A DNA stretch of 64,000 bases, from positions 1,984,001 to 2,048,000 of the forward strand of contig NC_007778.1 in NCBI RefSeq assembly GCF_000013365.1, read 5' to 3'. This DNA is from Rhodopseudomonas palustris HaA2. GTDB lineage: Bacteria > Pseudomonadota > Alphaproteobacteria > Rhizobiales > Xanthobacteraceae. Shown here one piece after another: positions 1 to 64,000 of this stretch (positions within the stretch are counted from its first letter, which is position 1; each line of letters opens with the position of its first letter). The notes under the pieces are model-generated. The model saw only the letters and a program-made list of their open reading frames with translations. It did no database searches and was not told where the DNA came from. The position numbers and the translations under genes are program-made.

Positions 1-46
1 GCGTTGGGCGCAGGTCCGAGACCACGCACACCAACCGGAGACCGCC

Positions 47-547
47 ATGGCTGTTGCCAAAGACAAGAATCTCAACGATCTCTTCCTCGACACCCTCAAG
101 GACATCTACTACGCCGAAAAGCAGATCCTGAAGGCGCTGCCGAAGATGGCGAAGGCCGCCACCTCGGACAAGCTGCGCGCCGCGTTCGAGAAGCATCAGG
201 GCGAAACCGAAGGCCAGATCGAACGGCTGGAGCAGATCTTCGAACTGCTGGACAAGCCCGCGCGCGGCAAGACCTGCGACGCGATCATGGGCATCCTCGA
301 CGAGGGCAAGGAGATCATGGACGACTACAAGGGCACCGAGGCGCTCGACGCCGGGCTGCTTGCCGCGGCGCAGGCCGTCGAGCACTACGAGATCTCACGC
401 TACGGCACGCTGAAGCAGTGGGCGACCCAGCTCGGCATGAAGGACGCCGCCAAGCTGCTCGACCAGACGCTGCAGCAGGAAAAGACCACCGACGTGACCC
501 TGACCAAGCTCGCCGAGAGCGCCGTCAACCTCGCCGCGGCGGCCTGA
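47..547 (+). CDS. Ferritin-like DUF892 (YciE/YciF-type) stress protein
   Basis: The 166-residue product is predicted to be an all-alpha, ferritin-like four-helix bundle of the DUF892/YciE-YciF family, which is linked to general stress. Its precise reaction is unknown. The chain is rich in Ala, Lys and Glu; family-type stretches are LFLDTLKDIYYAEKQILKALPKM near residue 10 and HYEISRYGTLKQWA near residue 110, with acidic and His residues of the kind that bind metal in this fold. The start follows a GGAG ribosome site about seven bases upstream. It stands alone: the next gene points the other way across a shared terminator. Family assignment is firm, function is not. Confidence 0.9.
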   Translation: MAVAKDKNLNDLFLDTLKDIYYAEKQILKALPKMAKAATSDKLRAAFEKHQGETEGQIERLEQIFELLDKPARGKTCDAIMGILDEGKEIMDDYKGTEALDAGLLAAAQAVEHYEISRYGTLKQWATQLGMKDAAKLLDQTLQQEKTTDVTLTKLAESAVNLAAAA

Positions 548-624
548 TCGTCGCGGCTCCCCACATTCTCCGTCGTGGCCGGGCTTGCCCCGTCCATCGA
601 CGGACGAAGAGACGGACGAACAAA

Positions 625-651
625 AGCCCCGGGCGCGGCGCGTCCGGGGCT
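625..651. terminator. Bidirectional intrinsic terminator
   Basis: An 8-bp perfect stem (AGCCCCGG at 625-632 with CCGGGGCT at 644-651) encloses an 11-base loop. It is followed by TTCGTTTT on plus and, read on minus, by TTTTG. It lies between the convergent ferritin-like gene and the first binding-protein gene and can serve both. Confidence 0.75.
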
Positions 652-680
652 TCGTTTTGTCGACGCTCGGCGAGGCGGGC

Positions 681-1910
681 TCAGCCGCCGACGTCGGCGC
701 TGATCACGTCGCCGAACAGCTCCCACTTCTCGCCCTTGAAGCGCATCAGCTGCAACTGGCTGATCGGCGCGAAGTCGGTCGCCGAGGTGTTGATCTTGAT
801 CCCGGGAAGCAGCACCTCGGTGCGGAAGTCCTTCAGGCTCGCGGCCTGCTTCATCACGTTGGCGCGGGTCAGATCGTCGCCGCTCTTCTTCAGCACTTCG
901 ACGAGCGTCTGCGCCACGCCGTAGCCGACGATGGTGCCGCCATCGAGCTTGTTGCCTTCCGGAAATTCCTTGTCCATGAAGGCCAGGAACTCCTTCATGC
1001 CCGGGTCGTCCTTCCACTGCGTGTCGGAGACGTCCTTCATGTAGGCGGCGGAGATGATGCCCTGCGCGTTCTCGTAGCCGGCGGGCTTGATCACGCTGCC
1101 GACCGAGGCCGAGACGTTGTTCAGGAAGTGGGTCGGCTTCCAACCGACTTCATTCAACTTCTTGATCGCCTGGGCGGCGAATTTCGGCGTGGTGATGTTG
1201 ATGAAGACGTCGGCGCCGCTCGACTTCAGCTTGACGATCTGGTTGTCGATCGTCGGCGAGGAGATCTCGTAGCTCTCCTTCATGACGATCATCGACGCGC
1301 CCTTGGCGCCGAGCCCGTCCTCCAGGCCCTTCAGATAGTCCTTGCCGTAATCGTCGTTCTGATACAGCACCGCGATCTTGGCGGTCGGCATCTCCTTCAT
1401 GATGTACTTGGCGTAGATCTGGGTCTCGCTCTGGTAGTTGGGCTGCCAGCCCATCGTCCAGGGGAAGTCCTTGGGATCGTTCCACTTGGTCGCGCCGGTG
1501 GCGACGAACAGCTGCGGCACCTTCTTGCTGTTCATGTATTTGTGGATCGCCGAGTTCGGCGGCGTGCCGAGCGAGTTGAAGATCAGCAGCACCTCGTCGC
1601 TCTCGACCAGCTTGCGTGCCTGCTCCACGGTCTTCGGCGGCGAATAGGCGTCGTCGTAGGTGATGAAGTTGATCTTGCGGCCGTTGATGCCGCCCTTGTC
1701 GTTGATCATCTTGAAGTACGCGGCTTCGGTTCTGCCGATCACGCCGTAAGCGGAGGCGGGTCCGCTGTAGGGCATGATGTTGCCGATCTTGATCTCGGTG
1801 TCGCTTGCGCCGGAATCGTATTTCTTCTGCGCGAGCGCGCCGCTCGAGGCTGCGAGTGTCACCGCGAGCGCAGCCGAGATGGCAGCCGCGTGCGAACGGA
1901 GTGAAGGCAT
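681..1910 (-). CDS. Liv-type ABC transporter periplasmic binding protein (paralog 1)
   Basis: This 409-residue protein is a periplasmic solute receptor of the branched-chain amino acid (Peripla_BP_6) family. Residues 1-26 form a Sec signal peptide ending ASSGALA-QKK. The mature part begins with the segment shared by all three paralogs (SDTEIKIGN-MPYSGPASAYG) and continues with YDDAYSPPKTVEQ and LVESDEVL. I chose the ATG at 1910 because it gives a clean signal peptide; the reading frame extends much further upstream but that part is not protein-like. It is the last gene of the transporter cluster, and has its own 350-bp upstream gap after the terminator of paralog 2. Given the adjacent pim genes the ligand may be a dicarboxylate, fatty acid or aromatic acid; that is inference. 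Confidence 0.9.
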   Translation of the reverse strand: MPSLRSHAAAISAALAVTLAASSGALAQKKYDSGASDTEIKIGNIMPYSGPASAYGVIGRTEAAYFKMINDKGGINGRKINFITYDDAYSPPKTVEQARKLVESDEVLLIFNSLGTPPNSAIHKYMNSKKVPQLFVATGATKWNDPKDFPWTMGWQPNYQSETQIYAKYIMKEMPTAKIAVLYQNDDYGKDYLKGLEDGLGAKGASMIVMKESYEISSPTIDNQIVKLKSSGADVFINITTPKFAAQAIKKLNEVGWKPTHFLNNVSASVGSVIKPAGYENAQGIISAAYMKDVSDTQWKDDPGMKEFLAFMDKEFPEGNKLDGGTIVGYGVAQTLVEVLKKSGDDLTRANVMKQAASLKDFRTEVLLPGIKINTSATDFAPISQLQLMRFKGEKWELFGDVISADVGG

Positions 1911-2040
1911 TTCGGACTCCCTTTTCTTGATGTGTGATTGTTGTGTTTGATCGCGGGACTCTTGGTGGCCCCTGTGGATATTCAACACCTTTCGGCGGTT
2001 AGCAGCAAGGAAAAGCCCATGCGTGAAAGCCGCAGGCGCT

Positions 2041-2088
2041 TGCTGCGGTGCGAAGTAATTGCTGTTCGTGTGTGCTGCGGTGCGAAGT
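2041..2088. repeat. Tandem 16-bp direct repeats upstream of paralog 1
   Basis: The 16-mer TGCTGCGGTGCGAAGT occurs exactly at 2041-2056 and again at 2073-2088, a 32-bp period or about three helical turns. Read on minus, each copy contains TTCGCAC, the half-site of the palindrome in front of pimF. The repeats lie 131-178 bp upstream of the ATG at 1910 and downstream of the paralog 2 terminator. They are therefore candidate regulator sites for a promoter serving paralog 1. The rest of 1911-2189 shows no gene. Confidence 0.5.
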
Positions 2089-2189
2089 GCGGTTTCCGGA
2101 GTGCCGCGTTCGCCAGCCGGCCGGGGCGGCCTGTGAGGCGAGGCCGCAGCCCGGATTGGGGCGGCCTGGCGCAAACCGGCAAACAAAAA

Positions 2190-2212
2190 CCCCGGCAACC
2201 AGGTTGCCGGGG
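2190..2212 (-). terminator. Intrinsic terminator after binding-protein paralog 2
   Basis: The inverted repeat CCCCGGCAACC / GGTTGCCGGGG is separated by one base. On minus it is followed by the T-rich run TTTTTGTTT (2189-2181). It sits 49 bp past the paralog 2 stop codon and should end that transcript before paralog 1. Confidence 0.8.
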
Positions 2213-2261
2213 TGATCGTTCGGATCGGAAGGCGTCCGGATCGGGGCCGGACGCCGATGCC

Positions 2262-3494
2262 TTACTGGGTGATGTCGCCGGAGATGATCTCGCCGAACAG
2301 CTCCCACCTGTCGCCCTTGAAGCGCATCATCTGGAGTTGGCTGATCGGCGCGAAGTCGGTCGCCGAGGTATTGATCTTGACGCCGGGCAACAGGGTGTCC
2401 GGCTCGAAGTCCTTGAGGCTGGCGGCCTGCTTCATCAAATTGGCGCGGGTCAGGTCGTCGCCGCACATCTCCAGCACCTTGTGCAGCGTCTGGGCGGCGC
2501 CGTAGCCGTAGACCATGTTGCTGTCGTTCTTGTTGGAGCCCGGCATGTATTTCTCGACGAAGGCGTGCCACTTTTTGAACTTCGGATCGCTGTCCCACTG
2601 CTGGTCGGTCGGGTCCTTCGCGTAGTTCGCCGACAGCACGCCCTGGGCGTTTTCGAAGCCGGCGGGCTGCATCACGCTGCCGACCGAGGCCGAGACGTTG
2701 GTGAGGATCACCAGCGGCTTCCAGCTCAGTTCGGCGATCTTCTTGATGGTCTGCGCGGCGAATTTCGGCGTGGTGTAGACCAGCACGACGTCGGGATTGG
2801 CCGACTTCAGCTTGACGACGTTGCTGTCGATGGTCGGCGCCGAGATCTCGTAGCTCTCTTCGGCGATGATCATCGAGGCGGCCTTGGCGCCGAGGCCGTC
2901 CTTGGTGCCCTTCAGATAGTCTTTGCCGAAATCGTCGTTCTGATAGAGGATGCCGATTTTGGCGTCCGGCTTCTCTTTCAGCAGGTACTTGGCGTAGATC
3001 TGCGCTTCGCTCTGGTAGGACGGCTGCCAGCCGATCGTCCAGGGGAAGTTCTTCGAATCGTTCCACTTGGTGGCGCCGGTGGCGACGAACAGTTGCGGCA
3101 CTTTCTTGGCGTTGAGATATTTCTGGACCGCGGTGTTGGACGGCGTGCCGAGCGGGTTGAACACCGCCAGCACTTCGTCGCTCTCGACCAGCTTGCGGAC
3201 CTGTTCGACCGCCTTCGGCGGCGAATAGGCGTCGTCATAGCTGATGAAGTTGACCTTGCGGCCGTTGATGCCGCCGTTCTCGTTCACCATCCGGAAGTAG
3301 GCTTCTTCGGTCTTGCCGATCGTGCCGTAGGCCGAGGCCGGGCCCGAATAGGGCATGATGTTGCCGATCTTGATCTCGGTATCGGAGGCGCCGGTGTCGT
3401 ATTTTTTTTGAGCGAAGGCAGCGCCGTTGAACGCTGCGAGGCTGACCGCGACGGCTGCTGAAAAGACGAGCGCGCGCGAAGGCGAAGTTGGCAT
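2262..3494 (-). CDS. Liv-type ABC transporter periplasmic binding protein (paralog 2)
   Basis: This 410-residue receptor is clearly paralogous to its two neighbours along its whole length. Residues 1-28 form a signal peptide ending FNGAAFA-QKK; the mature N-terminus again reads YDTGASDTEIKIGNIMPYSG. The start at 3494 is supported by AAGGAG ten bases upstream. Shared blocks include QLFVATGATKWND near residue 135, YQNDDFGKDYLKG and TTPKFAAQTIKK. The C-terminal block (TSATDFAPISQLQ, MRFKGD) matches paralog 1 closely. It lies between paralog 3 upstream and a terminator downstream. The presence of three receptors with a single permease/ATPase set suggests several related ligands, which is inference. 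Confidence 0.92.
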   Translation of the reverse strand: MPTSPSRALVFSAAVAVSLAAFNGAAFAQKKYDTGASDTEIKIGNIMPYSGPASAYGTIGKTEEAYFRMVNENGGINGRKVNFISYDDAYSPPKAVEQVRKLVESDEVLAVFNPLGTPSNTAVQKYLNAKKVPQLFVATGATKWNDSKNFPWTIGWQPSYQSEAQIYAKYLLKEKPDAKIGILYQNDDFGKDYLKGTKDGLGAKAASMIIAEESYEISAPTIDSNVVKLKSANPDVVLVYTTPKFAAQTIKKIAELSWKPLVILTNVSASVGSVMQPAGFENAQGVLSANYAKDPTDQQWDSDPKFKKWHAFVEKYMPGSNKNDSNMVYGYGAAQTLHKVLEMCGDDLTRANLMKQAASLKDFEPDTLLPGVKINTSATDFAPISQLQMMRFKGDRWELFGEIISGDITQ

Positions 3495-3528
3495 TGCAGA
3501 AGGCTCCTTGGTCGTGGGTTTTTTCTTG

Positions 3529-3550
3529 TTCGAACTTCGTTGAGTTCGAA
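3529..3550. promoter_or_regulatory. Inverted repeat upstream of binding-protein paralog 2
   Basis: Arms TTCGAACT (3529-3536) and AGTTCGAA (3543-3550) are perfect complements around a 6-base loop, 35-56 bases before the paralog 2 start. No T-run follows in the direction of transcription, so it is not a terminator. It could be an operator or a 5'-UTR hairpin. The remaining gap to 3651 shows no gene. Confidence 0.35.
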
Positions 3551-3651
3551 ACGAATTGAACACGTTTCTCGCGCGTGCAGCAAGAGTCGCCCGACGACAT
3601 CGGCGCCGGGGTTCGCTGGTCGATATCCCGCGTCGCGGATTATGCGGTCGA

Positions 3652-4899
3652 TCAGTTGCGCAGGTCGGCGTCGATCACCGGTCTGAACAAGCGCCAGTGG
3701 TCGCCCTCGAAACGCATCAAGCGCAGCTGTTCGATCGGATGAAAGTCGTTCGCCGCGGTGGTGATGGTGATGCCCGGCAGCAGCGTGTCGGGCGCGTAGC
3801 CTTCGAGACTGGCCGCTTCGCGCATCACATTGGCGCGCGTCAGCGTGTCGCCGGCACGGCGCAGGACCTCGACGAGGCATTGCGCCGCACCGTAGCCGTA
3901 GATCACCGAATTGTCGCCGCGGTTGACGTCCGGCGCGTAGGTATCGAGGAAGGCATGGAACCGCTTCATGCCGGGGTCGTCGGTCCATTGCGGATCGGCG
4001 GCGTCCTTGTTGTAGGCCGCGGAAATGAGTCCCTGCGCGTGGTCGAGCCCGGCCGGCCGCAGCACCGCGCCGATCGAGGCCGACACCAGCGCCTGCAGAT
4101 ACAGCGGACGCCATTGCATCTCGGCGGCCGTGCGGATGCTCTGCGCCGCGAATTTCGGCGTGGTGATGCTGACGAACGCGTCGGCGCCCGACGCCTTCAG
4201 CCGGGCGATGTGGTTATCGGCGGAAGGCTCGGCGACTTCGTAGCTCTCCTCGGCGACGATCTGCGTCGCGTGGTCGCCGAGCCCGTCCTTCAGCCCCTTC
4301 AGCAGGTCGCGTCCGAGGTCGTCGTTCTGATACAGCACCGCGATCCGGGCCTCGGGCCTGCTGGCGAGGATGTATTTGGCGTAGACGCGGCCCTCGACCT
4401 GGTAGGGCGGCTGCCAGCCCATCGTCCAGGGAAAGCCCTTCGGGTCGCCGAACCGCGTCGCGCCGCTCGCGGCGAACAGTTGCGGGACGCCCTTGGCGTT
4501 GAGATATTTCTGGATCGCGGTGTTCGAGGGCGTGCCCATCGCGCTGAACACCAGCAGCACCTCGTCGCTTTCGACCAGTCTGCGCGTCTGCTCCACCGCC
4601 TTGGCCGGGCTGTAGGCGTCGTCATAGGAAATGAACTCGATCCGGCGGCCGTTGATGCCGCCCTGGTCGTTGATCATCCGGAAATAGGCCTGCTCGATGC
4701 GGCCGACGATGGCATAGGCCGAGGCCGGGCCGGAATAGGGCATCAGATTGCCGATCCGGATCGCGGTGTCGCTGGCGCCGGGATCGTAGCGCTTCTGGGA
4801 AAGCGCCGGCGACGCAGCGACGACGGCGAAGAGAACGGTGAGCAACGCGGTCCATCGCGTGCACCGGAAGGCATCGGAAAGCATGATCGGGTCTCGCAT
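3652..4899 (-). CDS. Liv-type ABC transporter periplasmic binding protein (paralog 3)
   Basis: This is the third receptor of the tandem set, 415 residues from the ATG at 4899, or 410 from the ATG at 4884, which equals paralog 2 in length. The signal peptide ends VVAASPALS-QKR. Shared blocks are SDTAIRIGNLMPYSGPASAY, YDDAYSPAKAVEQ, QLFAASGATRFGD and YQNDDLGRDLLKG. It is more Arg- and Ala-rich and more diverged than paralogs 1 and 2. It is the first receptor gene downstream of livM, separated by an intrinsic terminator, so it probably has its own promoter in 4900-5036. Neither candidate start has a convincing ribosome site. Confidence 0.9.
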   Translation of the reverse strand: MRDPIMLSDAFRCTRWTALLTVLFAVVAASPALSQKRYDPGASDTAIRIGNLMPYSGPASAYAIVGRIEQAYFRMINDQGGINGRRIEFISYDDAYSPAKAVEQTRRLVESDEVLLVFSAMGTPSNTAIQKYLNAKGVPQLFAASGATRFGDPKGFPWTMGWQPPYQVEGRVYAKYILASRPEARIAVLYQNDDLGRDLLKGLKDGLGDHATQIVAEESYEVAEPSADNHIARLKASGADAFVSITTPKFAAQSIRTAAEMQWRPLYLQALVSASIGAVLRPAGLDHAQGLISAAYNKDAADPQWTDDPGMKRFHAFLDTYAPDVNRGDNSVIYGYGAAQCLVEVLRRAGDTLTRANVMREAASLEGYAPDTLLPGITITTAANDFHPIEQLRLMRFEGDHWRLFRPVIDADLRN

Positions 4900-5044
4900 C
4901 GGGCCGCGTGGCGCGGCGGAATCCGCCCTGTATATGCCGGATCGCGCGCCGAGGCCCATCTTCCGATCGTGGGGCCGCGTGGTCGGCGTGGGCCGGCAGC
5001 TGCCGACGCGAACGCCGAGACAGATGATGCGGTCGCAAGAAAAA

Positions 5045-5071
5045 GCCCCCTGCGAAGGTCTCGCAGGGGGC
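5045..5071 (-). terminator. Intrinsic terminator after livM
   Basis: The 11-bp perfect stem GCCCCCTGCGA (5045-5055) / TCGCAGGGGGC (5061-5071) has a 5-base loop. On minus it is followed by TTTTTCTT. It lies 30 bp past the livM stop and separates the permease/ATPase unit from the receptor genes. Confidence 0.85.
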
Positions 5072-5101
5072 CAGGCTGTCGCGTCCGTCAAGCGGGACGG
5101 A

Positions 5102-6112
5102 TCATTTTCTCAGTTTGTGGAACCAGCCCTGAACCGTGTAGGCGATCTGGCGCGAGCCGTGCGGCAGCACGAAGATGATCAGCACCAGGATGAGGCCGAA
5201 CACCGCGCCGGACAGGCCCTTGGAGAAGTGCTCGGCGATGTTCGGCACGAACACGATGAAGGCCGCGCCGACGATCGAGCCCGGCAGCCAGCCGACACCG
5301 CCGACCACCATGCCGAGGAACAGCGCGATGGCGAGCTGGATGGTGTAGCTGTCCGGCGCCACGAACTGCACCGCGATGGCGCCGAGACCGCCGGCGACGC
5401 CGGTGATGCCGGCCGAGACGCCGAACGCCAGCGTCTTGTACAGCGCCACGTCCACGCCCATCGCCGACGCCGCGATCTCGTTGTCGCGGATCGCCATCAT
5501 GGCGCGGCCGGAGCGCGACTTCAGCAGGTTGACCGAGGCGACGTAGATCGCCATCGAGACCACGAGCACGAAGTAGTAAAGCCACATGTCCTGCGAGAGC
5601 GGCAGTCCGAACGGCGCGTCCGGCTTGGTGATCACCAGGCCCTGCACACCGCCAGTCCATGCCTCGAAGTAGTGCAGCTTCAGCAGTTGCGGCATCGCGG
5701 TGGCGAGCGCGAAGGTCGCGAGCGCCAGATAGATGCCGGAGAGCCGCAACGCCGGCAGGCCGAACAGATAGCCCGCGATGAAGCAGATCCCGCCGGCGAC
5801 CGGCAGCGTCAGGGCGTAGTTGACGCCGAAGACCTCCATCAGGATCGCGGAGGTGTAGGCGCCGAGCGCATAGAACGCGCTCTGGCCGAGCGAGAACTGG
5901 CCGCTGCCACCGGTCAGGATGTTCAGCGCCAGAACGGCGATGGCGTAGATCAGGACCATCGTCATCTGGAAGATGACGAAGTTCTTGGCGATCAGCGGTG
6001 CCGCGCACAGCAAGACCACCACCACGACCGAGGCGTAGGTGCCCAGCGCCATGTACTTCTTCGGCGTGGTCTCGATCGGCGGGGTTTCGACGATTTCCTG
6101 CAAGGCGCTCAT
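5102..6112 (-). CDS. livM: Liv-type ABC transporter permease LivM
   Basis: This 336-residue inner-membrane permease has about nine to ten hydrophobic segments. Family landmarks include LALNILTGGSGQFSLGQSAF near residue 65, LRLSGIYLALATFALA near residue 125 and the cytoplasmic coupling segment SRSGRAMMAIRDNEIAASAMGVD near residue 215. It pairs with LivH to form the channel of the transporter. The start at 6112 lies two bases after the LivH stop, so the two genes are translated together. It is the last gene of the permease/ATPase unit. The name reflects family and position; leucine is not necessarily the substrate. Confidence 0.92.
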   Translation of the reverse strand: MSALQEIVETPPIETTPKKYMALGTYASVVVVVLLCAAPLIAKNFVIFQMTMVLIYAIAVLALNILTGGSGQFSLGQSAFYALGAYTSAILMEVFGVNYALTLPVAGGICFIAGYLFGLPALRLSGIYLALATFALATAMPQLLKLHYFEAWTGGVQGLVITKPDAPFGLPLSQDMWLYYFVLVVSMAIYVASVNLLKSRSGRAMMAIRDNEIAASAMGVDVALYKTLAFGVSAGITGVAGGLGAIAVQFVAPDSYTIQLAIALFLGMVVGGVGWLPGSIVGAAFIVFVPNIAEHFSKGLSGAVFGLILVLIIFVLPHGSRQIAYTVQGWFHKLRK

Positions 6113-6114
6113 GA

Positions 6115-6993
6115 TCAGACTCGCTTGACGATGGCACGGCCGAACAGGCCGGTGGGTTTGACGACCAGGACGGTGACGATCAGCGCCAGCGCGATCGGGA
6201 GTTTCAATTCGTTCCCGACGCCGGGGATGTAGGTCCCGGCCAGGTTCTCGAACACGCCGACCAGGAACCCGCCGATCACCGCGCCGAGCGGGCTGGACAG
6301 CCCGCCGAGAACCGCCGCGGCGAACCCGTAGATCAGCACGCCGCCCATCATGTTGGGTTCGAGGAACACCACCGGGGCGATCAGCATGCCGGCAATCGAG
6401 CCGATCGCCGCCGCCATGCCCCAGCCCAGCGCCACCATCCACGAGGTGTTGATGCCGACGAGACGCGCGGACTCCGGCTGAGCCGCGGCCGCGCGCATCG
6501 CCAAGCCGATGCGGGTGAACTGGAAGAAGAAGTACAGCAGCAGCAGCAGCACCAGCGTGACGCCGATCATGCCGGCCTGGTGCGTCGAGATCAGCTGGCT
6601 GCCGAGGAAGGGCGACGAGCCGAACGGCGACGGGAACTGCTTGATGGTGAAGTCCCAGGTCAGGCCCGCGACCGAGTTGACGATCGCGAACAGCGCGATG
6701 AAACCCGCGACGTGGGTCAGCACCGGCGCGTTGCCGAGCGGCTTGAACAACGCCCGCTCGATGACGATGCCGCCCGCGAAGGAGAGCGCCAGCGTCAGCA
6801 CGAAAGCGCCCCAATACGGCACGCCCCATTGCAGCATCTGCCAGGCGATGAACGTGGAGAACATCGCCATTTCGCCCTGGGCGAAGTTGAGGTGGTCGAT
6901 CGCCTGATAGATCATCACCACGGCCAGCGCCATACATGCGTAGATGGCGCCGGTGGCGATACCTGCCAGGACCTGATTCAGCAGAAGTTCCAT
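6115..6993 (-). CDS. livH: Liv-type ABC transporter permease LivH
   Basis: This 292-residue membrane protein starts MELLLNQVLAGIATGAIYAC, the usual LivH N-terminus. It carries DHLNFAQGEMAMFSTF near residue 33 and FTRIGLAMRAAAAQPESARLVGIN near residue 158, the loop that contacts the ATPases. A Gly-rich segment, AAVLGGLSSPLGAVIGG, lies near residue 225. Eight or so membrane spans are expected. It is 11 bases downstream of livF and 2 bases upstream of livM, consistent with one operon. Confidence 0.93.
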   Translation of the reverse strand: MELLLNQVLAGIATGAIYACMALAVVMIYQAIDHLNFAQGEMAMFSTFIAWQMLQWGVPYWGAFVLTLALSFAGGIVIERALFKPLGNAPVLTHVAGFIALFAIVNSVAGLTWDFTIKQFPSPFGSSPFLGSQLISTHQAGMIGVTLVLLLLLYFFFQFTRIGLAMRAAAAQPESARLVGINTSWMVALGWGMAAAIGSIAGMLIAPVVFLEPNMMGGVLIYGFAAAVLGGLSSPLGAVIGGFLVGVFENLAGTYIPGVGNELKLPIALALIVTVLVVKPTGLFGRAIVKRV

Positions 6994-7004
6994 GGCAAGT
7001 CTCC

Positions 7005-7718
7005 TCAGTATCCGAGATACGATTTGCGGACGTCTTCATTGTTGGCGATGTCGTCGGCCTTGCCCGACATCACGATGCGTCCTGTTTCGATCACGTAAGC
7101 CTTGTCGGCGAGCTCCAGCGCGAGCTGCGCGTTCTGCTCGACCACCAGGATGGTGACCTTGTCCTCGCGATTGATCTTGCCGAGGATCTTGAACAGATCG
7201 CGCACCACCAGCGGCGCGAGACCGAACGACGGCTCGTCGAGCAGCATCAGCCGCGGCCGAAGCATCAGCGCGCGGGCGACCGCGAGCATCTGCTGTTCGC
7301 CGCCGGACAGCGTGCCGGCCTGCTGGGTGTGACGCTGCTTCAGCACCGGGAAGTGCGCATACATCCGCTCGATGTCGCCGGGGATCGCCTTGCGGTCCTT
7401 GCGGCTGATCGCACCGAGCTCGAGGTTCTCGTGCACGGTGAGCGTCGTGAAGGTGCCGCGGCCCTGCGGCACGTGGGCGATGCCGAGCCGGACGATCGAT
7501 TCGGTCGAGCGGCTGGACAGCTTGGTGCCCTGGAATTCGATCGAGCCGGTCGAACGCACCATGTTGCAGATCGCGCGCAGCGTCGTGGTTTTGCCGGCGC
7601 CGTTGGCGCCGAGCAGGGTGGTGAGGCTGCCTTCCTGCAGGTCGAATTCGAGACCGTGCAGCGCCTGGACCTGGCCGTAATAAGCGCGCAGGTCGCGAAC
7701 GTTGAGCATCGCCGTCAT
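7005..7718 (-). CDS. livF: Liv-type ABC transporter ATPase LivF
   Basis: This 237-residue cytoplasmic ATPase has Walker A GANGAGKTT near residue 37, ABC signature LSGGEQQMLAVARAL near residue 136, Walker B LMLLDEPSFGLAP near residue 156 and the switch His region VEQNAQLAL. The short form with an EQ-N motif is typical of LivF rather than LivG. It overlaps the livG stop by four bases (ATGA), so translation is coupled. Confidence 0.93.
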   Translation of the reverse strand: MTAMLNVRDLRAYYGQVQALHGLEFDLQEGSLTTLLGANGAGKTTTLRAICNMVRSTGSIEFQGTKLSSRSTESIVRLGIAHVPQGRGTFTTLTVHENLELGAISRKDRKAIPGDIERMYAHFPVLKQRHTQQAGTLSGGEQQMLAVARALMLRPRLMLLDEPSFGLAPLVVRDLFKILGKINREDKVTILVVEQNAQLALELADKAYVIETGRIVMSGKADDIANNEDVRKSYLGY

Positions 7719-8512
7719 TGGTCCTTGCTCCCCAGATAGGCCTTGATCACATCCGGGTCGTTCTGCACCTGCGTGGGCGTTCCCTCTGCGAGCTTGCGGC
7801 CGAAATTCAGCGCGACGACGTGGTCGGCGATCGACATCACCAGACCCATGTGGTGTTCGACCAGCAGCACGGTGATGCCGCGGTCGTCGCGGATCTTCCG
7901 GATCAGGTCGCCGAGGATGTAGACCTCCTCGTGATTGAGGCCACCGGCCGGCTCGTCGAGCAGCAGGATCTTCGGCTCGGCGGCGAGCGCGCGCGCCAAC
8001 TCGACGCGCTTCTGCGTGCCGAACGGCAGGCCCGACACCACGGTGTGCGCGACGCTGCCCAGCTCGAGATAGTCGAGGATGGCGTGGACGCGCTTGTTCA
8101 TCGCCTTTTCACCGTTGCGGATCCAGGGCAGGCGCAGCGAGTCCGAGACGATGTCGCTGTTGGTACGCGAATGCGTGCCGACGCGGACGTTGTCCAGCAC
8201 AGTCAGATTCGGGAACAGCGCGACGTTCTGGAACGTGCGGCCGATGCCGACTTCCGCGATGCGGTGCGGCGGACGGGTGAGGATGCTGTCGCCTTCGAGC
8301 AGGATGTCACCCTTGCTCGGCTGATACAGCCGCGACAGGCAGTTGAACAGCGTGGTCTTGCCGGCGCCGTTCGGGCCGATCAGTCCGAGGATCTGGCCCT
8401 TCTTCATGTCGAATGAAATGCCGTTCAAGGCGACGATGCCGCCGAACACGACGCTGACGTCGCGCACCGCGAGCAGCGGTGACGCGGTTTGTCCCGAATG
8501 TGCCTGCATCAT
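7715..8512 (-). CDS. livG: Liv-type ABC transporter ATPase LivG
   Basis: This 265-residue ATPase has Walker A GPNGAGKTTLFN near residue 42, the LivG-type Q-loop region IGRTFQNVALFPNLTV near residue 88, a signature region LPFGTQKRVELARAL (LSGG replaced by LPFG, as is common in LivG) near residue 162, and Walker B ILLLDEPAGGLNHEE. Two ATGs lie at 8512 and 8509 and either could be used. It follows the iclR-type gene by 62 bases on the same strand, so regulator and transporter may be co-transcribed. Confidence 0.92.
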   Translation of the reverse strand: MMQAHSGQTASPLLAVRDVSVVFGGIVALNGISFDMKKGQILGLIGPNGAGKTTLFNCLSRLYQPSKGDILLEGDSILTRPPHRIAEVGIGRTFQNVALFPNLTVLDNVRVGTHSRTNSDIVSDSLRLPWIRNGEKAMNKRVHAILDYLELGSVAHTVVSGLPFGTQKRVELARALAAEPKILLLDEPAGGLNHEEVYILGDLIRKIRDDRGITVLLVEHHMGLVMSIADHVVALNFGRKLAEGTPTQVQNDPDVIKAYLGSKDQ

Positions 8513-8575
8513 TTGCTGCTGCCCTGAACCGGGCTGCTGAGCATGATCATCGGCGACGCTTCGCGACGATGGATG

Positions 8576-9454
8576 CTACCTGATCCCCTCGACGACACGC
8601 GCAACTTTCCCTCCTGACTTAGTTTTCTTGTTGTCGGATTTGTCTGGTCTTCTTGATTGCGGCGCCGCTGTCCCACCGAGCGCCGCTTCGATTTTCCTTA
8701 CCATCGCCACGAGACGAGGTCCAATGTCGTTGAGAAGACGATCTTCCGTGAAGCGGAATGCGGGCGCGCCGCAGTTGAATGCGTAGGGGCCGGTGCCATC
8801 GTTCAACGTCAGCGCGACTCCCGCAGCGTGCACGTCGTCCTGCCATTCGCCGACCGAAATAGCAAAGCCGTGCTTGGCGACCATCTCTTCGGAGCGTTCG
8901 ATTCCTTCCTTGATGCGCGGCCAGCGGCTGCCGTAGTGCTCGCGCATGTCGCGCAGCAAGGACGCACGTTCGTCGCCTTGCAGTGCACACAAGTAAGCGC
9001 GGCCCATCGCGGTGGTCGCGATCGGAATCCGCGAGCCGACGTCGAGTTGCACGCCCACGGTGAGGCTGGAGCGCGCCTGGCCGACATAGATCATGCTGAT
9101 CCGGTCGCGCGCGCCGACCGCGACCGCGCCGCCGGTCTGCTGCATCAATTCGTCGCGGAACGGCTGCGACAGGTGACGGACGCCGAGATTGGCGAGCGCC
9201 GCATAACCCAGCGACATCGCTGCCGGCGCGAGCTGATACTTCTCGAATCGCGGCACCTGGGTGAGATAGCCGAGCTTGGTCAGCGTGTAGGTCAGCCGCG
9301 AGATCGTCGGCTTCGGCAGTTTGGTCCGCGCCGCGATTTCCTGATTGCCGAGCAGGCCGTCATTAGGGCCGAACGCACGCAGGACTTCGAGGCCGCGCGA
9401 CAGCGCGACGACGAAACTGCGATCGGTCGCGGCTTTTTTCGGCGGACGTTTCAT
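8576..9454 (-). CDS. IclR-family transcriptional regulator of the pim/transport locus
   Basis: This 292-residue protein has an N-terminal winged helix-turn-helix (residues 12-75; helix pair EIAARTKLPKPTISRLTYTL) and a C-terminal IclR effector domain (about 90-260) with VGVQLDVGSRIPIATTAMGRAYL and the EWQDDVHAAGVALTLNDG block. A Lys/Arg-rich tail follows. I prefer the ATG at 9454 (MKRP) to the GTG at 9463. It is divergent from pimF, and a perfect palindrome of the type IclR proteins bind lies between them. It probably controls both pim and liv genes and itself; whether it represses or activates cannot be read from sequence. Confidence 0.9.
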   Translation of the reverse strand: MKRPPKKAATDRSFVVALSRGLEVLRAFGPNDGLLGNQEIAARTKLPKPTISRLTYTLTKLGYLTQVPRFEKYQLAPAAMSLGYAALANLGVRHLSQPFRDELMQQTGGAVAVGARDRISMIYVGQARSSLTVGVQLDVGSRIPIATTAMGRAYLCALQGDERASLLRDMREHYGSRWPRIKEGIERSEEMVAKHGFAISVGEWQDDVHAAGVALTLNDGTGPYAFNCGAPAFRFTEDRLLNDIGPRLVAMVRKIEAALGGTAAPQSRRPDKSDNKKTKSGGKVARVVEGIR

Positions 9455-9485
9455 TCCCGGCACGTTTGATTGATTATGGTCGTCG

Positions 9486-9554
9486 TTGACAAGCGACGCT
9501 CTTCAAAATATCCCTCGCTGTCAAGATGTGAAACTAAATTTCGCACTGCGAAAT
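9486..9554. promoter_or_regulatory. iclR-pimF control region: promoter-like boxes and palindromic operator
   Basis: A perfect 17-bp palindrome, ATTTCGCA-C-TGCGAAAT, occupies 9538-9554, 42 bp before the pimF ATG; TTCGCA/TGCGAA half-sites are typical of IclR-family operators. Upstream, TTGACA (9486-9491) and TATCCC (9509-9514) are 17 bp apart and could form a sigma-70 promoter. In that case the palindrome sits just downstream of the transcription start, a repressor position. A second imperfect inverted repeat (arms 9486-9496 and 9515-9524) surrounds the putative -10. pimF has an AGGAG ribosome site. Confidence 0.6.
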
Positions 9555-9595
9555 AGATTTAGATCAATCAAGAAACGTAGCCCGAGGAGAATGCA

Positions 9596-11695
<2,100 letters not shown>

Positions 11696-11718
11696 GCCGC
11701 CACCCCAGACCTCTCCAC

Positions 11719-11869
11719 GAGTCATTCCGGGATGCGCCTCTTGGCGCAGACCCGGAATCCATAACCCCTGAGCTCTATATTGGGCACTGCGCTGCAGCGT
11801 TCTTTGTGAGGCGCAAAGCCAGGGGCTATGGAATCCGGGTTCGTGCTGCGCACGCCCCGGAATGACGAG
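11719..11869. repeat. Interspersed palindromic repeat (family B) between pimF and pimA
   Basis: The element is a nested inverted repeat built of TCATTCCGGG, CCCGGAATCC, GGAATCCGGG and CCCCGGAATGACGA modules. The same modules recur at 17526-17628 and 34420-34572. It fills most of the 208-bp gap between pimF and pimA and could fold in RNA. No gene is seen in this gap. Confidence 0.7.
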
Positions 11870-11903
11870 CTGTTAGTTCTGCTGTCATTACGATTGTGAA
11901 CCC

Positions 11904-13589
11904 ATGACCCACCCCGGTGAGCAGTACTATCCGCCCGGCGTTCGCTGGGATGCGGAGATCGCGAAGGGCACGTTGCCCGATCTCCTGGCGAAGGCGGCGA
12001 CCGACTACGCGGCGCGGCCGGCGCTGGAATTCCGCGACGGCCAGATAAATTACGCCGGGCTGCAGGAACGCGCCGACATCGCCGCCGCAGCCCTGCTGCG
12101 CGCCGGCTACGGCCCCGGCGCTTCGGTCGCTCTGTTTCTCGGCAACACGCCGGATCACCCGATCAACTTCTTCGGCGCGCTGAAGGCCGGCGCCCGCGTT
12201 GTGCATCTGTCGCCGCTCGACGGCGAGCGGGCGCTGTCGCACAAGCTCAGCGATTCCGGCGCGCGCGTGCTGATCACCACCGATTCCGCAGCATTGCTGC
12301 CGATGGCGCTGAGGTTCCTCGACAAGGGTCTGCTCGATCGCCTGATCGTCTGCGCCGACTCAGATTGGGGCGCATCGGCCACGCCGCTCGCCCCATTGCC
12401 GGACGATCCGCGCGTGATCCGCTACGCCGACTTCATCGAAGGCCCTGCGAAGCCCGCCGCATGGCCGCAGATCTCGCCCGACGACATCGCGCTCCTGCAA
12501 TACACCGGCGGCACCACCGGCCTGCCCAAGGGCGCGATGCTGACTCACGCCAATCTCACCTCGGCGGTGTCGATCTACGACGTCTGGGGCCTGGTGCGCG
12601 CGGGCGAGGGCGGCGCGCATCGCGTGATCTGCGTGCTGCCGCTGTTTCACATCTACGCGCTGACCGTGATCCTGCTGCGCTGTCTGAAGCAGGGCGACCT
12701 GATCTCGCTGCATCAGCGCTTCGACGTCGCCGCGGTGTTCCGCGACATCGAGGAGAAGCGCGCCACGGTGTTCCCCGGCGTGCCGACGATGTGGATCGCG
12801 CTCGCCAACGATCCGTCGCTGGAGAGCCGCGATCTGTCGTCGCTGACGATGGCCGGCTCCGGCGGCGCGCCGCTGCCGGTCGAGGTCGCGCGATTGTTCG
12901 AGCGCAAGACCAATCTCAAACTCAAGAGCGGCTGGGGCATGACCGAGACCTGCTCGCCCGGCACCGGCCATCCGCCGGACGGGCCCGACAAGCCGGGCTC
13001 GATCGGGCTGATGCTGCCGGGGATCGAACTCGACGTCGTCGCGCTCGACGATCCGAAGAAGGTTCTGCCGCCCGGCGAAGTCGGCGAGATCCGGGTCCGC
13101 GGTCCCAATGTCACCCAGGGCTACTGGAACCGGGCGCAGGAAACCGCGGAGTCGTTCGTCGGTGACCGTTTTCTCACCGGCGATATCGGCTATATGGACT
13201 CCGACGGCTATTTCTTCCTGGTCGACCGCAAGAAGGACATGATCATTTCGGGAGGATTCAACGTCTACCCGCAGATGATCGAACAAGCGATCTATGAACA
13301 TCCGGCGGTGCAGGAAGTGATCGTGATTGGCATCCCCGACGATTATCGCGGCGAGGCGGCGAAGGCGTTCGTCAAGCTGCGCGACGGCGCGAAGCCTTTC
13401 AGCGTCGAGGAGCTGCGCGATTTCCTCAAGGGCAAACTCGGCAAGCACGAGCTGCCCGCCGCGGTCGAGTTCGTCGACGAATTGCCGCGCACCCCGGTCG
13501 GCAAACTCTCGCGCCACGAACTGCGCAATCAGCTACCCAAATCCACCAACCAGAGCCAACAGCAAACCGCACAGGGAGTCCGCCCATGA
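11904..13589 (+). CDS. pimA: Acyl-CoA ligase (medium-chain dicarboxylate/fatty acid-CoA ligase)
   Basis: This 561-residue AMP-forming ligase activates acids to CoA thioesters at the expense of ATP. The ATP motif [12 protein letters not shown] is at about 199-210, the adenylate-forming motif WGMTET near residue 344, and the hinge/C-terminal domain core [16 protein letters not shown] near residue 440. The conserved catalytic Lys lies in the final [14 protein letters not shown] segment. In R. palustris the homologous PimA was reported active on C7-C14 dicarboxylic and fatty acids; substrate here is inferred from that. It overlaps pimB by four bases. Confidence 0.9.
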
Positions 13590-14773
13590 CCGACGCCGTA
13601 ATCGTTTCCACCGCGCGCACGCCGATCGGCAAGGCCTATCGCGGCGCCCTCAACGCCACCGAGGGCGCGACCTTGCTGGGCCATGCGATCGAGCACGCCG
13701 TCAAGCGTGCCGGCATCGACCCGAAGGAGGTCGAGGACGTGGTGATGGGCGCCGCGATGCAGCAGGGCGCCACCGGCGGCAACATCGCCCGCAAGGCGCT
13801 GCTGCGCGCCGGCCTGCCGGTCTCCACCGCCGGTACCACGATCGACCGGCAATGCGCCTCCGGCCTGCAGGCGATCGCGCTCGCCGCGCGCTCGGTGCTG
13901 TTCGATGGCGTCGAGATCGCGGTCGGCGGCGGCGGCGAGTCGATCAGCTTGGTGCAGAACGACAAGATGAACGGCTTCCACGCCGTCGATCCGGCGCTGC
14001 AGGCGATCAAGGGCGACGTCTACATGGCGATGCTCGACACCGCCGAAACGGTGGCGAAGCGCTACGGCATCTCGCGCGAGCGCCAGGACGAGTATTCGCT
14101 GGAGAGCCAGCGCCGCACCGCTGCGGCGCAGCAGGGCGGCAAGTTCGCCGACGAGATCGCGCCGATCGCGACCAAGATGGGCGTCGTCGACAAGGCCACC
14201 GGCGAGGTATCGTTCAAGGACATCACGCTGTCGCAAGACGAGGGCCCGCGGCCCGAGACCTCCGCTGAAGGTCTCGCCAGCCTGAAGGCGGTGCGCGGCG
14301 AGGGCTTCACCATCACCGCCGGCAACGCCAGCCAGCTCTCCGACGGCGCCTCCGCCACGGTGATCATGAGCGACAAGACCGCGGCGGCGAAGGGCCTGAA
14401 GCCGCTCGGCATCTTCCGCGGCATGGTCTCGCACGGCTGCGAGCCGGACGAGATGGGCATCGGCCCGGTGTTCGCGGTGCCGCGTCTGTTGAAGCGCCAC
14501 GGCCTGACCGTCGACGACATCGGCGTCTGGGAGCTCAACGAAGCCTTCGCCGTGCAGGTGCTGTACTGCCGCGACAAGCTCGGCATCGATCCGGAGAAGC
14601 TCAACGTCAATGGCGGCGCGATCTCGGTCGGCCACCCCTACGGCATGTCGGGCGCCCGCCTCGCCGGCCACGCCCTGATCGAAGGCCGTCGCCGCAAGGC
14701 GAAGTACGCGGTGGTGACGATGTGCGTCGGCGGCGGCATGGGCTCGGCCGGCCTGTTCGAGATCGTGCACTGA
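13586..14773 (+). CDS. pimB: Acetyl-CoA acetyltransferase / beta-ketothiolase
   Basis: This 395-residue thiolase cleaves 3-ketoacyl-CoA with CoA, the last beta-oxidation step. It has the active-site Cys in [11 protein letters not shown] near residue 90, the NEAFAVQ block near residue 316, His in [16 protein letters not shown] near residue 348 and the second catalytic Cys in [10 protein letters not shown] near residue 379. Its length equals the usual 390-400. The ATGA overlap with pimA indicates coupled translation. A repeat-filled gap of 219 bp separates it from pimC. Confidence 0.93.
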
Positions 14774-14799
14774 GGAAGTAACAACGGGCACCGACTAAA

Positions 14800-14930
14800 C
14801 CTCTCCCCGCGTGCGGGGAGAGGTCGACCGGCGAAGCCGGTCGGGTGAGGGGGCGTTTCAACAAGGCCGAGCGACCGTGCTCGGCTCGCCCCTCACCCCA
14901 ACCCTCTCCCCGCAAGAGCGGGGCGAGGGA
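14800..14930. repeat. Interspersed palindromic repeat (family A) between pimB and pimC
   Basis: A CCTCTCCCCGC/GCGGGGAGAGG hairpin is followed by a CCGGCGAAGCCGG hairpin, GGTGAGGGGGCG, a spacer and an inverted CCCCTCACCCC-AACCCTCTCCCCGC block ending GAGGGA. The same arrangement recurs at 16204-16335 and 18591-18723, with variants at 26080-26226 and 30710-30906. It fills the pimB-pimC gap, with pimC's AAGGAGG ribosome site following. Confidence 0.85.
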
Positions 14931-14992
14931 GGATGCTGCCGGTGTCGCGGGCGACGAGTTGAAACTGATTTGATTGACCCAAGGAGGATCCG

Positions 14993-16183
14993 ATGGATCT
15001 GAACTTCAGCAAGGAAGAAATCGCGTTTCGCGACGAGGTGCGGCAGTTCTTCAAGGACAACGTGCCGGCGAAGACGCGGCAGAAGCTGGTCGAGGGCCGG
15101 CATCCGTCGAAGGACGACATGGTGGAGTGGTATCGCATCCTCCACAAGAAGGGCTGGGGCGTCACCCACTGGCCGAAGGAATATGGCGGCACCGGTTGGA
15201 GCAGCGTGCAGCACTACATCTTCAACGAGGAGCTGCAGGCCGCCCCCGCGCCGCAGCCGCTCGCTTTCGGCGTGTCGATGGTGGGACCTGTGATCTACAC
15301 TTTCGGCAGTGAAGAGCAGAAGAAGCGCTTCCTGCCGCGCATCGCCAGCGTCGAGGATTGGTGGTGCCAGGGCTTCTCCGAGCCCGGCTCCGGCTCCGAT
15401 CTCGCCTCGCTCAAGACCAAGGCCGAGAAGCGCGGCGACAAGTGGATCATCAACGGCCAGAAGACCTGGACCACGCTGGCGCAATACGCCGACTGGATCT
15501 TCTGCCTGTGCCGCACCGACCCCGCCGCCAAGAAGCAGTCGGGCATTTCCTTCATCCTGGTCGACATGAAGACCAAGGGCATCACGGTGCGCCCGATCCA
15601 GACCATCGACGGCGGCAAGGAAGTCAACGAAGTGTTCTTCGACGACGTCGAGGTGCCGCTCGAAAATCTGGTCGGCGAGGAGAACAAGGGCTGGGACTAC
15701 GCCAAATTCCTGCTCGGCAACGAGCGCACCGGCATTGCCCGGGTCGGCATGTCGAAGGAGCGCATCCGCCGCATCAAGGAACTGGCCGCCTCGGTCGAAT
15801 CCGGCGGCAAGCCGGTGATCGAGAACCCCAAGTTCCGCGACAAGCTCGCCGCGGTCGAGATCGAGCTGAAGGCGCTCGAACTGACGCAGCTCCGCGTCGT
15901 CGCCGATGAAGGCAAGCACGGCAAGGGCAAGCCGAACCCGGCGTCGTCGGTGCTGAAGATCAAGGGCTCCGAGATCCAGCAGGCGACCACCGAGCTGTTG
16001 ATGGAAGTGATCGGCCCGTTCGCCGCGCCCTACGATGTGCACGGCGACGACGACAGCAACGAGACGATGGACTGGACCGCGCAGATCGCGCCGAGCTACT
16101 TCAACAACCGCAAGGTGTCGATCTACGGCGGCTCGAACGAGATCCAGCGCAACATCATCACCAAGGCGGTGCTCGGGCTGTAA
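14993..16183 (+). CDS. pimC: Acyl-CoA dehydrogenase, large-type subunit
   Basis: This 396-residue flavoenzyme introduces the 2,3 double bond in acyl-CoA. It shows WWCQGFSEPGSGSDLASLKT near residue 121 (FAD/substrate segment), NGQKTWTTLAQYADW near residue 153 and the C-terminal IYGGSNEIQRNIITKAVLGL. In human MCAD-type enzymes the corresponding segment carries the catalytic Glu (YEGT); here it reads YGGS, as in other large-type subunits, so the base must lie elsewhere or in the partner. It is immediately followed by a second, dissimilar acyl-CoA dehydrogenase gene, suggesting a two-subunit enzyme. Strong AAGGAGG site. Confidence 0.92.
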   Translation: MDLNFSKEEIAFRDEVRQFFKDNVPAKTRQKLVEGRHPSKDDMVEWYRILHKKGWGVTHWPKEYGGTGWSSVQHYIFNEELQAAPAPQPLAFGVSMVGPVIYTFGSEEQKKRFLPRIASVEDWWCQGFSEPGSGSDLASLKTKAEKRGDKWIINGQKTWTTLAQYADWIFCLCRTDPAAKKQSGISFILVDMKTKGITVRPIQTIDGGKEVNEVFFDDVEVPLENLVGEENKGWDYAKFLLGNERTGIARVGMSKERIRRIKELAASVESGGKPVIENPKFRDKLAAVEIELKALELTQLRVVADEGKHGKGKPNPASSVLKIKGSEIQQATTELLMEVIGPFAAPYDVHGDDDSNETMDWTAQIAPSYFNNRKVSIYGGSNEIQRNIITKAVLGL

Positions 16184-16203
16184 GCGCGACGCGCGCTCCT
16201 TCA

Positions 16204-16335
16204 CCTCTCCCCGTGTGCGGGGAGAGGTCGCCCGGCGAAGCCGGGCGGGTGAGGGGGCGTATCAGCGCAGCCGAGAGTCAGCGACGCGTGTCGCCCCTCA
16301 CCCCAACCCTCTCCCCGCAAGAGCGGGGCGAGGGA
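16204..16335. repeat. Interspersed palindromic repeat (family A) between pimC and pimD
   Basis: This copy is nearly identical in layout to 14800-14930: a CCTCTCC-GGAGAGG hairpin, a CCCGGCGAAGCCGGG hairpin, GGTGAGGGGGCG, a spacer and inverted CCCCTCACCCCAACCCTCTCC ending GAGGGA. It fills the 188-bp pimC-pimD gap. Confidence 0.85.
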
Positions 16336-16371
16336 GCACGCCAACCGAATTTCTGAAGGAAAGCCATCACC

Positions 16372-17514
16372 ATGGATTTTGATTTGTCGGAAGAGCAGCG
16401 GCTGCTCAAGGAAAGCGTCGAGGGTCTGTTGAAATCCTCGTACGATTTCGACAGCCGCAAGAAATACGCCAAGGAAAAAGACGGCTGGAGCCGCGACGTC
16501 TGGGGCAAGTTTGCCGAGCAGGGCCTGCTCGGCCTGCCGTTCTCGGAAGAAGACGGCGGCTTCGGCGCCGGCGCGGTCGAGACCATGATCGTGATGGAAG
16601 CGCTCGGCCATTCGCTGGTGCTCGAGCCGTATCTGCCGACCGTGATCATCGCCGGCGGCTTCCTGCGCCGCGCCGGCTCGGCCGCGCAGAAGGCCGCGCA
16701 TCTGCCGGGCATCATCGACGGCAGCAAGACCTTCGCGTTCGCCCAGCTCGAGAAGAATTCGCGCTGGGATCTCGGCGACGTCTCCACCACTGCCAAGAAG
16801 AAGGGCGACGGCTGGATCCTCGACGGCGAGAAGTTCGTGGTGCTGAACGGCGAGGCCGCCGACACGCTGGTGGTCACCGCGCGCACCGCGGGCGGCCAGC
16901 GTGACCGCAACGGCGTCGGCGTGTTTCTGGTGCCGGCCGACGCCAAGGGCGTGTCGCGCAAGGGCTACCCGACCCAGGACGGCCAGCGCGCCGCCGACAT
17001 CACCTTCACCGGCGTCGAGATCGGCGCGGATGCAGTGATCGGCGATCCGGCCAACGGCCTGCCGCTGATCGAGCAGGTGGTCGACGACGCCCGCTCGGCG
17101 CTGTGCGCGGAGGCGGTCGGCGCGATGGATGAATCGCTCACCACCACGGTCGAGTACATCAAGACCCGCAAGCAGTTCGGCGTGCCGATCGGCAGCTTCC
17201 AGGTGCTGCAGCATCGCGCCGCCGACATGTTCGTCGCCGCCGAACAGGCCCGCTCGATGGCGATGTTCGCCACCATGGCGGCGGATTTCGACGACGCGAA
17301 AGAGCGTGCCAACGCCATCGCGGCGGCCAAGGTGCAGATCGGCAAGTCGGCCAAGTTCGTCGGCCAGCAGTCGATCCAGCTGCACGGCGGCATCGGCATG
17401 ACGATGGAAGCCAAGATCGGCCACTACTTCAAGCGGCTGACCATGATCGAACAGACCTTCGGCGACACCGACCACCACTTGGCGCGCGTCAGCGAAGCCG
17501 GCGGGCTGATCTGA
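16372..17514 (+). CDS. pimD: Acyl-CoA dehydrogenase, small-type subunit
   Basis: This 380-residue acyl-CoA dehydrogenase is of the divergent kind found paired with a large-type partner. It has GLPFSEEDGGFGAGAVET near residue 50, the RKQFGVPIGSFQVLQHRAADM helix region near residue 265, and the C-terminal QLHGGIGMTMEAKIGHYFKRL block near residue 337. It lacks the usual YEGT catalytic segment. The middle domain is less conserved than in PimC. It sits 188 bp downstream of pimC with only a repeat between, and very likely works with it on medium-chain dicarboxylyl-CoA substrates. Confidence 0.9.
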   Translation: MDFDLSEEQRLLKESVEGLLKSSYDFDSRKKYAKEKDGWSRDVWGKFAEQGLLGLPFSEEDGGFGAGAVETMIVMEALGHSLVLEPYLPTVIIAGGFLRRAGSAAQKAAHLPGIIDGSKTFAFAQLEKNSRWDLGDVSTTAKKKGDGWILDGEKFVVLNGEAADTLVVTARTAGGQRDRNGVGVFLVPADAKGVSRKGYPTQDGQRAADITFTGVEIGADAVIGDPANGLPLIEQVVDDARSALCAEAVGAMDESLTTTVEYIKTRKQFGVPIGSFQVLQHRAADMFVAAEQARSMAMFATMAADFDDAKERANAIAAAKVQIGKSAKFVGQQSIQLHGGIGMTMEAKIGHYFKRLTMIEQTFGDTDHHLARVSEAGGLI

Positions 17515-17525
17515 GCCTCTCAACG

Positions 17526-17713
17526 AGTCATTCCGGGGCGCTCACGCAGTGAGCGAACCCGGAATCTCTGTTTCCAAGAACCGCGAGATTCCGGGGAGCG
17601 CGCCTGCGGCGCGCATCCCGGAATGACTTGTATAAACGTCATTGCCGGGCTTGACCCGGCAATCCATCTTCTTCGGAAGAGATGGATGCGCGGGTCAAGC
17701 CCGCGCATGACGG
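17526..17713. repeat. Interspersed palindromic repeats (family B and a related element)
   Basis: The stretch 17526-17628 carries the TCATTCCGGGG...CCCGGAAT / ATTCCGGGG...CCCGGAATGACT modules seen at 11719 and 34420. A second element, 17638-17713, reads TTGCCGGGCTTGACCCGGCAA then GCGCGGGTCAAGCCCGCGC. Together they fill the gap between pimD and the SDR gene. A terminator activity is possible but there is no T-run. Confidence 0.7.
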
Positions 17714-17761
17714 CCAGAATGCGGAATAACCGCAAACAACAACCTTAGGGAGCGCGCTACC

Positions 17762-18535
17762 ATGACCGCCAACCCGTTCGATCTCACCGGCAAGGTCGCC
17801 GTCATCACCGGATCGTCGCGCGGCATCGGGCGGGCGTCGGCGGAGCTGCTGGCGAAGCTCGGCGCCAAGGTGGTGGTGTCGAGCCGCAAGGCCGACGCCT
17901 GTGAAGAGGTGGCGCAATCGATCCGCAAGGACGGCGGCGACTCGCATGTGATCGCCTGCAACATCTCGCGCAAGGCCGAGGTCGAGGCGCTGATCGACGG
18001 CGCCAATGCGAAGTACGGCAAGATCGACATCCTGGTCTGCAACGCCGCGGTGAATCCGTATTACGGCCCGCTGCTCGACATCGCCGACGAGGCGTTCGAC
18101 AAGATCATGGCGTCCAACGTCAAGAGTAACATCTGGCTGTGCGCCCGCGCGATTCCGCAGATGGCCGAGCGCGGCGGCGGCTCGGTGGTGATCGTCTCCT
18201 CGATCGGCGGCCTGCGCGGCTCGACCGTGATCGGCGCCTACGGGATTTCGAAGGCCGCCGACTTCGCGCTGTGCCGCAGCCTCGCCGGCGAGTGGGGGCC
18301 GAGAGGCGTGCGCGTCAATTGCATCGCGCCGGGCCTGGTCAAGACCGACTTCGCCCGCGCGCTGTGGGAAGACGAAGCCAATCTGAAGCGCCGCACCGCC
18401 TCGACCCCACTGCGCCGGATCGGCGAACCGCACGAGATCGCCGGCGCGGTCGCTTATCTGGGGTCGGACGCCGCGACCTTCATGACCGGCCAGACCATCG
18501 TCATCGACGGCGGCGTGACGACGGCGTCGGTGTAG
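17762..18535 (+). CDS. Short-chain dehydrogenase/reductase (SDR)
   Basis: This 257-residue classical SDR has the cofactor motif TGSSRGIGRAS near residue 17, NAAVNP near residue 91, the catalytic Ser in VSSIGG near residue 144, YGISKAA (Tyr, Lys) near residue 160 and the closing VIDGGVTT. It likely reduces or oxidises a hydroxyl/keto group with NAD(P). It is the last plus-strand gene after pimD and may belong to the same pathway, for example on 3-hydroxyacyl intermediates, but the substrate cannot be told. I did not call it pimE because I cannot confirm that gene's identity. AGGGAG ribosome site. Confidence 0.9.
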   Translation: MTANPFDLTGKVAVITGSSRGIGRASAELLAKLGAKVVVSSRKADACEEVAQSIRKDGGDSHVIACNISRKAEVEALIDGANAKYGKIDILVCNAAVNPYYGPLLDIADEAFDKIMASNVKSNIWLCARAIPQMAERGGGSVVIVSSIGGLRGSTVIGAYGISKAADFALCRSLAGEWGPRGVRVNCIAPGLVKTDFARALWEDEANLKRRTASTPLRRIGEPHEIAGAVAYLGSDAATFMTGQTIVIDGGVTTASV

Positions 18536-18590
18536 TCCGCTTTCGCGATACGCAACGCACGAGAAGGTCGAGGCGGTCGCCCCATGCGGA

Positions 18591-18723
18591 CCTCTCCCCG
18601 CGCGCGGGGAGAGGTCGGATTGCGCAGCAATCCGGGTGAGGGGGCGCCTCCGCGCAGCCGAGCCTCCGTGTGCGCGTCGCCCCTCACCCCACCCCTCTCC
18701 CCGCGAAGAGCGGGGCGAGGGAG
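18591..18723. repeat. Interspersed palindromic repeat (family A) between SDR and nasA
   Basis: This is a third close copy of the 14800 element (CCTCTCCCCGC/GCGGGGAGAGG, GGTGAGGGGGCG, CCCCTCACCCC-ACCCCTCTCC). It lies between the convergent ends of the SDR gene and nasA, so any hairpin would be present in both 3' ends. No other feature is seen in 18536-18748. Confidence 0.85.
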
Positions 18724-18748
18724 CAGGCCGGCGCAAGTTGTTAGTTCA

Positions 18749-21442
18749 TCAGACCGTCTCGCCCACCTTCGCCCCCGCCACGATCTTGCGCAGCTCCGGC
18801 AGGCACGAGCCGCAATTGGTGCCGGCGCGCAGGTGCCTGCCGATGTCGTCGACGCTGATCGCGGCGGCGCTCTCGATCGCGTCGCGGATGCTGGTGAGGC
18901 CGACGCCGAAGCAGGCGCAGACGATCGGTCCGGTGTCGGCGACGCCGTCGGTGGAGCGGCCGGACAGCACGGCGCGGCGCTGCCGATCGGGCAGCGCGTC
19001 AGCCTCGAACAGCGTCTTCACCGCGTCCCATGTCGGCGTCGCCTCGGCCGGGCCGACGAACAGGCAGCCGATCAGCCGACCGTTCTCGAACGCCGCCGCG
19101 CGAAAACTCTGGCGCGGTGCGTCGAGATACTCGGCGAGCTCGACGCCGTCGCCGAACAGCGTCGCGGCGCGACCGCGCCACGCGGAGGCGGGTTCGTCGC
19201 TCGCGATCAGCAGGCCCGCGCCGTTGCGCACCGCGACGCGTGCCCACCAATCGTCCCCGGACAGCGTCAGCGGTTGCCGCGACAGCACGAAGCCGCGCAG
19301 CGCGTAGTCGACTCGCGCGATCGCGGCCGGCGTCGCCTTGGCTTCCGGCTGACCCGAGAACGGATCGGTGACCGGCGCCACCAGCGCGCCGACGCGCGCC
19401 GTCGCCGCGGTCTCGCCGCTCCAATGGATCGGCGCGAACAGCGAGCCGCGGCGTTGACCGGCACTGACGATCACCTTGAGGATGCAAGCGCCGTGCGTCG
19501 TCGTGATGCGCGCGAAGCCGCCGTCCTTCAAGCCGGCCGCTGCCGCATCGTCCGGATGCAGCTCGACGAACGGCTCCGGCAGATGCGCGCCGAGCCGCGG
19601 GCTGAGGCCGCTGCGAGTCATGGTGTGCCACTGGTCGCGAACGCGGCCGGTGTTGAGCAGCAGCGGGAACGCGGGCGAGGGCGCTTCGTGCAAGGCTGGC
19701 ATCGCCGGCGCGATCAGCCGCGCGCGACCATCGGGCGTGAAGAAATGCCCGTCGGCGAAGAATCGCGTGTCGGTCGCAGGCTTGCCCGCGCGCGCCGGCC
19801 ATTGCACCGGATCGAGCGCGTTGAAGGCCTCGTCACTGAGGTCGGCCAACGCGCCGATGTCGAAATCGCGGCGGCCGTCGTTCTCGAAAGCCGAGAGTGC
19901 GGCGTGCTCGCGAAACACCTGCGCGGCCGAGTGATAAGCGAAAGCGTCGCCGAATCCCATGCGCTGCGCGACCTGCGCGACGCTCCACCAATCCGGCTTC
20001 GCCTCGCCCGGCAGCGGCAGGAACGCCCGTTGCCGCGAGATCCGGCGTTCCGAATTGGTGACGGTGCCGTCCTTCTCGCCCCAAGCGGCCGCCGGCAGCA
20101 GCACATGCGCGCCGGCGGCGACGGTGTCGTTGCTGATCACGTTCTCGGAGATCACCAAGAGGTCTAGCTTCCGCAGCGCCTCCTGCACGACGTCGGCGCG
20201 GGGCAGCGACACTGCCGGGTTGGTGGCCATGATCCACAGCGCCTTGATCTCGCCGCGGTCGATCGCCTCGAACAATTGCACCGCCTTCAGCCCTTCGCGC
20301 CGCGCCATGTTCGGCGCGCGCCAGAACCGGCCGACGCGATCGATCGCCTCGGCGTCGAAGCCCATATGCGCGGCGAGCTGATTGGCGAGGCCGCCGACCT
20401 CGCGACCGCCCATCGCGTTGGGCTGCCCGGTGAGCGAGAACGGCCCCATGCCGGGCCGGCCGATCCGCCCGGTGGAGAGATGGCAGTTGATGATGGCGTT
20501 GACCTTGTCGGTGCCTTGCGCCGACTGATTGACGCCTTGCGAATAACAGGTCACGACGCGCTCTGTGGCGCGGAACAGCGCGAAGAAGCGCGCGATGTCG
20601 GCCGCGTCGACGCCCGTCATAGCCGCCGTCGCGGCGATGTCCGGCGCGATCTCCCGAGCGCGCACCAGCGCCTCGGTGAGGCCGGTGGTGTGGGCCTCGA
20701 GATAGGCGTCGTCGAGCGCCAGCGTATCGGCGAGATGTACGAGCAAGCCGCTGAACAGCACGGTGTCCATGCCGGGCGCGACCGGCAGGTGCAAATCGTC
20801 GTCCTCGACGCTCGCGGTGCGGCGCGGATCAATCACCACGATTGTCGCACCGCGCGCGCGCTTGTTGGCGATGATGCGCTGATACAGCACCGGATGGCAC
20901 CAGGCGGCGTTGGAGCCGACCAGCACGATCAGGTCGGCCTGATCGAGATCGGCGTAGGTCCCCGGCACGGTGTCGCTGCCGAAAGCGCGGCGATGGCCGG
21001 CGACCGAGGAGGCCATGCACAGTCGCGAATTGGTGTCGACATTGGCCGAGCCGACAAAACCCTTCATCAGCTTGTTTGCGACGTAGTAATCCTCGGTGAG
21101 CAATTGGCCCGACAGATAGAACGCGACCGAGTCCGGGCCGTGCTTGGCGATGACATCCGCAAAGCCGTTCGCAACCGTGTCCAGCGCATCATCCCAGGAC
21201 GTGCGTGCCATTGCGCTGTCGGCGCCGCGTCGCATCGGATGCAGCAGCCTTGTGTCGAGCGCCAGCGTTTCGCCGAGCGCCGAGCCCTTCGAGCACAGCC
21301 GGCCGAAATTCGCCGGATGCTCCGGATCGCCGGTGATTGCTGCGCCGCCTCGTCCATCGGGCTTGGCGAGCACGCCGCAGCCGACGCCGCAATAGGCGCA
21401 GGTGGTGCGCACCGCGGGCGGGTGTTGCGTCGGTGCGTTCAT
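18749..21442 (-). CDS. nasA: Assimilatory nitrate reductase catalytic subunit
   Basis: This 897-residue cytoplasmic Mo-bis-MGD enzyme reduces nitrate to nitrite. The N-terminal [4Fe-4S] site is CAYCGVGC with a fourth Cys in GRLCSKGSALGET. Molybdopterin domains follow (YLSGQLLTEDYY, VDTNSRLCMASS with the Mo-binding Cys region near residue 145, FSLTGQPNAMGGREVGG near residue 335). The last 60 residues form a BFD-like [2Fe-2S] domain (CACFGVG ... CGSCLPEL), an electron-entry site seen in proteobacterial NasA. No signal peptide. Its ATG overlaps the flavoreductase stop (TGATG), so it is the last gene of the operon. Confidence 0.95.
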   Translation of the reverse strand: MNAPTQHPPAVRTTCAYCGVGCGVLAKPDGRGGAAITGDPEHPANFGRLCSKGSALGETLALDTRLLHPMRRGADSAMARTSWDDALDTVANGFADVIAKHGPDSVAFYLSGQLLTEDYYVANKLMKGFVGSANVDTNSRLCMASSVAGHRRAFGSDTVPGTYADLDQADLIVLVGSNAAWCHPVLYQRIIANKRARGATIVVIDPRRTASVEDDDLHLPVAPGMDTVLFSGLLVHLADTLALDDAYLEAHTTGLTEALVRAREIAPDIAATAAMTGVDAADIARFFALFRATERVVTCYSQGVNQSAQGTDKVNAIINCHLSTGRIGRPGMGPFSLTGQPNAMGGREVGGLANQLAAHMGFDAEAIDRVGRFWRAPNMARREGLKAVQLFEAIDRGEIKALWIMATNPAVSLPRADVVQEALRKLDLLVISENVISNDTVAAGAHVLLPAAAWGEKDGTVTNSERRISRQRAFLPLPGEAKPDWWSVAQVAQRMGFGDAFAYHSAAQVFREHAALSAFENDGRRDFDIGALADLSDEAFNALDPVQWPARAGKPATDTRFFADGHFFTPDGRARLIAPAMPALHEAPSPAFPLLLNTGRVRDQWHTMTRSGLSPRLGAHLPEPFVELHPDDAAAAGLKDGGFARITTTHGACILKVIVSAGQRRGSLFAPIHWSGETAATARVGALVAPVTDPFSGQPEAKATPAAIARVDYALRGFVLSRQPLTLSGDDWWARVAVRNGAGLLIASDEPASAWRGRAATLFGDGVELAEYLDAPRQSFRAAAFENGRLIGCLFVGPAEATPTWDAVKTLFEADALPDRQRRAVLSGRSTDGVADTGPIVCACFGVGLTSIRDAIESAAAISVDDIGRHLRAGTNCGSCLPELRKIVAGAKVGETV

Positions 21443-23061
21443 CAATACACGTCCTGCTGGTAGCGGCCCTGCTTCTTCAGCTCGGAGACGAAGGCGGTGG
21501 CCTCCGCCGGCGTGCGCGCGCCGTGCTGCGCGACGATGTCGACCAGCGCTAGCTCGACGTCCTTGGCCATCCGCTTGGCGTCGCCGCAGACATAGATGTT
21601 CGCGCCTTCGGTGAGCCAGCTCCACAGATCGCGGCCGACCTCGCGCATCCGGTCCTGCACGTAGATCTTTTCGCCGCTGTCGCGCGACCATGCCAACGAC
21701 AGTCGCGTGAGGAGACCGCTGCGCTTCATCGCGTTGAGTTCGTCGTCGTAGAAGAAATCACAGGCCGAGCGCTGATGGCCGAAGAACAACCAGTTCTTGC
21801 CGGGCGCGGCCACCGCCTGCCGCTCGTGCAGGAAGGCGCGGAAGGGTGCGACGCCGGTGCCGGGGCCGATCATGATGATCGGCTGGTTCGGATCGGCCGG
21901 CAGCGCGAAATTGTGCGCCTTCTGCACATAGACGCGCACGGTGTCGCCGGGCGTCACGCGTTCGGCGAGGCCGGTCGAGCAGACGCCGAGCCGTTGCCGC
22001 TTGCCGATGGTGTAGCGCACGCAATCCACCGTCAGCGACAAGCGGCCGGGAGTCGTCTTCGGCGACGACGAGATCGAATACAGCCGCGGCTGCAGCGGAT
22101 CGAGCGCCTCGACGAAGGCTTCCGGATCGGGGCGGATGCCGGGAAACTTCTCCAGCGCCGCCAGCACGTCGAGCGTCGCGGCGTCGCCGTCCGGATCCTC
22201 GCCATTGGCGAGCGCGCGGGCTCTCTTCCGCTTGTCGCCACCGGTGATGTAGCTGATCAGCTGGAACAGCATGTCGGGCGCGGGCGCCAGCGACACGCTG
22301 TCGATCAGCGCCTCGCGCAGCGTGCGGTCGCCGATCGGGAACGTCGCGGGGGCGCCGAGCGCCTTCAGTACCAGCTCGACCAGCCTGGGATCGTTGCCCG
22401 GAAACAGCCCGAAGGAATCGCCGACCTCGTAGGCGAGGCCGTCTTCGAGGTCGAACTCGATGTGCCAGGTTTCCTTCTCGGAGCCGTCCTTGTTCAGCTT
22501 GCGGCGCGACAGCACTTTGGCCGTGGCCGGATTGTCGCGCGAGGTGCCGCGCGGCGGCAGCGCCACGGCGGGCGCCGCATCGGTCGCGAGCGATCGCGCG
22601 TTGTCGGCCTTCGGTGCGCTGCCGATCTGCTCGGCCAGCGTCTTGACCATGCGGGCGGTGTCCTTGCCGCCAGGGGCGCATAGATTCAGCCGCGTCTCTT
22701 TCCCTTCGAAGATCGCCGCCGAGTAGTTGCGGCAATCGTAGCCGCATTGGCCGCAATCCTGCTGCGCCATCGCGGCCATCAGCTTCCAGCGTAACGGCTT
22801 GCCGTCGGCGAGCTGCATCCGCTCCCCGATCGGCAGCGTCTGGTCGTGCCACGGCGCGCCGCCATCGTCGTCCTCCGCGGTGGGCGCCGGGCCGCCGGCC
22901 AGCAATGCGGCGGCCTGTTCGCTCGATAGCGCGGTGACGCCCGCGTCATCGAGCGAGACGAGGCCGGCGAAGAAACCGTTCAGCCAGGCGCGCTGCTCGT
23001 CGGAGAACGGCGCGGTCTCCGGGACCAGCATGGGGATCGGCGGCGGCATATTCTGGCTCAT
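21442..23061 (-). CDS. Fe-S/FAD/NAD(P)H flavoreductase (CysJ-like, no flavodoxin domain)
   Basis: This 539-residue protein has a helical N-terminal region with FSDEQRAWLNGFFAGLVSL. A four-Cys cluster motif, CGQCGYDC...C (spacing 2, 3, 16), lies around residues 105-130 and resembles an RnfB-type [4Fe-4S] domain. A CysJ/cytochrome P450 reductase-type FAD domain (RLYSISSSP, GVCSTGLAERV) and NAD(P) domain (MIGPGTGVAPFRAF, YVCGDAKRMAKDV) end in the usual aromatic residue (DVY). The flavodoxin (FMN) domain of CysJ is missing. It is coupled on both sides (ATGA with nirA, TGATG with nasA), so it probably feeds electrons to NasA and/or NirA. Often annotated as sulfite reductase alpha; context argues for nitrate assimilation. 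Confidence 0.85.
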   Translation of the reverse strand: MSQNMPPPIPMLVPETAPFSDEQRAWLNGFFAGLVSLDDAGVTALSSEQAAALLAGGPAPTAEDDDGGAPWHDQTLPIGERMQLADGKPLRWKLMAAMAQQDCGQCGYDCRNYSAAIFEGKETRLNLCAPGGKDTARMVKTLAEQIGSAPKADNARSLATDAAPAVALPPRGTSRDNPATAKVLSRRKLNKDGSEKETWHIEFDLEDGLAYEVGDSFGLFPGNDPRLVELVLKALGAPATFPIGDRTLREALIDSVSLAPAPDMLFQLISYITGGDKRKRARALANGEDPDGDAATLDVLAALEKFPGIRPDPEAFVEALDPLQPRLYSISSSPKTTPGRLSLTVDCVRYTIGKRQRLGVCSTGLAERVTPGDTVRVYVQKAHNFALPADPNQPIIMIGPGTGVAPFRAFLHERQAVAAPGKNWLFFGHQRSACDFFYDDELNAMKRSGLLTRLSLAWSRDSGEKIYVQDRMREVGRDLWSWLTEGANIYVCGDAKRMAKDVELALVDIVAQHGARTPAEATAFVSELKKQGRYQQDVY

Positions 23062-24818
23062 GCACCGGTCTCCAGAGCGAACAGACGTTGCAGCGTCGGG
23101 GTGTCGTGGCGGCGCGCGAAGGCGAGGAAGGTTTCGTCCGGCGAAGCGCGTTGCGCGAGATACGTGCTCAGCATTTGCGCGATGACACGCGGCGCGTCGT
23201 CCTGTCTGACGTCGCGCAGCACTTCGGCGCCGATCGCGGCGCCTTCGCCGAACGCACCGCCGACATGGATGTGGAAGCCCTCGACGGTGTCTTCGTCGGA
23301 GATCGCCACCTTGGCGCCGATCAGGCCGATGTCGCTGATGTAATGTTGCGCGCAGGAATGATGGCAGCCGGTGAGGTGGATGTTCACCGGCGTGTCGAGT
23401 GGCACCCGCGGCTCGCAATAGCCCGCGATGGCTTCGGCGGTTTCCTTGGTCTTGGCGGCGCCGAACCGGCAGCCGGTGGCGCCAGTGCAGGCGATCAGTC
23501 CGGCGCGGATCGGACTGGCGTCGATCGCGAGGCCGAGCGCGACGATCGCCGCACTTGCGTCCGCGACACGCGCGTCCGGAACGCCGGAGATCAACAGGTT
23601 CTGCCACACGGTCAGCCGGATATCGCCGTCGCCGAAATTGTGCGCAATCTCGGCGAGGCCGCGCATCTGCGCGCTCGTCAGCTTGCCGAGCGGCAGCCGC
23701 ACGCCGATCCAGTTCAGCCCGGCCTGCTTCTGGCGATGGACGCCGATATGCGCGGCGCGATCCTGCGCCGGCCGTGGCTGCGCGGCCTCCGCGGGCACGC
23801 GCACCAGCTTGCGTCCGAGCCGCCCCTCGACCCGCCTGAGAAACTCATCGAAGCCGAAACGGTCGAGCACGTATTTCAGCCGCGACCTGGCCCGGTCGGT
23901 GCGGTCGCCGTGCTCGATGAACACCCGCACGATCGCGTCCGAGACTTCGGTCGCTTCATCCGGCGGCACGATCACGCCGGTGTCGCGGGCAAAATCCTTG
24001 TGGCCGGTGATGCCGCCGAGCGAGAGCCGGAACCACACGCCCGGTTCGACGCCGTGGCCGTCGCCGATCGTCACCGCCTGGAACGCGATGTCGTTGGTGT
24101 CCTCCAGCGTCGGGATCAGCCCGCCACCGTCGAAGGCGACGTTGAATTTGCGCGGCAGGCCGTACAGCGCGCGCTCGTTGAGGATGTGGAAGTGCCACTC
24201 GCGCGCGTAAGCGCGGGTGTCGAGCAATTCCTGCGGATCGATGCCGGCGGTGGCCGAACCGGTGACGTTGCGGATGTTGTCGGCGCCGGCGCCGCGCGCC
24301 CACAGGCCGAGCGACTCGATGCCTTCGATCAGAGTCACGGCGTTCTTCGGCGCGATCTCGCGCATCTGCAGATTGGCGCGCGTCGTCACGTGGGAATAGC
24401 CGCCGGCACAATTGTCGGCGATGTCGGCGAGGCCCTGCATCTGCCACGACGTCAGCACGCCATTGGGAATCCGCAACCGGCACATATAGGAGCTCTGGGT
24501 CGGGGCGACGTAGAACAGCCCGTAAAAGCGCCAGCGGAAATTGTCGGCCGGCTTCGGCGGCGTATTTGTCTTGGCCTGCTGCTTCAGCCGCGCATAGGCG
24601 TCGAACGGATGCTCCTCGCGCTTCCACTTCTCCGCTTCGGCGAGTTTCTTGCCCGCGGCAGTGTAGCGATCCTGCGCGGCGATGTGGATCGCGTCGGGGC
24701 CGGAGGGCTGCGCGCTGCCGGCGGCGGGCAGGGCGCCGCGCTGCACCCGCGCGGCGTTGATGCCGGTGGCGAAGCCTTCCAGGTATCGCTTCTGGTCGAT
24801 CGTGAATTCGCTTCCCAT
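23058..24818 (-). CDS. nirA: Ferredoxin-type nitrite reductase (siroheme/[4Fe-4S])
   Basis: This 586-residue enzyme of the nitrite/sulfite reductase family reduces nitrite to ammonium. The N-terminal half has FYGLFYVAPTQSSYMCRLRIP near residue 95 and the parallel SADNCAGGYSHVTTRANLQ-type ferredoxin-like repeat. The cluster/siroheme Cys set is CTGATGCRFG near residue 440 and TGCHHSCAQH near residue 480 (C-x5-C, C-x3-C). The ATG at 24818 has GAGGA upstream; a longer frame upstream lacks support. It begins seven bases after the FAD reductase stop and overlaps the flavoreductase start by four. Confidence 0.93.
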   Translation of the reverse strand: MGSEFTIDQKRYLEGFATGINAARVQRGALPAAGSAQPSGPDAIHIAAQDRYTAAGKKLAEAEKWKREEHPFDAYARLKQQAKTNTPPKPADNFRWRFYGLFYVAPTQSSYMCRLRIPNGVLTSWQMQGLADIADNCAGGYSHVTTRANLQMREIAPKNAVTLIEGIESLGLWARGAGADNIRNVTGSATAGIDPQELLDTRAYAREWHFHILNERALYGLPRKFNVAFDGGGLIPTLEDTNDIAFQAVTIGDGHGVEPGVWFRLSLGGITGHKDFARDTGVIVPPDEATEVSDAIVRVFIEHGDRTDRARSRLKYVLDRFGFDEFLRRVEGRLGRKLVRVPAEAAQPRPAQDRAAHIGVHRQKQAGLNWIGVRLPLGKLTSAQMRGLAEIAHNFGDGDIRLTVWQNLLISGVPDARVADASAAIVALGLAIDASPIRAGLIACTGATGCRFGAAKTKETAEAIAGYCEPRVPLDTPVNIHLTGCHHSCAQHYISDIGLIGAKVAISDEDTVEGFHIHVGGAFGEGAAIGAEVLRDVRQDDAPRVIAQMLSTYLAQRASPDETFLAFARRHDTPTLQRLFALETGA

Positions 24819-24825
24819 CAGGTCC

Positions 24826-26058
24826 TCAAGCGGCAACGGATTTGCCGGCGCGCGCAGCGAGCGCACGGCCGAACATCATGTCGTGGCGAATGGCGTCGAT
24901 CGATTGGCCGGAGCGGATCAGGTCGAGATACCAGAGCCCGTCGGCCGTATCGCCGAACAGCACGCAGCCGGTCAGCCTGTCTCCCTTGATCACCAGCTTC
25001 TTGTAGCTGCCGAGGCCCGGGTCGGTGAGCACGATCTCCTCGGTGCCCGGGCTGCCGAGGAAATCGCCGGCCGAGAACAGATCGACGCCCGACACTTTGA
25101 GATTGGTCGCCAGCACGCTGCCGCGATAGGCGCCGTCGCGGCCCGCGAGATGCGAGGCCAGTGCGCGCGCCTGCTCGTAAGCCGGCTCGACCAGGCCGTA
25201 GCAAGCGCCGCGATGTTCGGCGCATTCGCCGATCGCGTAGATGTCGCGCTTGCTGGTTTGCAGATGATCGTCGACCAGAATGCCGCGGCCGATGTCGAGG
25301 CCGGCGGCGCGCGCCAGTTCGACATTGGGGCGGATGCCGGCGGCGACCACGACGAGATCGGCGGCGAGGGTGCGGCCGTCGGCGAGCTGCACCGCCTCGA
25401 CGCGGCCGTCGCCGATGATCGCCGCGGTGTCGGCGGAGAGTTCGACAGTGATGCCCTTGCGCTCGACCGCGCGCTTGAGCATCGCGGCGGCGGTCGGATC
25501 GAGCTGGCGCTCCATCAGCCGGTCCATCAGGTGTACCACGGTGACCTTTGTGCCGGATTTGGCGAGGCCGTAGGCGGCCTCGAGCCCGAGCAATCCGCCG
25601 CCGATCACCACGGCGCTGCGGCCACCGGAGGCGGCCTGTTCGATCGCCGCGACGTCGGCGAGATCGCGGAAGGTGAGCACGCCCGGCAGCTCCATGCCGG
25701 GCACGTTCAGCCGGATCGGCTTCGAGCCGGTGGCGATCACCAGTCGGGAGAACGGTAGCGTCGCGCCGGTGGCGAGCCGCACCCGGCGGATCGCGGGATC
25801 GATCGCCTTCGCTGCGGCGCTCTCGCCGTACAGCAGCGTGACGCCGCGGTCGCGCCACCATTGCGCCGGCCGCAGCTCGATCTCGGTGGCCGGGATTTCG
25901 CGCGCCAGCACCGACGACAACAGCACGCGGTTGTAGGCGAGCCGCGGCTCGTCGCCGATCACCGCGATGGCGTAGCGGCCGAGCGCGGTCTTGGCGAGTT
26001 CCTCGACCAGCCGCACCGCCGCCATGCCGTTGCCGATGATGACGAGCGGCTCGCTCAT
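24826..26058 (-). CDS. FAD-dependent pyridine nucleotide reductase (NirB N-terminal-like)
   Basis: This 410-residue flavoprotein resembles the FAD/NAD(P)H half of NirB and rubredoxin reductases. It has an FAD motif IIGNGMAAVRLVEEL at residue 7, GSKPIRLNVPG near residue 112, an NAD motif VVIGGGLLGLEAAYGLA near residue 148 and the FAD-closing DIYAIGECAEH near residue 268. The siroheme domain of true NirB is missing; nitrite reduction is instead encoded by nirA next door. It probably passes electrons from NAD(P)H to NirA, NasA or the adjacent globins. The last option is attractive because globin genes directly precede it, but unproven. Confidence 0.88.
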   Translation of the reverse strand: MSEPLVIIGNGMAAVRLVEELAKTALGRYAIAVIGDEPRLAYNRVLLSSVLAREIPATEIELRPAQWWRDRGVTLLYGESAAAKAIDPAIRRVRLATGATLPFSRLVIATGSKPIRLNVPGMELPGVLTFRDLADVAAIEQAASGGRSAVVIGGGLLGLEAAYGLAKSGTKVTVVHLMDRLMERQLDPTAAAMLKRAVERKGITVELSADTAAIIGDGRVEAVQLADGRTLAADLVVVAAGIRPNVELARAAGLDIGRGILVDDHLQTSKRDIYAIGECAEHRGACYGLVEPAYEQARALASHLAGRDGAYRGSVLATNLKVSGVDLFSAGDFLGSPGTEEIVLTDPGLGSYKKLVIKGDRLTGCVLFGDTADGLWYLDLIRSGQSIDAIRHDMMFGRALAARAGKSVAA

Positions 26059-26079
26059 CGGCGGGCCTCGCCAATCCTT

Positions 26080-26226
26080 CCTTCTCCCCTTGTGGGAGAA
26101 GGTGGCGCGGACACCGTCCGCGCCGGATGAGGGGTGCCACGCGCAAGGCGCCGGCGTCCGCGCGACCCCTCACCCGCCTTCGACGCTGCGCGTCTCAGGC
26201 ACCCTCTCCCACAAGGGGAGAGGGAA
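26080..26226. repeat. Interspersed palindromic repeat (family A variant) inside the nas operon
   Basis: CCTTCTCCCCTTGTGGGAGAAGG and CGGACACCGTCCG hairpins are followed by ATGAGGGGTG, a spacer and inverted CCCCTCACC...CCCTCTCCCACAAGGGGAGAGGG. It occupies most of the 202-bp gap between the globin and FAD reductase genes. No gene is seen in this gap. Confidence 0.75.
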
Positions 26227-26260
26227 GGGGTGCGTGCCGTATCGCGCGCTGACTTCCTCA

Positions 26261-26680
26261 TCACGCCGCCACGCCATAGGCTTCCGCGATCATGTAGTTC
26301 GACAGCGTTGCGTAGGCCGCGGTCCACGCCTCGGCGAGGTCGGGCGTCCAGGCTCCGCCCAGCCCCTGTTCGAGCGTCCACAGCAGCGCGGCGCCGACCG
26401 GCGCGTAGTGCGTGGGCTGCACGCCGTAACTGACATGCAGTTTGGCGAGCCGGCTCGCCGCCGGCAGGATCGCCGGCAGATCGGTCAGCCCGCCGACCAC
26501 CACCGCGAGCGTGCCCATCAGCTTCTTACCCTGGTCGCGGATGTCCGCCTTGGCGAACAGCGGCTGCACCTCGGGCGCGATCTCGAACAGCCGGCCATAG
26601 AACAGGCTCGCCGCCTGTTCGGAAATCGGTGCGACCTTGGCGAAGCTCTGCTGAACCAGGGCGATCTGTGCGGGGGTCAT
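26261..26680 (-). CDS. Single-domain bacterial globin (first of two)
   Basis: This 139-residue Vitreoscilla-haemoglobin-like globin has LFYGRLFEIAPEVQPLF near residue 25 (Tyr at the distal B10 region), the E-helix GKKLMGTLAVVVGGL and the proximal His in RLAKLHVSYGVQPTHY near residue 85. A reductase domain is absent. Globins in nitrate-assimilation clusters (for example Bjgb of Bradyrhizobium) are linked to nitric oxide detoxification; that role is likely here. An AAGGAGAGG ribosome site precedes the ATG. A paralogous globin gene lies 85 bp upstream in the same direction. Confidence 0.92.
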   Translation of the reverse strand: MTPAQIALVQQSFAKVAPISEQAASLFYGRLFEIAPEVQPLFAKADIRDQGKKLMGTLAVVVGGLTDLPAILPAASRLAKLHVSYGVQPTHYAPVGAALLWTLEQGLGGAWTPDLAEAWTAAYATLSNYMIAEAYGVAA

Positions 26681-26765
26681 CGGACCTCTCCTTGCTGCGT
26701 GAGGGGAGGTCGTATGTCTTTGCGGGCCGCGATCGGTTCACGTCCCGCGACGTGCGCGAGGCACG

Positions 26766-27191
26766 TCAGGCGTAGGCGGCAGCGATCATCCGGCCGGACA
26801 GAAACACGTACAGCTTGGTCCAGGCGTCCTCGACGGCCGGCGTCCAGTGCGTGCCGAGACCTTCGCGCATGCTCCACAGCAGCGCCTCGCCGACCGGCGC
26901 ATAATGCGACGCTGTCACGCCGTAGTGCACGTGATCCCTGGCGAGCTTGTCGGCGACCGACAACAGCCCGGAGAGATTGTCGAGACTGCCGACGATCACC
27001 GCGAGGGTCGAGATGAACTTGCGCTTGAGGTTCGCCATGTCGTCGCGAAACAGCGGCCGCGAGTCCGGCACCAGTTCGAACAACCGGTCGTAGAACAGGT
27101 CGACCATCACGTTCGACCGCGGCCACATCCGGTCGAACGAGTTCTGAATCTCGGCGACTTCCGCCGGCGAAAGACCGTGTGAGCGAGACAT
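26766..27191 (-). CDS. Single-domain bacterial globin (second of two)
   Basis: This 141-residue globin is clearly paralogous to its neighbour. It has LFYDRLFELVPDSRPLF near residue 33, KRKFISTLAVIVGSL and the proximal-His segment KLARDHVHYGVTASHYAPVGEALL near residue 90. I chose the ATG at 27191 (MSRSHGLSPAEV) since it gives standard globin length; an upstream start would add an unlikely tail. It follows nrtD by 85 bp. The pair may be specialised, one for NO dioxygenation and one for oxygen or NO delivery, but this is speculation. Confidence 0.9.
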   Translation of the reverse strand: MSRSHGLSPAEVAEIQNSFDRMWPRSNVMVDLFYDRLFELVPDSRPLFRDDMANLKRKFISTLAVIVGSLDNLSGLLSVADKLARDHVHYGVTASHYAPVGEALLWSMREGLGTHWTPAVEDAWTKLYVFLSGRMIAAAYA

Positions 27192-27276
27192 GGCGCGCAG
27201 TAATCCGGAAATGCGGGGACGCATTCATGCGATTTGCCCTCGAATGTCAAGTGTCATCGATTTGTCATCGAGCGTG

Positions 27277-28071
27277 CTAAGCGGCCTCGATGTAGCGATG
27301 ACGCTCGTAGAGGAATTCGAGCACGCGCTGACGGCACTTGAGATAGGTCGCGTTGGTGGCGAGCTCGAGCCGCTTGCGCGGGTGCGGCAGCGGCACGTCG
27401 AGCACTTCGCCGATCCGCGCCGACGGCCCGTTGGTCATCATCACGATGCGGTCGCTGAGCAGCACCGCCTCGTCGACGTCGTGGGTGATCATCAGGATGG
27501 TGTTGTTCAGCTTCTGGTGCAGCGCCATCACCGAGTCCTGCAGATGCGCGCGGGTCAGCGCGTCGAGCGCGCCGAACGGCTCGTCGAGCAGCAGCACTTT
27601 CGGCTCCATCGCCAGCGCGCGGGCGATGCCGACGCGCTGCTTCATGCCGCCGGAGATTTCCGACGGCCGCTTGTCGGCGGCGTGCGCCATCTGCACCAGA
27701 TTGAGATTGTGCAGCGTCCAGTCGTGGCGCTCGGTTCGCGACTTGCTCTTGGCGAACACCTTGTCGACGCCGAGCCGGACGTTCTGATACACGGTCAGCC
27801 AGGGCAGCAGGCTGTGGTTCTGAAACACGACGGCGCGGTCCGGCCCCGGCGAATTCACCTCGCGGTCCTCCAGCAGCACGCCGCCGATCGTCGCCCGCGT
27901 CAGCCCGGCGACGATGTTGAGCAGCGTGGACTTGCCGCAGCCGGAGTGGCCGATGATCGAGACGTATTCGCCGCGGTCGATCGTCAGGCTGATATCCTTC
28001 AACACTTCGGTGGTGGCGGCGCCGCGGGTGAAGGTCTTGTCGATGTGATCGAGCTTGAGATAAGCGGTCAT
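27277..28071 (-). CDS. nrtD: Nitrate ABC transporter ATPase
   Basis: This 264-residue ATPase of the nitrate/sulfonate/taurine family has Walker A GHSGCGKSTLLN near residue 42, ABC signature ISGGMKQRVGIARAL near residue 138, Walker B VLLLDEPFGALDALTR near residue 158 and the switch His in ITHDVDEAVLLSDR. It energises the NrtA/NrtB system in the inner membrane. It begins 13 bases after nrtB. The single-domain form fits the proteobacterial NrtD; the cyanobacterial NrtC fusion is absent. Confidence 0.9.
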   Translation of the reverse strand: MTAYLKLDHIDKTFTRGAATTEVLKDISLTIDRGEYVSIIGHSGCGKSTLLNIVAGLTRATIGGVLLEDREVNSPGPDRAVVFQNHSLLPWLTVYQNVRLGVDKVFAKSKSRTERHDWTLHNLNLVQMAHAADKRPSEISGGMKQRVGIARALAMEPKVLLLDEPFGALDALTRAHLQDSVMALHQKLNNTILMITHDVDEAVLLSDRIVMMTNGPSARIGEVLDVPLPHPRKRLELATNATYLKCRQRVLEFLYERHRYIEAA

Positions 28072-28084
28072 GTCGCGCGCTCCC

Positions 28085-28984
28085 TTAACCTGCAGAGGTG
28101 CCGTGGGTGACGATCCGGCCGAGCCCCGCGATCATGCGGTCGAGCACGAAGCCGATGATGCCGACATAGAACAGCGCCAGAATGATCTCGCTGATATGCG
28201 AAGAATTCCAGGCGTCCCAGATGAAGAAGCCGATGCCGACGCCGCCGATCAGCATCTCGGCGGCAATGATCGCCAGCCACGACAGGCCGATGCCGATACG
28301 CAGGCCGGTGAAGATGTAGGGCGCCGCCGAGGGCAGCATCACCTTGGTGAAAAACTCCAACGGATTGAGCTGCACCACGGCGGCGACGTTGCGATAGTCC
28401 TGCGGAATGTTGCGGATGCCGACAGCGGTGTTGATGATGATCGGCCAGATCGAGGTGATGAAGATCACGAAGATCGCCGAGGGCTGGCCGTCGCGGAAGG
28501 CGGCGAGCGCCAGCGGCAGCCAGGCCAGCGGCGGAATCGTGCGCAACACCTGGAAGATCGGATCGAGTCCGCGCATCGCCCACACCGACTGGCCGACCAG
28601 CACGCCGAGCGCGATGCCGACGATCGCCGCCAGCGAGTAGCCCAGCGCGACACGCTGCAGGCTGGCGCTCAGATGCCAGAACAGCCCCTTGTCGAGGCCG
28701 CCGCGATCGAAGAACGGATCGAAGATCAACTCCTTGGTGTCGCTGTAGACCTTGGACGGCGGCGGCAACGCCGAACCCGCCTGGCGGCAGACCAGCTCCC
28801 AGAACACCATCAGCAGCGTGAACACGATCAGCGGCGGGATCACCCGGGCCGCGGTCTCGCGCGCCGCCTTGATGTATTTGTCCGCGCGCGGCTGCAGCTT
28901 CGGTCGCATCGCCACCACCGCGGAAGGTGGCGGCGCGAGCACGGTGATGGTCTCGGTCTCGGATTTGATGGCGGTCATCGACAT
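28085..28984 (-). CDS. nrtB: Nitrate ABC transporter permease
   Basis: This 299-residue inner-membrane permease has six or so spans and the binding-protein-dependent transport motif, with RTIPPLAWLPLALAAF near residue 165 and a WPIIINTAVGIRNIPQDYRNVAAVV coupling loop near residue 185. A long cytoplasmic N-terminus (about 45 residues) precedes the first span. Two ATGs (28984 and 28977) are possible. It follows nrtA by 61 bp and precedes nrtD by 13 bp. Confidence 0.9.
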   Translation of the reverse strand: MSMTAIKSETETITVLAPPPSAVVAMRPKLQPRADKYIKAARETAARVIPPLIVFTLLMVFWELVCRQAGSALPPPSKVYSDTKELIFDPFFDRGGLDKGLFWHLSASLQRVALGYSLAAIVGIALGVLVGQSVWAMRGLDPIFQVLRTIPPLAWLPLALAAFRDGQPSAIFVIFITSIWPIIINTAVGIRNIPQDYRNVAAVVQLNPLEFFTKVMLPSAAPYIFTGLRIGIGLSWLAIIAAEMLIGGVGIGFFIWDAWNSSHISEIILALFYVGIIGFVLDRMIAGLGRIVTHGTSAG

Positions 28985-29045
28985 CGGCGTGGCTCTCCGT
29001 CGTCAGAAGGGGAGGGCCGCGCCTGCGCGCGGCCCATGGTGGCGG

Positions 29046-30359
29046 TTACGCATCGACGCGCTTGATCGACAGCGACTTCAGGTACGCGGCGGGATCTGCC
29101 GGGTCGAACACCTTGCCGTCGAAGAACGTCTCCTGGCCGCGCGAGGTCGAGGCCGGCAGCGCGCTGACGCCCAGCGCCTTGGCGGCGTCCTTCCACAAAT
29201 CCTCGCGGTTGACCTTGGCGATCAGCGCCTTGCTGTCGAAGCCCGGTTCGTACTTGCCCCAGCGGATGTCCTCGGTCATGAACCACAGATCGTGGCTCTG
29301 ATACGGGTAGGAGGCGAAGTCGTCCCAGAACTTCATGATGTGCGGCGAGTTCTCGACCACCTTGCCGGTGCCGTAGTCGAACTTGCCCTTGACCCGGTCG
29401 GTGACATCGTCGACCGGGCAGTTGATCCACTGCCGCTTGGCGCAGATCGCCGCGACCTCGTCGCGGTTCTCCGGCCTGTCGCACCATTGCTGCGCTTCCA
29501 GCACCGCCATCAGCAGCGCCTTGGCGGCCTTCGGGTACTTGTCGACCCAGGCGGCGCGCATGCCGAAGGATTTTTCCGGATGCTTGTTCCAGAGTTCGCC
29601 GGTGGTGATCGCGGTGTAGCCGATGTTCTGGTGGATCAGCTGCAGATTCCACGGCTCGCAGACGCAGAAGCAGTCCATCGTGCCGACCTTCATGTTGGCC
29701 ACCATCTGCGGCGGCGGCACCACGATGGTTTCGATGTCCTTGTCGGGATCGATGCCGCCGGCCGCGAGCCAGTAGCGGATCCACAGATCGTGGGTGCCGC
29801 CGGGGAAGGTCATCGCCGCCTTGATCGCCTTGCCGGAGGCCTTCTTCTTCTCCAGCGCGACTTTGAACGGCGCGGTGTCGAGACCGACCTTGATGTCGGC
29901 ATATTCCTTGGCGACCGAGATGCACTGGCCGTTCAGATTGAGCCGCGCCAGTATGTACATCGGCGTCGGCACGTTGTTCTGCGTCACCTTGCCGGCGCTG
30001 ATCAGATAGGGCATCGGCGTGAGGATGTGCGCGCCGTCGATGCCGTTGCCTTCGGAGCCGAGCACGAGGTTGTCGCGCGTGGTGCCCCACGACGCCTGCT
30101 TCAGCACTTCGACGTCGGGCATGCCGTATTTGGCGAAGATGCCCTTCTCCTTGGCGACGAACAGCGGCGAGGCGTCGGTCAGCGCGATGAAGCCGAGCTT
30201 GGCGCCCTTCACCTCGGGGCCGCCCTCCTGCGCGAAGGCGCCGCCGGGCAAGTTCAGCTTCGCTGCAGCGAGCAATGCGGCTGCGCTGCCACCGGCCTTC
30301 AGGAGTTGGCGGCGGCTCACTCTGCTTCCGGTGCGGTCCTTGCTGATCATCGTTGCCAT
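29046..30359 (-). CDS. nrtA: Nitrate ABC transporter substrate-binding protein
   Basis: This 437-residue periplasmic nitrate/nitrite receptor starts with a twin-arginine signal (SRRQLLKAGG, then a hydrophobic stretch and GGAFAQ), so it is probably exported folded. The mature part has the family blocks GFIALTDASPLFVAKEKGIFAKYG, GIDGAHILTPMPYLI, FPGGTHDLWIRYWLAAGGIDPDKD and DCFCVCEPWNLQLI. The ATG at 30359 has AGGGA upstream. It is the first structural gene of the operon and its leader carries the promoter and antitermination element described below. Confidence 0.93.
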   Translation of the reverse strand: MATMISKDRTGSRVSRRQLLKAGGSAAALLAAAKLNLPGGAFAQEGGPEVKGAKLGFIALTDASPLFVAKEKGIFAKYGMPDVEVLKQASWGTTRDNLVLGSEGNGIDGAHILTPMPYLISAGKVTQNNVPTPMYILARLNLNGQCISVAKEYADIKVGLDTAPFKVALEKKKASGKAIKAAMTFPGGTHDLWIRYWLAAGGIDPDKDIETIVVPPPQMVANMKVGTMDCFCVCEPWNLQLIHQNIGYTAITTGELWNKHPEKSFGMRAAWVDKYPKAAKALLMAVLEAQQWCDRPENRDEVAAICAKRQWINCPVDDVTDRVKGKFDYGTGKVVENSPHIMKFWDDFASYPYQSHDLWFMTEDIRWGKYEPGFDSKALIAKVNREDLWKDAAKALGVSALPASTSRGQETFFDGKVFDPADPAAYLKSLSIKRVDA

Positions 30360-30421
30360 GTTCCCTGCTGGGGTCGCGCGACCCTGTTTGTCGGTGATGC
30401 GGACGCCTTCGAAAAATCGGC

Positions 30422-30478
30422 AAAAAAAAGCCGCCGCCTGGCCTCGCTTGCACGAGCCAGGACAGCGGCATTGCTGTC
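30422..30478 (-). terminator. nrtA leader: ANTAR-type hexaloop hairpin overlapping an intrinsic terminator
   Basis: Read on minus, a 6-bp hairpin GACAGC-AAUGCC-GCUGUC lies at 30478-30461; its six-base loop has A at position 1 and G at position 4, the ANTAR-protein signature. The loop and 3' arm form the 5' arm of a longer GC-rich hairpin (30469-30430) that is followed by eight U (30429-30422), a classic terminator. The two folds exclude one another. A further hairpin (30510-30487) lies 8 bases upstream, a possible first stem-loop, but its loop lacks the A/G pattern. NasT, encoded nearby, is the expected binder. Confidence 0.75.
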
Positions 30479-30528
30479 GGAGTTTTCGATGGACGCCGGG
30501 GCACCCATCGGTGACCCGTACTAAGCAT

Positions 30529-30545
30529 TGCGAAAACCGTGCCAA
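30529..30545 (-). promoter_or_regulatory. Sigma-54 (-24/-12) promoter of nrtA
   Basis: Read on minus, TTGGCACGGTTTTCGCA matches the sigma-54 consensus YTGGCACGrNNNTTGCW at all fixed positions but one, with the required GG-N10-GC spacing. It predicts a start near 30518, immediately before the leader hairpins. This indicates NtrC-type control by nitrogen status. Confidence 0.75.
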
Positions 30546-30645
30546 CTGATCGCGGTGGGCGTTACGTCAGTCTTTGCAATTAGTTGACGTTTGCGCCGGG
30601 GAGTGTCCGAGGCGGCGCGCGGCCGCCGGCAGCGCAGCGGGCTTG

Positions 30646-30669
30646 TGCACATTGGCGAGGAAATGTGCA
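30646..30669. promoter_or_regulatory. Inverted repeat, possible enhancer-binding site upstream of the nrtA promoter
   Basis: TGCACATT (30646-30653) and AATGTGCA (30662-30669) are perfect complements with an 8-bp spacer, about 100 bp upstream of the sigma-54 promoter, the usual distance of an NtrC site. TGCAC/GTGCA cores resemble NtrC half-sites, but the spacing is wider than the classical 17-bp site, so the assignment is weak. Confidence 0.35.
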
Positions 30670-30709
30670 GCGCAGCAGGGCACCGCAGGTGCCGCGAGCA
30701 CGACCAGCT

Positions 30710-30906
30710 CCTTCTCCCCGCGCGCGGGGAGAAGGCTGGAATGAGGGGGCGCCTCAAGTCACCCGCCCCTGGAGGGGGAGGGTCGCTCGCGTAGCGAGCG
30801 GGGTGGGGTGGCGAAGAGTTCATCCGCCGTGCCTGCGGCTCACCCCACCCCGTCCCGCATCCCGCGATGCGGGCTGCGCGCCGACCCTCCCCCTCCAGGG
30901 GAGGGT
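30710..30906. repeat. Interspersed palindromic repeats (family A variant and GGAGGGGGAGGG element)
   Basis: CCTTCTCCCCGCGCGCGGGGAGAAGG is followed by an element reading CCTGGAGGGGGAGGGTCG, CTCGCGTAGCGAG, GGGTGGGGTGG, its inverted copy and CCGCATCCCGCGATGCGGG. It lies between the 3' end of nasS and the nrtA control region. Confidence 0.7.
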
Positions 30907-30927
30907 GAACAGAGAGGTGACCACGCC

Positions 30928-32088
30928 TCAGCGCCGGATCGTCAGCGCCGACAGATAGCCGGCGATGTCGTCCGGATCGAAATGCGTGCCGGTGCATTCG
31001 CCGATGCCGTCGGCGGGCGCGATCGGCAGGATCGGCGGCGTGCCGACGGCGGCGTCGTAGAGGTCGGGCCGGAACACAGCCTTGGCGGCGGCGAGCAGTT
31101 CGGCCGACAGCGGCGCCTGGCCCCAGCGCACCATCTGCGCGTAGTTCCACGCGCCCTGCACCGGATCGGGCCGTGCCGCGGCTTCGCGGCCGACCAGCAG
31201 ATAGCGGCCGGTCTCGCGGATGCGGCCTTCGGGCGAGACTTTGAGGCGGCCGTCCAGGGTGCGGCGGATCAGCTCCGGCGTCACTTCGATCCGGCCCGGC
31301 GCGGTGAGAATCGCGCAGACCTCGTCGCGATTGGGTTCGTGCTCGATGAATTGCGCGGCGCGATCGTGCGCCCGGATCAGCCGCGCCAGCGTCTCCGGAT
31401 GTCCTTCGGCCCATGAGGCGCGCACCGCCAGCATCTTCTCCGCGGCGCGCTGGAACAGCTCGCAGGAGAAATGCAGGATGTGGCCGATGCCGAGATCGAT
31501 CGCCACCGAATTCCACGGCGCGCCGACGCAGAAGCCGTCGAGATGTTTGTTGGCGAGGCTCTCGACCATGTAGGGCGGCGGCAGCACCACGAGGCGGACG
31601 TCTTCGTCGGGATCGACCCCGCCAGCGCCCATCCAGAACCGCAGATCGTAATTGTGGCTGGAGAACGGGAAGGTCATGCCGAAGATCAGCGGCTCCAGCC
31701 CCAGCGCCTTGCGCTCGGCGACGACGCGCGCCAGCGCCCGCGCCGACACCAGCGGATCGGCGACGTCGCCCTCGGCCATCGCCGCGATCGCAGCCTGCAG
31801 ATCCGGCGACACCGTGATGGCGTTGCCGTTGACGCCGAGGCCGAAGCCGGAAATCACCGGCACCTTGATGTGGCCGATGCCGAGGCTGGAGGCGACCGCC
31901 ATCGGCGCCAACAGATGCGCGGCGTCGAATAGGCCGATGTTGAATTTGTCGCGGACATTGGCCCAGGAGATTTCGCGCACCAGCTCGACGTCGAGCCCCT
32001 CGGTGGCGCAGAACCCCTTGTCGACGGCGACGATCAGCGCCGCGGCGTCGGCCAGCGGGATGAATCCGATGCGCAGGCGCTCGCTCAT
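30928..32088 (-). CDS. nasS: NasS nitrate/nitrite sensor (cytoplasmic NrtA-like protein)
   Basis: This 386-residue protein is homologous to NrtA (GFIPLADAAALIVAVDKGF, FDAAHLLAPMAVA, MTFPFSSHNYDLRFWMGAGGVDPDED, GFCVGAPWNSVAIDLGIG) but begins at the mature fold without any signal peptide, so it is cytoplasmic. That fits NasS, which binds NasT when nitrate is absent and releases it when nitrate or nitrite is bound. Its ATG overlaps the nasT stop (ATGA). In other species nasS precedes nasT; here the order is reversed. Confidence 0.9.
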   Translation of the reverse strand: MSERLRIGFIPLADAAALIVAVDKGFCATEGLDVELVREISWANVRDKFNIGLFDAAHLLAPMAVASSLGIGHIKVPVISGFGLGVNGNAITVSPDLQAAIAAMAEGDVADPLVSARALARVVAERKALGLEPLIFGMTFPFSSHNYDLRFWMGAGGVDPDEDVRLVVLPPPYMVESLANKHLDGFCVGAPWNSVAIDLGIGHILHFSCELFQRAAEKMLAVRASWAEGHPETLARLIRAHDRAAQFIEHEPNRDEVCAILTAPGRIEVTPELIRRTLDGRLKVSPEGRIRETGRYLLVGREAAARPDPVQGAWNYAQMVRWGQAPLSAELLAAAKAVFRPDLYDAAVGTPPILPIAPADGIGECTGTHFDPDDIAGYLSALTIRR

Positions 32089-32669
32089 TTCAGCATCTCC
32101 GACGCGGTGACCACCGACTGGGCGATCTCGGCGATTTTCTTCTTCTCGTTCATGGCCGTCGTCCGCAGCAGCACATAGGCCTGCTCTTCGGTCAGGCCCT
32201 TGGCCTTCATCAGAATGCCCTTGGCGCGGTCGATCACCTTGCGATCGTCCAGCGCGCTGCGGGCGCGGTGCAGTTCAGTCTCGAGATGGGCGAAGGCGTT
32301 GAAGCGCGAGATGCACAGGTCGAGGATGTGCTTCATTCGCTCCTTTTTCAGCCCGTCGACGATATAGGCCGAGACGCCGGCGTCGACCGAGGCCTGGATC
32401 GAGGCGGTGTCGCTCTGGTCGACGAACATCGCGATCGGCCGCTTCACGATGCGGCTGACCTGGAACATCTGCTCCAGCATGTCGCGGCTTGGGTTCTCCA
32501 GATCGATCAGGATGACGTCGGGGTCGATCTCGTAGATCCGCGCCAGCAGGTTGGTGGTCGCGGCCAGATAGGTGATCTGCGACATCCCGGCCTCGCGCAG
32601 CCCCTCGGTGAGAATCCCGGCACGCACCGGGTTCTCGTCGACGATCACGATTTTCAGCAGCGGGTCCAT
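32085..32669 (-). CDS. nasT: NasT ANTAR-domain antiterminator
   Basis: This 194-residue regulator has an N-terminal receiver-like domain (KIVIVDENPVRAGIL; IDPDVILIDLENPSRD near residue 50) and a C-terminal three-helix ANTAR RNA-binding domain (DRKVIDRAKGILMKAKGLTEEQAYVLLRTTAM, residues 138-170). It is expected to bind hexaloop hairpins in the nrtA leader and prevent termination when NasS carries nitrate. The ATG at 32669 removes a 20-residue unconserved extension. It is divergent from glpK across a 176-bp gap. Confidence 0.93.
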   Translation of the reverse strand: MDPLLKIVIVDENPVRAGILTEGLREAGMSQITYLAATTNLLARIYEIDPDVILIDLENPSRDMLEQMFQVSRIVKRPIAMFVDQSDTASIQASVDAGVSAYIVDGLKKERMKHILDLCISRFNAFAHLETELHRARSALDDRKVIDRAKGILMKAKGLTEEQAYVLLRTTAMNEKKKIAEIAQSVVTASEMLK

Positions 32670-32845
32670 TCGGGGCAGCGGTGTCTCGGTCGGTCGCACC
32701 TGGTCGACAAACCACAGTCCGGCGGCCAATTGAAGGAGATTCGGTGGGCGGCGCGCAAGCCGGGCTGCCGATATTGACGCCGCAGGCGTGATCGGGTGGT
32801 GTGCGGCGAAACCCTTTCACACTCTGCAAGCCGGGATGAACGCTC

Positions 32846-34351
32846 ATGCCTTTCGTGATGGCCATCGATCAGGGCACCACTTCGTCGCGCGCGATCCTGT
32901 TCCGTGGCGATATTTCGATCGCGGCCTCGGCGCAGCAGGAATTCCCGCAGCATTTCCCCGCCTCCGGCTGGGTCGAGCACGAGCCCGAGGACATCTGGGC
33001 CTCGACGCTGGCGACCTGCCGGGCCGCGATGGAGAAGGCAGGGGCCACCGCCGCCGATATCGCCGCGATCGGCATCACCAACCAGCGGGAGACCGTGGTG
33101 GTGTGGGACGCGGCGTCCGGCAAGGCGATCCACCGCGCCATCGTCTGGCAGGATCGCCGCACCGCGGAGGTCTGCACCCGCATGAAGGCGGACGGCTATG
33201 AGCCGATGATCACCGACAAGACCGGGCTGATCATCGATCCGTATTTCTCCGGCACCAAGGTCGCCTGGCTACTCGACAACGTGCCCGGCGCGCGCGCCCG
33301 CGCCGAGCGCGGCGAACTCAAATTCGGCACCATCGATTGCTGGCTGCTGTGGCGGCTGACCGGCGGCCGCGTCCACGCCACCGACGCCACCAACGCCTCG
33401 CGCACGCTGCTGTTCAACATCCACACCGGCGATTGGGACGACGAGCTGCTGCAGCTGCTGCGCGTGCCGCGCTCGATGTTGCCGGAGGTCAAGGATTCCT
33501 CCGCGCATTTCGGCGACAGCGCCTACGAACTGTTCGGTGCCCCGATCGCCATTCGCGGCATCGCCGGCGACCAGCAGGCCGCCACCATCGGGCAGGCCTG
33601 TTTCTCGCCGGGCATGATCAAATCGACTTACGGCACCGGCTGCTTCGCCCTGCTCATCACCGGCGCGACGCCGGTGAAGTCGCACAACAAGCTGCTCACC
33701 ACCATCGCCTATCAGCTCGGCGGTAAGCGTACCTACGCGCTGGAGGGCTCGATCTTCGTCGCGGGCTCGGCGGTGCAATGGCTGCGCGACGGCCTCGGCA
33801 TCATCAAGCACGCCAGCGAGACCGGCCCCCTCGCCGACAAATCCGATTCGATGCAGAGCGTTTATCTGGTGCCGGCCTTCGTCGGCCTCGGCGCGCCGTA
33901 CTGGAATCCGCGAGTGCGCGGCGCGCTGTTCGGCATGACGCGCAACACCGGCCCGGCCGAGCTGGCGCACGCCGCGCTGGAGAGCGTCTGCTATCAGACC
34001 TACGATCTATGGGCGGCGATGCGCGCCGACTGGTCGGGCGCCGACGCCGCGCCGCCGGTGCTGCGCGTCGACGGCGGCATGGCGGCGTCGGACTGGACCA
34101 TGCAGCGCCTCGCCGATCTCCTCGACGCCCCGGTAGACCGCCCCGTGATCCAGGAAACCACCGCGCTCGGCGCCGCGTATCTCGCCGGCCTCTCAGCCGG
34201 CGTCTTCCCCGAGCCGCAGAAATTCGCCGACAACTGGCGCCTCGACCACCGCTTCAGGCCGGCGATGAGCCAGGCGACGCGCGAGAGGAAGCTGGCGGGA
34301 TGGGGCAGGGCGGTGAAGGGGCTGCTGGCGAGTGATGAGGGGGAGGGGTAG
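32846..34351 (+). CDS. glpK: Glycerol kinase
   Basis: This 501-residue FGGY-family sugar kinase converts glycerol and ATP to sn-glycerol 3-phosphate. It has the N-terminal phosphate motif [26 protein letters not shown] near residue 74, [14 protein letters not shown] near residue 135, [15 protein letters not shown] near residue 260 and the FGGY C-terminal signature near [19 protein letters not shown]. Length is standard. It is a single gene here, with no glpF or glpD beside it; transcription diverges from nasT. Confidence 0.93.
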
Positions 34352-34419
34352 GCAACGATCGCTCTCTCTCTGGAGAGAGACCGCCTTATGAGTCGCGCCC
34401 CGATACCCTCCCGTCGTTC

Positions 34420-34572
34420 GTCATTCCGGGGCGCGCGAAAGCGCGAACCCGGAATCCATATCCCCTGGCCTCGCGTTGAGGCATAGCGCTGCCAGGCCGT
34501 GATACGACCACCGGGTTCAGGGAGTATGGATTCCGGGTTCGCGTAGCTCCGCTCCGCGCCCCGGAATGACGA
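34420..34572. repeat. Interspersed palindromic repeat (family B)
   Basis: TCATTCCGGGGCG...CGAACCCGGAATCC and GGATTCCGGGTTCG...CCCCGGAATGACGA modules match those at 11719 and 17526. It lies downstream of glpK. The glpK-metH convergent gap (34352-34818) is otherwise repeat-filled and shows no gene. Confidence 0.75.
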
Positions 34573-34610
34573 GAGGGATGGAGGCCGTGTCGAACCAGCA
34601 ACGCGTGCTC

Positions 34611-34718
34611 CGTCATCCTGAGGTGCCGCCGCGCAGCGGTGGCCTCGAAGGATGGGCCGCGGGCACCCGTCGCTGTCATCCTTCGAGGCGCGCCAAGGCG
34701 CGCGCCTCAGGATGACGG
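34611..34718. repeat. Interspersed palindromic repeat (family C)
   Basis: CGTCATCCTGAGG...CCTCGAAGGATG and CATCCTTCGAGGC...GCCTCAGGATGACG form nested inverted repeats. A further hairpin, GTGGGCACGC-TTCG-CTTTGCCCAC, follows at about 34759-34782. Confidence 0.7.
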
Positions 34719-34818
34719 CTGTACGTGTTGCGGCAGGCTGTTGCGTGGCGGCAGACGCCGTGGGCACGCTTCGCTTTGCCCACGAGCTTGTTCAGAACGC
34801 CGGCGAAAGCGACAGCGC

Positions 34819-38729
<3,911 letters not shown>

Positions 38730-38733
<4 letters not shown>

Positions 38734-39617
38734 GCGGCTTTCTGCGCCGCCTGCGGCCGAAGGCCGAGCAGGTGGCTGATCGCGAACACCAGGTCCGCGC
38801 GGTTCATGGTGTAGAAGTGGAAGGTGTCGACGCCGTGCTTGGCGAGCTTGTGCACCTGGCCTGCCGCCATCGTCGCCGCCACCAGCTTGCGGGTGTCGGG
38901 ATCGTCGTCGAGGCCTTCGAACTGCTTCGCCAGCCAGTCCGGCACGGTGGCGCCGGCGCGCGTGGCGAAGCTCGACGCCTGCTTGAAGTTCTGCACCGGC
39001 AGGATGCCGGGCACGATCGGAATGTCGATGCCGCGGGCGCGGACGCGGTCGAGGTAGCGGAAGTACAGATCATTGTCGAAGAAGAACTGGGTGATGGCGC
39101 GGGTCGCCCCGGCATCGACCTTGGCCTGCAGCATGTCGAGATCGGCGTCGAAGCTCGCGCTCTCCGGATGTTTCTCCGGATAGGCCGACACGGTGACGTC
39201 GATGTCCGGATGCTTGCGCTTGATCGATGCGACCAGATCGGCCGAACTGCGATAACCCTGCGGATGCGGGGTGTAGGCGCCGCCGAGGCCGCTGGTGGGA
39301 TCGCCGCGCAGCGCCACGATATGGCGGACGCCGATCTCGTGATAGCGCTCGACCACGTCGTCGACATCGGCGCAGGGCGCATCGACGCAGGTGAGGTGGG
39401 CGGCCGGCGTCAGGCTGGTCTCGCGCAGGATGCGGGCGATGGTCGAATGGGTGCGCTCGCGGGTCGAGCCGCCGGCGCCGTAAGTCACCGAGACGAAGCG
39501 CGGATGCAGCGGCGCCAGCCGGCTGATCGCCTGCCACAGATTGCGCTCCATCTCGTCGGTCTTCGGCGGGAAGAACTCGAAGGAGATCGCCGGAATGTGC
39601 TGCAGCACGTCGGTCAT
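38730..39617 (-). CDS. metF: 5,10-methylenetetrahydrofolate reductase
   Basis: This 295-residue flavoprotein makes 5-methyl-tetrahydrofolate, the methyl donor for MetH. It has the N-terminal [26 protein letters not shown] near residue 44, LRGDPTSG near residue 103, [11 protein letters not shown] near residue 140 and [17 protein letters not shown] near residue 165. It directly precedes metH with a four-base overlap, linking supply and use of the methyl group in one transcript. No known methionine riboswitch was recognised in front of it. Confidence 0.95.
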
Positions 39618-40045
39618 GTCGGGTCATCCAGACTGAGGGTCTCGCGCACGGGCGCGCCGCGGATCGTCGGCCGCGCGCAAGGCTGTGCCATTCGCTGAAA
39701 GGCTGCGCCCATCCGCTTAAATTAGGCTGATCGGCCGCGCTCAACCAGCCCACTTTCCGCAATGCGTATATGGGAAATTGCCCACTATATCGTCTGAACG
39801 TCGGAATTTTGGACGAGCAGAATCTGCAAGTGGGAAGCCAGCCTCAGAGGAGAACGGAAAAACTCGTGAAAATTCGCAAATTTCAGCTGCTTCGGCCGGG
39901 GGCGGCGCGAATCGGCGCCACGTTGCTGGAAAGTGGCTGTGGTGCCTTTCACGTTCTGCCCACTCGGCTTTACGATCGTCGTCTAAGGCGAATTTCCTAG
40001 CCGCTTACCTTTGCGCCACTCGTGGTTGAGCATTACCTTAACCGG
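39618..40045. other. Gene-free divergent control region of metF and the monooxygenase gene
   Basis: This 428-bp stretch is relatively AT-rich in its middle. It contains an imperfect palindrome TGGGAAATTGCCCA at 39771-39784, which could be an operator. Two short open frames on plus (ending at 40000 and 40029) have compositions unlike protein and are not called. No riboswitch or tRNA was recognised. Confidence 0.5.
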
Positions 40046-41062
40046 ATGTTACCGCTCTCGATCCTCGACCTGTCCGTTGTCACCACCGGCACCCCGCCGG
40101 CGGCGGCGTTGCGCAATTCGATCGACCTCGCCCGGCATGCCGACAAGCTCGGCTATGTCCGCTACTGGCTGGCCGAACATCACAATCTGCCGTCCGTCGC
40201 CAGTCCCGCGCCCGAAATCATGATCGGCCAGATCGCGGCGGTGACCGAGCGCATCCGTGTCGGCTCCGGCGGCGTGATGCTGCCGAACCACGCGCCGCTG
40301 ATGGTCGCCGAGCGCTTCAAGATGCTGGAGGCGCTGTTCCCCGGCCGCATCGATCTCGGCATCGGCCGCGCGCCCGGCACCGATCAGGCGACGATGCATG
40401 CGCTGCGCCGCAGGCTCGATGTCCGCGAGGGCGACGATTTCCTCGAGCGGCTGCAGGAACTGATGCTGTGGGAGACCCGCGGCTTTCCGCCCGGCCATCC
40501 CTACAACAACGTCATGGCGATGCCGAACGACGCGCCGCTGCCGCCGGTCTGGCTGCTCGGCTCCAGCGACTACAGTTCGGAACTGTCGGCCCAGGTCGGC
40601 ATGGGCTTCGCGTTCGCGCATCATTTCGCGTCCTACGACGCGGCCGAGGCGCTGACGCATTATCGCGCCGCTTTTCGGCCGACACGCTGGCGCAGCACGC
40701 CGCACGGCATCCTCGCGGTGGCGGCGGTGATCGCCGAGACCGACGAGGAAGCCGAGCGTCTGGCGATCTCGATGGACATCAACCGGCTGCGCCGCGACCG
40801 CGGCCAATACGTGCCGCTGCCGAGCGTCGAGGAGGCGCAGGCCTATCCCTTGACCGACGCCGACCGCGCCTCGATCGCGCGCAATCGCTCGCGGCTGTTC
40901 GTCGGCAGCCCGTCGACGGTGCTGCAGGCGCTGCAGCCGCTGATCCGCGCCAGTCAGGCCGACGAACTGATGGTGATCACCGCCACCTACGATCACGACG
41001 CGCGCAAGCGCAGCTACACGCTGCTCGCGGATGCGTTCGAGCGACACAAGGCAGCGGCGTAG
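40046..41062 (+). CDS. Luciferase-like (LLM class) flavin-dependent oxidoreductase
   Basis: This 338-residue protein is a bacterial-luciferase-family monooxygenase of the YhbW-like type. It has [26 protein letters not shown] at the N-terminus, [22 protein letters not shown] near residue 42, [42 protein letters not shown] near residue 75 and [25 protein letters not shown] near residue 170. It should use FMNH2 and oxygen; the substrate is unknown. I chose the ATG at 40046; a GTG at 40022 is possible. It stands alone, divergent from metF. Confidence 0.88.
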
Positions 41063-41108
41063 AAGCCGCCTTCCCCGGACGCCGAAGCGCGACTCATTGC
41101 TTGTTTGG

Positions 41109-41157
41109 GCATGATCTTGTCCGAAAGCCGGTATCCGCTTTTCGGGACCATGCTCTA
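41109..41157. repeat. Interspersed palindromic repeat (family D)
   Basis: GCATGATCTTGTCCGAAAG, CCGGTATCC and GCTTTTCGGGACCATGC form a long imperfect hairpin of a type frequent between genes in Bradyrhizobium/Rhodopseudomonas. Its right edge overlaps the TAG stop codon of the secreted-protein gene. Confidence 0.7.
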
Positions 41158-41694
41158 GTTTTGCGTGTATCCCTGATAGCCGCTTTTCTTGCAATCGAGG
41201 GTGAAAGCGGTGCTCTGACTCGCCGGAGCGGTTAGCTGCCAAGTCCAGCTCGCCGACGTGCCCGAGTTATTTTCCGTCCGATAATTGCAGACCGGCTTGA
41301 TCTCGTGCTCGATGTTCGAGTTGCAGATGCCCGCCGCGGAGTTTGTCTGGCACTCGCCTTGACCATCGTTGATCATGTCAGAACACGTCGTTGTCAGCAC
41401 AGGTGGATTGAAGTTCTTGGGAATGCAGACGACGTTGCCGATATTCTTGGGAGTGGTCGTGTTACTGTTAGACGCGGTGCACGACGAGTTGCTACCTTGG
41501 ATTTCGCAGTAGATATATTCCGCTCCCAGATCAGAGGTGCGTGTCACGGCTACCATTCCCCGCGCCGTGATGCCGGTGGGCAGGCCGCTGGCTTCTACCG
41601 TTGCCGTGACCAATTGGTCGGCTTTGGCCGGCTGGAATGCCACAATCAAAGTGGCGGTGATCGCGGCTGATAAGCCGAGTGCTTTCCGCATCAT
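41155..41694 (-). CDS. Small secreted cysteine-rich protein of unknown function
   Basis: The product has 179 residues: a Sec signal peptide (MRKALGLSAAITATLIVAFQ, cleavage after PAKA) and a mature part of about 154 residues with eight Cys, rich in Asn, Ser and Thr (SNSNTTTPKNIGN, GTSASWTWQLTAPAS). The even Cys number suggests disulfides and a periplasmic or extracellular location. A CAGGAG ribosome site stands before two consecutive ATGs; spacing favours the second (41691). Codon use is clearly less GC-rich than its neighbours, which suggests recent acquisition. I recognise no family. Confidence 0.8.
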   Translation of the reverse strand: MMRKALGLSAAITATLIVAFQPAKADQLVTATVEASGLPTGITARGMVAVTRTSDLGAEYIYCEIQGSNSSCTASNSNTTTPKNIGNVVCIPKNFNPPVLTTTCSDMINDGQGECQTNSAAGICNSNIEHEIKPVCNYRTENNSGTSASWTWQLTAPASQSTAFTLDCKKSGYQGYTQN

Positions 41695-41834
41695 CGTCTC
41701 CTGAAATCATTAATTGAGCAATCGTCGATACTAAATCTAAAGTTGTGAAATCCGCAAGCTCTCTTCGCGTCGCGCTGCGACGGGGTCTTGCGCCAACTCG
41801 GTCATGAACTCGGCTTCGGATCGTTTAGGACCGA

Positions 41835-42689
41835 CTACCGCTCCGTAAACGTCGCCCGGAACGGGTGGCCCGGATAGACGCCCACGATCCTGAATTCGCG
41901 GGAGAAGAACTTCAGCTCGTCGAGCGCGAAGGCGAGGTTGCGGTCTTCGGGGTGGCCGTCGACGTCGGCGTAGAACTGCGTCGCGAAGAAATTGCCGTCG
42001 ACCATGTAGCTTTCCAGCTTGGTCATGTTGACGCCGTTGGTGGCGAAGCCGCCCATCGCCTTGTACAAAGCGGCCGGCAGATTGCGCACCCGGAACACGA
42101 ACGTCGTCACCAGCGGTCCCGAGCCCTGCGCTGCCCAGCGCGGCTCGCGCGCCAGCATCACGAAGCGGGTGGTGTTGTGGGTTTCGTCCTCGATGTCCTC
42201 GGCGAGGATGTCGAGGCCGTAGATCTTCGCTGCCAGCCGCGACGAGATCGCCGCACAGCTCTTGTCGCCGCGCTCGGCGACGATCCGCGCCGAGCCCGCG
42301 GTGTCGCCGGCGACGATCGGCCGGATGCCGAATTTGCGGATGATGCGCCGGCACTGGCCGAGCGCATGGACGTGGCTCTCGACCGTCTTGATGTCTTCGA
42401 GCTTGGCGCCGGGCACCGCGACGAGCTGATGCCGGATCGGCAGAAACCATTCGCCGACGATGAACAGGCCGGATTGCGGCAGCAGATGATGGATGTCGGC
42501 GACGCGGCCGGCGACCGAATTCTCGATCGGGATCATGCCGAGATCGGCCTCGCCCGAGGTGATCGCGGCGAGCGCGTCCTCGAAGGTGGCGCAGGGCAGC
42601 GCCTCGGCGGTGGGATAGGCGTCGCCGATCGCGATATGCGAATTCGCGCCCGGCTCGCCCTGGAATGCGATTTTCATGGTCTTGGTCAT
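41835..42689 (-). CDS. pheA: Prephenate dehydratase
   Basis: This 284-residue monofunctional enzyme converts prephenate to phenylpyruvate in phenylalanine synthesis. The catalytic domain (1-180) starts IAFQGEPGANSHIA and includes GMIPIENSVAGRV near residue 50 and DTAGSARIVAE near residue 128, with NTTRFVML (the Thr-Arg-Phe catalytic motif) near residue 170. A C-terminal ACT domain (200-280) with ESYMVDGNFFATQFYADVDG provides phenylalanine feedback control. No chorismate mutase domain is fused. AGGAA precedes the ATG; kdsB is 60 bp upstream on the same strand. Confidence 0.94.
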   Translation of the reverse strand: MTKTMKIAFQGEPGANSHIAIGDAYPTAEALPCATFEDALAAITSGEADLGMIPIENSVAGRVADIHHLLPQSGLFIVGEWFLPIRHQLVAVPGAKLEDIKTVESHVHALGQCRRIIRKFGIRPIVAGDTAGSARIVAERGDKSCAAISSRLAAKIYGLDILAEDIEDETHNTTRFVMLAREPRWAAQGSGPLVTTFVFRVRNLPAALYKAMGGFATNGVNMTKLESYMVDGNFFATQFYADVDGHPEDRNLAFALDELKFFSREFRIVGVYPGHPFRATFTER

Positions 42690-42749
42690 GGGTTCCTGCG
42701 TGTTGCCGCGCGTTCTAGCAGCCGCAGCATTTTTCGCCAGTGGGCAGGC

Positions 42750-43487
42750 TCACCCGGCCAGCACCCGGCGTGCGGTCTCCAGATCGGCCGGGGTGTCGAC
42801 GCCGCGCGGTACGCTGTCGACGATGCCGACGTCGATCCGCATCCCGGCTTCCAGCGCGCGGAGCTGTTCCAGTTTCTCGCGCTGTTCGAGCGGCGAGGGC
42901 GGCAGCGCCACGAAGCGCTCCAGCGCGGCGCGGCGATAGGCGTAGAGACCGATATGATGATAGCGCGGCCCGTCGCCCCACGGCGCGGTCGCGCGGGTGA
43001 AATACAGCGCGCGCAGCCGGGTGGTGCCGATGTGCGAGCCGACCACCTTCACCACGTTGGGGTTGGTGCTTTCTTCCTCGGTATGGATCTCGGCGGCCAG
43101 CGTCGCGATATCGACCGCCGGATCGTCGAGTGGCGCCAGCACCGCGCCGATCTGCTCCGGCCGGATGGTCGGGAAGTCGCCCTGCAGATTGATCACCGTC
43201 TCGATCGTGCGCTGCGGATCGAGCGTCTGCAGCGCCTCGTGAATGCGGTCGGAGCCGGACGGATGATCCGCCCTTGTCATCACCACCTCGCCGCCATGGG
43301 CTCTGACGGCGTCGGCGATCGCCGGCGTATCGGTCGCCACTGCGACCCGGCCGATGTTCGCGGCCAGCGCGCGTCGCAGCACATGCACGACCATCGGCAC
43401 GCCGCCGATGTCCAGCAGCGGCTTGCCGGGCAGCCTGGTCGCGGCCATGCGCGCGGGGATCAGGACGAGTGTGCGGGGTGCGGTCAT
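42750..43487 (-). CDS. kdsB: 3-deoxy-manno-octulosonate cytidylyltransferase
   Basis: This 245-residue enzyme activates KDO with CTP to CMP-KDO for lipopolysaccharide inner core. It has the nucleotide motif [21 protein letters not shown] at residue 8, [16 protein letters not shown] near residue 90, NLQGDFPTI near residue 114 and the family block [12 protein letters not shown] near residue 180. I chose the ATG at 43487, which gives the standard length (E. coli 248). It probably forms a two-gene unit with pheA downstream. Confidence 0.94.
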
Positions 43488-43696
43488 CGGGATGCGGGGT
43501 CGGGCCCGTGCGGTGGAAAATGGGCCCATCGCGCCTCGATCGGGACGGTATCAGGCTGTTGGTACGTCGGGGTGTAAAGCACTTATACGGGTTGCCAGAG
43601 CATGGGCAAACCGTTATCTCATCACAACTAAAGTCTATTTGAGAATGACAACAATAAACAATCCAGACTCGGTCTGACAGGAAACGCGAGCGAACC

Positions 43697-44248
43697 ATGG
43701 ATTCTTTCGAGCTCAACAAGATTCTCGGCGCGGTCCTTGCGACCTGTCTCGTGCTGCTGCTGTCGAATTTCGCCGCGCAGGCGATCTTTGCGCCGGACAA
43801 GGTGGAAAAGCAGGGCTGGGCCATCGCCGTGAAGGAAGCCGAGCCGGCCCCTGGCAAGGATGCCGCGCCCGCCGCCGCCCCCGAGCCGATCGAAAATCTG
43901 CTGCAGACCGCCTCGGTCGAGAAGGGCGTCTCCGCCGCCAAGAAATGCGCCGCCTGCCATACCTTCGAGAAGGACGGTCCGAACCGCGTCGGCCCCAATC
44001 TTTACGGCATCGTCGGCGAGAAGAAGGGCGAGGGGCGCGGCTTCAATTTCTCGGCGGCGATGAAGGCCAAGGGCGGCGAATGGACGTTCGACGACCTCAA
44101 CAAGTTCCTCGCCAGCCCGAAGGGCTACATCCCGGGCACCGCGATGGGCTTTGCCGGGATTTCGAACGACAAGGAACGGGCGGATCTGATCGCCTATCTC
44201 AACAAGAATTCCGACACGCCCGAGGCGATCCCGACCGCCGCCAAATAG
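43697..44248 (+). CDS. cycM: Membrane-anchored cytochrome c (CycM type)
   Basis: This 183-residue class I cytochrome c has an uncleaved N-terminal membrane anchor (residues 8-32), an Ala/Pro-rich linker and a haem domain with KCAACHTF near residue 94, RVGPNLYGIVG near residue 107 and the Met ligand in IPGTAMGFAG near residue 150. In Bradyrhizobium japonicum CycM links the bc1 complex to the aa3 oxidase; the same role is inferred. Single gene with its own promoter region (AT-rich 43560-43690) and a terminator directly after. Confidence 0.93.
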   Translation: MDSFELNKILGAVLATCLVLLLSNFAAQAIFAPDKVEKQGWAIAVKEAEPAPGKDAAPAAAPEPIENLLQTASVEKGVSAAKKCAACHTFEKDGPNRVGPNLYGIVGEKKGEGRGFNFSAAMKAKGGEWTFDDLNKFLASPKGYIPGTAMGFAGISNDKERADLIAYLNKNSDTPEAIPTAAK

Positions 44249-44280
44249 CGGTCCGGCGCCAGCGCCATCGACGATCTCGA

Positions 44281-44306
44281 ACGGCCGGGTCTTCCCGGCC
44301 GTTTTT
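44281..44306 (+). terminator. Intrinsic terminator after cycM
   Basis: The perfect 9-bp stem ACGGCCGGG / CCCGGCCGT around loop TCTT is followed by TTTT. It lies 33 bp past the cycM stop. The remainder up to 44550 holds no recognised gene; it should contain the yej promoter. Confidence 0.9.
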
Positions 44307-44550
44307 GCGTGCGCCGATCATTCGCCATCACGCTGTGCTGATCGGGACGTTTCGCCGCAACGGTCCCGGCCGCTTGATGCTATCCTGCCGGAAATCCGGC
44401 ATAATCGGTCGAATCCTCGCCTCATATTGCGGTTTGAGTGCCAGACTTGATGTCCAAATCTTAAGAACCAAGTCCTGAAAACATGTGCTGAAATCAGGCC
44501 CTGAGACCAGCACCATCGTCCCAGTCCGACGCCAACAGGAATTCCAGACC

Positions 44551-46458
44551 GTGAAGCTGACCCGACGACACCTTCTGCAAGCCGGCGTAGCGGCCGCGGC
44601 CACCCCGGCTTTCGGTTTAGGCTCCGGCCTCCTGACCGGCGCGCCGGCGTTGGCCGAGGGCGCGGTCGACAAGCCGACATCCGGACTGACTTGGCGGCAC
44701 GGCCTGTCGCTGTTCGGCGAGGTCAAATACCCGGCCGGCTTCAAGCGGTTCGACTACGTCAACCCGGATGCGCCGAAGGGCGGCGCGGCGCGGCAGATCT
44801 CGCTCGGCACCTTCGACAGTTTCAATCTCGCGGTCGCCGGCGTGAAGGGCAACATCGCTCCGGCGGTGGGCTATCTGTACGAGACGCTGATGACCCAGTC
44901 GCAGGACGAGGTCGGCACCTCCTACGGCCTGCTCGCCGAGAGCGCGGCGCATCCCGAGGACTATTCCTGGGTGGTGTATCGGCTGCGCGCCGATTCGCGC
45001 TGGCACGACGGCAGACCGGTGACCGCCGACGACGTGGTGTTCTCGTTCGACTCCCTGAAGAAGTTCAGCCCGCGCTACGCCTCGTATTACAGCCACGTCA
45101 CCAAGGCCGAGAAGGCCGGCGAGCGCGAGATCCGCTTCACGTTCGATGGGCCCGGCAACCGCGAATTGCCGACCATCGTCGGCGAACTGATGATCCTGCC
45201 GAAACACTGGTGGGAAGGCACCGACGAGCAGGGCCGCAAGCGCGACATCTCCGCCACCACGCTGGAGAAGCCGCTCGGCTCCGGCCCCTACCGGATCAAG
45301 GACTTCGTCGCCGGCCGCTCGATCGTGCTGGAGCGCGTCAAGGATTACTGGGGCGCGAAGCTGCCGGTGCGCGTCGGCCAGTACAATTTCGACGAACTGC
45401 GTTTCGAATTCTTCCGCGACAACACCGTGGCCCTCGAAGCGTTCAAGGCCGATCAGGCCGACTGGATCGCCGAGAACTCCGCCAAGCAATGGGCGACGGC
45501 CTACGATTTCCCCGCGGTCACCGACAAGCGGGTGGTCCGGGAGGAGTTTCCGATCAACGATTCCGGCCGGATGCAGGCCTTCGTGCTCAATCTGCGCCGC
45601 GACATGTTCAAGGACGCCCGGATCCGGCGCGCCTTCAACTACGCGTTCGACTTCGAGGAAATGAACAAGCAGCTGTTCTACGGTCAGTACAAGCGGATCA
45701 ACAGCTACTTCGAAGGCACCGAGCTCGCCTCCAGCGGGCTGCCGCAGGGCGACGAACTCGCGATCCTCGACACCGTGCGCGACAAGGTGCCTGCCGAATT
45801 GTTCACGAAGGCCTACACCAATCCGGTCGGCGGCAATCCGGAAGCGGTTCGCGCCAATCTGCGCGAGGCGATGAAGCTGGTGAAGGAAGCCGGCTTCGAC
45901 TTCAAGGACCGCAAGCTGGTCGATCCCTCCGGCAAGCCGGTGACGGTCGAGATATTGGTGCAGGACCCCTCGTCGGAGCGGATCTCGCTGTTCTACAGGC
46001 CGTCGCTGGAGCGGCTCGGCGTCACCGTGTCGATCCGCGTCGTCGACGATGCGCAGTATCAGAACCGCATCCGCGCCTTCGACTTCGACGTCATCACCGA
46101 TCTGTGGGGCCAGTCGCTGTCGCCCGGCAACGAGCAGCGCGATTATTGGGGCTCGGCGGCGGCCGATCAGCAAGGCTCGCGCAACACCATCGGCATCAAG
46201 AATCCCGCGGTCGACGCGCTGATCGACAAGGTGATCTTCGCCAAGGACCGCGCCACGCTGGTGGCGGCGACACGCGCGCTCGACCGCGTGCTGCTGTGGA
46301 ATTTCTACGTCGTGCCGCAATTCACCTACGGCTTCTCGCGCTACGCGCGCTGGGACCGTTTCAGCCGCGCCGAGTTGCCGAAATACGCCCGCTCCGGCCT
46401 GCCGGCGCTGTGGTGGTACGACGAAGCCAAGGCCGCCAAGATCGGCCGACGCTCTTGA
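44551..46458 (+). CDS. Peptide ABC transporter substrate-binding protein (YejA-like, first copy)
   Basis: This 635-residue periplasmic receptor of the SBP family 5 (oligopeptide/microcin C type) begins, from the GTG at 44551, with a twin-arginine-like signal TRRHLLQAGVAAAATPAFG. Mature landmarks are HGLSLFGEVKYPAGFKRFDYVNPDAPKGG near residue 50, DSRWHDGRPVTADDVVFSFDSLKKF near residue 150 and RRAFNYAFDFEEMNKQLFYGQY near residue 365. FDYVNPDAPKGG is typical of YejA. It heads the operon; the next gene is a paralogous receptor 14 bp on. Confidence 0.88.
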   Translation: MKLTRRHLLQAGVAAAATPAFGLGSGLLTGAPALAEGAVDKPTSGLTWRHGLSLFGEVKYPAGFKRFDYVNPDAPKGGAARQISLGTFDSFNLAVAGVKGNIAPAVGYLYETLMTQSQDEVGTSYGLLAESAAHPEDYSWVVYRLRADSRWHDGRPVTADDVVFSFDSLKKFSPRYASYYSHVTKAEKAGEREIRFTFDGPGNRELPTIVGELMILPKHWWEGTDEQGRKRDISATTLEKPLGSGPYRIKDFVAGRSIVLERVKDYWGAKLPVRVGQYNFDELRFEFFRDNTVALEAFKADQADWIAENSAKQWATAYDFPAVTDKRVVREEFPINDSGRMQAFVLNLRRDMFKDARIRRAFNYAFDFEEMNKQLFYGQYKRINSYFEGTELASSGLPQGDELAILDTVRDKVPAELFTKAYTNPVGGNPEAVRANLREAMKLVKEAGFDFKDRKLVDPSGKPVTVEILVQDPSSERISLFYRPSLERLGVTVSIRVVDDAQYQNRIRAFDFDVITDLWGQSLSPGNEQRDYWGSAAADQQGSRNTIGIKNPAVDALIDKVIFAKDRATLVAATRALDRVLLWNFYVVPQFTYGFSRYARWDRFSRAELPKYARSGLPALWWYDEAKAAKIGRRS

Positions 46459-46472
46459 GGACAGGCTCGCGT

Positions 46473-48350
46473 ATGGCGCAGCTCAACCGCCGCGAAGTTC
46501 TCGTCCTCGGCGTCGGCGCCCTGGCGGCGGCCCGGATCAGCCCCGCATCCGCGGCCGACGGCGAGACCACAGCCCACGGCATGTCGGCGTTCGGCGACCT
46601 GAAATACAAGGCGGACTTTCCGCATTTCGACTACGTCGATCCGCAGGCCCCCAAAGGCGGGCTGTTCTCGACCATCCCGTCCAGCCGCGCCTTCAATCAA
46701 TCGTTCCAGACCTTCAACTCGCTCAACGCCTACATCCTCAAGGGCGACGGCGCGCAGGGCATGGGTCTCACCTTCGCGTCCTTGATGGCCCGGGCCGGCG
46801 ACGAGCCCGACGCGATGTACGGCCTCGCGGCCGCGAGGGTCGCGATCTCCGCCGACGGGTTGAGCTATCGCTTCACCATGCGTCCAGAGGCGCGCTTCCA
46901 CGACGGCAGCAAGCTCACCGCGCGCGACGCGGCGTTCTCGCTGAACATCCTCAAGGCCAAGGGGCATCCGCTTATCACCCAGCAGATGCGCGATTTCATC
47001 GAGGCGAAGGCAGTCGACGATTCGACGCTGTTGGTGACGTTCAAGCCGAAGCGCGGCCGCGACGTGCCGCTGTTCGTGGCCGCGCTGCCGTTGTTCTCCG
47101 AGGCGTACTACGCCAAGCGGCCGTTCGACGAATCGACCATGGAGATCCCGCTCGGCAGCGGGCCCTACAAGGTCGGCCCTTTCGAATCCGGCCGCTTCAT
47201 CGCTTTCGAGCGCGTCAAGGACTGGTGGGGCGCGGCGCTGCCGGTCAATGTCGGGGCGTTTAATTTCGACACCGTCCGGTTCGAGTTCTATCGCGATCGC
47301 GACGTCGCCTTCGAGGGCTTCACCGGCCGCAACTATCTGTATCGCGAGGAATTCACCTCGCGGATCTGGAACACGCGCTACGACTTTCCGGCGATCCATG
47401 AGGGCCGGGTCAAGCGCGAGACGCTGCCCGACGAGACGCCGTCCGGCGCGCAGGGCTGGTTCATCAACACGCGGCGCGACAAGTTCAAGGATCCGCGGGT
47501 GCGCGAGGCGCTGGGCTGCGCGTTCGACTTCGAATGGACCAACAAGACCATCATGTACGGCGCCTATGCGCGCACGGTGTCGCCGTTCCAGAATTCCGAC
47601 ATGATGGCGGTCGGGCCGCCGTCGGCCGACGAACTGGCGCTGCTCGAGCCGTTCCGCGGCAAGGTGCCCGACGAGGTGTTCGGCGCGCCGTTCGTGCCGC
47701 CGGCCTCCGACGGCTCGGGGCAGGACCGCGCGCTGCTGCGCCGCGGCGGTCAGTTGCTGACAGAGGCCGGATTCGTCGTCAAGGACCGCAAGCGCCTGAT
47801 GCCGAACGGCGAGCCGATGCGCGTCGAGTTTCTGCTCGACGAGCCGGCGTTCCAGGCCCACCACATGCCGTTCGTCAAGAACCTCGCCACGCTCGGCATC
47901 GAGGCGACGGTGCGGCTGGTCGACCCGGTTCAGTCGCGGGCGCGCCGCGACGATTTCGACTTCGACATGGCGATCGAGCGTTTCAGCTTTTCGACCGTGC
48001 CGGGCGAGGCACTGCGCAATTTCTTCTCGTCGCAATCGGCCGCCATCAAGGGCTCGAACAATCTCGCCGGCATCGCCGATCCGGCGATCGACGCGATGAT
48101 CGATCGGGTGATCGCCGCCGACAGCCGTGCCGACCTCGTCGTCGCCGCGCGCGCGCTCGACCGGCTCGTGCGCGCCGGCCGCTATTGGGTGCCGCAGTGG
48201 TTTTCGTCGTCGCATCGGCTGGCCTATTGGGACGTGTTCGGCCATCCGCCGAACCTGCCGAAATACACCGGCGTCAGCGCCCCGGACCTGTGGTGGGCGA
48301 AAAGCAATCCCGCCGCCGAGCGAAGCGACCCGAAGGGCGAGGGGAAGTAG
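46473..48350 (+). CDS. Peptide ABC transporter substrate-binding protein (YejA-like, second copy)
   Basis: This 625-residue paralog of the preceding receptor has signal LNRREVLVLGVGALAAARI-ASA, another RR-type leader. Shared blocks are GMSAFGDLKYKADFPHFDYVDPQAPKGG near residue 36, EARFHDGSKLTARDAAFSLNILK near residue 135, PLGSGPYKVGPFESG and REALGCAFDFEWTNKTIMYGAY near residue 345. It is spaced 14 bp from copy 1 and directly abuts yejB. Duplicate receptors probably widen the peptide range of one permease. Confidence 0.88.
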   Translation: MAQLNRREVLVLGVGALAAARISPASAADGETTAHGMSAFGDLKYKADFPHFDYVDPQAPKGGLFSTIPSSRAFNQSFQTFNSLNAYILKGDGAQGMGLTFASLMARAGDEPDAMYGLAAARVAISADGLSYRFTMRPEARFHDGSKLTARDAAFSLNILKAKGHPLITQQMRDFIEAKAVDDSTLLVTFKPKRGRDVPLFVAALPLFSEAYYAKRPFDESTMEIPLGSGPYKVGPFESGRFIAFERVKDWWGAALPVNVGAFNFDTVRFEFYRDRDVAFEGFTGRNYLYREEFTSRIWNTRYDFPAIHEGRVKRETLPDETPSGAQGWFINTRRDKFKDPRVREALGCAFDFEWTNKTIMYGAYARTVSPFQNSDMMAVGPPSADELALLEPFRGKVPDEVFGAPFVPPASDGSGQDRALLRRGGQLLTEAGFVVKDRKRLMPNGEPMRVEFLLDEPAFQAHHMPFVKNLATLGIEATVRLVDPVQSRARRDDFDFDMAIERFSFSTVPGEALRNFFSSQSAAIKGSNNLAGIADPAIDAMIDRVIAADSRADLVVAARALDRLVRAGRYWVPQWFSSSHRLAYWDVFGHPPNLPKYTGVSAPDLWWAKSNPAAERSDPKGEGK

Positions 48351-49460
48351 ATGTCCTCCTATATTCTCCGCCGCGTCCTGCTGATGATTCCGACGCTGCT
48401 CGGCATCCTGTTCGTGTCCTTCGTCGTGGTGCAGTTCGCGCCCGGCGGGCCGGTCGAACGGGTGATCGCGCAGCTGTCCGGCGCGGACACCGGCGCCGCC
48501 TCGCGCGTCTCCGGCTCGTCCGGCGGCGATTTCGGCGGGCGGCCGCAGGCGGGCGCCTCGGCCGACGCGGTCAATTCGAAATATCGCGGCGCGCAGGGGC
48601 TCGATCCGGATTTCGTCAAGAGCCTGGAGAAACAGTTCGGCTTCGACAAGCCGGCGCCCGAGCGCTTCGCCATCATGCTGTGGAATTTCGCGCGGTTCGA
48701 TTTCGGCAAGAGTTATTTCCGCGACGTCAGCGTGCTGCAACTGATCAAGGAGAAGCTGCCGGTCTCGATGTCGCTCGGCATCTGGATGACGCTCCTCACC
48801 TATCTGATCTCGATTCCGCTCGGCATCCGCAAGGCGGTGAAGGACGGATCGAAATTCGACACCTGGACCTCGGCGGTGATCATCATCGGCTTCGCGATCC
48901 CGGGTTTCCTGTTCGCGATCCTGCTGATCATCGTGTTCGCCGGCGGCTCGTTCTTCAGCTGGTTTCCGCTGCGCGGCCTGACCTCCGACGGCTGGAGCGC
49001 GTTTCCCTGGTACTGGAAGATCCTGGATTATTTCTGGCACCTGACGCTGCCGCTGATCTCGATGGTGCTCGGCGCCTTCGCCACCATGACGCTGCTGACC
49101 AAGAACTCGTTCCTCGACGAGATCCGCAAGCAATACGTCATGACGGCGCGCGCCAAGGGTTGCAGCGAAACCCAGGTGCTTTACGGCCACATCTTCCGTA
49201 ACGCCATGCTGATCGTGATTGCCGGCTTCCCTGGCGCCTTCATCGGCGCGTTCTTCTCCGGCTCGCTCCTGATCGAGACCATCTTCTCGCTGGACGGGCT
49301 CGGCCTGCTCGGCTTCGAGAGCGTGCTGAACCGCGACTATCCGGTGGTGTTCGGCACGCTGTTCATCTTTTCGCTGGTCGGGCTGGTGGTGAACCTGATC
49401 TCGGATCTGGCCTATATGTGGATCGATCCGCGGATCGACTTCGAGGCGCGGGAAGTCTGA
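48351..49460 (+). CDS. yejB: Peptide ABC transporter permease YejB
   Basis: This 369-residue inner-membrane permease has an N-terminal span with RRVLLMIPTLLGILFVSFVVVQFAPGGPVE, a YejB-typical insertion of 50-60 residues, five more spans and the coupling loop KQYVMTARAKGCSETQVLYGHIFRNAM near residue 262. It ends with the stop overlapping yejE's ATG (TGATG). It pairs with YejE. Confidence 0.92.
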   Translation: MSSYILRRVLLMIPTLLGILFVSFVVVQFAPGGPVERVIAQLSGADTGAASRVSGSSGGDFGGRPQAGASADAVNSKYRGAQGLDPDFVKSLEKQFGFDKPAPERFAIMLWNFARFDFGKSYFRDVSVLQLIKEKLPVSMSLGIWMTLLTYLISIPLGIRKAVKDGSKFDTWTSAVIIIGFAIPGFLFAILLIIVFAGGSFFSWFPLRGLTSDGWSAFPWYWKILDYFWHLTLPLISMVLGAFATMTLLTKNSFLDEIRKQYVMTARAKGCSETQVLYGHIFRNAMLIVIAGFPGAFIGAFFSGSLLIETIFSLDGLGLLGFESVLNRDYPVVFGTLFIFSLVGLVVNLISDLAYMWIDPRIDFEAREV

Positions 49461-50638
49461 TGACGTTGATCGCACGCGAGCCGATCGAAAGCACGACGCA
49501 GGCCCCGCTCGGCGAGGCGGTGCCGCCGACCCGCCATCGTCTCTCGATCTCGCCGCTGAACAAGCGGCGCTGGCAGAATTTCAAGGCCAACCGCCGCGGC
49601 TACTGGTCGTTGTGGATCTTCCTGGTGCTGTTCGGCGTGTCGCTGTTCGCCGAATTCATCGCCAACGACCGGCCGCTGCTGATCAAGTTCGACGGCCATT
49701 ATTACGTCCCGGCGGTGGTGAGCTATGCCGAGACCACCTTCGGCGGCGATTTCGAAACCGCCGCCGATTATCGCGATCCTTACTTGCAGAAGCTGATCGC
49801 CGACAAGGGCGGCACCGTGATCTGGGCGCCGATCCGCTATTCCTACGGCACCCACAATCTCGATCTGCCGACGCCGGCGCCGTCGAAACCGACCTGGCTG
49901 CTGACCGAGGCGGAATGCAGGACGGTGGTCGAGAAGAAGGGCCTGAAGAGCTGCAGCGATCTCGAATACAACTGGCTCGGCACCGACGATCAGGGCCGCG
50001 ACGTCGTAGCAAGGCTGATCTACGGCTTCCGCATCTCGGTGCTGTTCGGCCTCAGCCTGACGATCATCTCGTCGGTGATCGGCGTCGCCGCCGGCGGCAT
50101 CCAGGGCTATTTCGGCGGCTGGGTCGATCTCGGCTTCCAGCGCTTCATCGAGGTCTGGACCGCGATCCCGTCGCTGTATCTGCTCTTGATCCTGTCGTCG
50201 GTGCTGGTGCCGGGCTTCTTCGTGCTGCTCGGGATCCTGTTGCTGTTCTCTTGGGTGTCGCTGGTCGGGCTGGTGCGCGCCGAATTTCTGCGCGGGCGCA
50301 ATTTCGAGTACATCATGGCGGCGCGCGCGCTCGGCGTCTCGAATGCCAAAATCATGGTGCGGCATCTGCTGCCGAACGCGATGGTCGCGACCATGACGTT
50401 CCTGCCGTTCATCGTGTCGTCCTCGGTGATGACGCTGACGGCGCTCGACTTCCTCGGCTTCGGCCTGCCGCCCGGCTCGCCCTCGCTCGGCGAATTGTTG
50501 GCGCAGGGCAAAGCCAACGTCCAGGCGCCGTGGCTCGGCTTCACCGGCTTCTTCGCGGTGGCGATCATGCTGTCGCTGCTGATCTTCATCGGCGAAGCCG
50601 TGAGAGACGCGTTCGACCCGCGCAAGACGTTCAGGTGA
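49460..50638 (+). CDS. yejE: Peptide ABC transporter permease YejE
   Basis: This 392-residue permease has the N-terminal block LNKRRWQNFKANRRGYWSLWIF near residue 30, a large periplasmic loop with YNWLGTDDQGRDVVARLIYGFRIS near residue 175 and the coupling loop NFEYIMAARALGVSNAKIMVRHLLPNA near residue 283. The start at 49460 couples it to yejB. It is followed by a small gene and then the ATPase. Confidence 0.92.
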   Translation: MTLIAREPIESTTQAPLGEAVPPTRHRLSISPLNKRRWQNFKANRRGYWSLWIFLVLFGVSLFAEFIANDRPLLIKFDGHYYVPAVVSYAETTFGGDFETAADYRDPYLQKLIADKGGTVIWAPIRYSYGTHNLDLPTPAPSKPTWLLTEAECRTVVEKKGLKSCSDLEYNWLGTDDQGRDVVARLIYGFRISVLFGLSLTIISSVIGVAAGGIQGYFGGWVDLGFQRFIEVWTAIPSLYLLLILSSVLVPGFFVLLGILLLFSWVSLVGLVRAEFLRGRNFEYIMAARALGVSNAKIMVRHLLPNAMVATMTFLPFIVSSSVMTLTALDFLGFGLPPGSPSLGELLAQGKANVQAPWLGFTGFFAVAIMLSLLIFIGEAVRDAFDPRKTFR

Positions 50639-50676
50639 GGATGTGGTAGGGTTCCAAGTCGCGCTGGAGACGTGCC

Positions 50677-50841
50677 ATGAGAACGAAACTCATCAGGATC
50701 ACGACGACGAACTATCCAGTTTCCCGGTTACCGCCTGATCTACGGGAAGGTCTCGATCCGACCGCTACCGTGACGGTAGTTATCGAGCACGAAGAAGAGC
50801 TTCCCGACTGGTTCGAATACGACAACGCGGACAAAGATTGA
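50677..50841 (+). CDS. Small 54-residue protein between yejE and yejF
   Basis: Its frame translates to 54 residues beginning MRTKLIRITTTNYPVSRLPP and ending in an acidic tail DWFEYDNADKD. The middle, DPTATVTVVIEHEEELP, has beta-strand character. A GGAGA ribosome site stands eight bases before the ATG, and its TGA directly abuts the ATG of yejF, so translation is coupled. Its base composition is less GC-rich than its neighbours. I recognise no family; small antitoxin-like or regulatory proteins have this build, but nothing confirms that. Confidence 0.65.
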   Translation: MRTKLIRITTTNYPVSRLPPDLREGLDPTATVTVVIEHEEELPDWFEYDNADKD

Positions 50842-52479
50842 ATGGACGCCCTCAACCAGCCTCTGCTCTCCGTCGACGATCTCTCGGTGGCGTTCCATCA
50901 GCAGAGCGGCACCACCACCGCGGTCGATCGCATCTCGTATCAGATCAGGCGCGGCGAGTGCGTGGCATTGGTCGGCGAGTCCGGGTCGGGCAAATCGGTC
51001 AGCGCGCTGTCGATCCTGAAGCTGCTGCCATATCCGACGGCGTCGCATCCGACCGGGCAGATCCGGTTCAAGGGCCGCGAGCTGCTCGGCATGTCGGAGA
51101 ACGACATCCGCGCCATCCGCGGCAACGAGATTTCGATCATCTTCCAGGAGCCGATGACCTCGCTCAATCCGCTGCACACGATCGAGGCGCAGATCGGCGA
51201 GATCCTGCAACTGCACGGCGGCCCGCGCGGCGCCAAGGCGCGGGCGCGCATTCTGGAATTGCTGACGCAGGTCGGCATCCCCGAGCCGGAAACGCGGCTC
51301 GCCAGCTACCCGCATCAACTCTCGGGCGGCCAGCGCCAGCGCGTGATGATCGCGATGGCGCTCGCCAACGAGCCGGACCTCCTGATCGCCGACGAGCCGA
51401 CCACCGCGCTCGACGTCACCGTGCAGGCACAGATCCTGGCGCTGCTCGCCGACATCCGTGCCCGGCTCGGCATGAGCCTGTTGTTCATTACCCATGATCT
51501 CGGCATCGTGCGGCGCATCGCCGACGTCGTCTGCGTGATGAACAACGGCAAGATCGTCGAACAGGGCCCGGTCGAGCAGGTGTTCACCGCACCACAGCAC
51601 GCCTACACCCGCGCGCTGCTCGCCGCCGAGCCGAAGCCCGATCCCGCGCCGCCGCGGCCCGAGCAGCCGGTGGTGATCTCGACCGACAATCTCAAGGTCT
51701 GGTTTCCGATCAAGCGCGGGCTGATGCGCAAGACCGTCGGCCACATCAAGGCGGTCGACGGCGTCACGCTCGAAGTGCGCAAGGGCGAGACGCTCGGCGT
51801 GGTCGGCGAGTCCGGCTCCGGCAAGACCACCCTCGGTCTGGCGCTGCTGCGGCTGATCTCGTCCGAAGGTCCAATCGTTTTTCTCAGCAGCGATATCCAG
51901 GGCCTGAAGTTCAAGGAGATGCTGCCGTTCCGCCGCGACATGCAAATCGTGTTTCAGGATCCGTTCGGCGCGCTCAGCCCGCGCATGGCGATCGGTGATA
52001 TCGTCGCCGAGGGCCTCAGCGTGCATCAGCCGCATCTGTCGGAAGACGAGCGCGAGGCGCGGGTGATCAAGGCGCTGACCGACGTCGGCCTGGATCCGGC
52101 GACGCGCTTCCGCTATCCGCACGAATTCTCCGGCGGCCAGCGCCAGCGCATCAGCATCGCGCGTGCGGTGGTACTGGAGCCGAATTTCGTGGTGCTCGAC
52201 GAGCCGACCAGCGCGCTCGACATGCTGTTCCAGGCGCAGATGGTCGATCTGTTGCGCGAGCTGCAGCGCAAGCGCGATCTGACCTACATGTTCATCTCGC
52301 ACGATCTGCGCGTGGTGGCGTCACTCGCCAGTCATCTGATCGTCATGAAGCAGGGCAAGGTGGTCGAGGAAGGTCCTGCGGCGGAGCTGTTCAAACACCC
52401 GAAGACCGACTATACGCGTGCGCTGTTTGCCGCCGCGTTCCGGCTCGAGACCGCTCCGGGCGGCGGCGCCGCGCCATAG
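50842..52479 (+). CDS. yejF: Peptide ABC transporter ATPase YejF (two ABC domains)
   Basis: This 545-residue protein fuses two ATPase domains. Domain 1 (1-270) has Walker [13 protein letters not shown] near residue 44, signature [15 protein letters not shown] near residue 155 and Walker [15 protein letters not shown]. Domain 2 (280-540) has [14 protein letters not shown] near residue 325, [15 protein letters not shown] near residue 431 and [15 protein letters not shown]. It energises the YejBE permease. Last gene of the unit. Confidence 0.93.
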
Positions 52480-52486
52480 GTGTTGG

Positions 52487-53125
52487 ATGGGTTTGATCGA
52501 CGGGACCGGGCTGCTCGCGGATCGCGAGGCCGATGTCACCGTGTCCGAGGCCGAGCTGATCGGCCGCGGCTTCATGAGCTACGAGCGCTACGAGGTCTCG
52601 CTGCGGCGCGACGGCGAGCCGCCGCTGCTGCAGCGGCGCGACGTGCTGCGCGCCGCCCGCGTCGCGGCGGTGGTGCCGATCGATCTGGCGCGCGACGCGC
52701 TGGTGCTGATCCGGCAGTTCAGGTTGCCCGCGCATTTCGCCACCGGCCGCGGCGACATGGTGGAGATCGTCGCCGGCCGCGTCGAGTCCGGCGAGGCGCC
52801 GGCCGCCGCGGCGCGGCGTGAGTGCATCGAAGAGATCGGCGTGGCGCCGGAACGGCTCGTCGAACTCTACAGCGTGCTGGCGACGCCGGGCTTCACCGAC
52901 GAGCAGATCGTGTATTTCGCCGGGTTCGTGGATTCCAGCGCGGCGCTGCAGCGCGGCGGCCTCGCCGACGAGGACGAGGACACCCAGCCCTTCGTGGTGT
53001 CGATCGACGAGGCGCTGGCTGCGCTCGAGCGCGGGCAGGTCGCCAATGCGCTGCTGGTCGGCGCGCTGCAATGGCTGGCGCTCAACCGATCCCGGCTGCG
53101 GGAGCTGTTCGACCGAGCCGCCTGA
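52487..53125 (+). CDS. Nudix hydrolase (ADP-ribose pyrophosphatase-like)
   Basis: This 212-residue hydrolase has a perfect Nudix box GRVESGEAPAAAARRECIEE-IG near residues 93-115 (G-x5-E-x7-RE-x2-EE-x-G). Flanking segments (VVPIDLARDALVLIRQFRLPAHF, PGFTDEQIVYFAGFVD) are typical of ADP-ribose pyrophosphatases. It starts 7 bp after yejF. Its last 44 bases overlap the 3' end of the convergent NlpC/P60 gene. Confidence 0.9.
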   Translation: MGLIDGTGLLADREADVTVSEAELIGRGFMSYERYEVSLRRDGEPPLLQRRDVLRAARVAAVVPIDLARDALVLIRQFRLPAHFATGRGDMVEIVAGRVESGEAPAAAARRECIEEIGVAPERLVELYSVLATPGFTDEQIVYFAGFVDSSAALQRGGLADEDEDTQPFVVSIDEALAALERGQVANALLVGALQWLALNRSRLRELFDRAA

Positions 53126-53966
53126 TCGCGGTGAGCTCGCTGCCGCTTGCTGCGATCCGCGCGATCGCCGCGTGCACAGGCTCGATTGCGGTCGCCATCG
53201 CATACGCATTGGCGTGGACAATGCTGCCCTGGTCGCGCACGATCGCGACGTGGCCCTTCCAGAACAGCAGATCGCCGCGCTGCAGCCTGGTCTGCTCCGA
53301 CAGCACCAGCGGTTCGCCCAGCGCCGCCTCCTGCATGTCGCTGTCGCGCGGCGCTTGGATGCTGCAGGCAGCGAGGGCGGTCTGCACCAGGCCGGAGCAG
53401 TCGATGCCGAGGCTCGAGCGGCCGCCCCACAGATACGGCGTGCCGACGAAGCGCTCGGCGACCGCGACGAAATCGCTCTCGAACCGATCGATCGGCTCGA
53501 CATGTCGGCGCGGCACGTACCAGCCCTCTTGCGTCACCGCGAAGCTCGCGTCGTCGCGCACCACCGCCAGCCGCGCGCCGAGCGGCAGCGTCTCCGCCGG
53601 CGGCAGTTTGATCGACGGGCCTGGAAAGGCAAAGCTGCGCAGCGCCGTCACTCTGTGGGTCGGCTCCGCGCCGGGCCGGTACAGCGCGAGGTCAGGCAGC
53701 CAGCCGACATAGCCGTCGGTCATGAGCTGGCCCCAGGCCCAGCCTTCCTCGTCGCGGTCGTAGACGGTGACGCGCTCGCCCTTAAGCGCTTCGGTCTGCA
53801 GCATCGCCCCGGAAAACGGCTCGCACCGCACCGGCGCCACGCCGTAGCTGATCTCGAAGATTTCGCCGTCGACGAAACGGTCCGCGCTCACCCGGCCTTC
53901 GAGATGTTTCGCCGCGAGATCCGGCCGCGCCGGCGTCAGCCGCGGATCGAGCTTCAGATCAGCCAT
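53082..53966 (-). CDS. NlpC/P60-family cell wall peptidase
   Basis: This 294-residue protein has two SH3-like regions (residues 30-150; GWAWGQLMTDGYVGWLPD near residue 74) and a C-terminal NlpC/P60 domain with catalytic Cys in GGRSSLGIDCSGLVQTAL near residue 185, His in WKGHVAIV near residue 235 and a third polar residue in SIVHANA. It should cleave gamma-D-glutamyl-diamino acid bonds in peptidoglycan peptides. No signal peptide is seen, so it may act on recycled muropeptides. It overlaps the aminopeptidase stop by eight bases. Confidence 0.9.
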   Translation of the reverse strand: MADLKLDPRLTPARPDLAAKHLEGRVSADRFVDGEIFEISYGVAPVRCEPFSGAMLQTEALKGERVTVYDRDEEGWAWGQLMTDGYVGWLPDLALYRPGAEPTHRVTALRSFAFPGPSIKLPPAETLPLGARLAVVRDDASFAVTQEGWYVPRRHVEPIDRFESDFVAVAERFVGTPYLWGGRSSLGIDCSGLVQTALAACSIQAPRDSDMQEAALGEPLVLSEQTRLQRGDLLFWKGHVAIVRDQGSIVHANAYAMATAIEPVHAAIARIAASGSELTAIRRLGRTAPAAGIG

Positions 53967-55341
53967 AGCGTTCGCTCAGCAATGCGAAGATCGCGCGCGC
54001 GGCCTGGCACTCGCCGCCTTCGGGCCGCGCCGGCTTGGCCTTCGGCGTCCAGCCGTAGATGTCGACATGCAGCCAGCTCTTGGCGGACTCGACGAAGCGC
54101 TGCAGGAACAGCGCACAGGTGATCGAGCCGGCAAAGCCGCCGGAGGGCGCGTTGTTGATGTTGGCGACCTTCGAGTCCAGCCAGGAATCGTAGGCTCCCC
54201 ACAGCGGCAGCCGCCACAGCGGATCGTTCTCGGCCTTGGCGCAGCGCGCCAGGTCGAGCGCCAGCGTCTCGTCATCCGTGTAGTAGGGCGGCAGATCCGG
54301 ACCGAGCGCGACGCGCGCGGCGCCGGTCAGCGTGCCGAGATCGATCAGCAGATCGGGCGCCTCCTCGTCGGCGTAAGCGAGCGCGTCGGCCAGCACCAGC
54401 CGGCCCTCGGCGTCGGTGTTGCCGATCTCCACCGTCGGGCCCTTGCGCGACGGGAAGATATCGAGCGGCCGCATCGCGTTGCCGGCGACCGCGTTCTCGA
54501 CCGCGGGGATCAGCACGCGCAGCCGCAGTTTCAACTTCGCGTCCATGATCATCGCGGCCAGCGCCAGCACATTGGCCGCGCCGCCCATGTCCTTCTTCAT
54601 GATCAGCATCGCGCTCGACGGCTTGAGGTCGAGGCCGCCGGTGTCGAAGCAGACGCCCTTGCCGACCAGCGTCACCTTCGGATGTGCCGGATCGCCCCAG
54701 GTGAAATCGATCAGCCGCGGCGCGCGCGTCGCCGCCATGCCGACGGCGTGGATCAGCGGGAAGTTGCGTGTCGTCAGCTGTTCGCCGACGACGCAGGTGA
54801 AATCCGCGCCGAAGCGTTGCGCCAGCGCCTGCGCGGCGTCGGCGAGTTCGGCCGGCCCCATGTCGTTCGACGGCGTGTTGATCAGGTCGCGCGCCAGCGT
54901 CGCAGCCTCGACCGCGCGCGCGATCGCGGCGACGTCGATGCCGTCCGGCGGCACCAGTTTGACGGCCGGCGGCTCGGCGGTGCGATAGCGGCCGAATTTG
55001 TAGACGCCGAGCGCGAACGCCAGCACTGCGAGCCGTGTGTCGTGCGGCGCGTTGGCGAGGCGATACACGCCGGGCGGCAGCAGGCCCGGCAATTGCCCGG
55101 CGCGAAACGGATCGTGCCCGCGCGCGTCGGGCTCGTCGAGGCCGAACAGGACATGACCGATGTCGCCCTCCGGCGTCGGCAGAGCGAGGAACTGCCCCGG
55201 CTTGCCGCTGTAGCCGTGCGCGCGCGCGAATCGCTGCGCGGCCTCCGGCAGCGTCGCGCACAGCACCTCCCAGCCGGCGCGGGTGACGAAGGAAATCGGA
55301 ATGGCGGTCGGTTCCGGGGCGGTGGCGAACAAGGAGGACAT
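53959..55341 (-). CDS. M17 leucyl aminopeptidase-family protease
   Basis: This 460-residue metallo-exopeptidase has the catalytic-domain blocks ARDLINTPSNDMGP near residue 155, LVGKGVCFDTGGLDLKPSSAMLIMKKDMGG near residue 228 (metal/catalytic Lys), EIGNTDAEGRLVLADAL near residue 303 (signature NTDAEGRL) and LIDLGTLTGAARVAL near residue 328. The N-terminal domain is diverged. Coupled with an NlpC/P60 peptidase, it may finish breakdown of muropeptide-derived peptides (inference). Confidence 0.92.
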   Translation of the reverse strand: MSSLFATAPEPTAIPISFVTRAGWEVLCATLPEAAQRFARAHGYSGKPGQFLALPTPEGDIGHVLFGLDEPDARGHDPFRAGQLPGLLPPGVYRLANAPHDTRLAVLAFALGVYKFGRYRTAEPPAVKLVPPDGIDVAAIARAVEAATLARDLINTPSNDMGPAELADAAQALAQRFGADFTCVVGEQLTTRNFPLIHAVGMAATRAPRLIDFTWGDPAHPKVTLVGKGVCFDTGGLDLKPSSAMLIMKKDMGGAANVLALAAMIMDAKLKLRLRVLIPAVENAVAGNAMRPLDIFPSRKGPTVEIGNTDAEGRLVLADALAYADEEAPDLLIDLGTLTGAARVALGPDLPPYYTDDETLALDLARCAKAENDPLWRLPLWGAYDSWLDSKVANINNAPSGGFAGSITCALFLQRFVESAKSWLHVDIYGWTPKAKPARPEGGECQAARAIFALLSERYG

Positions 55342-55388
55342 GCGGGGTCTTTCGAGTCGATTCGAGGCGAGGGGAGGGATCGCGGTGA

Positions 55389-55403
55389 TTAACCGGACAT
55401 TAG
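55389..55403. promoter_or_regulatory. CtrA-like box upstream of tadD
   Basis: TTAA-CCGGACA-TTAG matches the CtrA consensus TTAA-N7-TTAA at seven of eight positions, 66-80 bp upstream of the tadD ATG. It also forms part of an inverted repeat TTAACC (55389-55394) / GGTTAA (55404-55409). Assignment is tentative. Confidence 0.35.
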
Positions 55404-55468
55404 GGTTAACGCTCTATTGCTGGGCTCCTGTTGGAATTTGTCCGGTCGGCTTCGTGAGTAAAGTTGCC

Positions 55469-56263
55469 ATGCGCCAGCTGTCTTGTCTCGCCCGGTTTCT
55501 CGCCTCCGCGGCCGTGACCGTGGCGATGGCGACGGCGCTCGCCGGCTGCCAGACCGCCGGCATGTCCGGCATCACCGGCTCGCTCGGCGCCCGCGCCGAG
55601 GCACCGGCCGATCCCGGCCGCGCCGCCGAGATCGCGGGCGAGCGCTACCGGTCCAATCCGAAGGATCCCGGCGCGGCGCTTGCCTATGGCCAGGCCTTGC
55701 GCGCGATCGGTCAGCGCGCCCAGGCGGTGGCGATGCTGGAGAAGGCGACGCTCGCCAATCCCGGCAACAAGGCGGTGCTCGCCGGCTATGGCCGCGCGCT
55801 CGCCGACAACGGCAATTTCAGCGCAGCGTTCGAGGCGCTGTCGAACGCGCACAGCCCGGACAATCCGGATTGGCGGATCCTGTCGGTGCAGGGCGCCGTG
55901 CTCGATCAGATGGGCCGCAGCGACGAGGCGCGGCGCTATTACGCCAGCGCGCTCCGGCTCGCGCCCGGCGAGCCGTCGGTGCTGTCCAATCTCGGCCTGT
56001 CCTACATGTTGACCAAGGACCTGCCGAAAGCGGAGGCGACGCTGCGCCAGGCCTATGCCAGCGGCCGGGCCGATGCGCGGGTGCGACAGAATCTGGCGCT
56101 CGTCGTCGGGTTGCAGGGCCGCTTCGCCGAAGCCGAAGGAATCGTGCGATCCGATCTGCCGCCCGACGAGGCCGCCGCCAACGTCGCTTATCTGAAGCAG
56201 ATGCTGGACGGCAAGGGCGACCCGCGCGGCCGCGGCCGCGGCGTGCTGGCCTCCGGCGACTGA
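55469..56263 (+). CDS. tadD: Tad pilus assembly lipoprotein TadD (TPR)
   Basis: This 264-residue lipoprotein has a signal peptide with lipobox ATALAGC (Cys near residue 27) followed by about five TPR-like helix pairs (RAQAVAMLEKATLANPGNKAVLAGYGRALAD near residue 90; SDEARRYYASALRLAPGEPSVLSNLGLSY near residue 153). TadD helps assemble the outer-membrane part of the Flp pilus machine. It lies on plus, convergent with tadC, unlike the rest of the locus. The ATG at 55469 gives the best lipoprotein signal. Confidence 0.9.
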   Translation: MRQLSCLARFLASAAVTVAMATALAGCQTAGMSGITGSLGARAEAPADPGRAAEIAGERYRSNPKDPGAALAYGQALRAIGQRAQAVAMLEKATLANPGNKAVLAGYGRALADNGNFSAAFEALSNAHSPDNPDWRILSVQGAVLDQMGRSDEARRYYASALRLAPGEPSVLSNLGLSYMLTKDLPKAEATLRQAYASGRADARVRQNLALVVGLQGRFAEAEGIVRSDLPPDEAAANVAYLKQMLDGKGDPRGRGRGVLASGD

Positions 56264-56318
56264 TCATTCCCCACCGCCAGCACGACCATCACGCTCGTGT
56301 CGTCGTGCGACGCAGCGT

Positions 56319-57293
56319 TCACTGCATCGCTGCGACCCTGATCCCGGTCGGCCCGAGGATCACCACGAACAGCACCGGCAGGAAGAACAGGATCATCGGC
56401 ACCGTCAGCTTCGGCGGCAAGGCCGCGGCCTTCTTCTCGGCCTCGTTCATCCGCATGTCGCGGTTTTCCTGCGCCATCACCCGGATGCTCTGGCTGAGCG
56501 GCGTGCCGTAGCGTTCCGACTGCTGCAGCGCCAGGCAGACCGATTTGACGCCGTCCAGCCCGGTGCGCTTCGCCAGGTTCTCATAGGCCTGTTTGCGGTC
56601 GGGCAGATAGGACAGCTCCGCCGTCGTCAGCGTGAATTCCTCCGCCAGCGGGATCGACTGGGTGCCGATCTCGACCGCGACCTTGCGGAACGCCGCCTCG
56701 ATCGACATGCCGGATTCGATGCAGATCAGCAGCAGGTCGAGCGCGTCCGGAAACGCACGCCGGATCGAGAGCTGGCGCTTGGTGATGGCGTTCTTCAGGA
56801 ACAGCATCGGCGCCTGCATGCCGAGGAACACGCAGCCGATGCAGATAGCGACCTTGATCGGCGTCGACTGATCCATGTTCGACAGCACGAACACGTAGAG
56901 CGCCGCCGCGAGGCCGAACGCGATCGGCATCACCATGCGGAAGAACAGGAAGGTGATGTAGGGCGCCTGGCCGCGATAGCCGGCCATCACCAGCTTGTCG
57001 CGCGCGCTTTCCTGCGCCACCCACTTGCCGAGGTTGAGGTCGTCGACGATCTTGGCGACAAACTGCTTGGGTGCCTGCCGCAGCGACACCCGTTCGGCCT
57101 TGGCGAGCCGGTCGCGCTCGCGCTGGCGAAGCCGCTCGCGCTCGCTGCCGACCGCTTTCATCCGCTTGGCCAAGGTCTCGCCGACGAGCAGCGGCATCAC
57201 CAGCGTATACACTGTGGCGCTGACGGCGATCGCCGCCAGCAGCATCGTCATGAAGCGGGCGTCGTGAAATTTTTCGATCAGCAGGTCGATCAT
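56319..57293 (-). CDS. tadC: Tad pilus inner-membrane platform protein TadC
   Basis: This 324-residue T2SF/GspF-domain protein has an N-terminal span (residues 12-33), an Arg/Glu-rich cytoplasmic helix (SERERLRQRERDRLAKAE), paired central spans and the GspF block FPDALDLLLICIESGMSIEAAFRKVA near residue 190 with ERYGTPLSQSIRVMAQENRDMRMNEAEKKAAALPPKL near residue 265. It works with TadB as the platform for pilus extension. It starts 11 bp after tadB. Confidence 0.92.
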   Translation of the reverse strand: MIDLLIEKFHDARFMTMLLAAIAVSATVYTLVMPLLVGETLAKRMKAVGSERERLRQRERDRLAKAERVSLRQAPKQFVAKIVDDLNLGKWVAQESARDKLVMAGYRGQAPYITFLFFRMVMPIAFGLAAALYVFVLSNMDQSTPIKVAICIGCVFLGMQAPMLFLKNAITKRQLSIRRAFPDALDLLLICIESGMSIEAAFRKVAVEIGTQSIPLAEEFTLTTAELSYLPDRKQAYENLAKRTGLDGVKSVCLALQQSERYGTPLSQSIRVMAQENRDMRMNEAEKKAAALPPKLTVPMILFFLPVLFVVILGPTGIRVAAMQ

Positions 57294-57304
57294 CGCAGCC
57301 GCCT

Positions 57305-58279
57305 TCAGAAGTCGAAATTGATCATCTTCTTCATCACCAGGATGCCCGCCGACATCCACACCACGCAGCCGGCCAGCATCAGCCGGCCGGTCGGGTGGGT
57401 CCACAGCAGCGCGATGTAGTCCGGCGTCGACAGGTAGACGAGCAGCATCACGATCGGCGGCAGCGAGCCGATGATCGCGGCCGAGGCCTTAGCCTCCATC
57501 GACATCGCCTGGATCTTCTCGGCCATCTTCTTGCGGTCGCGCAGCACCTTGGAGAGGTTGCCGAGCGCTTCCGACAGATTGCCGCCGGACTTCTGCTGAA
57601 TCGAGATCACGATGCCGAAGAAGTTGGCTTCCGGCAGCGGCATCCGGTCGTACAGCCGGGCGCAGGCCTCGCCGAGCGGCATGCCGATCGCCTGGGTTTC
57701 GATGATGGCGTTGAATTCGCTCTTCAGCGGCTCCGGCGAATCCGCCGCGACCACCTTGAGCGAGTCGAACAGCGGCAGGCCGGCCTTGATGCCGCGCACG
57801 ATGACGTCGACGGCGTCCGGCAGCGCATTGATGAATTTCTTTTCACGGCGCTTCTTCAAAAAGCCCAGCACCCAGCGCGGCAAGCCGAAGCCGGCCGCGA
57901 AGGCCAGTCCGACCGCCGCGAGCAATCCGCCGCCGAGGATCATGGTGGTGGCGAACGCGACGGTGCCGAGCCCCGCCGACACGCCGATGAACTTGTTCGG
58001 CGTCCAGTCGAGCCCGGCCTGGGTCAGTTTGGTGCCGAGCGAGACGTTCTTCTGCTTCTGGCTGCGCGCCTCGATCTCGCGCAGCGATCCTTCGACCTGC
58101 TCGCGGCGCGACCGTTGCGATTTCTCGATCTGTCGCACCGCCGGCGTCGTCCGCGCGACCGAGGTGCGGCGTTGTTCGGCCTGCTTCTCGCCGGACAGCA
58201 GCGGATAGATGAAGACCCAGGCCAGCCCGCCGACGGAGACGGCGGCGAGGAAACCGAGGGCTAGCGATTGCATCTCCAT
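57305..58279 (-). CDS. tadB: Tad pilus inner-membrane platform protein TadB
   Basis: This 324-residue T2SF-domain protein is a paralog of TadC. It has an N-terminal span, a basic region (RTTPAVRQIEKSQRSRREQVE near residue 45), two central spans and LPDAVDVIVRGIKAGLPLFDSLKVVA near residue 150, then IQQKSGGNLSEALGNLSKVLRDRKKM near residue 227. It lies 11 bp after tadA/cpaF. Confidence 0.93.
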   Translation of the reverse strand: MEMQSLALGFLAAVSVGGLAWVFIYPLLSGEKQAEQRRTSVARTTPAVRQIEKSQRSRREQVEGSLREIEARSQKQKNVSLGTKLTQAGLDWTPNKFIGVSAGLGTVAFATTMILGGGLLAAVGLAFAAGFGLPRWVLGFLKKRREKKFINALPDAVDVIVRGIKAGLPLFDSLKVVAADSPEPLKSEFNAIIETQAIGMPLGEACARLYDRMPLPEANFFGIVISIQQKSGGNLSEALGNLSKVLRDRKKMAEKIQAMSMEAKASAAIIGSLPPIVMLLVYLSTPDYIALLWTHPTGRLMLAGCVVWMSAGILVMKKMINFDF

Positions 58280-58290
58280 GGATCGCTCCC

Positions 58291-59742
58291 TCAGGTGACG
58301 GCTGCGACTTCGGCGGCGTCGAGCGCCGCGGCGAGCCGCTTTTCCTCGCCGTAATAGCGCGCGCGTTCCCAGAACCGCGGCCTGCCGATCCCGGTCGAGC
58401 GATGCCGGCCGACGATGTGGCCGTTGGCGTCCTCGCCGATGATGTCGTAGATGAACAGATCCTGGGTGATGATGGTGTCGCCTTCCATCCCCATCACCTC
58501 GGTGATGTGGGTGATCCGGCGCGAGCCGTCGCGCAGCCGTGCGGCCTGGATGATGACGTCGATCGAGGCGCAGATCATCTCGCGGATGGTGCGCGAGGGC
58601 AGCGAGAAGCCGCCCATGGTGATCATGGACTCGCAGCGCGACAGCGCCTCGCGCGGGTTGTTGGCGTGCAGCGTGCCCATCGAACCGTCGTGGCCGGTGT
58701 TCATCGCCTGCAACAGGTCGAACGCCTCCGGTCCGCGGACTTCGCCGACGATGATCCGTTCCGGCCGCATACGCAGGCAGTTGCGCACCAGTTCGCGCAT
58801 CGTCACCTGGCCTTCGCCCTCGATGTTCGGCGGCCGGGTTTCGAGGCGCACCACGTGCGGCTGCTGCAGCTGCAGTTCGGCGGCGTCTTCGCAGGTGATG
58901 ATGCGCTCGTCGTCGTCGATGTAGTTGGTCAGGCAGTTCAGCAGCGTGGTCTTGCCGGAGCCGGTGCCGCCGGAGATCAGCACGTTGCAGCGGGTGCGGC
59001 CGATGATCTGCAGGATCTGCGCGCCCTCCGGCGTGATCGCGCCGAATTTGACGAGCTGGTCGAGCGTCAGCTTGTCCTTCTTGAATTTGCGGATGGTGAG
59101 CGCGGGGCCGTCGATCGCCAGCGGCGGCACGATGGCGTTGACGCGGCTGCCGTCGGCGAGGCGGGCGTCGCAGATCGGCGAGGATTCGTCGACGCGCCGG
59201 CCGACCTGGCTGACGATGCGCTGGCAGATGTTGAGGAGCTGCTGATTGTCGCGGAAGCGGATGCCGGTGCGCTGGATCCGGCCGGCGACTTCGATGAACA
59301 CCGTGCCGGCGCCGTTGACCATGATGTCGGAGATGTCGTCGCGCGACAGCAGCGGCTCCAGCGGGCCGTAGCCGAGCACGTCGTTGCAGATGTCGTCGAG
59401 CAGTTCCTCCTGCTCGGAGATCGACATCACGATGTTCTTGATCGCGATGATCTCGTTGACGATGTCGCGGATTTCTTCGCGCGCGGATTCGGCGTCGAGC
59501 TTGGCGAGCTGCGCCAGGTCGATCGCCTCGATCAGCGCGCCGAAGATCGTCGCCTTGACCTGGTAGTAATTGTCGGAGCGGCGGGCTTCGGCCTGGGGCG
59601 GCGGCGGCGGCGCGCGGTTCGGTGCGAGCGGCGGCGAGGCGACCGCGGACGGCGCCTCGGGCGCGCGTGACATCGGCTCCGGAGCCGGGCTCACCGGCTT
59701 CGAACGCACCTCTTGATCTGAACCGCTACGCTTACCGAACAC
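58291..59742 (-). CDS. cpaF: Tad pilus secretion ATPase TadA/CpaF
   Basis: This 483-residue hexameric ATPase powers Flp pilus assembly. After a Pro-rich N-terminus (1-55) come [29 protein letters not shown] near residue 135, Walker [18 protein letters not shown] near residue 260, the Asp box and Walker [35 protein letters not shown] near residue 325. It lies 21 bp downstream of cpaE. Confidence 0.95.
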
Positions 59743-59763
59743 GACGATACTCCGATGGGCGAC

Positions 59764-61041
59764 TTATTTCGCCCGCAGCTTCTCCAGGATCGGCGACAGG
59801 AATCCGCCTTTCGGCTTCTTGGCTTCGCCGCGTCCCGTCAGCCGCTGGGCGATCTGCAGGAACATCTCCGTGGTCTTGTGGCTCGCCGCGATCTCGGCGA
59901 TCATCTGGCCGTTGTTGGCGGCGGCGCCGAACATCTGCGGGTCGAACGGGATGCTGACGATCGGCGGGCTCTCGATCGCCTTGGCGAATTCGCCGGAATT
60001 GATCTCCGGCCGCTTCGGCACGCCGACCTGGTTCAGGCAGTACAGCGGCGGCCGGTCGTTCGGGCGCGCCGCCTTCAGCAGATCGTACAGGTTCTTGGTG
60101 TTGCGCAGGTTGGCGAGGTCCGGCGTCGCGACGATCAGGATGTCGTCGGCGTTGATCAGCGCCCGCTTGGTCCAGCCGGTCCATTGATGCGGCACGTCGA
60201 GCACGATGCAGGGCATCGTCGAGCGCAGCGTATCGAAGATCGTATCGAACGCTTCGGTGCCGAAATCATAGACCCGGTCGAGCGTCGCCGGCGCCGCCAG
60301 CAGGCTGAGATGGTCGGTGCATTTCGACAGCAGGCGGTCGACGAAGGCGGTGTCGACGCGGTCCGGCGAGAACACCGCCTCGGCGATGCCCTGCGGCGGG
60401 TCCTGGTTGTAGTCGAGGCCGGCGGTGCCGAACGCGAGATCGAGATCGGCCACCACCGAATCCAGCGCCAGATCGCGCGCGATCGCCCAGGCGATGTTGT
60501 GCGCGATGGTCGAGGCGCCGACGCCGCCCTTGGCGCCGACCACCGCGATGATGCGGCCGACCGCCTTGGCTTCCGGCGCGGAAAACAGGTTGCAGATCGA
60601 GCGCACGATGTCGATCGGCGACACCGGCGCGATCGCGTAGTCGCTGACGCCGCGGCGCACCAGTTCGCGATACAGCGTGACGTCGTTGACCTTGCCGATC
60701 ACGATGACGCGGGTGCCGGGATCGCACACGGTGGCGAGTTGGTCGAGGCCGGCGAGAATGTCGCTGCGCGGGTCGGTCTCCAGGATGATGACGTTGGGGG
60801 TCGGGGCCGAGCGATACGCCTCGATCGCCGCGACCATGCCGCCCATCTGGATCTTCAGATGCGCCTTGGCGAGGCGGCGGTCCTCGCCGGCGGACTGCAC
60901 CGCCGCGGCGGTGTCGACCGACTCGCAGAAGGCCTGGACCGAGACCCGGGGCGCCGGCGCGATGTGCTCGTCCGGCGTGGCGGCGCCGATCGGCGCGCCG
61001 TCCGCGGGCTCGTCCTGGTTCTGGCGTCCGTAGCTGATCAT
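59764..61041 (-). CDS. cpaE: Pilus localisation ParA-like ATPase CpaE/TadZ
   Basis: This 425-residue protein has an N-terminal degenerate receiver domain (about 45-155; NVIILETDPRSDILAGLDQL) and a ParA/MinD ATPase with deviant Walker A VVGAKGGVGASTIAHNIA near residue 168 and DLDLAFGTAGLDYNQDP near residue 200. It positions the pilus machine at the pole in relatives. Its ATG overlaps the cpaD stop (ATGA). Confidence 0.93.
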   Translation of the reverse strand: MISYGRQNQDEPADGAPIGAATPDEHIAPAPRVSVQAFCESVDTAAAVQSAGEDRRLAKAHLKIQMGGMVAAIEAYRSAPTPNVIILETDPRSDILAGLDQLATVCDPGTRVIVIGKVNDVTLYRELVRRGVSDYAIAPVSPIDIVRSICNLFSAPEAKAVGRIIAVVGAKGGVGASTIAHNIAWAIARDLALDSVVADLDLAFGTAGLDYNQDPPQGIAEAVFSPDRVDTAFVDRLLSKCTDHLSLLAAPATLDRVYDFGTEAFDTIFDTLRSTMPCIVLDVPHQWTGWTKRALINADDILIVATPDLANLRNTKNLYDLLKAARPNDRPPLYCLNQVGVPKRPEINSGEFAKAIESPPIVSIPFDPQMFGAAANNGQMIAEIAASHKTTEMFLQIAQRLTGRGEAKKPKGGFLSPILEKLRAK

Positions 61042-61766
61042 GGTCCGACGTTGCTCACTTGGGCCTTGGCGGTGGCTTCGGGCTTGGTGGTCCGATAGGT
61101 CTCGAAGGTGACGCCGCGGCGCGCCGTATAGGCCGGCGTCTCCGGCCGCGGTTGCACCAGATCCGACGGATTCTCCACCATGGCGGCGAGGTTGCGCTGA
61201 TTGGCGCAGCCGAAATTCCAATAGGGCTTGTTGTCCAGATAGCCCTTGTTCTTGATCGACGGCCCGATGTCCTCGGGCCACAACCCGCACGGACCGGCGA
61301 CCGCGGCGACCTTCGGATAGAGCAGGCGGATCGCGGCGAAGCTGCGCGGATCGGCGGGCTGATAGGGCTTCACGATGACGCCGCGCGCCGGCACACCGCC
61401 GGAGGTCAGCAGCGACTGGATCTCGCGCATCGTGTCGCTCGCGGCGCGGGCGTTCGGCGTGCCGGACGGCACTTCGGCGATGATCGAGCCGGTGCCTTCG
61501 CGCAGCCACTCCTTGCCGAAAGCGGCGACGTCGGCGCGTTGCGTCGCGGTCAGGCCGCCGCGGCCGTTGCCGACGAACACCACGACGCTGCGATCCGCTT
61601 CCTGGATCGCGATCGGGTGGCGCTGACGGTAGTCGTTGGGAACGCTCGCGGTGACCTCGTCATTGGCGCTGGTGTGGGTGCATGCGCCCATCGACAGCGA
61701 GACGGCGACCAAAGCGGCCCCACAGGTGAGGCCGCGAATGGCGCGGGCGGGTGTGCTGGATGTCAT
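61038..61766 (-). CDS. cpaD: Pilus assembly lipoprotein CpaD
   Basis: This 242-residue outer-membrane lipoprotein has lipobox LSMGAC near residue 26. The conserved CpaD parts are NGRGGLTATQRADVAAFGKEW near residue 63, GVPARGVIVKPYQP near residue 125 and the Cys-containing CGLWPEDIGP and NFGCANQRNLAAMVENPSDLV blocks near residues 158-195. It assists the CpaC secretin. Start chosen at 61766 for the lipoprotein signal. Confidence 0.92.
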   Translation of the reverse strand: MTSSTPARAIRGLTCGAALVAVSLSMGACTHTSANDEVTASVPNDYRQRHPIAIQEADRSVVVFVGNGRGGLTATQRADVAAFGKEWLREGTGSIIAEVPSGTPNARAASDTMREIQSLLTSGGVPARGVIVKPYQPADPRSFAAIRLLYPKVAAVAGPCGLWPEDIGPSIKNKGYLDNKPYWNFGCANQRNLAAMVENPSDLVQPRPETPAYTARRGVTFETYRTTKPEATAKAQVSNVGP

Positions 61767-61785
61767 CGTCCTGTCCTCGTCCCGC

Positions 61786-63225
61786 TCAGTCGGTGATGAA
61801 GCCGAACCGGCCCCGGTAGGTCTGGCTCTGGCCGGTGCGGCCGGGGACGCCATAGATTCGGTTGATGCTGCCGAGCAGATCCGATTGCGGATCGGAGGCG
61901 TCGGCGAAGCCGTCGTCGGGCCGCGACAGATCCTTCGGCGCCACGGCGCGCACCACATAGGGCGTCACCAGCACCATCAGCTCGCTCTGGCGGTTGATGT
62001 AGTCGCGGCTGCGGAACAGCGTGCCGAGAATGGGAATCTGCGTCATGCCCGGCATGCCGTTGATCGCCTGCTTGGTCTGTTCCTGGATCAGGCCGGCCAT
62101 CGCCAGCGAGCCGCCGGAGGGGATTTCCACCGTGCTGTCGACGCGGCGGGTCTTGATCGACGGCACCGTCGTCCCGCTGATAGTGACCGAATTGTCGCTC
62201 GAGACCTCGGACACTTCGGTCGCGACTTTCAGGCTGATGCGGCCTTCGGACAGCACCACCGGTGTGAAGTTGAGCAGGACGCCGAATTTCTTGTAGCTCA
62301 CCGACGGCGTGCAGACGGCGTTGGTACAGGTCACGCCGCTCGGCACCGGAAATTCGCCGCCGGCGAGGAAGCTCGCCGGTTCGCCGGAAATCGCCGTGAG
62401 GTTCGGTTCGGCCAGCGTCCGCACCACGCCGGCGCTTTCCATCGCCTTCAGCGTCGCGGTGATCGACGGCCCGTTGCCGAACGAGGTCGTCAGGGCGTTG
62501 CCCGAGACCAGCGCCTGGCCGGATTGCGTGAACGGATTGGTGTTGGTGAAACTCACCACCGAGGTGCCGTAGCTCAGATTGGCGGTGAGATCGACGCCGA
62601 GCTGCTTGACGATGTCGCGTTGCACTTCGGCGACGGTGATCTTCAGCATCACCTGGTCGCGGCCGCGGATCGCGATGTTGTTGACCACCTTGCTGGCATC
62701 GCCGGCCAGCCGCGCGGCGAGATCGGCCGCCTGCTGCGCCTCGATCGGCGTCGCCACCGAACCCATCAGGATCACGCCGTCGCCGAGGCCCTCGACGCGA
62801 ATGTCGGCATTCGGGATCGACTGCTGCAGCGCGGCGCGGATGCCGTTGAGATCGCGGGTCACCGCGATGTCGTAGGCGGCGATCTGCTGGCCGGTGGAGT
62901 CGAAGAACACGATGTTGGTCTGGCCGACGGCGGCGCCGATGATGTAGGCGCGCTGTGACGAACGCACCACGGCGTTGGCGATCTTCGGATCGGCGACGAG
63001 GACGTCCTTGATGTCGCGCGGCAGGTCGATCACCACCGATTTGCCGATGCCGAGCGCGAGCGGCCGCGCGTTCATCCCGCCGCCGGTCTGCGTCGTGGTG
63101 GCGCGATAGTCGCTGGCCTTCACCGGCGTCCAGGGCGGCAGCATCGTCAGCGCGACGACGGCGGAGACCGCCATCGCCGTGCCCGTCAGCGTCCGGATGA
63201 ATCGGTGGTTGGTGCCGCAGCTCAT
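61786..63225 (-). CDS. cpaC: Outer-membrane secretin CpaC/RcpA
   Basis: This 479-residue secretin forms the outer-membrane pore of the Flp pilus. A signal peptide (1-38) is followed by the N-domain (LGIGKSVVIDLPRDIKDVLVADPKIANAVVRSSQRAYIIG, 55-95), a BON-like domain with VEGLGDGVILMGSVATPIEA near residue 142, and the secretin core with LAEPNLTAISGEPASFLAGGEFPVP near residue 275 and the C-terminal MVLVTPYVVRAVAPKDLSRPDDGF. It begins 13 bp after cpaB. Confidence 0.94.
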   Translation of the reverse strand: MSCGTNHRFIRTLTGTAMAVSAVVALTMLPPWTPVKASDYRATTTQTGGGMNARPLALGIGKSVVIDLPRDIKDVLVADPKIANAVVRSSQRAYIIGAAVGQTNIVFFDSTGQQIAAYDIAVTRDLNGIRAALQQSIPNADIRVEGLGDGVILMGSVATPIEAQQAADLAARLAGDASKVVNNIAIRGRDQVMLKITVAEVQRDIVKQLGVDLTANLSYGTSVVSFTNTNPFTQSGQALVSGNALTTSFGNGPSITATLKAMESAGVVRTLAEPNLTAISGEPASFLAGGEFPVPSGVTCTNAVCTPSVSYKKFGVLLNFTPVVLSEGRISLKVATEVSEVSSDNSVTISGTTVPSIKTRRVDSTVEIPSGGSLAMAGLIQEQTKQAINGMPGMTQIPILGTLFRSRDYINRQSELMVLVTPYVVRAVAPKDLSRPDDGFADASDPQSDLLGSINRIYGVPGRTGQSQTYRGRFGFITD

Positions 63226-63238
63226 ATCGATCCCCTGA

Positions 63239-64000
63239 TCACTTCGGCGTCGTCGTTTGCGTGGAAACGCCGAAGCGAATCACGTTGATGCTGTCGCGCT
63301 TGCCGCCGATCTCCTCGGTGCGGGCCGGTGCGTTGGCGTCCGCGAGGCTGCGCAGCGCCAGCGACAGGGTGCCGCTCTGCCGCGCACGCGCCAGGAATTC
63401 CGCCTGATCGGGTTTCAGTTCGAGCGTCGCGGTCTTGCCGACCACGACCTTCTGGCCGTTCTTCTCCTCGACGGTCTGGTCGATCGCCAGAATGCGGATA
63501 TTGCTGAGGATGATCTCGGAGTTGACGACGTCGCCGCCCTTGACGCGATCGGGATTCTGGTCGCGCTTCGACAGGATGACGTCGACGCGATCGTTCGGCA
63601 GGATGAAGCCGCCGGCGCCGGTTTCCGGCGAGATCTCGGTCGAGATCGCGCGCATCCCGGTCGGCAGGATCGCGGCCATGAAGCCGGAGCCGTTGGACTT
63701 CACCAGTTTCTGTTCGCGGATCGGTTCGCCGGCGATGAAGGGCGACCGCGCGATCGAGCCGGCGAGCTGGACGCTGGCGTCGGGGCGCTCGCTGCGAAGG
63801 ATGAAATTCGAGCTGGCGGTGGCGGCCGGCCAGGTCTGCCACTGCACGTCCGAGGGCCCGACCGGCTGGCCGAGCGGGATGTCGGACTTCGCGACCAGCA
63901 CTTCGACCGTCGCCAGTTGGGCGACGGGCGCGGTCGGGCCGGCCGTCTCCTGTCCGCCGATGCCGCTCGCCAGATAGGCGGCGACGGCGCCGGCGCCGAC
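63239..64000 (-). CDS. cpaB: Flp pilus assembly protein CpaB/RcpC (5' end beyond window)
   Basis: The frame is open to the window edge (253 residues visible). The visible part has a transmembrane-like Ala/Gly-rich start, the SAF domain (VLVAKSDIPLGQPVGPSDVQWQ, AGSIARSPFIAGEPIREQKLV) and the RcpC domain (LPTGMRAISTEISPETGAGGFILPNDRVDVILS). An internal GTG at 63901 could start a shorter frame but would truncate the SAF domain. It heads the visible part of the locus; the pilin and prepilin peptidase genes are expected upstream, outside the window. Confidence 0.9.
   Translation of the reverse strand, partial: VGAGAVAAYLASGIGGQETAGPTAPVAQLATVEVLVAKSDIPLGQPVGPSDVQWQTWPAATASSNFILRSERPDASVQLAGSIARSPFIAGEPIREQKLVKSNGSGFMAAILPTGMRAISTEISPETGAGGFILPNDRVDVILSKRDQNPDRVKGGDVVNSEIILSNIRILAIDQTVEEKNGQKVVVGKTATLELKPDQAEFLARARQSGTLSLALRSLADANAPARTEEIGGKRDSINVIRFGVSTQTTTPK

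Follow-up and report, generated by a model that had tools for sequence, protein, structure and literature searches.

A putative sigma-54 promoter and one-hexaloop ANTAR attenuator ahead of nrtA in Rhodopseudomonas

The leader of nrtA in Rhodopseudomonas palustris HaA2 very likely integrates two signals, a sigma-54/NtrC promoter governing initiation and NasT antitermination acting through a hexaloop hairpin (P2) ahead of the gene. The promoter, the P2 hairpin and a terminator that overlaps it are kept together in 13/13 Rhodopseudomonas leaders, ahead of two different operons. An earlier note, made from the letters of this DNA, had proposed a sigma-54 promoter joined to an ANTAR antitermination leader and had named conservation of the hairpin/terminator overlap in related leaders as a check; the overlap is present in every leader of the genus, and both halves of the proposal now appear to be backed by comparative evidence. 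The DNA analysed (the window), to which all coordinates refer, is a 64,000-nucleotide stretch of a single-contig genome of 5.33 Mb, and its nas genes are arranged as follows:

32085-32669, minus strand: nasT, REC-ANTAR antiterminator of 194 aa, ATG at 32669
30928-32088, minus strand: nasS, NrtA-like nitrate sensor (NMT1_2), overlapping the end of nasT
29046-30359, minus strand: nrtA, nitrate-binding protein (NMT1_2), first gene of a presumed operon
18749-28984, minus strand: remainder of the presumed operon, with nrtB, an nrtC/D-type ATPase, a NirB-like reductase domain and a NirA-family nitrite reductase, and also within it a CysJ-like flavoprotein and a NasA-like molybdopterin nitrate reductase

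A REC-ANTAR protein and an NrtA-like sensor are thus encoded together, as in a NasS-NasT system, and they lie directly upstream of nrtA, where the earlier note had seen them, with a gap of 0.57 kb between nasS and nrtA. A search of the genome for ANTAR domains gave one match, NasT itself; the genome also holds one match for RpoN and one protein above the curated cut-off for NtrC. Two other open reading frames were tried and rejected: 28975-30528 as nrtA, which gave no family (the correct frame being 29046-30359), and 32275-32865 as nasT.

The nrtA leader spans 30545-30422 on the minus strand, in the order sigma-54 site, H0, AUCGA linker, P2, terminator and U8:

30529-30545, minus strand: putative sigma-54 (-24/-12) promoter TTGGCACGGTTTTCGCA, with a -12 box TCGC, not TTGC
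30497-30518, minus strand: H0, 5'-terminal hairpin CGGGUCACC-GAUG-GGUGCCCCG, which folds and shows pair changes among the 13 leaders
30487-30510, minus strand: the alternative, longer hairpin of the earlier note, which excludes H0 and is excluded by it
30479-30496, minus strand: GUCCAUCGAAAACUCC, the place of a seemingly lost P1; related genera have their P1 hexaloop hairpin at the aligned position, and here AUCG remains, stemless
30461-30478, minus strand: P2, putative antiterminator hairpin GACAGC-AAUGCC-GCUGUC, hexaloop with A1 and G4
30430-30469, minus strand: intrinsic terminator stem-loop, whose 5' arm is P2 loop positions 4-6 plus the P2 3' arm
30422-30429, minus strand: U8 tract of the terminator, read from the sequence

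P2 begins about 52 bases past the -12 box and is the sole match to GACAGC-AATGCC-GCTGTC in the window at up to two mismatches (0.25 expected), while a short pattern search of the genome was uninformative (2315/2234 matches against 2502/2413 in the reversed control). The terminator stem starts at P2 loop base G4 (30469), and since the two structures have loop bases 4-6 and the arm GCUGUC in common, they are mutually exclusive. The A1/G4 hexaloop following the promoter (30478-30461), the reuse of its loop and 3' arm as the 5' arm of the terminator and the closing run of eight U had all been described in the earlier note, and each was located as described. The T8 lies at 30429-30422, about 62 bases ahead of nrtA. 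Of 200 dinucleotide shuffles, only 1 matches or exceeds the folding of the leader (z -3.0). With the RNA cut at the end of P2, the P2 stem folds in 12/13 Rhodopseudomonas leaders, L088 being the exception, and in L084-L087 (4/13) loop bases A1 and U6 pair as well, giving a tetraloop; with the RNA extended to the U tract, the terminator folds in all 13.

Transcription would start near 30518, at the foot of H0. Changes on both sides of the stem back the pairing of H0 in Rhodopseudomonas, counted in the register that pairs best: at pair 7, six leaders have AU, six GC and one GU, and at pair 2, five have GC, four GU and two AU, with two unpaired. The hairpin at 30510-30487 can form, but it competes with the shorter one at 30518-30497; it appears in the nascent-RNA minimum-free-energy fold of two of the seven nrtA leaders (L082 and L084), with a related form in L123, and has no two-sided changes in the leader alignment. 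Neither hairpin has an A1/G4 hexaloop, which agrees with the earlier remark that the first stem-loop lacks the A/G loop pattern. Among the 35 family leaders described below, an H0-like fold at -5.6 kcal/mol or better occurs in 34 (L155 has none) and 26 of the 35 rank among the best 5 of 100 single-base shuffles; within the genus, 13/13 reach -10 kcal/mol or better and 11/13 pass the same shuffle test. H0 is thus found at the inferred transcript start of nearly all family leaders, with variable sequence, and in none of eight Methylobacterium leaders.

Within the genus, nrtA is found at E <= 1e-100 in 7/16 genomes and the leader is kept in all seven, ending in U8 in six and in U5 in L088. The same leader also stands beside nasTS and before another operon in five genomes without nrtA and in G015, one of the seven (leaders L118-L123; genomes G004-G007, G011 and G015). 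The genes of this second-type operon encode a globin, a NirA-like reductase and a flavoprotein in L118, the only one annotated, and its first gene starts in L119-L123 as it does in L118. None of the 13 leaders departs from TGGCAC, TCGC or the common P2 stem, and the first four U as well as loop bases A1, G4 and C5 are likewise constant. The P2 loops are AAUGCC, AACGCU, AAAGCC, AACGCC and ACCGCC, so that positions 2, 3 and 6 vary; loop base 6 has changed from C to U in four nrtA leaders (3/9 distinct rows), matched by a G to A change in its terminator partner. A covariance model of P2 and the terminator built from the 13 rows, with the promoter left out (R1), matches 12/16 genus genomes, and these are exactly the ones with a NasT-grade ANTAR match (74-77 bits). 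The element occurs in none of the four genomes without NasT, two of which lack an ANTAR match and two of which have weaker ones only. In the HaA2 genome, R1 gives one match at E <= 0.01 (E 1.1e-16). It has to be considered that the structure might simply terminate the nasTS transcript, nrtA having an unregulated promoter further on and the hexaloop arising by coincidence, as the terminator is located 3' of nasS in most leaders examined. This is highly improbable, because the terminator sits downstream of the sigma-54 promoter, because Rhodopseudomonas leaders keep the A1/G4 loop and the element goes with NasT, and because the nrtA leader of G015 is complete with no nasT or nasS match within the 11 kb read upstream, which argues that the element is not merely a nasS terminator.

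The sigma-54 consensus is TGGCACGNNNNTTGCW, with GG-10-GC spacing within TGGCACG-N4-TTGCW. The nrtA site, TTGGCACGGTTTTCGCA, was found where a near-perfect -24/-12 promoter had been noted (30545-30529, minus strand) and differs from the consensus by a single mismatch, C for T in the -12 box. Taken alone it is at chance level, since 2.3 matches are expected per window and two were found (pattern with that C and one further mismatch). TGGCAC, TCGC and the GG-10-GC spacing are nevertheless unchanging in 13/13 Rhodopseudomonas leaders, and a sigma-54 site lies 5' of P2 in 35/40 family matches. These constancies make it quite improbable that the element is real but its promoter is not of the sigma-54/NtrC type, nrtA being driven by a sigma-70 promoter or by read-through from nasTS, an explanation that draws on the TCGC box, on the chance level of the lone site and on the enhancer site of the nrtA promoter being only putative. 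The TCGC form is shared by the 13 Rhodopseudomonas leaders and the sister leaders L137 and L138, and the other family leaders listed have TTGA or TTGT. A palindrome, TGTGC-N3-GCACA, lies 5' of the sigma-54 site in 49/56 Bradyrhizobium-type loci, and a half site akin to it, CGCTGCACATTT, is found upstream in Rhodopseudomonas leaders; both are possible sites for an enhancer protein, in an orientation unlike the NtrC consensus.

R1 matched 52/296 family genomes, with 41 matches outside the genus. Forty of these form the main count; the 41st (G019:C459), taken later, has promoter, P1 and P2. An A1/G4 P2 hairpin is present in 35/40. Each of these 35 also carries, 58-86 bases ahead of the P2 loop, a sigma-54 site with a score of 8 or more out of 10 (10 in 28 of them), a score of 8 being reached by 5/700 shuffled upstreams. 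The other five, with neither an A1/G4 P2 nor a sigma-54 site, look like chance matches. Conservation of P2 in the family is partly selected, as R1 favours P2-like sequence and the P2 call needed A1/G4 (in L156 the scoring took P1 for P2), but the promoter and P1 lie outside R1. In an alignment of 44 leaders, 8/12 terminator pairs show two-sided changes, a number reached in 0/500 shuffles, and 85.6% of cells are paired, with pair T15-61 failing in 25/44 rows. Covariation of the P2 stem does not exceed shuffles, the stem being invariant in the genus and no better in the 44 leaders, so that the case for P2 rests on loop conservation and terminator overlap; the constancy of G4 and C5 may itself be due in part to the terminator. 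These 44 are of 49 listed rows, five Methylobacterium rows having been left out of the alignment and of the second covariance model made with it (R2). Leaders L057, L065 and L067 had been excluded from the R2 list for want of a T run, and of nine Methylobacterium leaders eight were used, L077 being excluded because its second loop did not fit the pattern. Apart from the match in HaA2 itself, R2 found 17 matches in 397 order genomes, with a sigma-54 score of at least 8 in 16/17, an A1/G4 P1 in 14/17 and G as P2 loop base 1 in 3/17. One nrtA of alphaproteobacterial type with a sigma-54 and P2 leader (L035, NZ_JTIY01000019.1) lies on a contig labelled Streptomyces sp. AcH 505 and is probably a contamination of that assembly.

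The usual layout in the family is H0, then P1 (often GGUCC-AAYGAC-GGGCC), then P2 with the terminator. An A1/G4 P1 at -3 kcal/mol or better was found in 28/35 family, 8/8 Methylobacterium and 1/13 Rhodopseudomonas leaders; in L084 the P1-like loop is closed by a single C-G pair (-4.3 kcal/mol) and is not counted as P1, and a wider search gave P1-like hairpins with one closing pair each in L082 (-2.6 kcal/mol) and L087 (-4.0 kcal/mol). By position, GUCC-AUCGA-AAACUCC in Rhodopseudomonas corresponds to GGGUCC-AUCGAU-GGCCC in Afipia-type leaders. AUCG is kept at this place in 13/13 Rhodopseudomonas leaders and AUCGA in 12/13, while the bases that would close the hexaloop pair in 1/13 (C-A in nine, C-C in three). 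In the sister leaders L137 and L138, P1 is broken or reduced to 3 bp, L138 keeping the 3-bp version. The P1 hexaloop of the dual ANTAR motif thus seems, from these alignments, to have been lost in Rhodopseudomonas and two sister genera. Measured against the dual-hexaloop definition (PMC3369931), the nrtA leader has a P2 of at least 3 bp with A1/G4 and, as in the added screen, an overlap of P2 with the terminator; the upstream P1 of at least 3 bp with A1/G4 is absent from Rhodopseudomonas leaders, in line with the earlier suspicion that the element may be one-sided. It does contain the hairpin of a minimal single-hexaloop ANTAR site (PMC8934654), to which ANTAR binding is predicted.

Could the element have two hexaloops after all, with AUCG (or ACCGAU in H0) becoming P1-like when NasT binds? 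The constancy of AUCG at the P1 place, which equals part of the Afipia-type loop AUCGAU, speaks for this, as do the 3-bp version in L138 and the drawable hairpin of L084 with its C-G closing pair. However, the closing bases are non-standard in 12/13 leaders, and in those 12 no A1/G4 hairpin at the P1 place reaches -3 kcal/mol; the hairpins of L082 and L087 offer a single closing pair. EutV contacts three closing stem base pairs (PMC8934654), and ACCGAU is engaged in the H0 stem. We therefore consider a hidden P1 unlikely.

A quick NasS tree was built for 54 leaders, 20 of 74 having been left out (19 without a usable NasS match, plus L201). One clade (SH-aLRT 100) unites L137 and L138 with 12 Rhodopseudomonas rows, and within it P2 is also strongest (-9 kcal/mol or better). 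Loss of P1 takes five changes on this tree, of which at least four are forced by well-supported branches; L148 is scored among the losses with its hairpin kept and only A1 missing. By eye, the ANTAR domains of NasT show no diagnostic substitution between leaders that lost P1 and leaders that kept it, and the AMN-x-K contact region is alike. P1 (A1/G4, -3 kcal/mol or better) is present in 3/19 leaders with P2 at -9 kcal/mol or better, 13 of which are from Rhodopseudomonas, against 34/37 with a weaker P2. The stabilities of P1 and P2 are inversely correlated (Spearman -0.68 in 35 family leaders, -0.62 in all 56), but only at -0.28 (p 0.07) in the 43 leaders outside Rhodopseudomonas. Rank tests outside the genus that ignore relatedness gave p 0.0005 (10 leaders without P1, 42 with) and, with eight Methylobacterium leaders added, p 0.0017, while on the tree of 54 the traits agree in 1.9 to 2.9 of four independent pairs and are never opposed, which is not significant. 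Since the association of P1 loss with a strong P2 falls short of significance when relatedness is allowed for, the trade-off is a hint only.

A different arrangement was observed in Bradyrhizobium/Tardiphaga-type loci. A hairpin GACGCC-AU(U/C)GNN-GCCGUC, with an A1/G4 hexaloop and a C-C mismatch, is present in 56/68 nrtA upstreams from outside Rhodopseudomonas and Methylobacterium (e.g. L025, L030 and L048), many of them close relatives. It always lies 27-28 bases past the start of the sigma-54 site (56/56, against 1/1120 shuffles). No canonical P2 was found in these 56 by pattern, and only eight have a T5 run within 140 bases. As far as such patterns tell, the Bradyrhizobium-type leader is a mirror image of the Rhodopseudomonas element.

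How would the nrtA leader work? When fixed nitrogen is scarce, NtrC (most likely) would activate sigma-54 polymerase, with a start near 30518. As long as nitrate is absent, NasS would keep NasT, the GC-rich terminator would fold and transcription would end at U8. With nitrate present, NasS would let NasT go, and NasT would bind the P2 hexaloop AAUGCC and keep P2 folded; P2 would then hold G4-C6 and GCUGUC, which the terminator needs, and polymerase would continue into nrtA and the nas genes. In Rhodopseudomonas, P2 alone would do the work, P1 being gone and the P2 stem having its full 6 bp. Several observations weigh against this two-signal scheme, namely the absence of P2 from the nascent-RNA fold of L088 and the four tetraloop folds, the G at loop base 1 in some order-level leaders, the off-consensus -12 box and P2 covariation that stays within the range of shuffles.

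ANTAR proteins bind hexaloops with A1 and G4, and the blocking of a terminator by stabilisation of P2 is established for EutV and has been proposed for NasR and AmiR (PMC3369931, PMC3369936). A EutV dimer binds one hexaloop at a time, and the 2022 structure paper proposes that P1 is a recruitment hairpin from which the dimer goes on to hold P2, both contacts being needed against termination; a longer linker abolishes antitermination (PMC8934654). This requirement for both hexaloops (PMC8934654, PMC3369931) argues against the sufficiency of P2, as does the finding in Paracoccus that mutation of the hairpin further upstream (HI) cuts expression severely and that of HII little (PMC5424462). By the same token, it makes the nrtA leader a candidate natural single-hexaloop attenuator. 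The EutV authors do allow for single-hexaloop sites where the time limit set by polymerase is absent, and call for more bioinformatics (PMC8934654); the nrtA leader would be such a site under the time limit of a moving polymerase. We tentatively propose, as a plausible but far from secure reading, that a single hexaloop suffices for the co-transcriptional ANTAR attenuator of Rhodopseudomonas and two sister genera, that a stronger P2 took over the role of the lost 'recruitment' hairpin P1, with at least four losses among related leaders on the quick NasS tree, and that Bradyrhizobium-type nrtA leaders kept the opposite half (a P1-type hairpin near the start, no canonical P2). If this is true, two-hexaloop antitermination is not obligatory, and recruitment by P1 and holding by P2 are separable. 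With cultured strains in these genera and relatives that keep P1, the question is directly testable by leader swaps.

Several nas systems are closely comparable. The nasAB promoter of Azotobacter vinelandii is reportedly sigma-54 dependent. Its leader is likewise subject to NasT antitermination (PMC12316311), and in a genome survey nitrate ABC transporter and ANTAR genes are predicted to be under sigma-54 control (PMC12316311). Ntr control combined with NasR or NasT is in fact already known (PMC5424462). In Klebsiella oxytoca, nasF is under starvation control by NtrA, NtrB and NtrC together with nitrate-responsive ANTAR antitermination (PMC5424462), and its P2 overlaps the terminator (PMC3369936), so the pairing in Rhodopseudomonas is not new; however, NasR itself senses nitrate and both P1 and P2 are present there, whereas Rhodopseudomonas has NasS-NasT and lacks P1. 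In Paracoccus denitrificans, nasTS also lies directly upstream of nasABGHC, control is exerted at the level of NtrC, and nitrate triggers dissociation of NasS from NasT, which binds the nasA leader RNA (PMC3795266, PMC5424462), but there the upstream hairpin HI is critical and HII is of little weight (PMC5424462). The EutV element of Enterococcus faecalis has an A1/G4 P2 that overlaps its terminator, too, but it uses two hexaloops at fixed spacing for antitermination (PMC3369931, PMC8934654), unlike the one of the Rhodopseudomonas leader. Finally, in the NasT regulon of Bradyrhizobium diazoefficiens, leaders of nitrate genes (nosR, nirA, narK) have hairpins for NasT that were either predicted or demonstrated (PMC6759348, PMC4724949), although the term nrtA is absent from the main text of PMC6759348. 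In R. palustris, the NasT gene RPA3706 has been placed beside the binding-protein gene RPA3707, in a passage that does not mention a leader (PMC3223731). Among the titles and abstracts listed from the open-access literature, we found no report of the Rhodopseudomonas nrtA leader or of a single-hexaloop attenuator. For nas operons, a two-input logic in which starvation acts at initiation and nitrate at termination is already established, and the weight of the present findings lies in the missing P1. The one-hexaloop form is, by its sequence, a variant of the known promoter-plus-ANTAR design, with a putative function.

An Rfam search gave no match at gathering scores; at relaxed E values it gave weak matches far under these scores, e.g. 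to microRNA models on a GC-rich repeat. The microRNA matches fall on GC-rich inverted repeats at about 30758-30909, in the gap between nasS and nrtA, beside a perfect 26-bp palindrome, CCTTCTCCCCGCGCGCGGGGAGAAGG, at 30710-30735, which occurs once in the window.
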